DNA from: a virus
Strand: one strand, 5' to 3'
Virus record (IMG/VR): IMGVR_UViG_3300021963_000441
Span: 1 to 31,559 of that record
Length of the DNA stretch: 31,559 nt
The position numbers were made by a program, and so were the translations under genes. The notes below the pieces were generated by a model. It did no database searches. It worked only from the letters and a program-made list of their open reading frames with translations, and was not told where the DNA came from. Every line of letters begins with the position of its first letter. Within the stretch, counting starts at the first letter, position 1. Below, piece by piece: positions 1 through 31,559 of this stretch.

Positions 1-229
1 GTATTCTCCAAAGTTCTTCTACTATCGGTGCCAATTCCTTTTGCTTCTCTTGATATTGGGCTAGGACTTGTTTGCGTCTAGCTTGTAAGGTCTGCAATTG
101 TTGAGCTGCTTTAGTGAACGTACGACCTGTTGAGGTTAACGCTGATGCTCCGGCTGGCAATTGAGTTGGATCCAGAATTGCTATGGGCTTTTGGGGTAAG
201 TCTGCTTGGATTTGTTCTTGGACTGTCAT
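1..229 (-). CDS. Helical protein of unknown function (3' end outside window)
   Basis: This reading frame starts with ATG at 229 and stays open for 76 codons to the left edge of the window, so the C-terminus is missing. The first ATG shares one base with the stop codon of the upstream gene (TAATG), which supports translational coupling and the chosen start. The protein begins MTVQEQIQADLPQKPIAILD and continues into a Gln/Lys/Glu-rich stretch that should form a long helix or coiled coil. No family is recognised. It is the last visible gene of the operon that begins with the sigma-like factor. Confidence 0.75.
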   Translation of the reverse strand, partial: MTVQEQIQADLPQKPIAILDPTQLPAGASALTSTGRTFTKAAQQLQTLQARRKQVLAQYQEKQKELAPIVEELWRI

Positions 230-471
230 TACTTGATAGTTTGGATTAATTCTTCAATATGGGCTGCTAATTTGGCTGCTGCTAAGCCGTTTTGTTCTTG
301 CTCATGTAAACCATTAGTTAGCGATTGCGTTAGGCTACGAGCTTCTATTAGAATGTTACGCAAGACGTTTAAATCGGGTAACTCTCCTTGTTCCTGTAAC
401 CATTTTTTGGCTTCTTCACTCTTCCTAGCCTTTTCTTTTGGCGTCAGATTAGTTATGACTTGAAAACTCAT
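229..471 (-). CDS. Small helical protein of unknown function
   Basis: This 80-residue protein is rich in Lys, Glu, Gln, Leu and Ala and is predicted by eye to be almost entirely helical (for example EEAKKWLQEQGELPDLNVL). There is no signal peptide, membrane segment or cysteine motif. Its start codon overlaps the previous stop in an ATGA junction (468-471) and its stop overlaps the next start in TAATG, so it is clearly part of a coupled operon. A + strand frame over the same bases has no such junctions and is disregarded. The function is unknown. Confidence 0.8.
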   Translation of the reverse strand: MSFQVITNLTPKEKARKSEEAKKWLQEQGELPDLNVLRNILIEARSLTQSLTNGLHEQEQNGLAAAKLAAHIEELIQTIK

Positions 472-710
472 AGAGACTTTTTATATTCTTCATAGATCTT
501 GCGCACTTTGTTCACTACATTTGTGCGGCAAGCACCACAGCCTCCATCTTGTCGGTTCTGGCCAGTGTACAGATTGAAGATCTTATAGATCTGGCTCATC
601 TCATGGACTTGGAAGACTTGGCGAGGTTTTTCTAATAGAGGTAAGGCTTCTTGGATAGCTGCGAAGACCTCTGTGGTTAATCCGGGTTCTTTTTGCATGT
701 TAATACTCAT
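468..710 (-). CDS. Small CxxC-containing protein
   Basis: This is an 80-residue soluble protein. Its second half carries IYKIFNLYTGQNRQDGGCGA followed by CRTNVVNKVRKIYEEY, with Cys58 and Cys61 forming a CGAC pair just before a basic helix. Small proteins with a Tyr/Phe-Asn-x-tyr helix, one Cys pair and a basic helix recur in Bacteroidota phages near regulatory and neck genes, but their role is unknown to me. Start and stop both sit in ATGA overlaps with neighbours (707-710 and 468-471). ATG at 710 is chosen because of that junction; an internal ATG at 698 is an alternative. Confidence 0.8.
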   Translation of the reverse strand: MSINMQKEPGLTTEVFAAIQEALPLLEKPRQVFQVHEMSQIYKIFNLYTGQNRQDGGCGACRTNVVNKVRKIYEEYKKSL

Positions 711-972
711 TCATTTTCTTGTACATTATCTCCGAGATCCACGCTAGGAGGAATGGTATACTCAAATCCAGCAGTGAGGGATTCAGGCAAGTTACCATTA
801 CGCAGGAAGTTGTCCAGAATGTTAGACACAGTGGACAGTTCATCGGCTTTCTTTCGAGACCTATTCTTTTTAGTAGTTTTAGGTAGAGGGGTTGGCTCAC
901 TAGAATCGCACACATTGCTGCTAAGGGTAGCAATTGTAAGATCTTGGTCAGGGTTGGGATCTCGTTCATCAT
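700..972 (-). CDS. Small membrane protein with CPLC motif, overprinted on the neighbouring gene
   Basis: This 90-residue hydrophobic protein lies in a different frame of the same strand as the gene at 707-1120. It has an N-terminal hydrophobic segment (ILQLLPLAAMCAILV), the motif NCPLCLTFWTT with Cys46 and Cys49, and a second hydrophobic helix near PFLLAWISEIMYKK. Small membrane proteins with CPLC followed by a Phe-Trp pair are a recurrent family in Bacteroidota and their phages, of unknown function, so I judge this frame real. Both frames stop just before or inside the start of the gene at 710. Translation from the ATG pair at 972 would require internal initiation. The alternative is that only the hydrophilic frame is expressed. 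Confidence 0.6.
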   Translation of the reverse strand: MMNEIPTLTKILQLLPLAAMCAILVSQPLYLKLLKRIGLERKPMNCPLCLTFWTTSCVMVTCLNPSLLDLSIPFLLAWISEIMYKKMNEY

Positions 973-1120
973 TAGAGATTGTTTTATATTTGGTCCAGAA
1001 GGGTAGTCCTAAACGATTGCGATGCATATTAACATCTATCTCTAATCTCCAGTTATGGGATTGGATGACTTCTGGATGTCCTTCGAATTGAAAATAGACG
1101 GGTGTAGCTCCTTTACTCAT
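707..1120 (-). CDS. Hydrophilic protein of unknown function, 3' half dual-coded
   Basis: This 137-residue protein starts at the ATG at 1120, eight bases inside the end of the sigma-like gene; a TTG two codons upstream is less likely. Residues 1 to about 50 (from MSKGATPVYFQFEGHPEVIQ) look like a small folded domain. The remainder is charged and probably disordered, with a basic patch KTTKKNRSRKKADE, and is encoded by the bases that in another frame give the CPLC membrane protein. Its stop TGA overlaps the next ATG (707-710), good evidence that the frame is translated. No family is recognised. Confidence 0.75.
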   Translation of the reverse strand: MSKGATPVYFQFEGHPEVIQSHNWRLEIDVNMHRNRLGLPFWTKYKTISNDERDPNPDQDLTIATLSSNVCDSSEPTPLPKTTKKNRSRKKADELSTVSNILDNFLRNGNLPESLTAGFEYTIPPSVDLGDNVQENE

Positions 1121-1628
1121 GGTCAATGTTTGTTTTAACGTGGTTGCGTATTCGGGATAGGGTTAAGTTTATAGACGTGCGAGGTATTTTTGTTACTCGA
1201 CTGAGCAGGTTAGCATTACAGTTGTGTTCTGCATAAGCCTTAGCTAGTTCACGTTCGTACCAACTTAATTTGGCCAACTCTGTATCTATCCGGGTGTGAA
1301 TATCGGGGATTTGGAACAGTTCAGGTTCCTCATAAGGTTCTTGATCGGGCAATTCTTGATGTCCTGTCTGCAGTTCTTGACGTGTATTGGGATCTCGATG
1401 TAAACGATAGAAAGGGGAAGTGGTACTCTTCCACGAGTTAGTGGCTATCCTCAGGCAGAAAAAAAAACCGCCTCCGGTGTCGACAATCTGTTGGGTGTCT
1501 GGACGATCCAAGAAGGCGGTTAATGTATAATGAAGCAACTCTTCCGATAGGGAATCGCCACTGGTAATTCTATATATTGCGTCGCCAAGAAGTTTGTAAT
1601 GGTTGTTAGTCCAATCTGTTACGGTCAA
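1113..1628 (-). CDS. Sigma-70-like transcription factor
   Basis: This 171-residue protein resembles the small sigma-like regulators common in Bacteroidota phages. Residues 115-165 look like sigma region 4: a helix with LSWYERELAKAYAE followed by a helix-turn-helix (LLSRVTKIPRTSINLTLSRI) that would contact a -35-type or upstream promoter element. The N-terminal 40 residues (SLSEELLHYTLTAFLD) could be a reduced region 2, but the full canonical region 2 is not evident. A TTG start at 1628 is used. It is supported by a promoter-like box 22 nt upstream, the same spacing seen at four other units. The likely role is switching host RNA polymerase to phage promoters, possibly including its own. How complete its polymerase-binding part is remains uncertain. 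Confidence 0.75.
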   Translation of the reverse strand: MTVTDWTNNHYKLLGDAIYRITSGDSLSEELLHYTLTAFLDRPDTQQIVDTGGGFFFCLRIATNSWKSTTSPFYRLHRDPNTRQELQTGHQELPDQEPYEEPELFQIPDIHTRIDTELAKLSWYERELAKAYAEHNCNANLLSRVTKIPRTSINLTLSRIRNHVKTNIDHE

Positions 1629-1643
1629 ATTGTCTGTTTGTAT

Positions 1644-1657
1644 TCTCGAGTATATAT
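1644..1657 (-). promoter_or_regulatory. Phage-type promoter box of the sigma-like operon
   Basis: Read on the minus strand the bases are ATATATACTCGAGA, with the conserved ATAC ending 22 nt from the TTG start at 1628. It matches the box found before four other minus-strand units. Its core CTCGAG makes it nearly symmetrical, and the + strand gene at 1661 starts only 4 bp beyond it. Confidence 0.55.
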
Positions 1658-1660
1658 TCC

Positions 1661-2119
1661 ATGGCTAAACCTCATGCAAAAAAACCTTTCCCCGCCGCGT
1701 TCTATCGGTTGGTGCCCATGAAAGCCAGACACTATCTCTGTTTCTGGTGTCTGTGTAATGAATTCGAAACAGATGACGATGGTTGGATTAACTGTACAAA
1801 GCAAGACTTCTTTCAAGCCATTGCTGCGTGTATGCCGACCAAAACTCATAATCCCACTTCCATTTTAGAAACCATGCATGAATTGGGTCTGATCGAGTTC
1901 CAACGTTTCAATCTAGATAAGGACAATCGATTCTCGACTACTGCTTATCGCATTCGTGTTCCTGAAACGACCTGGAACGAAATACCTGTCACTCCACCTC
2001 CACCGATTATTGAACATGGAATACGGGATCGCAAGACCTATTATCGGAATCGCTATCAAGAGCGTAAGAACAAAATGGAAATGGAAAAAGTCATTCGCCT
2101 AGGTAGAAGTTCAGATTAG
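1661..2119 (+). CDS. Putative winged-helix DNA-binding protein
   Basis: This 152-residue protein is the only + strand gene in the left 27.8 kb. Residues 20-105 look like a small winged helix: a helical part (FWCLCNEFETDDDGWINCTK), then SILETMHELGLIEFQRFNL in the position of a recognition helix and wing. The C-terminal 40 residues are strongly basic (RDRKTYYRNRYQERKNK) after a Pro-rich hinge. It is head-to-head with the sigma-like gene, 32 bp between starts, and its stop overlaps the convergent gene at 2116 by 4 bp. A role as a repressor or switch protein for the divergent operon is an inference from position only. The opposite-strand frame here has poor composition. Confidence 0.7.
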   Translation: MAKPHAKKPFPAAFYRLVPMKARHYLCFWCLCNEFETDDDGWINCTKQDFFQAIAACMPTKTHNPTSILETMHELGLIEFQRFNLDKDNRFSTTAYRIRVPETTWNEIPVTPPPPIIEHGIRDRKTYYRNRYQERKNKMEMEKVIRLGRSSD

Positions 2120-2388
2120 TTGTTTTCCATCTGATAGATCACCCAATCATTAATGCGATATTCCGCGTCATTAATAAACACCCGATCTGAATAGTTAAAC
2201 ACGATCCAGGATGCGTCTTTATGATTGTTGTATAACCTCATTAGGTGCTCAAAACTTTCACGAAACCATAAATGCATACTAATATTAGGGTCGTGCTCTA
2301 GCGCTTGTTTATACAAGTTATAAACGCGAACTACGCGGGCTTTATTAGCCTTCCAGATTAGGAGATTTTGTTGTGAGCTTTCTTCCAT
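2116..2388 (-). CDS. Small protein of unknown function, end of replication operon
   Basis: This 90-residue soluble protein is rich in aromatic residues (for example MHLWFRESFEHLMRLYNNHK and ASWIVFNYSDRVFINDAEYR). It overlaps the 3' end of the preceding gene by 44 bp and ends tail-to-tail with the + strand gene at 2119, the two stops sharing bases 2116-2119. No family is recognised. It is co-transcribed with the helicase-loader-like gene, so a role in replication or nucleotide handling is possible but not shown. Confidence 0.75.
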   Translation of the reverse strand: MEESSQQNLLIWKANKARVVRVYNLYKQALEHDPNISMHLWFRESFEHLMRLYNNHKDASWIVFNYSDRVFINDAEYRINDWVIYQMENN

Positions 2389-2551
2389 TTAGAATTTCAT
2401 ATTCTGCCTCAGCGATGAGATCGCGGGACTTCTTTTTCTTCGGCTTAATTCTCGGGGGATGTTTTCGGGCAAAAGCGTTTAGAATACTTTCTTGCCTGAG
2501 TTGATCTGCCTGTTCTTGAAGGATCTTAGATAACTCCATTAATCTTTCCAT
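2345..2551 (-). CDS. Small basic protein of unknown function
   Basis: This is a 68-residue protein with a helical N-terminus (LSKILQEQADQLRQESILNA), a very basic middle (KHPPRIKPKKKKSRDLI) and a short C-terminal helix. It starts inside the last 26 bp of the ATPase gene and its 3' end overlaps the next gene, the compact spacing of a coupled operon. ATG at 2551 is used; ATG at 2539 would remove four residues and is also reasonable. The basic patch suggests nucleic-acid contact. Function unknown. Confidence 0.7.
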   Translation of the reverse strand: MERLMELSKILQEQADQLRQESILNAFARKHPPRIKPKKKKSRDLIAEAEYEILNGRKLTTKSPNLEG

Positions 2552-3116
2552 TTAAATTGTTTGAACGATAACTAGTTCCACCCACATAAACAAAATTACA
2601 CATCTGATGTAAACGATCCACCGTGTCTGGACCTAATTCTTGGGCTAATGTTTCTAAATCATAATTACAAGTAAAGTAGTTAAAACTTGCAGATACATCC
2701 CATGGCACCAATTTTTTTTCGTCTATCATTTGCCATAGATTATATCTTAAGTTTAATAAATCAGCAGCTGGGTTTGTATTATTAAAAAATACGGTCTTGC
2801 CCTTAGCAGCAAGATCATCTATAAACAAATAAGTGTGTTTAACACTATTGTAATTTTCATAAGTCTTTTCCCAACCTGGTTTTAAGATCATTTGTGAGAT
2901 GCGCATTCCAGTATAAACTTTATTCATTAAAGGGCGAAAGAATAAATTATCTAGCAATTTGCCCATGGTTAAAGTCTTACCAACTCCAATATTACCTATG
3001 ATGCCTAATCCTTTGGACTGATCTAATCCAAATAAATTCCAATTAGCAGGATCTGCTATTAGAGGTAAATCAACTTTTTTAATTTGTACTGGTTTCATGT
3101 TTTTGTTTTTATTCAT
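2526..3116 (-). CDS. DnaC/IstB-like AAA+ ATPase, probable helicase loader
   Basis: This 196-residue protein has a Walker A motif GNIGVGKT (residues 41-48) and a Walker B motif YLFIDD (about 96-101). Near the C-terminus, RLHQMCNFVYVGGTSYR fits the sensor-2/arginine region of DnaC-like proteins. Such proteins load the replicative helicase on single-stranded DNA with an initiator, and here the initiator-like gene lies immediately upstream, overlapping by 8 bp. A TTG at 3122 gives a slightly longer frame; ATG at 3116 is preferred because of the overlapping GAATAAA/ATG junction. No helicase gene is visible in the window, so its partner may be encoded elsewhere or by the host. Confidence 0.85.
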   Translation of the reverse strand: MNKNKNMKPVQIKKVDLPLIADPANWNLFGLDQSKGLGIIGNIGVGKTLTMGKLLDNLFFRPLMNKVYTGMRISQMILKPGWEKTYENYNSVKHTYLFIDDLAAKGKTVFFNNTNPAADLLNLRYNLWQMIDEKKLVPWDVSASFNYFTCNYDLETLAQELGPDTVDRLHQMCNFVYVGGTSYRSNNLNGKINGVI

Positions 3117-3888
3117 TTCCAAAGAAGGATGGTTTTTTATATTGACCTGTTTTAGTAGGTGTTTTTCTCTTTTCTATTTCTTTGGCATTTTCAATTGCAT
3201 CTTGTAAAAATTCTTTATTCATACAATCTTGTTTAAAGGTCATACCAATCCAAACATTAAACAGATATCTGGTGTCATCCCCAAAAGATCTAATTATATT
3301 TAAAAGAGATTCTTGACCTTCGGTTCCTAAATCTAAGAAATATTTTCGATAAGTTCCTTTTAGTCCGTGAGGATTTTCTCCAGTAAACCATAATCTAGTT
3401 AACTCATTCCATCTTGCTAGTGATTCTAATTCGTAAGTTGCACTTGCTTCTTTATGTTGTGGATCGATCTTTTTAGGAGTACGTTTGCGGGATTTGTTAT
3501 TAATTAATAATTTATTTACTTCATTAGTTACTATATTATGGGTGCAGGCTGCTTCATGTCCCCCATGAAGCATGCTTCCGGGCCCTGGTGAAGTTTGCTT
3601 CACGGGGAGGACATAAATTTTACGTCCGCTAACTTGCTTGTCTATGAATTCAATTTCTCTAGAAATAAAACCACAATCTTCTAATTCTTTAATCGAGTAT
3701 TGTATTGTACGTTCACTCCAACCAAGTTCTTCTGCCAATGTAGAGTTATGTGCATAACAATAACCTTTTTGTTTGGTCAAGTTACTAATAACTCCGAAGA
3801 GTATTTTAGATTTGTCCGATAGTTCTTTACTATAAAGAACGGGTGCTGTTATAATACACCAAAATGATTTGTTTTCCTTGTCTTCCAT
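3109..3888 (-). CDS. Replication initiator-like protein with N-terminal winged helix
   Basis: This 259-residue protein begins with a winged-helix domain of the type found in phage and plasmid replication initiators: STLAEELGWSERTIQYSIKE (residues 49-68) is the recognition part, followed by LEDCGFISRE. Residues 95-145 form a linker rich in Pro, Gly, His and Lys. Residues 150-259 form a helical C-terminal domain (YELESLARWNELTRLWFTGE). It overlaps the ATPase gene by 8 bp, the usual initiator/loader pairing. The linker-coding DNA contains a cluster of inverted repeats next to an AT-rich tract, which resembles the phage lambda arrangement in gene O. The initiator role is inferred from domain and neighbour. 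Confidence 0.75.
   Translation of the reverse strand: MEDKENKSFWCIITAPVLYSKELSDKSKILFGVISNLTKQKGYCYAHNSTLAEELGWSERTIQYSIKELEDCGFISREIEFIDKQVSGRKIYVLPVKQTSPGPGSMLHGGHEAACTHNIVTNEVNKLLINNKSRKRTPKKIDPQHKEASATYELESLARWNELTRLWFTGENPHGLKGTYRKYFLDLGTEGQESLLNIIRSFGDDTRYLFNVWIGMTFKQDCMNKEFLQDAIENAKEIEKRKTPTKTGQYKKPSFFGNE
3493..3603. other. Candidate replication origin: inverted repeats plus AT-rich tract
   Basis: Bases 3550-3572 form an inverted repeat (TGCTTCATG, 5-nt spacer, CATGAAGCA). Bases 3567-3578 are the perfect palindrome GAAGCATGCTTC. Bases 3588-3603 are GTGAAG-TTTG-CTTCAC. Altogether five copies of TGAAGC or a one-mismatch form lie in alternating orientation. Directly beside them, 3495-3539 has only five G or C in 45 bases, as expected of an unwinding element. 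All this lies in the linker-coding part of the initiator gene. Confidence 0.45.
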
Positions 3889-3905
3889 ATGTTTTTATTC
3901 TTATT

Positions 3906-4415
3906 CTAAAATTCTAAGTGTGACCAATAACGTCCTGCAATAATGTTATTGATTGTGCTAGGGTGCATTCCATATTTTCTAGCCAAAGCTGATTGGGAGG
4001 ATGCACCTTCTTGCCAAGCCTGACGAATATCTCTAACATCTTGTTCAGAGAGTTTGGCAGCAAAATGATTCTCTCCACGCTCATAACCATTTTCATGGAA
4101 TCGACGTACCATGCGACGAGCTTGGGAACTCCAATACAAATTTTCCAAACGGGTATCTGTATGATCTCCGTTCTTAAAACACACATGGGTTAGAGTGGGA
4201 TCTTCACTAGGTGCAAAAGCTTTTAAGACTTCGCGATGCACATATCGACGTTGCAGAATTCCGTTGATCCAAGTACTAAACATTAAATAATAAGGGGCTG
4301 GATTACTGGCGATTGATTTATAACCTCCACCTTTTAAAGATTTTCTGACGTTACCGAGATTTGAGATTTCGTAGGCAGGATAGTCTTTGATTTGTTTCCA
4401 TTGTTCTTGTTCCAT
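3906..4415 (-). CDS. NUMOD4/HNH-family homing endonuclease, degenerate active site
   Basis: This 169-residue protein has an N-terminal NUMOD4-type DNA-binding motif (QWKQIKDYPAYEISNLGNVR), then an HNH core. It keeps the first histidine (VHREVLKAF) and ENLYW, but where active relatives have V-x-H-x-D-G it reads VCFKNGD, with Phe in place of the metal-site His. The C-terminal part (NHFAAKLSEQDVRDIRQAW and ALARKYGMHPSTINNIIAG) is the helix-turn-helix usually attached to these nucleases. It follows a second NUMOD4/HNH gene after 2 bp, and both share a similar N-terminus. It may be a decayed or DNA-binding-only copy. Confidence 0.85.
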   Translation of the reverse strand: MEQEQWKQIKDYPAYEISNLGNVRKSLKGGGYKSIASNPAPYYLMFSTWINGILQRRYVHREVLKAFAPSEDPTLTHVCFKNGDHTDTRLENLYWSSQARRMVRRFHENGYERGENHFAAKLSEQDVRDIRQAWQEGASSQSALARKYGMHPSTINNIIAGRYWSHLEF

Positions 4416-4417
4416 AG

Positions 4418-4906
4418 TTATTTGATTATTTTAAAACTCCAGCCAACTTTTGTGGCGGTACCGTACTTTAAATGATATTGGACATTACCTCTGGTGCAAG
4501 AAGCAATCTTAGCAGCATGTCTACTACTATCAGCAATGTGAATACCTAAGACAGGATGCGAGCATTGGATTTTAAAAGCCTGATCCTTCCGCACATTGTT
4601 TATGTGATCCATCCACTGTAACTCCCAAGCGTAATTTAAACTGCGATCATTTTTAATGTGATCGATCTCGGGTAGATTGTCTGGATTAGGAATGTAGTAC
4701 TCTCCTACTTTGCGATGGGCGTAGAAAGAAACCCATTGTCCGTTGTGTCTAATAACGTACAAATGATATCCGTTTTTTGTGATCTTGGGTTTAATAATCT
4801 TACCTTCGTAAGAATCTACCTTAAAACTTTTGAGGCGACCATAATTAGAAATGTGGTAGATGCCATCTAACTCGGTCATGGGTTTCCATTGTTCGGGTTG
4901 TTTCAT
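4418..4906 (-). CDS. NUMOD4/HNH homing endonuclease
   Basis: This 162-residue protein has a NUMOD4 motif (EQWKPMTELDGIYHISNYGR), a complete-looking HNH core (AHRKVGEYYIPNP, then EIDHIKND, LNYAWELQW and HINN) and a C-terminal DNA-binding helix (SSRHAAKIASCTRGNVQYHL). Such enzymes nick or cut DNA at a target site and often spread as free-standing genes in phage genomes. It is the first gene of the replication operon, directly behind a promoter-like box and the three late-operon terminators. The HNH residues appear intact, unlike in the following copy. Confidence 0.88.
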   Translation of the reverse strand: MKQPEQWKPMTELDGIYHISNYGRLKSFKVDSYEGKIIKPKITKNGYHLYVIRHNGQWVSFYAHRKVGEYYIPNPDNLPEIDHIKNDRSLNYAWELQWMDHINNVRKDQAFKIQCSHPVLGIHIADSSRHAAKIASCTRGNVQYHLKYGTATKVGWSFKIIK

Positions 4907-4922
4907 ATGAGTTTATTTTCAT

Positions 4923-4936
4923 TCTATAGTATATAT
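4923..4936 (-). promoter_or_regulatory. Phage-type promoter box of the replication operon
   Basis: On the minus strand it reads ATATATACTATAGA, with ATAC ending 23 nt before the ATG at 4906. It is the most divergent of the five related boxes in its 3' half (CTATA in place of CTCAT). It lies just past the last late-operon terminator, which is where a new unit would be expected to start. Confidence 0.5.
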
Positions 4937-4950
4937 CTTTAGATGGTTTC

Positions 4951-4982
4951 AAAAAAATCCCGATGTAAGATACACCGGGATT
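4951..4982 (-). terminator. Intrinsic terminator, third of three in tandem
   Basis: Bases 4956-4982 pair as a stem with one A/C mismatch and a 3-nt loop (TGTA-AGA-TACA inside ATCCCG/CGGGAT). On the minus strand it is followed by seven T (4951-4957). It would stop leftward transcription from the late operon just before the replication promoter. Confidence 0.8.
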
Positions 4983-5042
4983 GAAAAGAATAAAAACATA
5001 TTTGTCCCAAGAATTGAAACATATATTATATCCGTCTAACAC

Positions 5043-5073
5043 AAAAAATTCCGATCCTAAGACCGGAATTTTT
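5043..5073. terminator. Bidirectional intrinsic terminator, second of three
   Basis: The stem AAAAATTCCG (5044-5053) pairs with CGGAATTTTT (5064-5073), with a short inner pairing around a 4-nt loop. T tracts flank it on both strands, so it can act in either direction. No + strand transcription unit ends here, so the leftward action is the relevant one. Confidence 0.8.
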
Positions 5074-5121
5074 ATGGAAGTATATGATGGAGTTAATTGA
5101 ATAGTTATAGTCCTTACACAC

Positions 5122-5152
5122 AAAAAAATTCCAAACTTTCATTTGGAATTCT
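5122..5152 (-). terminator. Intrinsic terminator, first of three met by late transcripts
   Basis: AATTCCAAA (5127-5135) pairs with TTTGGAATT (5142-5150) over a 6-nt loop. On the minus strand it is followed by a T tract (5122-5128). It lies about 50 bp downstream of the last small gene of the late operon. The 296 bp between 4906 and 5202 hold only this terminator array and the replication promoter; no convincing gene was found there. Confidence 0.8.
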
Positions 5153-5201
5153 TTTACTAGTTGTTATCCTTGTAGGCTTCAGATGACTACATGGATTATA
5201 G

Positions 5202-5318
5202 TTAAGAAGTTTTCTTTTGTTTCTCCTGCAGAAATTTCTTCAACTTCTCGGCGTTGTCTTCTGTCTTTTTATAACCTTTGGAAAGTTTAACTATCTGTTT
5301 TTTAGGTTGTGTTTTCAT
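5202..5318 (-). CDS. Very small basic protein (38 residues)
   Basis: ATG at 5318 opens a 38-codon frame (MKTQPKKQIVKLSKGYKKTE, then DNAEKLKKFLQEKQKKTS) ending in TAA at 5202. It has 13 Lys, no Cys and no hydrophobic segment, and should be a single amphipathic helix. It lies 36 bp after the connector gene and about 50 bp before the first terminator, so it is the last gene of the late operon. No homologue is recognised. The start has an A/T-rich leader like its neighbours. It could be a DNA-associated head peptide, but that is a guess. Confidence 0.55.
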   Translation of the reverse strand: MKTQPKKQIVKLSKGYKKTEDNAEKLKKFLQEKQKKTS

Positions 5319-5346
5319 AGAAATTTTTTATCGGGGAGCCTTCACC
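5317..5346 (-). repeat. Copy 1 of a leader-like repeat (GTGAAGGCTCC ... AATTTCTAT)
   Basis: On the minus strand the bases between two genes read GGTGAAGGCTCCCCGAT, then AAAAAATTTCTAT leading into the ATG at 5318. A related stretch lies at 12030-12055 after the tail tube gene, sharing GTGARGGCTCC and AATTTCTAT in the same order. Both follow closely after a structural-gene stop codon. Confidence 0.35.
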
Positions 5347-5354
5347 AAAACCGA

Positions 5355-5999
5355 TTATCCCCAAAGCCACCAGGGGAAGTCGCAGTACTGTCCAGGTTGT
5401 CCAAGGATAGAACCATCCAAAGAATAACCATATTGTCCACGACTTGCACGTTCTGCTAGTCTCTTTCTGAAAGCATAAGGAAAATGATTTGTAACTAAAC
5501 CTGCGCTAAAGGTACTGCCCTTATCTGGAATCACACCGTCTTGGGCCAGTGCAGCATTCCAAAGCGGATAATCTTGGGAATGGAAATACAAATATCTTTG
5601 TAATAAAAACGCGTACTGTTGTGCGCTGTTCTTAACTTCTGCCACTAAGTATTTTACCTCTTCTAATTCCACAGAGTCTGCAGTTTCAGATTTAGGACTT
5701 AAGATCCCTTTATTGACAAATCGATACTTGATAAATGGGATAGCCATACCTAGTGCATATTGCACTAACATGGGACCAATATATTCATCAAGTATGTAAG
5801 CATTAGGAACTGTCACAGTGTTAGTGCGTACTTGATCTTTAAGTTGTTTATAAAAAGAAGAACCAATCCAGTTTACTAGATAAGTGTCTTGACTTTGCAA
5901 CACATACGGAATTAGAATTTGGGGCGAAAGATTTTCATTAAGTGTTGTGAACGCCTTAAGTTTTTCTTCGCTAATTAAAAGTACCTCATTTAGTGGCAT
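5355..5999 (-). CDS. Head-tail connector (neck) protein
   Basis: This 214-residue helical protein directly follows the portal gene (14 bp gap), where dsDNA phages usually encode the first neck ring. It has long helices (LDEYIGPMLVQYALGMAIPF and VKYLVAEVKNSAQQYAFLLQ) and an aromatic, Gly/Pro-rich C-terminus (ILGQPGQYCDFPWWLWG). I recall similar proteins of about 200 residues next to portals in Bacteroidota siphophages. It would bind the outer face of the portal and carry the tail. Identification rests on length, helical content and gene position. Confidence 0.6.
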   Translation of the reverse strand: MPLNEVLLISEEKLKAFTTLNENLSPQILIPYVLQSQDTYLVNWIGSSFYKQLKDQVRTNTVTVPNAYILDEYIGPMLVQYALGMAIPFIKYRFVNKGILSPKSETADSVELEEVKYLVAEVKNSAQQYAFLLQRYLYFHSQDYPLWNAALAQDGVIPDKGSTFSAGLVTNHFPYAFRKRLAERASRGQYGYSLDGSILGQPGQYCDFPWWLWG

Positions 6000-6013
6000 G
6001 TTGTTAAAATATA

Positions 6014-7228
6014 TTAAATCGGTGTAACAACTCCTTGTTCTACCGGTGCGTTTTCTACTATGTCTGGAGCTGTGGTTGGATCTGCAACGCCTGGGAATAA
6101 TGAAATTGGTTCCACAGATAATGTTGATTTACCTCCCATTAACTTCCAAAGTCTGTTAACTGGTTTTAGTAAAGTACGAGTGTCTGGAATAACTACCATG
6201 TTTTTAAACAGCTCATATTCAATAAGCAGTTCGTCCTTCGTGGAATTCTTAATTCCTCCACCACCTGCTAATTCGTAAATACCTGTAATCTTAGGTGATG
6301 TAATGCGATGGGCAGAAAGAATACGTGTAGTAATTCTTTGTTCCAATTGTATGTAGTAATCATCTCCAACTGGTTGAATTGTTTGGACTTCTGTTTGTGT
6401 GTCTTTCGATTGATTGAAAGATAGAAAAAATTTACCGGCGTTCTGAGTTCCAGAAAACGATGATGCAATTTCTTCATAGATTTGTTGACGTTGTATGTCA
6501 CCAGGATCGCCCTGGTTCATATTAATAATCATACTTGGAGTTAGTCCCTGCTTAAGATGACTAAGATGGTAAGAACTGACTTCAATATCCACGGAAATGT
6601 CCGTCATTCCACCCGAATAACTAGGGAGGGGATAATGCACTTGCGAAGGCTCGTGTTCGAAAAAATAAAGTAACTGCGAAGGAAATTCCTTAGCAGCATT
6701 AGGATCGTATCTATGATACGCTCTGGGCTTGTATTCTGGTTTCTTAAAGCGAGACCAATCTGAACTTACCCAATAATATTCTACACGATCTGTGTCTTTA
6801 TCAATGGCACCAGATCTAACTTTGTTAAAGTCTACGTGATAGATGGCTGCAATTCTTGTTGCATCATTTGACCATACTATATTTAAACAAAATCCATTAT
6901 AGATTTCGTAGTCGCCTACAATATTAGGCCACAGTTCATTCCATGATTCTTCTGGATTTGCTTGTTCTAATAATCCCAATTCGCTAGGATCGGATGGCAC
7001 TAAACCATTACCCGTAACTGCAATCTTCTTACTTAATAAAGCAGTACGATTGATTGCTGATTTGGAGTAAAGTTCAGTCACAAATTGTGGATACAGATTG
7101 TCAATCCCATAGTTTATCCATTTGCCTTCTGGACCTTTTGATTCTAGTGCTGTTGGTACACTCGGATCAAAGATCTTATCAAAGCGATAGAATAACTTGT
7201 TTTTGTTTTCTGCGTTTTGTTCTGACAT
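6014..7228 (-). CDS. Portal protein
   Basis: This 404-residue protein resembles phage portal proteins: an N-terminal part with WINYGIDNLYPQFVTELYSK and INRTALLSKKIAVTGNGLV, a core with ELWPNIVGDYEIYNGFCLNI, and a C-terminal part with KNSTKDELLIEYELFKNMVV that fits the stem/crown region. Portals form a 12-subunit ring at one capsid vertex, through which terminase packages DNA and to which neck proteins attach. It sits between a small conserved protein (7253-7504) and the connector. The length is slightly shorter than the 450-500 residues common in the family. The terminase gene is far away, at the right end of the window. Confidence 0.8.
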   Translation of the reverse strand: MSEQNAENKNKLFYRFDKIFDPSVPTALESKGPEGKWINYGIDNLYPQFVTELYSKSAINRTALLSKKIAVTGNGLVPSDPSELGLLEQANPEESWNELWPNIVGDYEIYNGFCLNIVWSNDATRIAAIYHVDFNKVRSGAIDKDTDRVEYYWVSSDWSRFKKPEYKPRAYHRYDPNAAKEFPSQLLYFFEHEPSQVHYPLPSYSGGMTDISVDIEVSSYHLSHLKQGLTPSMIINMNQGDPGDIQRQQIYEEIASSFSGTQNAGKFFLSFNQSKDTQTEVQTIQPVGDDYYIQLEQRITTRILSAHRITSPKITGIYELAGGGGIKNSTKDELLIEYELFKNMVVIPDTRTLLKPVNRLWKLMGGKSTLSVEPISLFPGVADPTTAPDIVENAPVEQGVVTPI

Positions 7229-7240
7229 AATTTTTATTTT

Positions 7241-7254
7241 ATACTGTATGTATT
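7241..7254 (-). promoter_or_regulatory. Weak relative of the phage-type promoter box before the portal gene
   Basis: The minus strand reads AATACATACAGTAT; it shares ATACATAC with the box before the fibre gene but lacks CTCAT, and it is 18 nt from the start instead of 22-24. It overlaps the stop codon of the previous gene. It may be a weaker internal promoter or a chance match. Confidence 0.25.
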
Positions 7255-7504
7255 ATAGTGAAGAAATATATGAATTTCCTTTGGAGATTGCTTCATCTAT
7301 TTCTGCAAGGTGTGCTGCAGAAAAATGACTTAGATCTACATAAGATCCACCTTTCACTATTTCTAAATGTCCGACGTTTCTTTTCACATGATCTTTTTTA
7401 TTCTCCACTGTTTCATTTTCAAATAAAGTACCATCAATGATTCCGTTAATATCATTAACAGAATCGAATGTAATGTCTACGTCTGATCTTTTAGTATATT
7501 CCAT
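7253..7504 (-). CDS. Small conserved-type phage protein of unknown function
   Basis: This is an 83-residue acidic, soluble protein. The segment KKDHVKRNVGHLEIVKGGS followed by an aromatic patch and LAEIDEAISKGNSYISSL recalls small proteins found next to fibre and portal genes in other Bacteroidota phages (pattern R-N-V-x-H-L-E-I). Their role is not known to me. It lies 14 bp after the fibre gene and 24 bp before the portal gene in the same operon. ATG at 7504 has an A/T-rich leader. An opposite-strand frame over the same bases is discounted. Confidence 0.7.
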   Translation of the reverse strand: MEYTKRSDVDITFDSVNDINGIIDGTLFENETVENKKDHVKRNVGHLEIVKGGSYVDLSHFSAAHLAEIDEAISKGNSYISSL

Positions 7505-7518
7505 TTGTGTTTATTTTA

Positions 7519-9795
7519 TTATAATGCTGAATGCGATACTTTCTTCCATGCTGTTCCGTCATAAAATGCTATGACATGATCTGTTGTTGAGTACATCATC
7601 ATACCTTCTACTGGAGAAGTAATTGCTAGAATGTTTGCGGTGGTATCATTTTTAAGGATAAACGGATTGTAAACATAACCTGCTGTTGCACCATCAAATT
7701 TCATTCTTAAGTTACCTTGACCGTCTGCAAGATAAATCTGATTACTACCAGTGGCACTAAATGTGGTAGGATTAGAAAACTGATCTACCTCATTACCGAT
7801 GATGACGTTAAAGTTACCAGTAGTAATACCTCCAGTTGCAGAAGAGTAGTTACCTAATTGAATGTTACCAGAACCATTAGTGATATTATCTCCTGCTCCG
7901 TAACCTACTCCGATGTTATTAGCACCAGTAGTGTTAGTGGTTAAAGCTAAATAACCGAAAGCAGTATTGTTGTTACCACCGGTCATTGATTTTAATGCCT
8001 GATAACCAACTGCCGTAAATCCAGAACCAAGACTTGCTGTGTTAGCAGAAACTGCTTGATAACCAATAGCAACACCACCAACAATATTATTCTGTCCAGC
8101 AGTTGCTCCTATTGCTTGATAACCAATAGCTACTGAACCAGTTCCTCCTAGCCTACCTGCTGCTTGGTTTCCAATAGCAACTGCTTGATTAATTAAAGTG
8201 CTTTGAGCCATTACTGAACCAATTCCTACGTTTTGAGAACCTGTTGTGTTAGTAAATAATGCTGAAGCACCAATTCCTATATTTTGAGCACCTGTAGTGT
8301 TAGATTGTAATGCTTGAGCACCAATAGCAAGGTTAGCACTACCAAAAGTGTTATTTTGTAATGCTAAGTTTCCTAAAGCCGTGTTACCACTACCTGTAGT
8401 GTTGGTGTAAGCTGCAGAAGCACCAATAGCAAAGTTTTGAGCACCTGTGGTGTTTGAAAATAAAGCATTAAATCCTATTGCAAGATTGTTATTTGTTGTG
8501 TTAGCATATAGAGCATTATTACCTAAAGCAGTATTTCTTGCTCCGGTAGTGTTAGTAAATAAAGCGGATTCTCCTATTGCTAAGTTATTGGTACCAATAG
8601 TTGTAGAATTTGCAGCTTGATAACCTACAGCTGTATTTGAAGTTCCAGTAGTGTTGGATGTTAAAGCTTGCCAACCAAATGCAGTAATATTTGATGCTTG
8701 GTTTGTTCTACCTGCTCTATACCCTACTAAAGTAGAATTACTATAGTTATTTAAAGAACCTGTATCTACTCCAACTACTACGTTTTGACTACCTGTACTT
8801 ATTCCAGATCCAGCTACCCAACCGACAAAAACGTTGTTAGATGCTGAAGTTGCATTATAAGCTGTTGCTACTCCAAGTCCAGTATTGTATGCTCCAGAAG
8901 TTAAAGAACTTAAAGCTAATTCTCCTACTGCTGTATTTTCTTGTCCGGATAAACTCGCAGAAGTTAAAGCGGAAGCTCCTACTGCTGTGGTACGGTAAAT
9001 GTTATTTTGCTTACCTATTTCTACACCATTAACAGTAATGATTTGTCCATCATAAGTAAAGTTGGCTTGTCCATTAATAACCCCTGATGTACCACTACCA
9101 GTAATTACATAACCAGAAACGTTGTTATTAATAGTCGCACTCACACCTGAAGAACCTGAAGAACCAGACGATCCTGAAGAACCAGATTCACCAGACGAAC
9201 CTGAAGAACCAGATTGACCAGACGAACCTGAAGAACCGTCCATGCCTGAAGTGCCTGATGAACCGTTCGCCCCAGAAGAACCAGAACTACCAGAAGAACC
9301 AGACTGTCCAGAACTACCAGATGACCCGTTAGCTCCTGAAGAACCGGATGAACCGTCCTGTCCTGAGGTGCCGGATGACCCGTTCTGCCCGGAGGTGCCT
9401 GATGAACCGTTCGCTCCTGAAGAACCAGAGGAACCAGAGCTACCTGAAGAGCCCGAGGAACCTGTACTACCAGACGATCCTGAGCTACCGGATGAACCGT
9501 TGGCTCCTGAAGAACCAGAGCTACCTGATGATCCGTTCGCTCCTGATGAACCAGAGCTACCTGAAGATCCTGAGCTACCTGAAGATCCTGAGCTACCACG
9601 AGTTCCTGAAGTACCCGAGGTGCCTGCTGTACCAGAACTTCCGAAGATAACAATTGTTCCTTCGTGGTCTTGTGCTTTTAACACTCCCCCTTGGGAATAT
9701 AAACTCACATAACCAAAATCTGGTGGTGCTGGATCTGTGTTGTTCTGTCCGAAAAGGATTTCGCCTTCGCCTTGTATTTTTAATTTTCCGCTCAT
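7519..9795 (-). CDS. Trimeric fibre: collagen-like stalk plus beta-roll head repeats
   Basis: This 758-residue protein has four parts. Residues 1-51 (MSGKLKIQGEGEILFGQNNT) look like a virion-attachment segment shared with the paralogue at 10365. Residues 52-218 are uninterrupted Gly-x-y triplets, mostly GSS, GTS and GAN without proline, a collagen-like triple helix. Residues 262 to about 690 hold many copies of a 17-residue repeat (pattern N-T-A-x-G-x-x-A-L-x-x-N-T-T-G) typical of YadA-like head beta-rolls. The C-terminus (EGMMMYSTTDHVIAFYDGTA then WKKVSHSAL) is a cap often seen on phage fibres. It probably forms a host-contacting or capsid-decorating trimer; which virion part it joins is not shown. 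Confidence 0.85.
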   Translation of the reverse strand: MSGKLKIQGEGEILFGQNNTDPAPPDFGYVSLYSQGGVLKAQDHEGTIVIFGSSGTAGTSGTSGTRGSSGSSGSSGSSGSSGSSGANGSSGSSGSSGANGSSGSSGSSGSTGSSGSSGSSGSSGSSGANGSSGTSGQNGSSGTSGQDGSSGSSGANGSSGSSGQSGSSGSSGSSGANGSSGTSGMDGSSGSSGQSGSSGSSGESGSSGSSGSSGSSGVSATINNNVSGYVITGSGTSGVINGQANFTYDGQIITVNGVEIGKQNNIYRTTAVGASALTSASLSGQENTAVGELALSSLTSGAYNTGLGVATAYNATSASNNVFVGWVAGSGISTGSQNVVVGVDTGSLNNYSNSTLVGYRAGRTNQASNITAFGWQALTSNTTGTSNTAVGYQAANSTTIGTNNLAIGESALFTNTTGARNTALGNNALYANTTNNNLAIGFNALFSNTTGAQNFAIGASAAYTNTTGSGNTALGNLALQNNTFGSANLAIGAQALQSNTTGAQNIGIGASALFTNTTGSQNVGIGSVMAQSTLINQAVAIGNQAAGRLGGTGSVAIGYQAIGATAGQNNIVGGVAIGYQAVSANTASLGSGFTAVGYQALKSMTGGNNNTAFGYLALTTNTTGANNIGVGYGAGDNITNGSGNIQLGNYSSATGGITTGNFNVIIGNEVDQFSNPTTFSATGSNQIYLADGQGNLRMKFDGATAGYVYNPFILKNDTTANILAITSPVEGMMMYSTTDHVIAFYDGTAWKKVSHSAL
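7795..8995 (-). repeat. 51-bp-period coding repeats (beta-roll) of fibre 1
   Basis: About two dozen degenerate copies of a 17-codon unit encode N-T-A-V-G-Y-x-A-L-x-x-N-T-T-G-x-x. The repetition is obvious in the protein and visible in DNA as recurring TTACCTAAAGC and CCTGTAGTGTT words. Such arrays can expand and contract by slippage. Confidence 0.8.
9139..9640 (-). repeat. Collagen-like Gly-x-y coding repeats of fibre 1
   Basis: About 165 codons of perfect Gly-x-y triplets. The 9-bp periodicity leaves long open frames in the other reading frames of both strands, which are artefacts of the repeat. Confidence 0.85.
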
Positions 9796-9804
9796 TGCTT
9801 ATAA

Positions 9805-10365
9805 TTAATTTAATGTAAATTGTATTCCTTCTTCAATCAATAAGAATCCGTCTTCTTCAATAGTTAGAGGTTGACAAACATTGGTTGTAGGAACTTCGAT
9901 TATATATGGGGAGTTAGCATAGTTAATAAAACAACTATTAAGAACTCCTGAATAGTAAATTATGTTTTGGAAAGTCTCATTATCTGAAATGTAACTAGTA
10001 AAGAAAACTTCAGGTGGAGAATAACTTGCCATTATCATCTGACCTTCGTCGATTAAAATACCTTCACTAGGATCTAAAGTAGCTGTATCTAAATTCCAAC
10101 ACTTGTAAGAATAATTACCTGGCGGAAAAATAGAAAGTATACCATCAAACGGATCGTCAGGAGTACCTTGTTCTACAACATCTAAATTGAATTGTACAAA
10201 TCTAGAGTTACGCTTTATGGTTGTAGGAATAACATAAGTCCAATGATTGGTATAAGTACTCTTAAATCCAATCAAAAAATAATCACCAAACTGCTGTACT
10301 GAATTATCAATAGTATCAGCATAAATTGCAAACTCGTTAACCGCTCCTACACTTAAATTTATCAT
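9805..10365 (-). CDS. Small virion protein of unknown function between the two fibres
   Basis: This is a 186-residue beta-rich protein that begins MINLSVGAVNEFAIYADTID and ends with EEDGFLLIEEGIQFTLN. Internal stretches such as SIFPPGNYSYKCWNLDT are reminiscent of small fibre-associated or neck-associated proteins of Bacteroidota phages with a pattern P-x-G-x-Y-x-Y. Its start codon overlaps the last base of the preceding fibre gene, and the second fibre follows after 9 bp. The position suggests a fibre adaptor or decoration protein; this is inference. Confidence 0.65.
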   Translation of the reverse strand: MINLSVGAVNEFAIYADTIDNSVQQFGDYFLIGFKSTYTNHWTYVIPTTIKRNSRFVQFNLDVVEQGTPDDPFDGILSIFPPGNYSYKCWNLDTATLDPSEGILIDEGQMIMASYSPPEVFFTSYISDNETFQNIIYYSGVLNSCFINYANSPYIIEVPTTNVCQPLTIEEDGFLLIEEGIQFTLN

Positions 10366-11924
10366 TATGTACTTAGTAATAATTTGTATGTGGTACCGCC
10401 AATTACAATCGGAAGATAACGATTAGAATCTGTAGTAGTTGCTGTAACAATTGCAGCACTACTTATATTAAGATTCGTAAGAGCAGAAGCATAGAGTATA
10501 ATTCTATCATTACCAGTAGGAGCTCCCCCTGTTACCCCGATGATAATATTACTATTTTCTGTAGTAATAGCAGATCCTGCATTAAATCCAATTAGAATAT
10601 TATCAGTTCCTGTTGTAACACCACTTCCTGCACCATAACCAATAGATGTATTTTCATCTGCAGTGGTATTAGCAACTAATGAATTATAACCAACTGCTGT
10701 GTTATATCTTCCTGTGGTATTAGCTCCTAATGAATTATAACCAACAGCTGTATTACTATCTCCTGTAGTATTTGCTTGTAAAGCTAAAGAACCTACTGCT
10801 GTGCAATAATCTCCTATAGTATTAGTAGTCATTGCAAGATTTCCGACTGCAGTATTTTGAAATCCTAATGTGTTAAATTCTAATGCTTGATATCCAAAAG
10901 CAGAGTTGCCCGTAGCACCCGTAATACTTTTTAAAGTTTCAAATCCAACTGCTGTGTTATTACTTCCTGTAGTATTTGCAGACATTGAACTATGACCAAT
11001 AGCAACATTATTATCTCCAATAGTTGTAGCCTGTAATGCATTATATCCAACAGCAACATTATTATCTGCACTAGTAGCAACTCTTAAAGCATAAGTACCT
11101 ATTGCTGTATTGTAATTTCCTCCACCAGTAGCTGATAAAGTTGAATCTCCTAATGCAACATTATAGTTTCCAAAACCTGCACCCATTGAATTTGCTCCTA
11201 CAGCTGTATTTGATATAGAAAGAGATTGGGATTTCAGTGCATTACTTCCTATTGCTGTATTATTACTTCCTGTTGAATTACCGTATAATGCAAAATTTCC
11301 TACACCTGTATTATTACTTCCTGTTGCATTAACATATAATGCTTCAGTTCCTATTGCCGTATTATTGCTTCCTGTGGTATTAACAGCTAAAGTAACATAA
11401 CCATAAGCTGTATTACGAGTACCAATTGTGTTAGAACCTAAACTAGCTAAACCATAAGCTGCATTAAAAGCTCCAGTTGTGTTGTTACTTAAAGCAGATC
11501 CATTAACTGAGCCTGCTAAGTTAGATGTTACGTTTCCAGCACCATAAGTTAAACCTGCTCCTGAAGAACCTGACGTTCCTGCACTTCCTGAGGTTCCTGA
11601 GGTTCCTGAGGTTCCTGAAGAACCTGAACTTCCTGAACTTCCTGCACTTCCTGAAGAACCCGAAGAACCGCTACTTCCGCTAGATCCTGGACTTCCTGAA
11701 CCTGATGTTCCGCTACTTCCTGATGTTCCAGATCCTCCAGTTCCTGAAGTTCCTCCTGCACTTAAAACAGTGATTGCACCTGAATCATCCATTAAACGCA
11801 ACTGCTTGTCAGTTCCATAATAAAGTGATCCATAGCCAGTCGCTGGTGTTCCAAGCCCAGATGTGCCACTTGTCGAGAAAAGTACTTGACCTCCTGTTGC
11901 TCCTAATTTTAATGTTCCTGACAT
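10365..11924 (-). CDS. Second collagen-like/beta-roll fibre, paralogue of 7519-9795
   Basis: This 519-residue protein has the same plan as the longer fibre: N-terminal MSGTLKLGATGGQVLFSTSG, a shorter Gly-x-y region (residues 55 to about 126, GSSGTSG-type), then beta-roll repeats (for example NTAVGYNSLGANTTGRY) to about residue 460. The C-terminus differs (RYLPIVIGGTTYKLLLST) and would make a different tip or cap. It is the first gene after the terminator that follows the tail tube gene and has its own promoter-like box 23 nt upstream. The two fibres may bind different ligands or form one branched fibre. Confidence 0.85.
   Translation of the reverse strand: MSGTLKLGATGGQVLFSTSGTSGLGTPATGYGSLYYGTDKQLRLMDDSGAITVLSAGGTSGTGGSGTSGSSGTSGSGSPGSSGSSGSSGSSGSAGSSGSSGSSGTSGTSGTSGSAGTSGSSGAGLTYGAGNVTSNLAGSVNGSALSNNTTGAFNAAYGLASLGSNTIGTRNTAYGYVTLAVNTTGSNNTAIGTEALYVNATGSNNTGVGNFALYGNSTGSNNTAIGSNALKSQSLSISNTAVGANSMGAGFGNYNVALGDSTLSATGGGNYNTAIGTYALRVATSADNNVAVGYNALQATTIGDNNVAIGHSSMSANTTGSNNTAVGFETLKSITGATGNSAFGYQALEFNTLGFQNTAVGNLAMTTNTIGDYCTAVGSLALQANTTGDSNTAVGYNSLGANTTGRYNTAVGYNSLVANTTADENTSIGYGAGSGVTTGTDNILIGFNAGSAITTENSNIIIGVTGGAPTGNDRIILYASALTNLNISSAAIVTATTTDSNRYLPIVIGGTTYKLLLST
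10535..11470 (-). repeat. 51-bp-period coding repeats (beta-roll) of fibre 2
   Basis: The same 17-codon unit as in fibre 1 (N-T-A-x-G-x-x-x-L-x-x-N-T-T-G) occurs about eighteen times. Together with the preceding collagen-like tract at 11546-11762 it makes most of the gene repetitive. Confidence 0.8.
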
Positions 11925-11940
11925 AATAATTGTTTAGTAT

Positions 11941-11954
11941 TAATGAGTATGTAT
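11941..11954 (-). promoter_or_regulatory. Phage-type promoter box of the fibre/portal unit
   Basis: The minus strand reads ATACATACTCATTA, with ATAC ending 23 nt before the ATG at 11924. A CATTTT word lies 7 nt upstream of the box, as at 27795. It sits directly after the terminator hairpin at 11975-12001, so it would restart transcription. Confidence 0.55.
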
Positions 11955-11971
11955 TCTCTGAAAAATGACAT

Positions 11972-12001
11972 AAAAAAAGACCAGAATAATTCTGATCTTT
12001 T
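11972..12001. terminator. Intrinsic terminator after the tail tube gene
   Basis: AAAAGA (11975-11980) pairs with TCTTTT (11996-12001) around CCAGAATAATTCTGA, which itself pairs as CAGA/TCTG. T tracts flank the stem on both strands. For leftward transcripts it would end or reduce capsid/tail-tube messages before the fibre genes. Confidence 0.75.
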
Positions 12002-12007
12002 AAACTC

Positions 12008-12023
12008 TGTTGTGCGCACAACA
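12008..12023. promoter_or_regulatory. Perfect 16-bp palindrome, possible operator
   Basis: TGTTGTGCGCACAACA is its own reverse complement. It lies 7 bp from the terminator hairpin, between the tail tube and fibre genes, and is GC-richer than its surroundings. It could bind a dimeric regulator or form a cruciform. Confidence 0.4.
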
Positions 12024-12029
12024 TGGTTT

Positions 12030-12055
12030 ATAGAAATTCAATGAGGAGCCCTCAC
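12030..12055 (-). repeat. Copy 2 of the leader-like repeat
   Basis: The minus strand reads CGTGAGGGCTCCTCATTG followed by AATTTCTAT, matching the element at 5317-5346 in both words and their order. It starts 7 bp after the tail tube stop codon; no gene start follows it here. Confidence 0.35.
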
Positions 12056-12061
12056 GGAAAA

Positions 12062-12613
12062 TTAGGGAGCTGCTGTGAATGTGCAACTACCAAATGTTGT
12101 GGCAATTGGTCCTTGCACTTCGTAAGCCATTGCTGGCTCTTGAGCAGTTAATGTTAGTGTGTAACCGTTAAGATCACCTACTGCTGTTCCAGTTACTGAA
12201 GTACCTGCTGATACTACTGCACCTCTGGAATAACCCATTAACCAATATTTTCCATTGTTATCTTCGAAGATAACTTTTAAATTTCTGTTGCGAGCAATTA
12301 AAAGAATTTCATTTCTCTTATTTGCTTCCATTTTTTGTAAGTTCAATGATAATGCTTGCTCGAAGAAAGCAGTTCCATTTTCATTAGAGATATTGAAAGT
12401 CTCTGTAAAAGATGCTACGTTTTTGGCAACTTCGAACTCATAGAAAGTTCCTGTTTCGCCTGTGGCACCTGTTACTAATGAAACACTTCCGGTTGCGCTA
12501 CTCAAAGTTAGCGTACCCAAGTCAGCATCTGAACTAATATAAATCGAACCTGCTACACCACCGATACTATCGATGCAATCTAGAGCTAGTCCGTATGTTA
12601 AGTTACAAGCCAT
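12062..12613 (-). CDS. Major tail tube protein
   Basis: This is a 183-residue beta-rich protein. The middle segment RNRNLKVIFEDNNGKYWLMG followed by SAGTSVTGTAVGDLNGYTLT is very typical of tail tube proteins in Bacteroidota siphophages: an edge strand with E-D-N-N-G-K-Y-W, then T-G-x-A-x-G-D-x-N-G-Y-T-L. Such proteins form stacked hexameric rings around the tape measure. It directly follows the major capsid gene and is followed by a strong terminator, as expected for a highly expressed product. ATG at 12613 gives a leaderless mature protein beginning MACNLTYG. Confidence 0.8.
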   Translation of the reverse strand: MACNLTYGLALDCIDSIGGVAGSIYISSDADLGTLTLSSATGSVSLVTGATGETGTFYEFEVAKNVASFTETFNISNENGTAFFEQALSLNLQKMEANKRNEILLIARNRNLKVIFEDNNGKYWLMGYSRGAVVSAGTSVTGTAVGDLNGYTLTLTAQEPAMAYEVQGPIATTFGSCTFTAAP

Positions 12614-12640
12614 ATGAAGTATTATATTTTTTTATTAGTA

Positions 12641-12664
12641 AGAGTGTGACCGAAGTCACACTCT
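12641..12664 (-). promoter_or_regulatory. Strong UUCG-tetraloop hairpin between capsid and tail tube genes
   Basis: On the minus strand AGAGTGTGAC pairs perfectly with GTCACACTCT over a TTCG loop, giving the extra-stable C(UUCG)G tetraloop in RNA. It lies 13 bp after the capsid stop. No T tract follows (the next bases are TACTAATAAAA), so it is more likely an mRNA-stabilising or processing element than a full terminator. Confidence 0.65.
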
Positions 12665-12676
12665 GTATTGATTAAA

Positions 12677-13633
12677 TTAAGCTACAGTTGAAATGAACTG
12701 GTTAGCAAGTGCTGCAGTTCCCATTCTCCATGCTGCTAAGAACTTAATGTTATCTTCAGATGGATCGTAGTAGAATCTGAACTTATCTTGATCGTTGTTA
12801 AGACCAGTTCCAAAGAATGCATACTTCTTAGGACCAAGAATTACAGTTGGTACCGCTGGAGAACCTAGATCAGAAATTCCTGGTGCAGCAAATACTTTAA
12901 TGTTTGTGCCCGGGAAGATGAATGAATTCTCAGGAGATCCAGATACGTTGCTGATGTTTGGATACTGAAGTAGGATAGAGTTTCCTTTAGCTTGTAAACC
13001 TTGAACTAATTTAGAATATGTTGCGTAAGAAACATACATGATTAGATCATCTTCTTGTAGTACTGCAGGATTTGCAGCAGCTAAAGTATCTACCATTCCC
13101 CAGAAACCATCATAAGCAGAAGTTGCTGAAGCGAAATCAGAAGCAAAAGAAGTACCATCGATAGCACCAGAAGCTACTGAAGTTTGATCGATAAGGCCAT
13201 CAAGTGATACTCCGTCTCCAGCCCACAGTGTGGTCTCCACGTACTTATTAATTTCTCTTACTTTTAAATCAGCGATTTGCTGTTCGAAAACTGGTGTTTC
13301 ATTTGCATAAGCAGAAGCGCTCATAACACTTGAGATCCAGTAGTCCCTTAAATTTTCGACACACATTATTTCCTTCAAGGACTTCGTAGCGACCACTAAA
13401 GACTGTTGTGTAAATACGGTTGTGTTACCGTTTGTTTGACCTCCAGTAAATCCGCAATTGTAATCTTGAACATCTACTGTTGCACCAAGAATATTAATTG
13501 AAGTGGTGCCAGCAGTTAAATTTGGCTTTATTGTAAGGTTTTGTACTGATTGTGGTTTAAGTATTGCACGGATGATGAGGTCTGTACTCAATTGGTCCGT
13601 ATATGGTTGTAAACCTGCGACGTTAAATGACAT
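12677..13633 (-). CDS. Major capsid protein, HK97-type fold expected
   Basis: This is a 318-residue protein of the length and layout usual for Bacteroidota phage capsid proteins. It has an N-terminal arm, then QQIADLKVREINKYVETTLW where the E-loop/spine helix region is expected, a domain with DDLIMYVSYATYSKLVQGLQ, and a C-terminal part with GPKKYAFFGTGLNNDQDKFR and IKFLAAWRMGTAALANQFIS. The gene is bracketed by the scaffold-like gene upstream and the tail tube downstream, and carries a stable hairpin after its stop. The assembled shell would be cut and matured by the XkdF-type protease encoded two genes upstream. Confidence 0.82.
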   Translation of the reverse strand: MSFNVAGLQPYTDQLSTDLIIRAILKPQSVQNLTIKPNLTAGTTSINILGATVDVQDYNCGFTGGQTNGNTTVFTQQSLVVATKSLKEIMCVENLRDYWISSVMSASAYANETPVFEQQIADLKVREINKYVETTLWAGDGVSLDGLIDQTSVASGAIDGTSFASDFASATSAYDGFWGMVDTLAAANPAVLQEDDLIMYVSYATYSKLVQGLQAKGNSILLQYPNISNVSGSPENSFIFPGTNIKVFAAPGISDLGSPAVPTVILGPKKYAFFGTGLNNDQDKFRFYYDPSEDNIKFLAAWRMGTAALANQFISTVA

Positions 13634-13658
13634 AGTTTATTAATTTTATTATTTTTTA

Positions 13659-14264
13659 TTATCTAAGATTCGATTTAATTTGTTTGAATCTTTCAATAAT
13701 ATCTGTTGGCTCCGCTTTTTCGGCTTGAGTGTTCAATGTGGAAATTTTACCAGTAGCAGGTGCTTTCGCAAACTTGCTGTATTGCTCTTCCATTTTAGCA
13801 ATTTTAGATTTCATATCTGCCATTTCTTGTAGCATTGGCTCCATTGCAGCCATTACTTTTTTCATGACTTCAGCGATTTTTTCTTCTACTGCGTCTTCTT
13901 TCTTTGGAGCTTCTGGTTCGGAACCATCAATTGGTCCTTTGTCTTCTTCTGCCATTTTAACTGGTTCAGCAGCTTTTTCCACTTCGATCTCAATCTTTTT
14001 TTCTTCAGATTCAGGTTCAGCTTTATCTACAGAAACGATTTTACCAGCGTCGTCAACTTTAACTTTAAGTCCAGACTCTGTAACGTGCTCACCTGCTGGA
14101 GCTGGAGATTTTTCACCTGATTCGGCTACAACCATAAGGTCCATGCCTGGTGCAAATTCTTCTGCTTCTACAACAGTTTTGCCGTCAACCAATTTCTCAG
14201 AAGCAAGCTTAATCTGTAATCCTAGAACTACGCGGATCTGATTAAGTTTGTTTTTGTAATTCAT
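13659..14264 (-). CDS. Capsid scaffolding-like protein
   Basis: This 201-residue protein is very acidic in the middle (EPESEEKKIEIEVEKAAEPV), with a Met/Lys/Glu-rich coiled coil (VMKKVMAAMEPMLQEMADMK) and a basic C-terminus (IIERFKQIKSNLR). That organisation, and its place between protease and major capsid genes, fit a scaffolding protein that guides procapsid assembly and is removed by proteolysis. The N-terminal 90 residues (for example ESGLKVKVDDAGKIVSVDKA) look like a small beta domain of the type seen in similar phage proteins. A long opposite-strand frame here is a by-product of the Glu/Lys-rich coding. Confidence 0.65.
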   Translation of the reverse strand: MNYKNKLNQIRVVLGLQIKLASEKLVDGKTVVEAEEFAPGMDLMVVAESGEKSPAPAGEHVTESGLKVKVDDAGKIVSVDKAEPESEEKKIEIEVEKAAEPVKMAEEDKGPIDGSEPEAPKKEDAVEEKIAEVMKKVMAAMEPMLQEMADMKSKIAKMEEQYSKFAKAPATGKISTLNTQAEKAEPTDIIERFKQIKSNLR

Positions 14265-14339
14265 TTTACTTTTTTATTTTATTGATTGAATTATGTGGTT
14301 GTATATGACAATAAAACAAATTGACATTTCCCAACCCCA

Positions 14340-16442
14340 TTAATTTTCTAATATTTTCATGACTTGCTCAATCATGGTTTTGTCTTTTTGGAGGTCTTCG
14401 TAGTCTTCTTTGTCGATGAAGTTGCCTTCAAGACTGAATCCTTTGAACTTTCCTTCTTTAACTCCTTGCCAGATTTCTGGATCTTGGACTCGCATTTTAA
14501 CGGCCCAGCTTCCTTTTGGAAGAGCGAGATTATAAACTGTATTGGCTTTATCAGTTTTAGGATCTTCGACAATCCAACTTTCAAATACGTAAGAATTTGC
14601 ATTTTGTTTTTCATTATGTTCAATGTTTGTGTCCCCAATTCTTAATTCCTTCATGAATTTTTCTTGCATTCTTTGGATGGTTGCTTCAGAAAACTTCACA
14701 TAATAAACTTCACCAGTTTCTTCGTCTCTTCTGATGATTTCTATATCAGGAATAGCTACCGGTCCTACTACAATTTGCTGGTCTTTTTCCAGAGCAAAAG
14801 AGAATTTGCTCATAGACTCAGAATGTTTAGGGTGTGATTTAGGTAACAAATCATTGTCTTGTGTGTAGTCTTTATCAGATGGTGCAGATCCAGATAAGAT
14901 CTTTAGAAAAGCATTTACTCTGCCCATTGCCCATTGACTACGGGTCATGCCTTTTCTGCCTGGTGTACCAACAGAATAAGCACCCGCTCCTCTACGCCAT
15001 ACTGCTTTTAACATTCCAAGATCAGCTTTTTGGCTATCTTGTGGATTCTTTTCGTTGTGTTCTTTGATCTTATCTTTTAGTGAAGATTCTACTTCTTGAG
15101 ATACTTCGATACCACCTCTGCTTGTTTTGGTATCTCCTGGTTCATTTTTTTCAGATCCAGTTTTACCTCTTTCTTCTTCAGGTATTCTTGCTATAGGTCT
15201 TTCAGCAAATGCCTCTGCCTTAATCGGTACACAGTTTGGTGTTCCGTCTTCTTTTAAACCATAAGCTTCATATCCTTCCCAGCATGGATTTTTTTCTAAA
15301 AATTCTTCTTCTAGTATAGGTCCGCCAGCTATCCAAGCGTCACAAGTTCTAGCAGCTGCACATTTAAAATCAAATGCTTCGCAATAACCTAACTCTCCGG
15401 CTTGGATTGCATCGTAAGGATCTGCGAGGGCTTCCTCACCAATTCCAGCTGCAATACATGCTAACATAGATTTAGTACGCACAAAGAAACCGCAATTTCC
15501 GCAAGTTGCTGATTTAGCATCCTTAACAGTGGTATTAAACTTATCTGCTTTTGCTTGCCAATATTCTTCATTAGGTTCACTAGGATTAAGCGGTCCGTAA
15601 TTTGCTTGTTCTATTGCTTCTTGGCGGTTAGCCAGATTAAGTTCTATATCTACTGTTGCTTCTGGACAACCGTATTCATTAAACTTACGTTTCTTTTTTT
15701 GGGTTTGGTCAACATAAGGAGGTAAACTAGATGTGTCATAACTCATTTTTTCGCGAATGCTTTCTAGTTTGTTTTGTGCCCATTCGATTCCTGCTTGTCC
15801 TCCCCAGGCATCTACCATTAAACCCCCACATCCTTCAGAATATGGTACGTCTTTATTCTGTAAATGTCTAGCAAAACTTGCCATACGGGCAATTGTTTCT
15901 TCTGAAATAGCTTCTCCATTTGCTAATTGGTTAGCTCTTGCTTTTCCAACTGGTGTACCGCAATCACCCCAACCATTTTTTTCAGCCCAAGCTAAAGCTC
16001 GCTTAGCAGCATTTTTAGCACTTTCTGGGTAGTCAGTATAAGATTCGAATTCCATTGTTTTCATATTAGCACGAATCCATCCGCAAAGTTTATCTGCAGA
16101 TTCTTGATCTAGTCCTCTTGCAAGTTGATCGTCTATGCACTCGTCCCAAGGATATTCTGCTAATTTTACAGACTTATGTTCCTCTCTCCAAGTAGAATAA
16201 CAAATAGCAGCAGCTTGATCTTGATCGTAACCTTCGTCACCTACCAATACACCTATACAACGAGGAATGTAATCGTCTTCACGTTCTCCGGATTGTGGCT
16301 TAACAAAAGCGTGTTTCTTCATGTAAACCCAGAATTTTTCAATAGCTGGATCTTGCACTAATGCTACTGCAGATACACCACTGTCTTCCACATCATCTAT
16401 TAACTCCAGTTCAATTACTCTCTTTTCCTTGTTTTTCTCCAT
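14340..16442 (-). CDS. Mosaic prohead protease (XkdF-type C-terminal domain)
   Basis: This 700-residue protein is a string of small domains. The N-terminus (VSAVALVQDPAIEKF) is the usual start of XkdF-like proteins. Two Cys-containing segments follow (PRCIGVLVGDEGYDQDQAAA and YPWDECIDDQLARGLDQESA). Residues 137-232 (ESAKNAAKRALAWAEKNGWG to AGIEWAQNKLES) and 310-370 (CGNCGFF to RTCDAWIAGGP, Cys-rich) are modules I recognise from Bacteroidota phage head genes. Residues 475-540 (MLKAVWRRGAGAYSVG) resemble DUF5824. Residues 545-690 are the XkdF-type serine protease, with His609 in IEHNE and Ser670 in GFSLEG as likely catalytic residues. It would process scaffold and capsid in the procapsid; the extra modules' roles are unknown. 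Confidence 0.78.
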   Translation of the reverse strand: MEKNKEKRVIELELIDDVEDSGVSAVALVQDPAIEKFWVYMKKHAFVKPQSGEREDDYIPRCIGVLVGDEGYDQDQAAAICYSTWREEHKSVKLAEYPWDECIDDQLARGLDQESADKLCGWIRANMKTMEFESYTDYPESAKNAAKRALAWAEKNGWGDCGTPVGKARANQLANGEAISEETIARMASFARHLQNKDVPYSEGCGGLMVDAWGGQAGIEWAQNKLESIREKMSYDTSSLPPYVDQTQKKKRKFNEYGCPEATVDIELNLANRQEAIEQANYGPLNPSEPNEEYWQAKADKFNTTVKDAKSATCGNCGFFVRTKSMLACIAAGIGEEALADPYDAIQAGELGYCEAFDFKCAAARTCDAWIAGGPILEEEFLEKNPCWEGYEAYGLKEDGTPNCVPIKAEAFAERPIARIPEEERGKTGSEKNEPGDTKTSRGGIEVSQEVESSLKDKIKEHNEKNPQDSQKADLGMLKAVWRRGAGAYSVGTPGRKGMTRSQWAMGRVNAFLKILSGSAPSDKDYTQDNDLLPKSHPKHSESMSKFSFALEKDQQIVVGPVAIPDIEIIRRDEETGEVYYVKFSEATIQRMQEKFMKELRIGDTNIEHNEKQNANSYVFESWIVEDPKTDKANTVYNLALPKGSWAVKMRVQDPEIWQGVKEGKFKGFSLEGNFIDKEDYEDLQKDKTMIEQVMKILEN

Positions 16443-16457
16443 GATTTATTTAATATA

Positions 16458-16471
16458 TTATGAGTATGGAT
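16458..16471 (-). promoter_or_regulatory. Phage-type promoter box of the head unit
   Basis: The minus strand reads ATCCATACTCATAA, sharing ATACTCAT exactly with the boxes at 11941 and 27793, and ATAC ends 22 nt before the ATG at 16442. It lies partly within the 32-bp gap after the tape measure gene, so it would add head-gene transcription within the late operon. Confidence 0.55.
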
Positions 16472-16473
16472 TT

Positions 16474-19173
16474 TTAGATTTTTGCCAAATCCTGAAGCTT
16501 TTTATTGGCTTCTTGCTGACTAGTCATTTCAGATGCTACCACATAAGTTTTAACAATAGGCATTTGCTGTGCTGCCATTAATTCCTTAATAGAATCCATT
16601 GTAGGCATCATACCACCATTAGCATACTTTCTATTACCAACTGAATTTATCGCGCTTAAAAGCGGCATAAATGATTGAGTAGAACGTTTATTTACTACGT
16701 ATTCGCCACCTTCTAATTCGCCGAATCTAGTCTTTATGCCCCCTTGTGCATGGGAAGGACCAGACAATACTCCACCTTTTGCAAATTTAGTACCTACTCC
16801 AGCATTTGCATTGCTAGATCCAGTGTCTGAAATTGTACTAGTGTAAGTAGTTGCATCAATTTTTTTCACGTTTGCTAAACCAGCAACAATTGCTGCCGCT
16901 GCTGCAATAGCACCAAGAACAGGACCAACAACTGGAATAGCAGCCATAGCAGCATAAGCTGAAACTGCTGCTTGGAATGTGGAAATATAGGCTTGTGCTT
17001 TTTGTGCACCCTTTTGTTTATAGAAATACTTTTCATTTATTTTATCTTGCTCAATAGCAAGTTTTTCTTTATCTTTAATAGTTGCTTTAGCATTTTCTAA
17101 TTCTACAGTTTTGTTGGCATCTTGAACTGCTAGTTGTGCATCTGCGACAGATTTAAATGCATCAAATCCTTTAACAATAAAACCTAAAACTTCATTAAAT
17201 TCTTCTTGTCTTAATTGTTTATTTAGGGCTGCATACTTTTTACGGATAGCTTCCTTCCTTTTTTCAAGATCTTCTGTGACTTGAATTTCTTTTTCAGCAT
17301 TTAAAAGTTCTTGATTTAGTGAAGCATCTAAAATTGCTTTACGGTTTTCATAATAAGCTTTTGTACCTTGTACTAGACCTTCTGCTTGAACTTGTAAAAG
17401 TTTAAGAGTCTGATCTAATTTTTTAGCAGCACTATCATCTGCAATTTGTTCTTTTACTACCTCTAATGCTTTTTGATTTGTCTCTCTAAATTCTGCTAAC
17501 TTTCGATTAATTTCTTCTTGGGTATAACCTAAAAGTTCTTTAGCTTTATTTAATTCTTCTTCGTATTTAGTTAAACGATCTGCAGCTTGTTTTTCTGCTT
17601 GTTGTGTTCTTTTGTCAAATTCATTTTTTACTGTTTCTAAAAGTTCAGAAGATTCTTTTTCTTGTAAAGATTTTTTAAGATCTGTTTGTTGTTTTATTTT
17701 ATCTGCTGCTTTTTTATCAGCTTCTTCTTTATCTCTTACTTCTTGTTCTGAATATTTTTTTCTAATTTTTCCAAGTTCAATTTCTTCAGACTCTTTTAAC
17801 TGTTTAGTGTCTTCTCCAAATTTAACTGCAAGTACATATAATTTAGCGTATTTTTCGCTTACTGCATATTCTTCTTTTTCTTGATCTGATAAAGTAGCTA
17901 AAAAAGCATCCTTTTCTCCTTTTTGTAATTCTTCTAAATCTTTTAATCTATCTGCATTTGCTTTTCTTGTTTTTTCTCTACTTTTTTGATTTTGTTCTTC
18001 TTGTTTTTCTAATTGTTTGTTAAAGTAGTCAGCTCTTAATTCTCTTAATGCTATTAGTGCATCTGCATCTGCAGTTTTAGCATCTTGAAGTGCTTTTTCT
18101 GTTTCATTTTTTAATTCTCTTGCTGCTTTAATGTCTTCTTCTTTTGATTTTGTATTTGATAAAACTTGATAATTTAATTTTGCTTTATCAAATTCTTGTT
18201 GTCTTTTTAAAATATCTTGTTCTGTTCTTTTTCTTGCAATAAAAGCATCACTTTCTAGTTGTTTAAAAATCTCTTCTTCGGATGCTCCTCGCTTTTTTAA
18301 TTCGGAAATTCTTAACTTGTTTTTTCTTTCTCTTTCCTGAGCAGCAAGATCTTCTTTTCTTTTGGTTTCTGAAATAGCTGCATTTAACTTATCAGTTTCT
18401 GTAGTGGCTTCTTCTGTCTTTGAAATATAATCGGTAATGTATCCAACTACTGCGCTGATAGCAATTGCAAGACCAACAAAAGGAAGAGCTGCTAAAGCAG
18501 CTGCAAATATTCTTGTAGCTATTGTTGCTCCGGTAGTAACAACAGTTTGTGTTGTAATTGCTCCTGTAGTAGTTTTAGATGCTGTTCCTTGTGCATTAGT
18601 TGCAACAGCAGCATTAGCAGTTGAAGTAGCTAATGCTTTATTACTAGCATCTGCAGCTTTAGTAGTTTTAGTTACACCTTCTTGTGCAGCTTCTGCAGCT
18701 TTTTGGGCTGCAACTTTTACTCTTTCTGCTTGAGAAATACTTAATAAAACTTTTTCGTATACTTTATTATAACCAATAAAGTTTAAAAATCCTGAACCTG
18801 CTTCTTTTACATCTTTTAATAACCCAGTAAACTGTGCACGTAATTCAGTAGTTTTTAACGATCCAAGTAATTTAAAAGAATCAATAGTGGTGTTTAGTTT
18901 ACTACTAATTTCTCCAATAGGTCCTGGAATAGCAGATAAAGTACCATAAATTTCTCCCGCAGCCAATTTGGTACGATCCATTGCATCTTTAGTATCATTT
19001 AATTTTTCAACTAAAATTTGATACTTTTCAGAACCAACCTGACCAGCTGCTTGCATTCTATTTAACTCTTCAGTTAAAACTCTTACCTGTTGTGCAAGTC
19101 TCGTAACCTCACCACCAGCAAATTTTACTTCTTTGGTGTTAACGTCTACTTCTACTGAAATTTTTTGTGCCAT
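16474..19173 (-). CDS. Tail tape measure protein
   Basis: This 899-residue protein has long charged coiled coils over about residues 250-690, two hydrophobic segments (about 221-248, FAAALAALPFVGLAIAISAV; about 735-770, AAIPVVGPVLGAIAAAAAIV) and the C-terminal motif common in such proteins (FAKGGVLSGPSHAQGGIKTR and LEGGEYVVNKRSTQSF). A tape measure sets tail length, fills the tube and is released into the cell during DNA entry, the hydrophobic segments probably inserting into the membrane. At roughly 1.5 angstrom per residue, 899 residues imply a tail of about 130-140 nm. Tail-tip genes lie upstream and head genes downstream. Confidence 0.9.
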   Translation of the reverse strand: MAQKISVEVDVNTKEVKFAGGEVTRLAQQVRVLTEELNRMQAAGQVGSEKYQILVEKLNDTKDAMDRTKLAAGEIYGTLSAIPGPIGEISSKLNTTIDSFKLLGSLKTTELRAQFTGLLKDVKEAGSGFLNFIGYNKVYEKVLLSISQAERVKVAAQKAAEAAQEGVTKTTKAADASNKALATSTANAAVATNAQGTASKTTTGAITTQTVVTTGATIATRIFAAALAALPFVGLAIAISAVVGYITDYISKTEEATTETDKLNAAISETKRKEDLAAQERERKNKLRISELKKRGASEEEIFKQLESDAFIARKRTEQDILKRQQEFDKAKLNYQVLSNTKSKEEDIKAARELKNETEKALQDAKTADADALIALRELRADYFNKQLEKQEEQNQKSREKTRKANADRLKDLEELQKGEKDAFLATLSDQEKEEYAVSEKYAKLYVLAVKFGEDTKQLKESEEIELGKIRKKYSEQEVRDKEEADKKAADKIKQQTDLKKSLQEKESSELLETVKNEFDKRTQQAEKQAADRLTKYEEELNKAKELLGYTQEEINRKLAEFRETNQKALEVVKEQIADDSAAKKLDQTLKLLQVQAEGLVQGTKAYYENRKAILDASLNQELLNAEKEIQVTEDLEKRKEAIRKKYAALNKQLRQEEFNEVLGFIVKGFDAFKSVADAQLAVQDANKTVELENAKATIKDKEKLAIEQDKINEKYFYKQKGAQKAQAYISTFQAAVSAYAAMAAIPVVGPVLGAIAAAAAIVAGLANVKKIDATTYTSTISDTGSSNANAGVGTKFAKGGVLSGPSHAQGGIKTRFGELEGGEYVVNKRSTQSFMPLLSAINSVGNRKYANGGMMPTMDSIKELMAAQQMPIVKTYVVASEMTSQQEANKKLQDLAKI

Positions 19174-19187
19174 TTTTTAAAATTATT

Positions 19188-20114
19188 TTATAAACATCCA
19201 CCATCTAATGTGCCGTTAAAACTTATGTAAATTTTAGATTGGTAAGGATCAGGTAACTGAAACGACGGGAATGTCACTGTATTACTTCCGCAATATACTC
19301 CTTCGATTGGTCCTGGACTAAAGTCACTAGCTAAAACCGTATTATAAGCATTAGCGAAAGCAGATCCGCCTAATGTTTTTGCCACATCATAATAGTAATA
19401 ATAACCCGGTGTTGCATTAAATGATTGTATTGCTACTTCATTACCGATTGTTGTTAATTCTACAACTTGTGTCCAGGTACTATTATCTGGTGATTGGTAT
19501 AGGATAAACGAACCATTTCTATCTACCATGCCATTCATTCTTAATTCTATTGTATAGAAACTTGGCGGTGGAGTAGGTGGAGGCGGCGTTGGAGGCGTTG
19601 GTGGTGGTGTACCACAAGCAACTCCAGTACTAACAACTGTAAAACTTGCAATATCTGCCAAAGGAAATCCAGGTAATAATGTAGTGGTATTTAAGCAATT
19701 AGTTAAAGTCGCATTACCTGTACTTGAAATAAATTGATATTCTGTAGTTTCAGTATCACAATTATAGTACTTTATGTAACCTGTATCAGTCACATTAATT
19801 ACCACGTCCTCTTTACAATCCTCAGGTGGAGGTGGAGGTGGTGGCGGTGGTGGAGTAGGCGGAGTAGGCGGCGGTGGAGGTGCCTCCCCACATGGATGAA
19901 AATCGATAGGAATAGTAATTGTACTTGTACACACACCAGTAGAAGTTACCGTGATTTGTGTAGCAGTAGTATCAGCATTCACTACGTAATTTGCCAATAA
20001 AGAAGTACGCGGAATACCACTTGCTAATACACCCAATACGTTATCTGAAATTGTAAAAGGTCCAGCATCTGTTCCAATCGAACTTAAATTTATGTTAACT
20101 GCTATCGTAGGCAT
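19188..20114 (-). CDS. Tail-tip protein with polyproline linkers
   Basis: This 308-residue protein consists of three beta-rich modules separated by polyproline linkers (about residues 77-97 and 169-185). Module 1 (MPTIAVNINLSSIGTDAGPF to DFHPCG) and module 2 (KEDVVINVTDTGYIKYYNCD to TGVACG) each end in a Cys. Module 3 (NGSFILYQSPDNSTWTQVVE to ISFNGTLDGGCL) resembles a segment in the neighbouring 1439-residue protein (GSFVIQRSFNGVSFMPEST to VNLTGTIYDCGL). It lies between the tail hub gene and tape measure. It is probably displayed at the tail tip; ligand unknown. Confidence 0.7.
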   Translation of the reverse strand: MPTIAVNINLSSIGTDAGPFTISDNVLGVLASGIPRTSLLANYVVNADTTATQITVTSTGVCTSTITIPIDFHPCGEAPPPPPTPPTPPPPPPPPPPEDCKEDVVINVTDTGYIKYYNCDTETTEYQFISSTGNATLTNCLNTTTLLPGFPLADIASFTVVSTGVACGTPPPTPPTPPPPTPPPSFYTIELRMNGMVDRNGSFILYQSPDNSTWTQVVELTTIGNEVAIQSFNATPGYYYYYDVAKTLGGSAFANAYNTVLASDFSPGPIEGVYCGSNTVTFPSFQLPDPYQSKIYISFNGTLDGGCL

Positions 20115-20124
20115 ATTTTATTTT

Positions 20125-23100
20125 TTATGAAATACATGAGAATGATTGTACTAAATTTACTCCTGATATTGTAAATGGTGTACCGAATCTTGCGCAAACC
20201 GAACCATAAGGTTCTATTGTTTCTGCGTAATGCCAATCACCGTTACAATCTTGCCAATCTCCTGTCCAACTAAAAGATTGTTCGTTAAAATATTGGAAAC
20301 AAGAAGTAGAACAAAGGAATGTACCTTGCCATGCATCTGAAATAGGTGAGGTTGGACTTGCAGGTCCTGCTTCTACTTCTAAGTACATATTATTAACATA
20401 AGGAACTCCTATTGTACCGCTACTAGCAGTACTTAGTGAGGCACCCCAAGGACCTGGATAAGCTGCAGTACCAACCCAACCTGATGTTGCAAGCAAACCT
20501 GAAGAATCGTATAAATTAAATCTATTTGGTCTATCTAAAGCAAACCAATTAAATTGAATCGTTCCAGCATCTAAATCGTTACAAATAAAATAATTTTCAT
20601 AAATGTGATAAGCGTTACCATCGTAAGATCCAGAAACAAAATCGCTACATTCATAACAAACGCCCGTTGCGCCAGTGCAATTACCGTTTATAAATACTTC
20701 AGTGTCATCTTCAATTCTTGCAACACCTTGATCGTAAATATAAAGTGGATCGCAACAAACTTCTATATTGTTATCATAAACGTAAACTGAATTACCACCT
20801 GTGCCTCCTGTAATATTACAAGATGGTGGAGTACATTTCCAAGCAGTACCACCAGTTAATCCACAGTCGTAAATAGTACCTGTTAAGTTAACAGAGAATC
20901 TATATTCATTACCTCCAGTAGTTGGACTACCAGGTGTGTAACTGTAAGTGCTAAATCTAACTGTGTTTTGGGAATTTAATGTAGCACCACCTTCTATTTT
21001 AGTTGAGAAATTTCCAGTGTCATGAGCTGATCCATAAACAAGTGTACCTCTAACAAAAGTTCCTGTTGCCACTGCACCTGTGTAACTAAATGTTGTACCA
21101 GCAGGAATAGTAGAAAGATCTTTTGTGCTTTCAGGCATAAAGCTTACACCATTGAAAGAACGCTGTATAACAAAAGAACCTGTACCATTTACGTTAGACA
21201 CAAAATCAAAATAAACATCTAATGTCTCATTAGCACAAGGTTCGCAAGATGCTGGACTACCAGTTGCTGCTACTGCTCCTGTTCCGCCAGAAACTTGCAC
21301 TGCTGCTAAGCCATTATAATACCAACCATTTGGAACTGGTGTTCCAGATTGATCAGAAAATAAGAAAGTTGCAGTGTTTAGATCATCTGAATTTGCAAAG
21401 AAATTATAGTTAAGAGAATTAACACAACATGCTGCATCGCAAAGAGTAGATCCTGTACAACCAGTAAATTGAGTTAGATCATAAATTAAACAGTTACAAG
21501 AACTACAAGATCCTGATTGTGTTCTAATTCCATTGTTAAGATAAACGTAATCTGAATTGTCATAAGCATACCAACCATTTGGTGGATAAGCAGAACCAGT
21601 AGAATTAGCGTAAATAACATTGTTGTTAAACCAAGTTGCAGGATCATTATCTTCCATCCAAAATTCTCCTGTGGTTCCTTGGCAACAACAAGCTAAACAT
21701 GCATCTCCAGTTGCTCCGTAGTAACAAAGTTCTAAAGGATCTAAATCAGGAATACAACTACACAATGCAGGAGAAACCCCTATAGTGTCAATATCAGTTA
21801 CTTGGGCATTTACATCTACTGTGTAAACATAAGTGCCATCTGAATAAAATCCTGCTGGTGCATAAATAGATCCAGCAGCGTTTAGAAAAAATCTAGTTCC
21901 TACTACAATGTCTAGAGGATCCGGAACAAATATTACACTAATTGGACTAATTAGTTGACAGCAAACTGCATCGCAAAGTGTTTCTGCAGAATAACAAATA
22001 TTATCGACTGGTAAATTTGGAGATGGAATATTAAATCCAATATTGTTAATTTTAAAAAGAACAACTTTACATGGAGATTTTTGTCCAACTACATAATCAT
22101 CTATTGAATTAATTATGTAATAAGAATCTTTAATCCAAATTAAATCATTAAATCTTAAGTCAATAATGTCTTTATAATCAAGTATAAATTCACCTTCAAA
22201 AATGTAAGCGTAATCTCTTGCTTGAATTCTTTGACCATTAGGTAAAGTTACATCAGTAATTTGACCATAAGTTGAATTATACCAATCGCTCCAAAATCTT
22301 TGGAAGTTAGTTAAATTAGTTACTCCAGAAGGATTGCCAGTAAGTCCCGGATTCCAACTAGGTGTAGAAATACCCCAATCTAATAAATAGTTAGAAGAAC
22401 TCCAAGGGTGTGGATAATAACCACTCATTAATGGAACTTGATACTGTATTTGTGCAGTTCCAGTATCATCTTTTAAATACCAAGGTTTTGAAACTGTTGC
22501 CCCCGGTCCAGGTCCTGTTTGACCACATAATTTATTATACCAAGCAAGTCTTAATTTAGGTTGGATAGGTTCACGCTTTCCTGGTCCTTCGTTACTAGGA
22601 ACGTCTTTTGCAATATGAGGAACTAAAAATGTTTCTGCTGCAAGAACATCACCAGTGGCAGCACCAGCACCATAACCAATCGGTGCAATTTGTAAAGGAG
22701 CAAAAATTCCCTGTACGTCTTTACTACCTTTGATAATCTCTATTTGAGAATCTTGATTTAACTGACCATAAACTTGCTTACGCGCTTGTTGATAGTTATA
22801 GTTAATATAATCTGAATCCTCCTGATCTTTAAAGGTCATGAAACGAGGTTGTGATTGAAATAAAGGGGTTAACTTGTAAGAATTTTTATCATTCAGTTTG
22901 TTAGTCCAATCTTTAACTGTCCCTTGTTTTATCCAATCTTTCCAAGGAGTAATTATAAAATGTTTTGGTTTAGTTTTACTTGGTTCAAATACTAACTTAA
23001 ATTTTTCTGTAATAGATTTAATAAAATCTATTTGTTTTATATTATCTGGTAAAATTGCTTTTACATCGAAAGTGTCTCCGGGGGGTATAGCTGTTGTGGT

Positions 23101-24444
23101 AATTTGTAAAGATGTAAAATATACTGTTTGTATATTTGATCCTCCAACAACAGATCCATAAAATTGGAAGGTGTCTCCAACATTAAAAGTATAAGTAACT
23201 GGAACAGTAACATTTCCAAATGCCTGACCAGCAGTAAAATTATCTACACCAAAATTATAAGTGGTATATCCAGCATCAGTTTTTAAAGAAAAAACAAAGT
23301 ATTCAGATCCAGTTGGAAGACTGCCATATTCTAATTGATAAGCACCAGTTAATTCAAAAGTATATTGTCCCGGAACAGTAATAGTAAAAATCTGCGAAGA
23401 GGTATTAAAATTAGAACCTAAATCATAAATAGGATTCAAATAAGGAATTCTATTTACTAATGGATTTGTACTGTCTGGACTAGCATAAAAATAATTAGTA
23501 ACAAGTTTAGCTCCTACGTTTTGAATTGGACCAGTCCCACCAGTTTCTCCTGATTCATACAAAGTGGCTCTAGCGTATTTGTCAGAAATAATATACAAAT
23601 CTCTAAACTCATCTCCATAATTAGGAGATCCAGTCACACCACTAGGACTAACATAAGAATTACCTTGAATGTATTCTGATTCATAAGTGTATTCGGTTCT
23701 GGCAAAAATTGCATCCCAAATTGCTTTTACCCTTAATGCAGGTTTCATTTGTCCTTGTAGTAAAGGAAAACTAGAATTACAAAACGGTTTAGATCCTGTG
23801 CTTCCTGATGCTCCTGTAGTAGCAAGAGTTGGAATAATTGGAAAAGTAACATTACCAGATCCTGTGTAGTTGTATCCCCATTCGATTAACGGATAAACAA
23901 TATCACCAGGCTCTCCACCTGTTCCACCTAATCCTTGTGTCCAAGAAGTTATAATGTTACTGTAGTTAAGTTGGTGATTGTATTTAGAAAGATTTAAGTC
24001 TGTTAAAAATCCACCCTGTGAAGTACCTGTTTCACCAACTGGACTTAAACCAATTTGAGTAGCAAAGTCGGACAGTTCACTAATAAATGCAATTTCATAT
24101 TCAATACTACTTGTGACATCTACACGAAACACATTCATTAGTTGGATAACTCCCATCATCCAAAGTTGTCCTTCGTTATTAATATAAGCTTGTGCTTTTT
24201 TTGCAGGATCAAATAGTGTCTGATTTACATTAAAAGCTTGCTGAAAGAATTTACCATTACTAGAAGAATGTGGAATCCTAAAAGTTTGAGAATATGAAGC
24301 TGCAGCAATAGTAGGTTCCATGACATCTTGAACCCTTAAATTCATTTTAATGGGATCTGTATCATAAAGATCTAAAAGAGTCCAAGCAGTTGGATCGTTT
24401 GCATCTTCGTATCTTCTAACAAATAACTGCGGTTGCGCTCTCAT
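20125..24444 (-). CDS. Large tail-tip/hub protein with Cys-rich C-terminal modules
   Basis: This is a 1439-residue protein. The N-terminal 800 residues resemble the tail protein that starts the tail-tip complex in Bacteroidota phages (MNLRVQDVMEPTIAAASYSQ and TFRIPHSSSNGKFFQQAFN), with a later replisome-unrelated hub-like part (DNIKQIDFIKSITEKFKLVF, hub-domain style). Then come three roughly 90-residue repeats beginning with LCDAVCC, CLACCC and LCDAACC and each containing a P-x-G-(F/W)-Y turn, next a module shared with the 308-residue protein. A module with RPNRFNLYDSSG and YPGPWGASL follows, which looks like a sugar- or calcium-binding domain of bacterial and phage surface proteins. It likely mixes structural and receptor-binding functions. 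Confidence 0.72.
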   Translation of the reverse strand: MRAQPQLFVRRYEDANDPTAWTLLDLYDTDPIKMNLRVQDVMEPTIAAASYSQTFRIPHSSSNGKFFQQAFNVNQTLFDPAKKAQAYINNEGQLWMMGVIQLMNVFRVDVTSSIEYEIAFISELSDFATQIGLSPVGETGTSQGGFLTDLNLSKYNHQLNYSNIITSWTQGLGGTGGEPGDIVYPLIEWGYNYTGSGNVTFPIIPTLATTGASGSTGSKPFCNSSFPLLQGQMKPALRVKAIWDAIFARTEYTYESEYIQGNSYVSPSGVTGSPNYGDEFRDLYIISDKYARATLYESGETGGTGPIQNVGAKLVTNYFYASPDSTNPLVNRIPYLNPIYDLGSNFNTSSQIFTITVPGQYTFELTGAYQLEYGSLPTGSEYFVFSLKTDAGYTTYNFGVDNFTAGQAFGNVTVPVTYTFNVGDTFQFYGSVVGGSNIQTVYFTSLQITTTAIPPGDTFDVKAILPDNIKQIDFIKSITEKFKLVFEPSKTKPKHFIITPWKDWIKQGTVKDWTNKLNDKNSYKLTPLFQSQPRFMTFKDQEDSDYINYNYQQARKQVYGQLNQDSQIEIIKGSKDVQGIFAPLQIAPIGYGAGAATGDVLAAETFLVPHIAKDVPSNEGPGKREPIQPKLRLAWYNKLCGQTGPGPGATVSKPWYLKDDTGTAQIQYQVPLMSGYYPHPWSSSNYLLDWGISTPSWNPGLTGNPSGVTNLTNFQRFWSDWYNSTYGQITDVTLPNGQRIQARDYAYIFEGEFILDYKDIIDLRFNDLIWIKDSYYIINSIDDYVVGQKSPCKVVLFKINNIGFNIPSPNLPVDNICYSAETLCDAVCCQLISPISVIFVPDPLDIVVGTRFFLNAAGSIYAPAGFYSDGTYVYTVDVNAQVTDIDTIGVSPALCSCIPDLDPLELCYYGATGDACLACCCQGTTGEFWMEDNDPATWFNNNVIYANSTGSAYPPNGWYAYDNSDYVYLNNGIRTQSGSCSSCNCLIYDLTQFTGCTGSTLCDAACCVNSLNYNFFANSDDLNTATFLFSDQSGTPVPNGWYYNGLAAVQVSGGTGAVAATGSPASCEPCANETLDVYFDFVSNVNGTGSFVIQRSFNGVSFMPESTKDLSTIPAGTTFSYTGAVATGTFVRGTLVYGSAHDTGNFSTKIEGGATLNSQNTVRFSTYSYTPGSPTTGGNEYRFSVNLTGTIYDCGLTGGTAWKCTPPSCNITGGTGGNSVYVYDNNIEVCCDPLYIYDQGVARIEDDTEVFINGNCTGATGVCYECSDFVSGSYDGNAYHIYENYFICNDLDAGTIQFNWFALDRPNRFNLYDSSGLLATSGWVGTAAYPGPWGASLSTASSGTIGVPYVNNMYLEVEAGPASPTSPISDAWQGTFLCSTSCFQYFNEQSFSWTGDWQDCNGDWHYAETIEPYGSVCARFGTPFTISGVNLVQSFSCIS

Positions 24445-24445
24445 A

Positions 24446-26089
24446 TTAAATATTTTGCATTGACTGTTCTGTACTAAATTCTAGAGTGAAATTAGCAGTG
24501 AATAGTTTTACTTGTTTAATAGTTTTAACTGTGTAAGATTGTTCGCTTACTTTACAAGTATATGGGAAATCTTCTTGTCCGATGTAAACCCAAGTCTGTG
24601 GACTCATGACAATTCCTTTTAAAAATTCCACTTGTTCTTGGGTTAAAAAATCAGAAGTGATTTGCCACTTTCTTTTTACCGCTTTGTTGTATTGTCTTAT
24701 ACCACCCTTTAACCAATTCTGTGTCGTGTCGTTAGACAGAACTACTGGGGTAGTAGAACTCCAATCAACTTCTGTTTGATAAAAATCTTGTCCAGTAGAA
24801 TCTACAGTTTCTTCTGCCTTCATTGTAAAATTCCAATAGTCTCTACCACCTAAGGAATTTAACCATACTACTCTTGCACGAGGATACAAGGTAGAGTAAC
24901 AATCTTCAACAATATCAATAGTTAATATTTCAGAAACAGAAACTGTTGGTGAACCTGTGTAACCACAACTTCCAGTAACGTTTAACTGATCGAAAAGTTG
25001 GACTGTGTAGTATTCTGGGATTTGTCCTAAACTTGTAAATATTCCTTGATCGTCTAAATCTTTTGGGCCAACTCTTAGTGATAAAAATTCTTTATTAATT
25101 AAAGTAGAATAAGAACCAGTACCGCTTGTTGTAATAGAATCACCGCAAGAATATCTAGGACCTCCACCAAGTGGATTATCGTTATTATCTACTTCGTAGT
25201 TTCCAACTATGTGTTCTCCAATATAACCAGTTGCAGAATAGAAATTAAACCAAGCAACTTTAGGTGCTGTCGATTGTAATAAACTTCCAGTTCCGTATGT
25301 TTCATACACTGGATTACGATTTAAAAATGTAACAGCGTAACGATCATAATCTAAAGCTTCTGCTGAAATATTATAACTAGGAGAAGCAGAAGTGGTTTGC
25401 CAAGCACCTCCAGTAATGGATCTCGGTGCTTCAGAAAGAAAAAGTCCTGGACCACCACAAGTAGATGGAGGAAGAATGGAATTATTTTTTAACACATAAG
25501 GTGCCATGTAACCAAAAATTCCATAATAGTTACCAAGACTGACTGTTGTAGGATCTTGTACAGTTGGCATTTGCACTTGCAAATGTGCTTGCTGTTCTTG
25601 CCAATTTAAAGAAGCTGGTAAACAAATAACCGGAAGAATATCGTTGTCATCTGTTGGATCTAAAACATCATAAAAAGTTTGTGAACCTAATGGATAAGCA
25701 GGATTACCCGGATCGTTTGTAATACCTTCATAAACTTGAATCGCTCCACCAATAACAGTACGATATTGTTCTCCTGCATAAACCTTTATATTGCAAACTG
25801 CATTAACTCCCATTTTCCAAGGTTGTGAACTAGGCACACCTACTTCATTAGCAAAGTCTCCAATTTCTAAATATGGATCTACCATCGAACTTACATCGAG
25901 CATACCTGCACCAGCAGGATTAGGTCGTTGAATAAAACGATTAATGTAAACACCATCGACGTAAACATCGAACACGTATGAAAAATCAAAGATTGTTGTG
26001 AGTTGTGCTTTATCACTAGTCACAGACCAAATAATAGGATTGTATCCTGGAGAATAAAATTTTGGTCTAAAGTTTACTTGTGTAATCAT
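24446..26089 (-). CDS. Distal tail (baseplate) protein
   Basis: This 547-residue beta-rich protein starts in an ATGA overlap with the tail chaperone gene and is followed 1 bp later by the 1439-residue tail-tip gene. N-terminal SPGYNPIIWSVTSDKAQLTT and DVYVDGVYINRFIQRPNPAG, and C-terminal GGIRQYNKAVKRKWQITSDF with LTQEQVEFLKGIVMSPQTWV, match tail proteins that in Bacteroidota phages sit at this place and end with a domain linking the tube to the tip. The exact role (distal tail ring versus baseplate wedge) cannot be told from sequence alone. Confidence 0.65.
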   Translation of the reverse strand: MITQVNFRPKFYSPGYNPIIWSVTSDKAQLTTIFDFSYVFDVYVDGVYINRFIQRPNPAGAGMLDVSSMVDPYLEIGDFANEVGVPSSQPWKMGVNAVCNIKVYAGEQYRTVIGGAIQVYEGITNDPGNPAYPLGSQTFYDVLDPTDDNDILPVICLPASLNWQEQQAHLQVQMPTVQDPTTVSLGNYYGIFGYMAPYVLKNNSILPPSTCGGPGLFLSEAPRSITGGAWQTTSASPSYNISAEALDYDRYAVTFLNRNPVYETYGTGSLLQSTAPKVAWFNFYSATGYIGEHIVGNYEVDNNDNPLGGGPRYSCGDSITTSGTGSYSTLINKEFLSLRVGPKDLDDQGIFTSLGQIPEYYTVQLFDQLNVTGSCGYTGSPTVSVSEILTIDIVEDCYSTLYPRARVVWLNSLGGRDYWNFTMKAEETVDSTGQDFYQTEVDWSSTTPVVLSNDTTQNWLKGGIRQYNKAVKRKWQITSDFLTQEQVEFLKGIVMSPQTWVYIGQEDFPYTCKVSEQSYTVKTIKQVKLFTANFTLEFSTEQSMQNI

Positions 26090-26880
26090 CCTACACTATT
26101 ATATTTTTCTAACTCTTGTGCTGCTTTCTTGTTCATTTCTTCTAATCTCGTTATACTTCCATACAAGGAAGTTAAAAGATTCTCGTACACCGAGTCGGGT
26201 TGCTCTGTCGAGTTCCAAAGGGTTTTGATCTGCCAGATTAATGAGGGTTTCGTACCAGTATATAGAAGGGTTTCTTGCGCTTCCTTTATCATTTGTCTCT
26301 GTTTTTTCTTCGGCAGGGTTAAATAAGTCTGAGTAAGACCTGCTGATGCTAGTCCGAAACACAAAAAAAAACTAATAGCGGATTTTGCGTATTTAACAGG
26401 TAGATCTAAAAATGTTTGTATTCTTTCTTTATAACTTTTAAATTCGTATGGTTCTATTTCATAACTGAATAAAGTGGTTTTAGTAATAGGACGATATAAG
26501 ATAGCTAATACTTCATGGATTTTTGAATCTGCTTGTTGTGATCCTAGAATAACATCTAAGTCTGCAAACTCTCCAATACTCATTTCGTCAAAATTTACTA
26601 GACCATATTTTACTCCGTTATAAGTAAACTTGTTAACCACATTTAGATCTTTTAATAAACTATTTGTTACCATGACCTCTAATTGTGCCCAAAGTTCTAA
26701 CCAATATTCGCCAGGAATTTTTTGGATTTCTTCTATGGGACAATCGCTTAATTTATTAAATAAAAAATACTTATCTTCTAAATTATTAACAATTAAATTG
26801 GTTTTAATGTCATAATAATTTCGAATTGTTAAGTCTTTAATTTCGTACTTTTTTTCTTCTACCTTAAATGTTATCGCCAT
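26086..26880 (-). CDS. Tail assembly chaperone, zero-frame product
   Basis: This 264-residue protein is mostly helical (for example NNLEDKYFLFNKLSDCPIEE and EVLAILYRPITKTTLFSYEI). Position between neck and tail-tip genes, plus a slippery run of nine T at codons 170-173 (S-F-F-L), identify it as the chaperone that coats the tape measure during tail assembly, as G/GT do in lambda. After the slippery site the zero frame continues for 92 codons to a TGA that overlaps the next ATG, so both downstream frames are long. Usually one of the two stops soon after the slip; here it does not. Residues 1-172 are common to both products. Confidence 0.72.
   Translation of the reverse strand: MAITFKVEEKKYEIKDLTIRNYYDIKTNLIVNNLEDKYFLFNKLSDCPIEEIQKIPGEYWLELWAQLEVMVTNSLLKDLNVVNKFTYNGVKYGLVNFDEMSIGEFADLDVILGSQQADSKIHEVLAILYRPITKTTLFSYEIEPYEFKSYKERIQTFLDLPVKYAKSAISFFLCFGLASAGLTQTYLTLPKKKQRQMIKEAQETLLYTGTKPSLIWQIKTLWNSTEQPDSVYENLLTSLYGSITRLEEMNKKAAQELEKYNSVG
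26099..26371 (-). CDS. Tail assembly chaperone, -1 frameshift extension
   Basis: A TAG closes the -1 frame immediately upstream of the T run. From there the frame is open for 90 codons (3 Phe codons, then VFRTSISRSYSDLF...), ending in TAA at 26099. A -1 slip at T-TTT-TTT gives 172 shared residues plus 88, about 260 in total. The extension contains SIYWYETLINLADQNPLELD and RESFNFLVWKYNEIRRNEQ, a helical pattern like the T domains of other Bacteroidota phage chaperones. The GTG at 26362 could allow separate initiation, but the stop directly before the slippery run argues for frameshifting. Confidence 0.62.
   Translation of the reverse strand, partial: FFFVFRTSISRSYSDLFNPAEEKTETNDKGSARNPSIYWYETLINLADQNPLELDRATRLGVRESFNFLVWKYNEIRRNEQESSTRVRKI
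26363..26371 (-). other. Slippery sequence for programmed -1 frameshift
   Basis: Nine T on the minus strand, read AGT-TTT-TTT-TTG in the zero frame; T-TTT-TTT is a canonical X-XXY-YYZ heptamer. A TAG in the -1 frame ends exactly at the run, and both frames are open for about 90 codons afterwards. No strong downstream pseudoknot is obvious by eye. Confidence 0.6.
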
Positions 26881-26882
26881 GT

Positions 26883-27299
26883 TTATTTTGTTTTAACTTT
26901 AACTGTGGATCCTATTTGATTGCCTAATTGAGCAGCAAGTAAATTAGCAAATGCTTTACCCTCTTCTTTTTCTATTTCATCTAAAATTTGCATCCATTGA
27001 GTTTGTCCAAAACTCATCCAGAATCTAGGTTTAATACCTCCATCTCCTACTCCTGGTTTAAGATTGTATTGTTTAAGAAGAGTTTGTTCGAAAGTTAAAC
27101 CGCTAGTTTCTTCTTCAGTTCCAAAATGTAGAAAGAAACCATAGTCAACTGTTTGTATGCGAAATCCATTATCGTTAACAGTAACTTGAGTTTGTTCTTT
27201 AAGAGAACCTGTTTGTCCGACCGGAGCTTGCGATTTTAGAATAGCTTCTAACTTTCTTGCTATTCGATTATATGCTTGGGTTAGTTTAGGATCTCTCAT
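26883..27299 (-). CDS. Neck / tail-completion protein, HK97 gp10-like
   Basis: This is a 138-residue protein. The N-terminal helix (QAYNRIARKLEAILKSQAPV) and the beta segment QTVDYGFFLHFGTEEETSG, followed by PRFWMSFGQTQWMQILDEIE, match the general pattern of HK97 gp10-like proteins, which complete the neck or tail end (Y-x-x-x-L/H-F/E-F-G). It lies between another neck-type gene and the tail chaperone, 2 bp from each. It ends with a Lys-rich tail. The precise ring it forms is uncertain. Confidence 0.65.
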   Translation of the reverse strand: MRDPKLTQAYNRIARKLEAILKSQAPVGQTGSLKEQTQVTVNDNGFRIQTVDYGFFLHFGTEEETSGLTFEQTLLKQYNLKPGVGDGGIKPRFWMSFGQTQWMQILDEIEKEEGKAFANLLAAQLGNQIGSTVKVKTK

Positions 27300-27301
27300 T
27301 G

Positions 27302-27775
27302 TTAACTAGTAAATGCTGCGTCACAATTATTAAATGGATTCTTCACTTCGAATACTACTTCTGCAGACCAACCAGTTAGCGTGTTATTAAAACTTTCAAC
27401 AAAAGGTCTACACACAACCGGTGTTTCTAAATAAACATCTACTTCGTCCCAAGTTGTTTGACGGATTCTAGACAATAGATCTTGTAAGATCATAAACGTG
27501 GTATTCAACTGATCTTCTTTTACATCCAGATCTAAAGTGGTAATATCTTGTACACTTAATGCAAACGAAAACTCTACCTTACCCCCAACATCTATGTCCG
27601 CTCGACGTGGAATGAGCATCACTAAAGGATACTTGACAGGATACTGTGTGTTAGTTTCAATGTCCAGATCGCTTAATTGACCGAAAGTGAATTGTTTGAC
27701 ATTCACATGGGATAAGGAAAGAGTTCTCAGATACTCAACTACGGATTTGAAGGATGATAGCGGACCAGATGCCAT
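27302..27775 (-). CDS. Neck / tail-terminator-like protein
   Basis: This 157-residue alpha/beta protein has an N-terminal helix (FKSVVEYLRTLSLSHVNVKQ), a middle strand pattern (YPVKYPLVMLIPRRADID, then FSFALSVQD) and a C-terminal strand (GWSAEVVFEVKNPFNNCD). This is the organisation of tail terminator/minor neck proteins that cap the tail tube, and I recall similar proteins at this spot in Bacteroidota phages. It is the first gene of the late operon, behind a promoter-like box, and is divergent from the + strand cassette with a 54-bp gap. Confidence 0.6.
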   Translation of the reverse strand: MASGPLSSFKSVVEYLRTLSLSHVNVKQFTFGQLSDLDIETNTQYPVKYPLVMLIPRRADIDVGGKVEFSFALSVQDITTLDLDVKEDQLNTTFMILQDLLSRIRQTTWDEVDVYLETPVVCRPFVESFNNTLTGWSAEVVFEVKNPFNNCDAAFTS

Positions 27776-27792
27776 ATTTTAGACTATTATAA

Positions 27793-27806
27793 CTATGAGT
27801 ATATAT
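27793..27806 (-). promoter_or_regulatory. Phage-type promoter box at the head of the late operon
   Basis: The minus strand reads ATATATACTCATAG, with ATAC ending 24 nt before the ATG at 27775, and CATTTT lies 7 nt upstream of the box, as at 11941. It shares ATACTCAT with the boxes at 11941 and 16458. It would drive the whole tail gene series. Confidence 0.58.
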
Positions 27807-27829
27807 GACACACAAAATGCAGATGATTT

Positions 27830-28123
27830 ATGGGAAAAAAAGCTAAAGAGCACCGCAAGAAGGTGCAAAAACGCAATGCAGAACTCCAGGCTAAACACAA
27901 AAAGTTAATGGGAGAACTCCAAGAACAGTTTAACGAGCAAATGAAACAGCGAGCAGAAGCAGCAGCAATGCGGGCAAAATCTGTGAGGGCGCTCCCGCAA
28001 GACGTAGCACACGGTTCCACTGGGGATTTTATTGCTCAGAATTACGAAACCCTATTTAGAAAAGGAGGCCAAGATGCTGCCCAAAAAATACTAGACTCTG
28101 CCGATGGACCTAAATTTGGATAG
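27830..28123 (+). CDS. Basic coiled-coil protein of unknown function
   Basis: This 97-residue protein begins with a very basic helix (MGKKAKEHRKKVQKRNAELQ) that continues as a Gln/Glu/Lys coiled coil (KLMGELQEQFNEQMKQRAEA), then a shorter C-terminal part (IAQNYETLFRKGGQDAAQKI). It is the first gene of the + strand cassette and overlaps the next gene by 20 bp, which supports the frame. The opposite-strand frame covering the same bases is Cys-rich and unlikely. Function unknown; a nucleic-acid or head-associated role is conceivable. Confidence 0.72.
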   Translation: MGKKAKEHRKKVQKRNAELQAKHKKLMGELQEQFNEQMKQRAEAAAMRAKSVRALPQDVAHGSTGDFIAQNYETLFRKGGQDAAQKILDSADGPKFG

Positions 28124-28562
28124 TAACACCATACAAAAAGACCCAGTTTCGGTCCGAACCAATGATTGGATCGACCGGGTTTTAGATTATCTGATTGGTA
28201 ACTATGGGGAAATCCAAAGAGGATGGCGATTAGTCCCACCCCACGAACAAGACATTTTAAAATATCCAGGTTGGGCTTTACGCAGTCTGACCATATCTTC
28301 TTGGTATAGAGGATTCGATAAAGAAGAAAAAAGGAAAATCTCTAAAGCCTTAACCATTCTTGCTTCAGAATCCCAGGTCACAAAATACATGGAGCAATTC
28401 CATAGCGATCCTGAATGGGATCTATCCCATCGCACAGATTGTACCCGATGGGTTAACTCTCTAACTTACACTTACCAGCATGCTCCTAAAAACTGTTGGG
28501 AACTCCGCTGGGCTTTCTTTAGCGCAGAAGCATTTATGTTAGCCGCAGAAGAAATTTCCTAA
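28104..28562 (+). CDS. Soluble protein of unknown function
   Basis: This is a 152-residue, Trp-rich, largely helical protein (TNDWIDRVLDYLIGNYGEIQ, EEKRKISKALTILASESQVT, WVNSLTYTYQHAPKNCWELR). It starts within the last 20 bp of the preceding gene, so the two are coupled. No known motif or domain is recognised. It is followed by a promoter-like leader and a base-composition change towards AT-rich genes, so it may belong to a different module from the genes after 28624. Confidence 0.72.
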   Translation: MDLNLDSNTIQKDPVSVRTNDWIDRVLDYLIGNYGEIQRGWRLVPPHEQDILKYPGWALRSLTISSWYRGFDKEEKRKISKALTILASESQVTKYMEQFHSDPEWDLSHRTDCTRWVNSLTYTYQHAPKNCWELRWAFFSAEAFMLAAEEIS

Positions 28563-28564
28563 AA

Positions 28565-28624
28565 CATTTTTTTATTTCGTAGAGAAGTCATACATTTGGT
28601 CCATAATCAAAAAAACAAATGTTA
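28565..28624 (+). promoter_or_regulatory. Promoter and leader, copy 1 (host-type TAnnTTTG box)
   Basis: The element contains CATTTTTTT at 28565, TACATTTG at 28591-28598 (a full match to the Bacteroidota -7 consensus TAnnTTTG), CATAATCAAAAAA at 28602 and ATG at 28624. The second copy at 29026 has each word at the same spacing. The A-rich part before ATG probably serves translation initiation. Confidence 0.6.
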
Positions 28625-29022
28625 TGACAATTAAAGAATTATTTAAGAATCCTTATTTCGATAAAGAATTTACAGAAGTTGAAATACAGGATAAAAGCGA
28701 AAATGGATCTAATTGTATTATCACTAGAGATTATACTAGATCTTGTATTGTTCGTGCTAAAGAAATTGTTAAAAAACATAAACTTGGATATGATCCAGGA
28801 AATGTAACTAGCAGTCGTTTATTTTGGGAGCAATTTACTAATGCACCAATTATAGCATTTTATTCTAAATTTCCTAAAATTAAAATGGACGAATTTGAAG
28901 AATTATCAGTCTGCAAACACTTTGTGTCTTCCCTAGATACTACTCCACATAACATGGAATTCCTACACAGAATGGAATGGATTATTGATATTGAAGATCC
29001 TAAATTTAGAAAAGCAATTTAA
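28624..29022 (+). CDS. Small protein of unknown function
   Basis: This is a 132-residue soluble protein, charged and AT-rich in coding (MTIKELFKNPYFDKEFTEVE, then RDYTRSCIVRAKEIVKKHKL). Residues after 70 contain a Trp/Phe-rich part (SRLFWEQFTNAPIIAFYSKF) and end with FLHRMEWIIDIEDPKFRKAI. No family is recognised. It has its own promoter-like leader 33 bp upstream, unlike the two preceding genes, which suggests independent, perhaps early, expression. Size and solubility are compatible with a host-takeover or anti-defence protein, but there is no direct evidence. Confidence 0.75.
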   Translation: MTIKELFKNPYFDKEFTEVEIQDKSENGSNCIITRDYTRSCIVRAKEIVKKHKLGYDPGNVTSSRLFWEQFTNAPIIAFYSKFPKIKMDEFEELSVCKHFVSSLDTTPHNMEFLHRMEWIIDIEDPKFRKAI

Positions 29023-29025
29023 TCG

Positions 29026-29085
29026 CATTTTTCTTTCTCGCAAGTATACCTTAATTTTACTGCATAATCAAAAAATAAAATATTA
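29026..29085 (+). promoter_or_regulatory. Promoter and leader, copy 2
   Basis: The layout repeats copy 1: CATTTTT at 29026, TAATTTTA at 29052-29059 (TAnnTTTG with one mismatch), CATAATCAAAAAA at 29063, ATG at 29085. Distances between the words are 26, 11 and 22 nt in both copies. Confidence 0.55.
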
Positions 29086-29579
29086 TGGTTAAAATAGAAC
29101 CAATTAACAGCGATCAGGAATTAAAAGATTATTTTAATTCTATTAATAGTCAAATCGAAAAAGAATGGGAACATTCTTTAAGTGTAATGAAATTTAATGT
29201 CGATTTAACTATTTGTACAGAAGGTAAACCTTTTTTCGACGGAAGCATTACTTCTCGTAATAAAAAGTTACGTTTAGTTATGATTAATAATCGTAATCTA
29301 ATAGATTCTGTGACAAAGTCTAAAAACAAATACAATGCATTGCTACAAATTTTTTACAAGCATAATAGTATTATTTTAGCTATTAATTATAGACCAGATG
29401 CACATTTGGATTGGGCAGACAAATCTTATAATATAACTGAACCGGAAAGATTACTAATCTCCATGATGCTTGATGCATCCGAAGGTGTTAATAATTTTCC
29501 TTTCTATTTTATCAAGGATCTTGTTTATTCCTACGCCGAAAAATATAAATCTTCTAACATAGTAAGAATTCTAGATTAA
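29085..29579 (+). CDS. Small protein of unknown function
   Basis: This is a 164-residue soluble alpha/beta protein (MVKIEPINSDQELKDYFNSI, EGKPFFDGSITSRNKKLRLV, RPDAHLDWADKSYNITEPER). AT-rich codon use matches the gene before it. No catalytic motif is evident. It is preceded by the second copy of the promoter/leader and followed 19 bp later by a small gene whose leader has a related CAATAATC word. It is probably co-regulated with the gene at 28624. Confidence 0.75.
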   Translation: MVKIEPINSDQELKDYFNSINSQIEKEWEHSLSVMKFNVDLTICTEGKPFFDGSITSRNKKLRLVMINNRNLIDSVTKSKNKYNALLQIFYKHNSIILAINYRPDAHLDWADKSYNITEPERLLISMMLDASEGVNNFPFYFIKDLVYSYAEKYKSSNIVRILD

Positions 29580-29598
29580 TCATTTTAAATCAATAATC

Positions 29599-29856
29599 AT
29601 GAGAAAAGCATTTTGGAAATTATTCTTTAAGATGTTAACTGACGAACAGTTAATGAGACTACACGTTTGGTCTAATTATGTTAATGACAAAGCAGATATG
29701 CAAGATCTGCTTAGCGAAATTAAAAAAGTACATCCCCAAATCTTCGACGAGTGTTTAGCAAGATTCGAAGAAAGCTGTCGAAAAATAGAAGCGCATCACG
29801 GTTGGGATCGCATTTGGTGGCATCGTAAATTTATCACTCCAGTAATTTTAAACTAA
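29599..29856 (+). CDS. Small Trp-rich basic protein
   Basis: This 85-residue protein begins MRKAFWKLFFKMLTDEQLMR and ends HHGWDRIWWHRKFITPVILN, so its ends are basic and aromatic while the middle is an acidic helix (MQDLLSEIKKVHPQIFDECL). The amphipathic ends could touch a membrane, but no clear transmembrane segment is present. It lies 19 bp after the previous gene and 15 bp before a two-helix membrane protein, so it may act with that protein. Function unknown. Confidence 0.72.
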   Translation: MRKAFWKLFFKMLTDEQLMRLHVWSNYVNDKADMQDLLSEIKKVHPQIFDECLARFEESCRKIEAHHGWDRIWWHRKFITPVILN

Positions 29857-29871
29857 TTAAAAAAAATAACA

Positions 29872-30381
29872 ATGAGCAATTTAACAAGTTCTATCGTTCG
29901 CGGCTTCGGTTTCACTGTGGGTCGCACTGCAGCCACTGCACTACTTACTCCAAAACCAGTTCCGGTTAAATCTTCTACTGGGACAGGATGTTACTCACAA
30001 TTCGGTTATGCTGAAGATGATGTGGAGATCACTTACGACCGTAACTGGCGCAAGTATACTATTGCCTGGTATGGTTGGATTGGTTTTCTAATCTTTCCAT
30101 TTTTAAACGTGTGGTTTGCCACTGTGCGATTGCTTACCACTTTTGTAAGCAACACACAAATGCACTTTTATAATATGAAGTGGCACGATCACAAAGCACC
30201 AGATGCTAGATACAAAAGTGGTTTTAAGGAATTTAAAATACTTAAACCAGTCTATGTTAAATCGGTAGAAGATAAACCTACAACTCGCAATAAGGTGGAA
30301 GCAGTACTTGCCTTTCTTGTTTCTTGGATTACTACTGGTCCAATAACGTATGCAATCTACATTGTGGAGATTTCTAAATAA
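29872..30381 (+). CDS. Two-helix membrane protein of unknown function
   Basis: This 169-residue protein has two hydrophobic segments: about residues 64-90 (YGWIGFLIFPFLNVWFATVR) and about 143-165 (AVLAFLVSWITTGPITYAIY). The part between them is hydrophilic and basic (HDHKAPDARYKSGFKEFKIL). The N-terminus (MSNLTSSIVRGFGFTVGRTA) is an amphipathic or weakly hydrophobic helix without a clear signal peptidase site. It should sit in the inner membrane. Candidates are superinfection exclusion or holin-like roles, but two widely spaced helices and 169 residues are not typical of holins, and there is no lysis gene beside it. Confidence 0.72.
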   Translation: MSNLTSSIVRGFGFTVGRTAATALLTPKPVPVKSSTGTGCYSQFGYAEDDVEITYDRNWRKYTIAWYGWIGFLIFPFLNVWFATVRLLTTFVSNTQMHFYNMKWHDHKAPDARYKSGFKEFKILKPVYVKSVEDKPTTRNKVEAVLAFLVSWITTGPITYAIYIVEISK

Positions 30382-30387
30382 TTTGTT

Positions 30388-30441
30388 ATGGGATATTACG
30401 AAATAGTTAAATCAACACCAGGTGGAAAAGTTAAAAAGTAA
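30388..30441 (+). CDS. 17-residue mini-ORF, possible leader peptide or 5' part of a broken gene
   Basis: ATG at 30388, 6 bp after the previous stop, opens MGYYEIVKSTPGGKVKK before TAA. Its 3' end overlaps the GTG start of the following gene in another frame. The sequence looks like the start of a real domain more than random codons, so it may be the original N-terminus of the next gene, separated by a +1 shift near the AAAAAG/TAA. Confidence 0.3.
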   Translation: MGYYEIVKSTPGGKVKK

Positions 30442-30688
30442 TCTAGATTGGGAACGACTTAATTTAAAGCCCGTGACTGAACGCGATTTGAAAAGAATGT
30501 TAGTATCTGGGTTAGTGCGTTTTGCCACAGCTACGGATGCAGGATTAACGTTTATGACCGGTACTCGAATAAGAAGATTAGCTGGCCGACAGGCCAGGCG
30601 CGTTAAAAACGGTTATTGGGAACTTTACAAGGCAGATCAAGGTTGGATCTCGCTCCCGAAAAACGGACATTATTGGTTACATCCATAA
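30422..30688 (+). CDS. Small basic protein of unknown function, GTG start
   Basis: This is an 88-residue basic protein (WERLNLKPVTERDLKRMLVS, GTRIRRLAGRQARRVKNGYW) with aromatic C-terminal residues (GWISLPKNGHYWLHP). There is no ATG near the start; GTG at 30422 is the first usable codon after an in-frame TAG and lies inside the 17-codon frame before it. This suggests translational coupling or a frameshifted gene. A 6-bp inverted repeat CTGGCC-GACA-GGCCAG lies inside at 30582-30597. It is the last gene of the cassette before the terminator. Confidence 0.55.
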   Translation: MEKLKSNLDWERLNLKPVTERDLKRMLVSGLVRFATATDAGLTFMTGTRIRRLAGRQARRVKNGYWELYKADQGWISLPKNGHYWLHP

Positions 30689-30728
30689 GATAACGGGTCG
30701 CATAACTTTTGTTTATATTGATTCTATC

Positions 30729-30757
30729 GCCAGGCTTGACCCACCTGGCATTTTTAT
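30729..30757 (+). terminator. Intrinsic terminator of the + strand cassette
   Basis: GCCAGG (30729-30734) pairs with CCTGGC (30744-30749) over a 9-nt loop, followed by ATTTTTATTT. On the other strand there is no T tract after the hairpin, so it acts on rightward transcripts and lies just outside the 3' end of the convergent terminase gene. Confidence 0.8.
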
Positions 30758-31559
30758 TTAGAACCCCAACAGATCAAACTCTTTAGACTTATGTCTAGCT
30801 CCAACCAGTACATAGCCCGAACTCGAACCGATTTGCATGCCTGTGCCGACTGCATAACGGATAGCATCCATGAGGTGACACCAATCATCTATCGGTTTGT
30901 CAGTGCCCGTGCGATAGGAGTAGTTATCGTATTCCACTCGCAGATTAAAACAGACTGGATCTGCATATACCTCATACGAACGGATGGCATCAATGCCGTT
31001 CCGAATACTGTCTGGTCCTTTGACAGCTGGACGAATATTGCGGAAGCCCAAACGTCGCAAAGTCTCGATACTCTTAGGCTCAGCCGAGTCCGCAATGATC
31101 GTAGCATTACTCGGAATGCCACGCTGTTGCATCAACCTGGCCAGATCCTCATTGATCAGACCAGTCTGGTAAATCACTTCTTGCAACCATAACCTACGAC
31201 CTTTCTTAGAGACCTTAATCACAGCTGAGGGATCGCGGGCAAAGCCAAAATCCACACCATAGATAACCTCAGCTTCCGGATCTGGATCATATTGCCATTG
31301 CCAATGGGTAAACACTTGTCCATCGTTAATGTCTCGCCACTGACCTAGAATGTGGTGCGCATAGTAATCAGGATCAGTGTCTTTTAACCTTTCCCATTCT
31401 TCCATTTTTTTAGGATCTAGATTGTGGGCATTGTCCTTGTAAGTGGTATGCAGATAACAATGATCTCCAGTCCACTTGGGATTAGGGGTACCATCAGGTA
31501 AGTAGAAGCGACGGAAGATCCAGTGGTTCTTAGCGGTCGGGTTAAAGGTCAGGAAGATC
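30758..31559 (-). CDS. Terminase large subunit, C-terminal nuclease part (5' end outside window)
   Basis: The frame is open from the right edge of the window to TAA at 30758, about 266 codons; the N-terminal ATPase half is off the window. The part present starts in the ATPase-nuclease junction (FLTFNPTAKNHWIFRRFYLP, then DHCYLHTTYKDNAHNLDP) and holds the nuclease. Its acidic residues are expected in VIYGVDFGFARDPS, TIIADSAEPKSIETL and WCHLMDAIRYAVG. This is the PBSX/T4-type large terminase that translocates DNA into the procapsid through the portal and cuts it. It is convergent with the + strand cassette and separated from the portal gene by over 23 kb. Confidence 0.92.
   Translation of the reverse strand, partial: IFLTFNPTAKNHWIFRRFYLPDGTPNPKWTGDHCYLHTTYKDNAHNLDPKKMEEWERLKDTDPDYYAHHILGQWRDINDGQVFTHWQWQYDPDPEAEVIYGVDFGFARDPSAVIKVSKKGRRLWLQEVIYQTGLINEDLARLMQQRGIPSNATIIADSAEPKSIETLRRLGFRNIRPAVKGPDSIRNGIDAIRSYEVYADPVCFNLRVEYDNYSYRTGTDKPIDDWCHLMDAIRYAVGTGMQIGSSSGYVLVGARHKSKEFDLLGF

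Follow-up and report, generated by a model that had tools for sequence, protein, structure and literature searches.

Two overlapping C-terminal reading frames behind a nine-T run in a probable tail-assembly-chaperone-like gene of an IMG/VR virus

The closest described system is the gpG/gpGT pair of phage lambda, in which two isoforms arise from one start: a shared N-terminal domain is followed by a slip site, a −1 shift at this site leads into a second C-terminal domain, and the gene is part of the tail gene module. In G/GT systems, G binds the tape measure protein and T the major tail protein, and the chaperone does not enter the virion. In lambda, ribosomal slippage is the demonstrated mechanism, and it is widely conserved among long-tailed phages (PMC5009743). 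In the annotated chaperones of actinophages (SEA-PHAGES), the slip site and the zero-frame stop are on average 26 nt apart (PMC10885494). Overprinted viral genes, in which one stretch encodes protein in two frames, are marked by stop avoidance and by suppressed synonymous change across both frames. In bacteria, a homopolymer of nine can also serve programmed transcriptional slippage, as on the A9 or T9 runs of Thermus dnaX, IS elements, and type III secretion genes. In the open-licence papers searched, neither an overlap like the one described herein nor transcriptional slippage of a tail chaperone is reported for any phage, and no case of such slippage in any phage tail gene was found.

The gene of interest is located on a 31.6-kb IMG/VR virus contig (IMGVR_UViG_3300021963_000441), here called the window and analyzed over its full length of 31,559 nucleotides. 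Its layout is that of gpG/gpGT, with a shared N-terminal domain, a slip site, a −1 C-terminal domain, two predicted isoforms from one start, and a position in a tail gene module. Unlike in lambda, the zero frame continues for about 94 codons past the slip until it reaches the next gene, slippage does not lengthen the protein, the slip site is a T9 run, and no sequence homology to the lambda proteins is detectable. With about 283 nt from slip site to zero-frame stop, the locus also departs widely from the actinophage average. It shares with the bacterial slippage genes the homopolymer of nine in the DNA at the frame junction. From overprinted viral genes it differs in that its two frames have a common N-terminus and are reached via one slip site.

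All features lie on the minus strand. The zero-frame ORF (26086–26880) encodes 264 aa from its ATG and would give the default product. Residues 1–172 (26365–26880) form the shared N-terminal part, which is conserved in all relatives; among these, GEF.D, R130, and FF are invariant, and the AF2 pLDDT for residues 1–170 is mostly 72–94. The run (26363–26371) is read AGT-TTT-TTT-TTG and contains the in-frame heptamer T_TTT_TTT at 26371–26365. In the −1 frame, a TAG stands directly 5′ of the T9 run, past which this frame is open for 90 codons up to a TAA at 26101–26099 (ORF 26099–26371) and encodes the slip product's C-terminal domain, which is helical and conserved. Past the run, the zero frame continues for 94 codons and ends with a TGA at 26088–26086, which overlaps the ATG of the next gene (24446–26089, 547 aa) as ATGA; its tail, residues 173–264 plus TGA, spans 26086–26364. 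The two stops are 13 nt apart, the 87 codons after the run (26102–26362) are read in both frames, and the predicted −1 product has 260 aa (172 shared and 88 of its own, including the peptide TLINLADQNPLELDR). A preliminary description of the locus, made from the sequence alone, had given the nine T, the TAG, both open frames, the product lengths, the 172 shared residues, and the gap of 13 nt, and all were exact to the base. It had also described the overlap as richer in G and C. This was confirmed both in the window (0.40 vs 0.28 in the 5′ part of the gene) and across 21 relatives (0.42 vs 0.35, Wilcoxon p 5e-6). An independent start of the −1 ORF was considered and rejected, as the GTG right after the run in the window is replaced by GTC, GCT, GGC, GAC, or GCA in the relatives. 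Gene callers report a single ORF of 264 aa at this place, and the conserved −1 domain stays unannotated.

Close relatives were not found with the window protein as query, nor did a tblastn search of this protein and of the −1 piece against annotated phages return anything useful. The probable major capsid protein and the next gene retrieved no annotated phage, and a scan of genome contigs gave no relative. With the next gene as query, seven contigs were found, six of which include the slip gene at 37–45% identity; in all six, the run is at nucleotide 509 of the gene as aligned, consists of nine T (ten in one), and is followed by two open frames. A profile built from these relatives retrieved 80 loci. 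In a tree of 47 non-redundant rows, 22 rows including the window, with 78–105 codons of overlap, form one branch with support 100/100, and the 25 rows of the sister side have overlaps of 24–67 codons. The long-overlap set was selected by openness; in the tree, every row of that branch has the property. Both frames remain open for 78–105 codons past the run in the window and 24 other IMG/VR loci (21 non-redundant sequences in all), and the zero frame extends 78–107 codons past the slip in the clade. Homologues with one conserved frame and the other full of stops, the contrary case named in the preliminary description, are absent, as 22 of 22 clade rows keep both frames. That description had also called the overlap unusual for a lambda-type system, which agrees with the earlier zero-frame ends both in the sister group and in the actinophages.

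Cultured phages are found in the short-overlap group, namely P12024L and P12024S (JQ823123 and JQ823122) of Nonlabens, presumably a host of the family Flavobacteriaceae. Their N part corresponds to phrog_32199, and P12024L has C-T9-A with a matching −1 domain. Both phages have the two pieces annotated as hypothetical proteins in their own right. In P12024L (JQ823123.1, 23946–24640; L106:3989–4683) these are genes _40 and _41, which look like one slippage gene with a −1 ORF readable from T9 onward. In-frame fusions of the N domain with a −1-type domain also occur, in the loci L087 and L143 and in three BFVD proteins (A0A516L611, A0A6J5MY57, and A0A6J5SVK3), indicating that the two domains belong in one chain. 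In L087 (3676–4449, 258 aa) and in L143 (near 1501), the T run is lost and both domains are in one frame.

An open frame of this length could arise by chance, or be simulated by an assembly error in the T run. Homopolymers are error-prone, and one locus (L084) reads T8 at nucleotide 496 of the gene where its close relatives L078–L080 show T9 with the same flanks; such an indel points to a misassembly or a broken copy of the gene, and the locus was left out of the tree for that reason. All other run-bearing relatives, however, have T9 or T10 in many separate assemblies, and the cultured isolate has T9. To quantify stop avoidance, the −1 protein was held fixed and synonymous codons were drawn from the genome's usage. 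Under this null, 5.2 zero-frame stops are expected in the window and none is seen (P of none 4e-4), and in the 21 non-redundant relatives none is seen vs 110 expected. The null is sound, since 201 stops are seen vs 181 expected in the sister group beyond its zero-frame stop. The third frame has 8–14 stops per sequence. Shuffling the codons of each sequence gave P 0.004 for the window and no significance in most others; this version is weak because codon choice is itself a trace of the double constraint. The comparison of relatives thus rules out a chance frame or assembly error, which we consider exceedingly improbable.

The preliminary description had proposed double constraint on the overlap and had suggested a comparison of synonymous sites in relatives. 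This comparison was restricted to fourfold sites of the −1 frame that follow C or G, where a change always alters the zero-frame residue and never makes a stop. Among seven independent close pairs, 31 of 121 such sites differ in the overlap (26%), compared with 86/169 (51%) in the shared part (p 2e-5) and 72/157 (46%) in the first 100 codons of the next gene (p 7e-4). The overlap therefore changes half as often, and this suppression, together with the missing stops, bears out the double constraint that had been expected. At larger distances the suppression is gone, the test being saturated among more distant pairs. In the sister group, with pairs that are non-independent, the difference is 0.216 within the short overlap, 0.463 beyond the zero-frame stop, and 0.462 in the shared part. 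Given that the suppression ends where the zero frame ends, and taking the other tests together with it, both C-termini appear to be under selection at the protein level.

A third test was based on similarity. The zero-frame tails resemble each other more than expected under a null that fixes the −1 protein and forbids stops (z 6.3, 5.0, and 2.9 in ever more distant pairs), and the matched control in the shared part gives z of about 0 or below. The third-frame control in the overlap is also above the null (z 1.9–3.0), making this the weakest of the three tests. It is near the acidic linker of the −1 product that this excess stands out most, as if each frame had the most freedom where the other is occupied. 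The −1 domain is conserved far beyond its own null, with z of about 45–49. A zero-frame motif, LTGxxG, was rejected as a conserved signal, as it equals FNWLAWK of the −1 domain read one base later; conditional nulls were used for this reason.

These tests also bear on the proposal that only the −1 domain matters, and that an open zero frame serves to carry unslipped ribosomes to the next start, for translational coupling or mRNA protection, with a tail sequence that is irrelevant beyond doing no harm. The zero-frame stops of the clade are found between −23 and +46 nt relative to the next ATG (as ATGA in the window), and the tail is poorly conserved and poorly predicted, in agreement with this idea. 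Yet stop avoidance alone cannot suppress fourfold changes that never make a stop, and these are halved; moreover, the zero-frame tails are more similar than under a null in which stops are already excluded. We regard this explanation as unlikely. Protein-level selection, as read from the sequence comparisons, is acting on both C-termini, strongly and anciently on the −1 domain and weakly on the zero-frame tail, which diverges fast and whose AF2 confidence is low (44–77). On balance, the tail would seem to have a function of its own, although we hold this with reserve.

How the overlap arose can be addressed by the tree. The −1 domain is common to both sides and the long zero-frame tail is present on one side only. 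The simplest history is that the tail is a clade-specific overprint on an older −1 domain, formed after an early stop was lost. The opposite history, with loss of a long tail on the other side, is conceivable on this unrooted tree. The simplest history suggests how overlaps may be born: a frameshift site is already in place, and the zero-frame stop that follows it is lost. The sister group, with homologous N and −1 domains and T9 at the homologous place, differs in that its zero frame ends 24–67 codons after the run and that its run is usually in the phase NTT TTT TTT TNN. The locus is a clean natural example in which ~270 bases specify two protein ends, each retained by selection, and the sister group acts as a built-in control.

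The run is nearly invariant in length. In the 47 rows it is T9 in 45 and T10 in 2, never T7 or T8; T9 is also present in 17 of 18 further loci, the remaining one being an in-frame fusion, and the dual-coding relatives have T9 at the same place except for one T10. Two codon phases are used. The first gives a small or polar residue, FF, and Leu (NNT TTT TTT TTG), and the second gives Val, Ile, or Leu, then FF and Tyr or Trp (NTT TTT TTT TAY or TGG). Some loci encode Ser after the run (TCG or TCA), again with nine T. In many bacterial genomes, selection against slippage-prone runs is seen at a length of nine (PMC1088944), and nine is also the figure given for transcriptional slippage in bacteria (PMC5009743). 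Pseudoknot-free folding of 34 relatives downstream of the run revealed no shared hairpin (z mostly −1 to +1, a few ≤ −2).

A ribosomal heptamer needs seven bases. The slip may be ribosomal, a tandem −1 slippage as in lambda G/GT for which T9 is merely a long slippery run: every T9 relative, whichever phase it uses, has the in-frame heptamer T_TTT_TTT (X_XXY_YYZ), the T9 plus G of the window clade contains two overlapping heptamers (also T_TTT_TTG), and the mechanism has its precedent in lambda and other long-tailed phages. This reading, to which we give a little short of an even chance, does not explain why nine is fixed in two codon phases or why nine is kept when Ser replaces Tyr after the run; a conserved downstream structure, usual for such sites though dispensable, was not found, and no obvious Shine–Dalgarno-like stimulator was seen on unscored inspection. 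Because nine exceeds the heptamer, equals the slippage threshold, and comes without a shared hairpin, transcriptional slippage is at least as good an explanation. From these sequence patterns, RNA polymerase slipping on T9 appears an evenly balanced prospect, and as independent changes of run phase are few in number, the inference about mechanism is suggestive only. Of the −1 frameshift in the preliminary description, the slip architecture is thus upheld; its ribosomal nature is less firm than claimed, since the fixed T9 fits transcriptional slippage equally.

The identity of the protein was approached from structure and gene order. Named chaperone families in Pfam, PHROGs, and PDB sequences gave no significant match, Pfam returned nothing credible for either piece, and Foldseek against the PDB was without significant match. 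Residues 81–174 of the N domain are weakly similar to the HK97 chaperone 2OB9 (Z 2.9, 81 residues aligned, rmsd 4.1), and BFVD entries named "Tail assembly chaperone" were matched at E 6.6e-3 with probability 0.96 and at E 0.087 with probability 1.00. The gene lies in the tail module, on the same strand as and upstream of the tape measure gene (16474–19173, minus strand; phrog_3336, E 5e-12), with three genes between, so that the usual adjacency is absent. The gene upstream of the slip gene (26883–27299, minus strand, 138 aa) has a weak match to the tail completion or Neck1 family phrog_5 (E 0.0011). As in G/GT systems, a slip site leads to a second C-terminal domain with a common N-terminus; the early zero-frame stop, usual in G/GT and not defining, is absent.

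Another head–tail or neck protein with a slip-made isoform would account for the missing sequence match to named chaperones and the weak fold similarity, and the P12024L homologue directly follows the terminase gene. The two-isoform architecture, the conserved helical −1 domain, the neighbours of the tail-completion and tape-measure type, and the BFVD chaperone matches argue against it, and we judge it improbable. Action as a G/GT-like tail chaperone is likely. Of the tail chaperone with two ends that had been proposed, the two-ended slip gene holds, and the chaperone identity is likely only, through architecture, location, and weak fold similarity.

Taken together, the sequence comparisons show that the frameshift gene is real and conserved and that its dual-coding stretch is unusually long; the arrangement is a variant of the G/GT chaperone layout. 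With good confidence, it can be read as a tail-assembly-chaperone-like gene with programmed slippage on T9 and two kept C-termini. Most decoding would stay in frame 0 and yield the 264-aa protein, and a fraction would slip by one base on T9 to yield the 260-aa protein. The latter would share its first 172 residues with the default product and then continue into another, conserved helical domain, which presumably corresponds to the "T" part of gpGT in lambda. In the clade, the zero frame would have lost its early stop and run to the next gene, so that ~90 codons encode two protein ends. More tentatively, and rather doubtful as a whole, a phage family whose cultured members have Bacteroidota hosts may set the ratio of its tail-chaperone isoforms by RNA-polymerase slippage on T9, with the whole −1 domain overprinted, in one clade, by a new C-terminus that is functional, such that both isoforms carry full-length, different tails. 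The fixed T9 raises the question of whether the chaperone ratio is set at transcription rather than translation in some phages, which a cultured phage could answer.

Other parts of the window have peculiar features as well. The gene order is unusual, as the portal protein (6014–7228) is at the far end from the terminase (30758–31405), and the genes for the capsid protease and the probable major capsid protein follow those for the tail and the tape measure. A 700-aa protein (14340–16442, minus strand) combines a long N-terminal part with a C-terminal XkdF-like protease domain (Pfam Peptidase_S78_2, E 2.3e-18). Two long proteins on the minus strand (7519–9795 and 10365–11924), with GSSGSSG/GTSGTSG repeats followed by NTTG- and NTA.G-rich repeats, are likely fibre- or adhesin-like.
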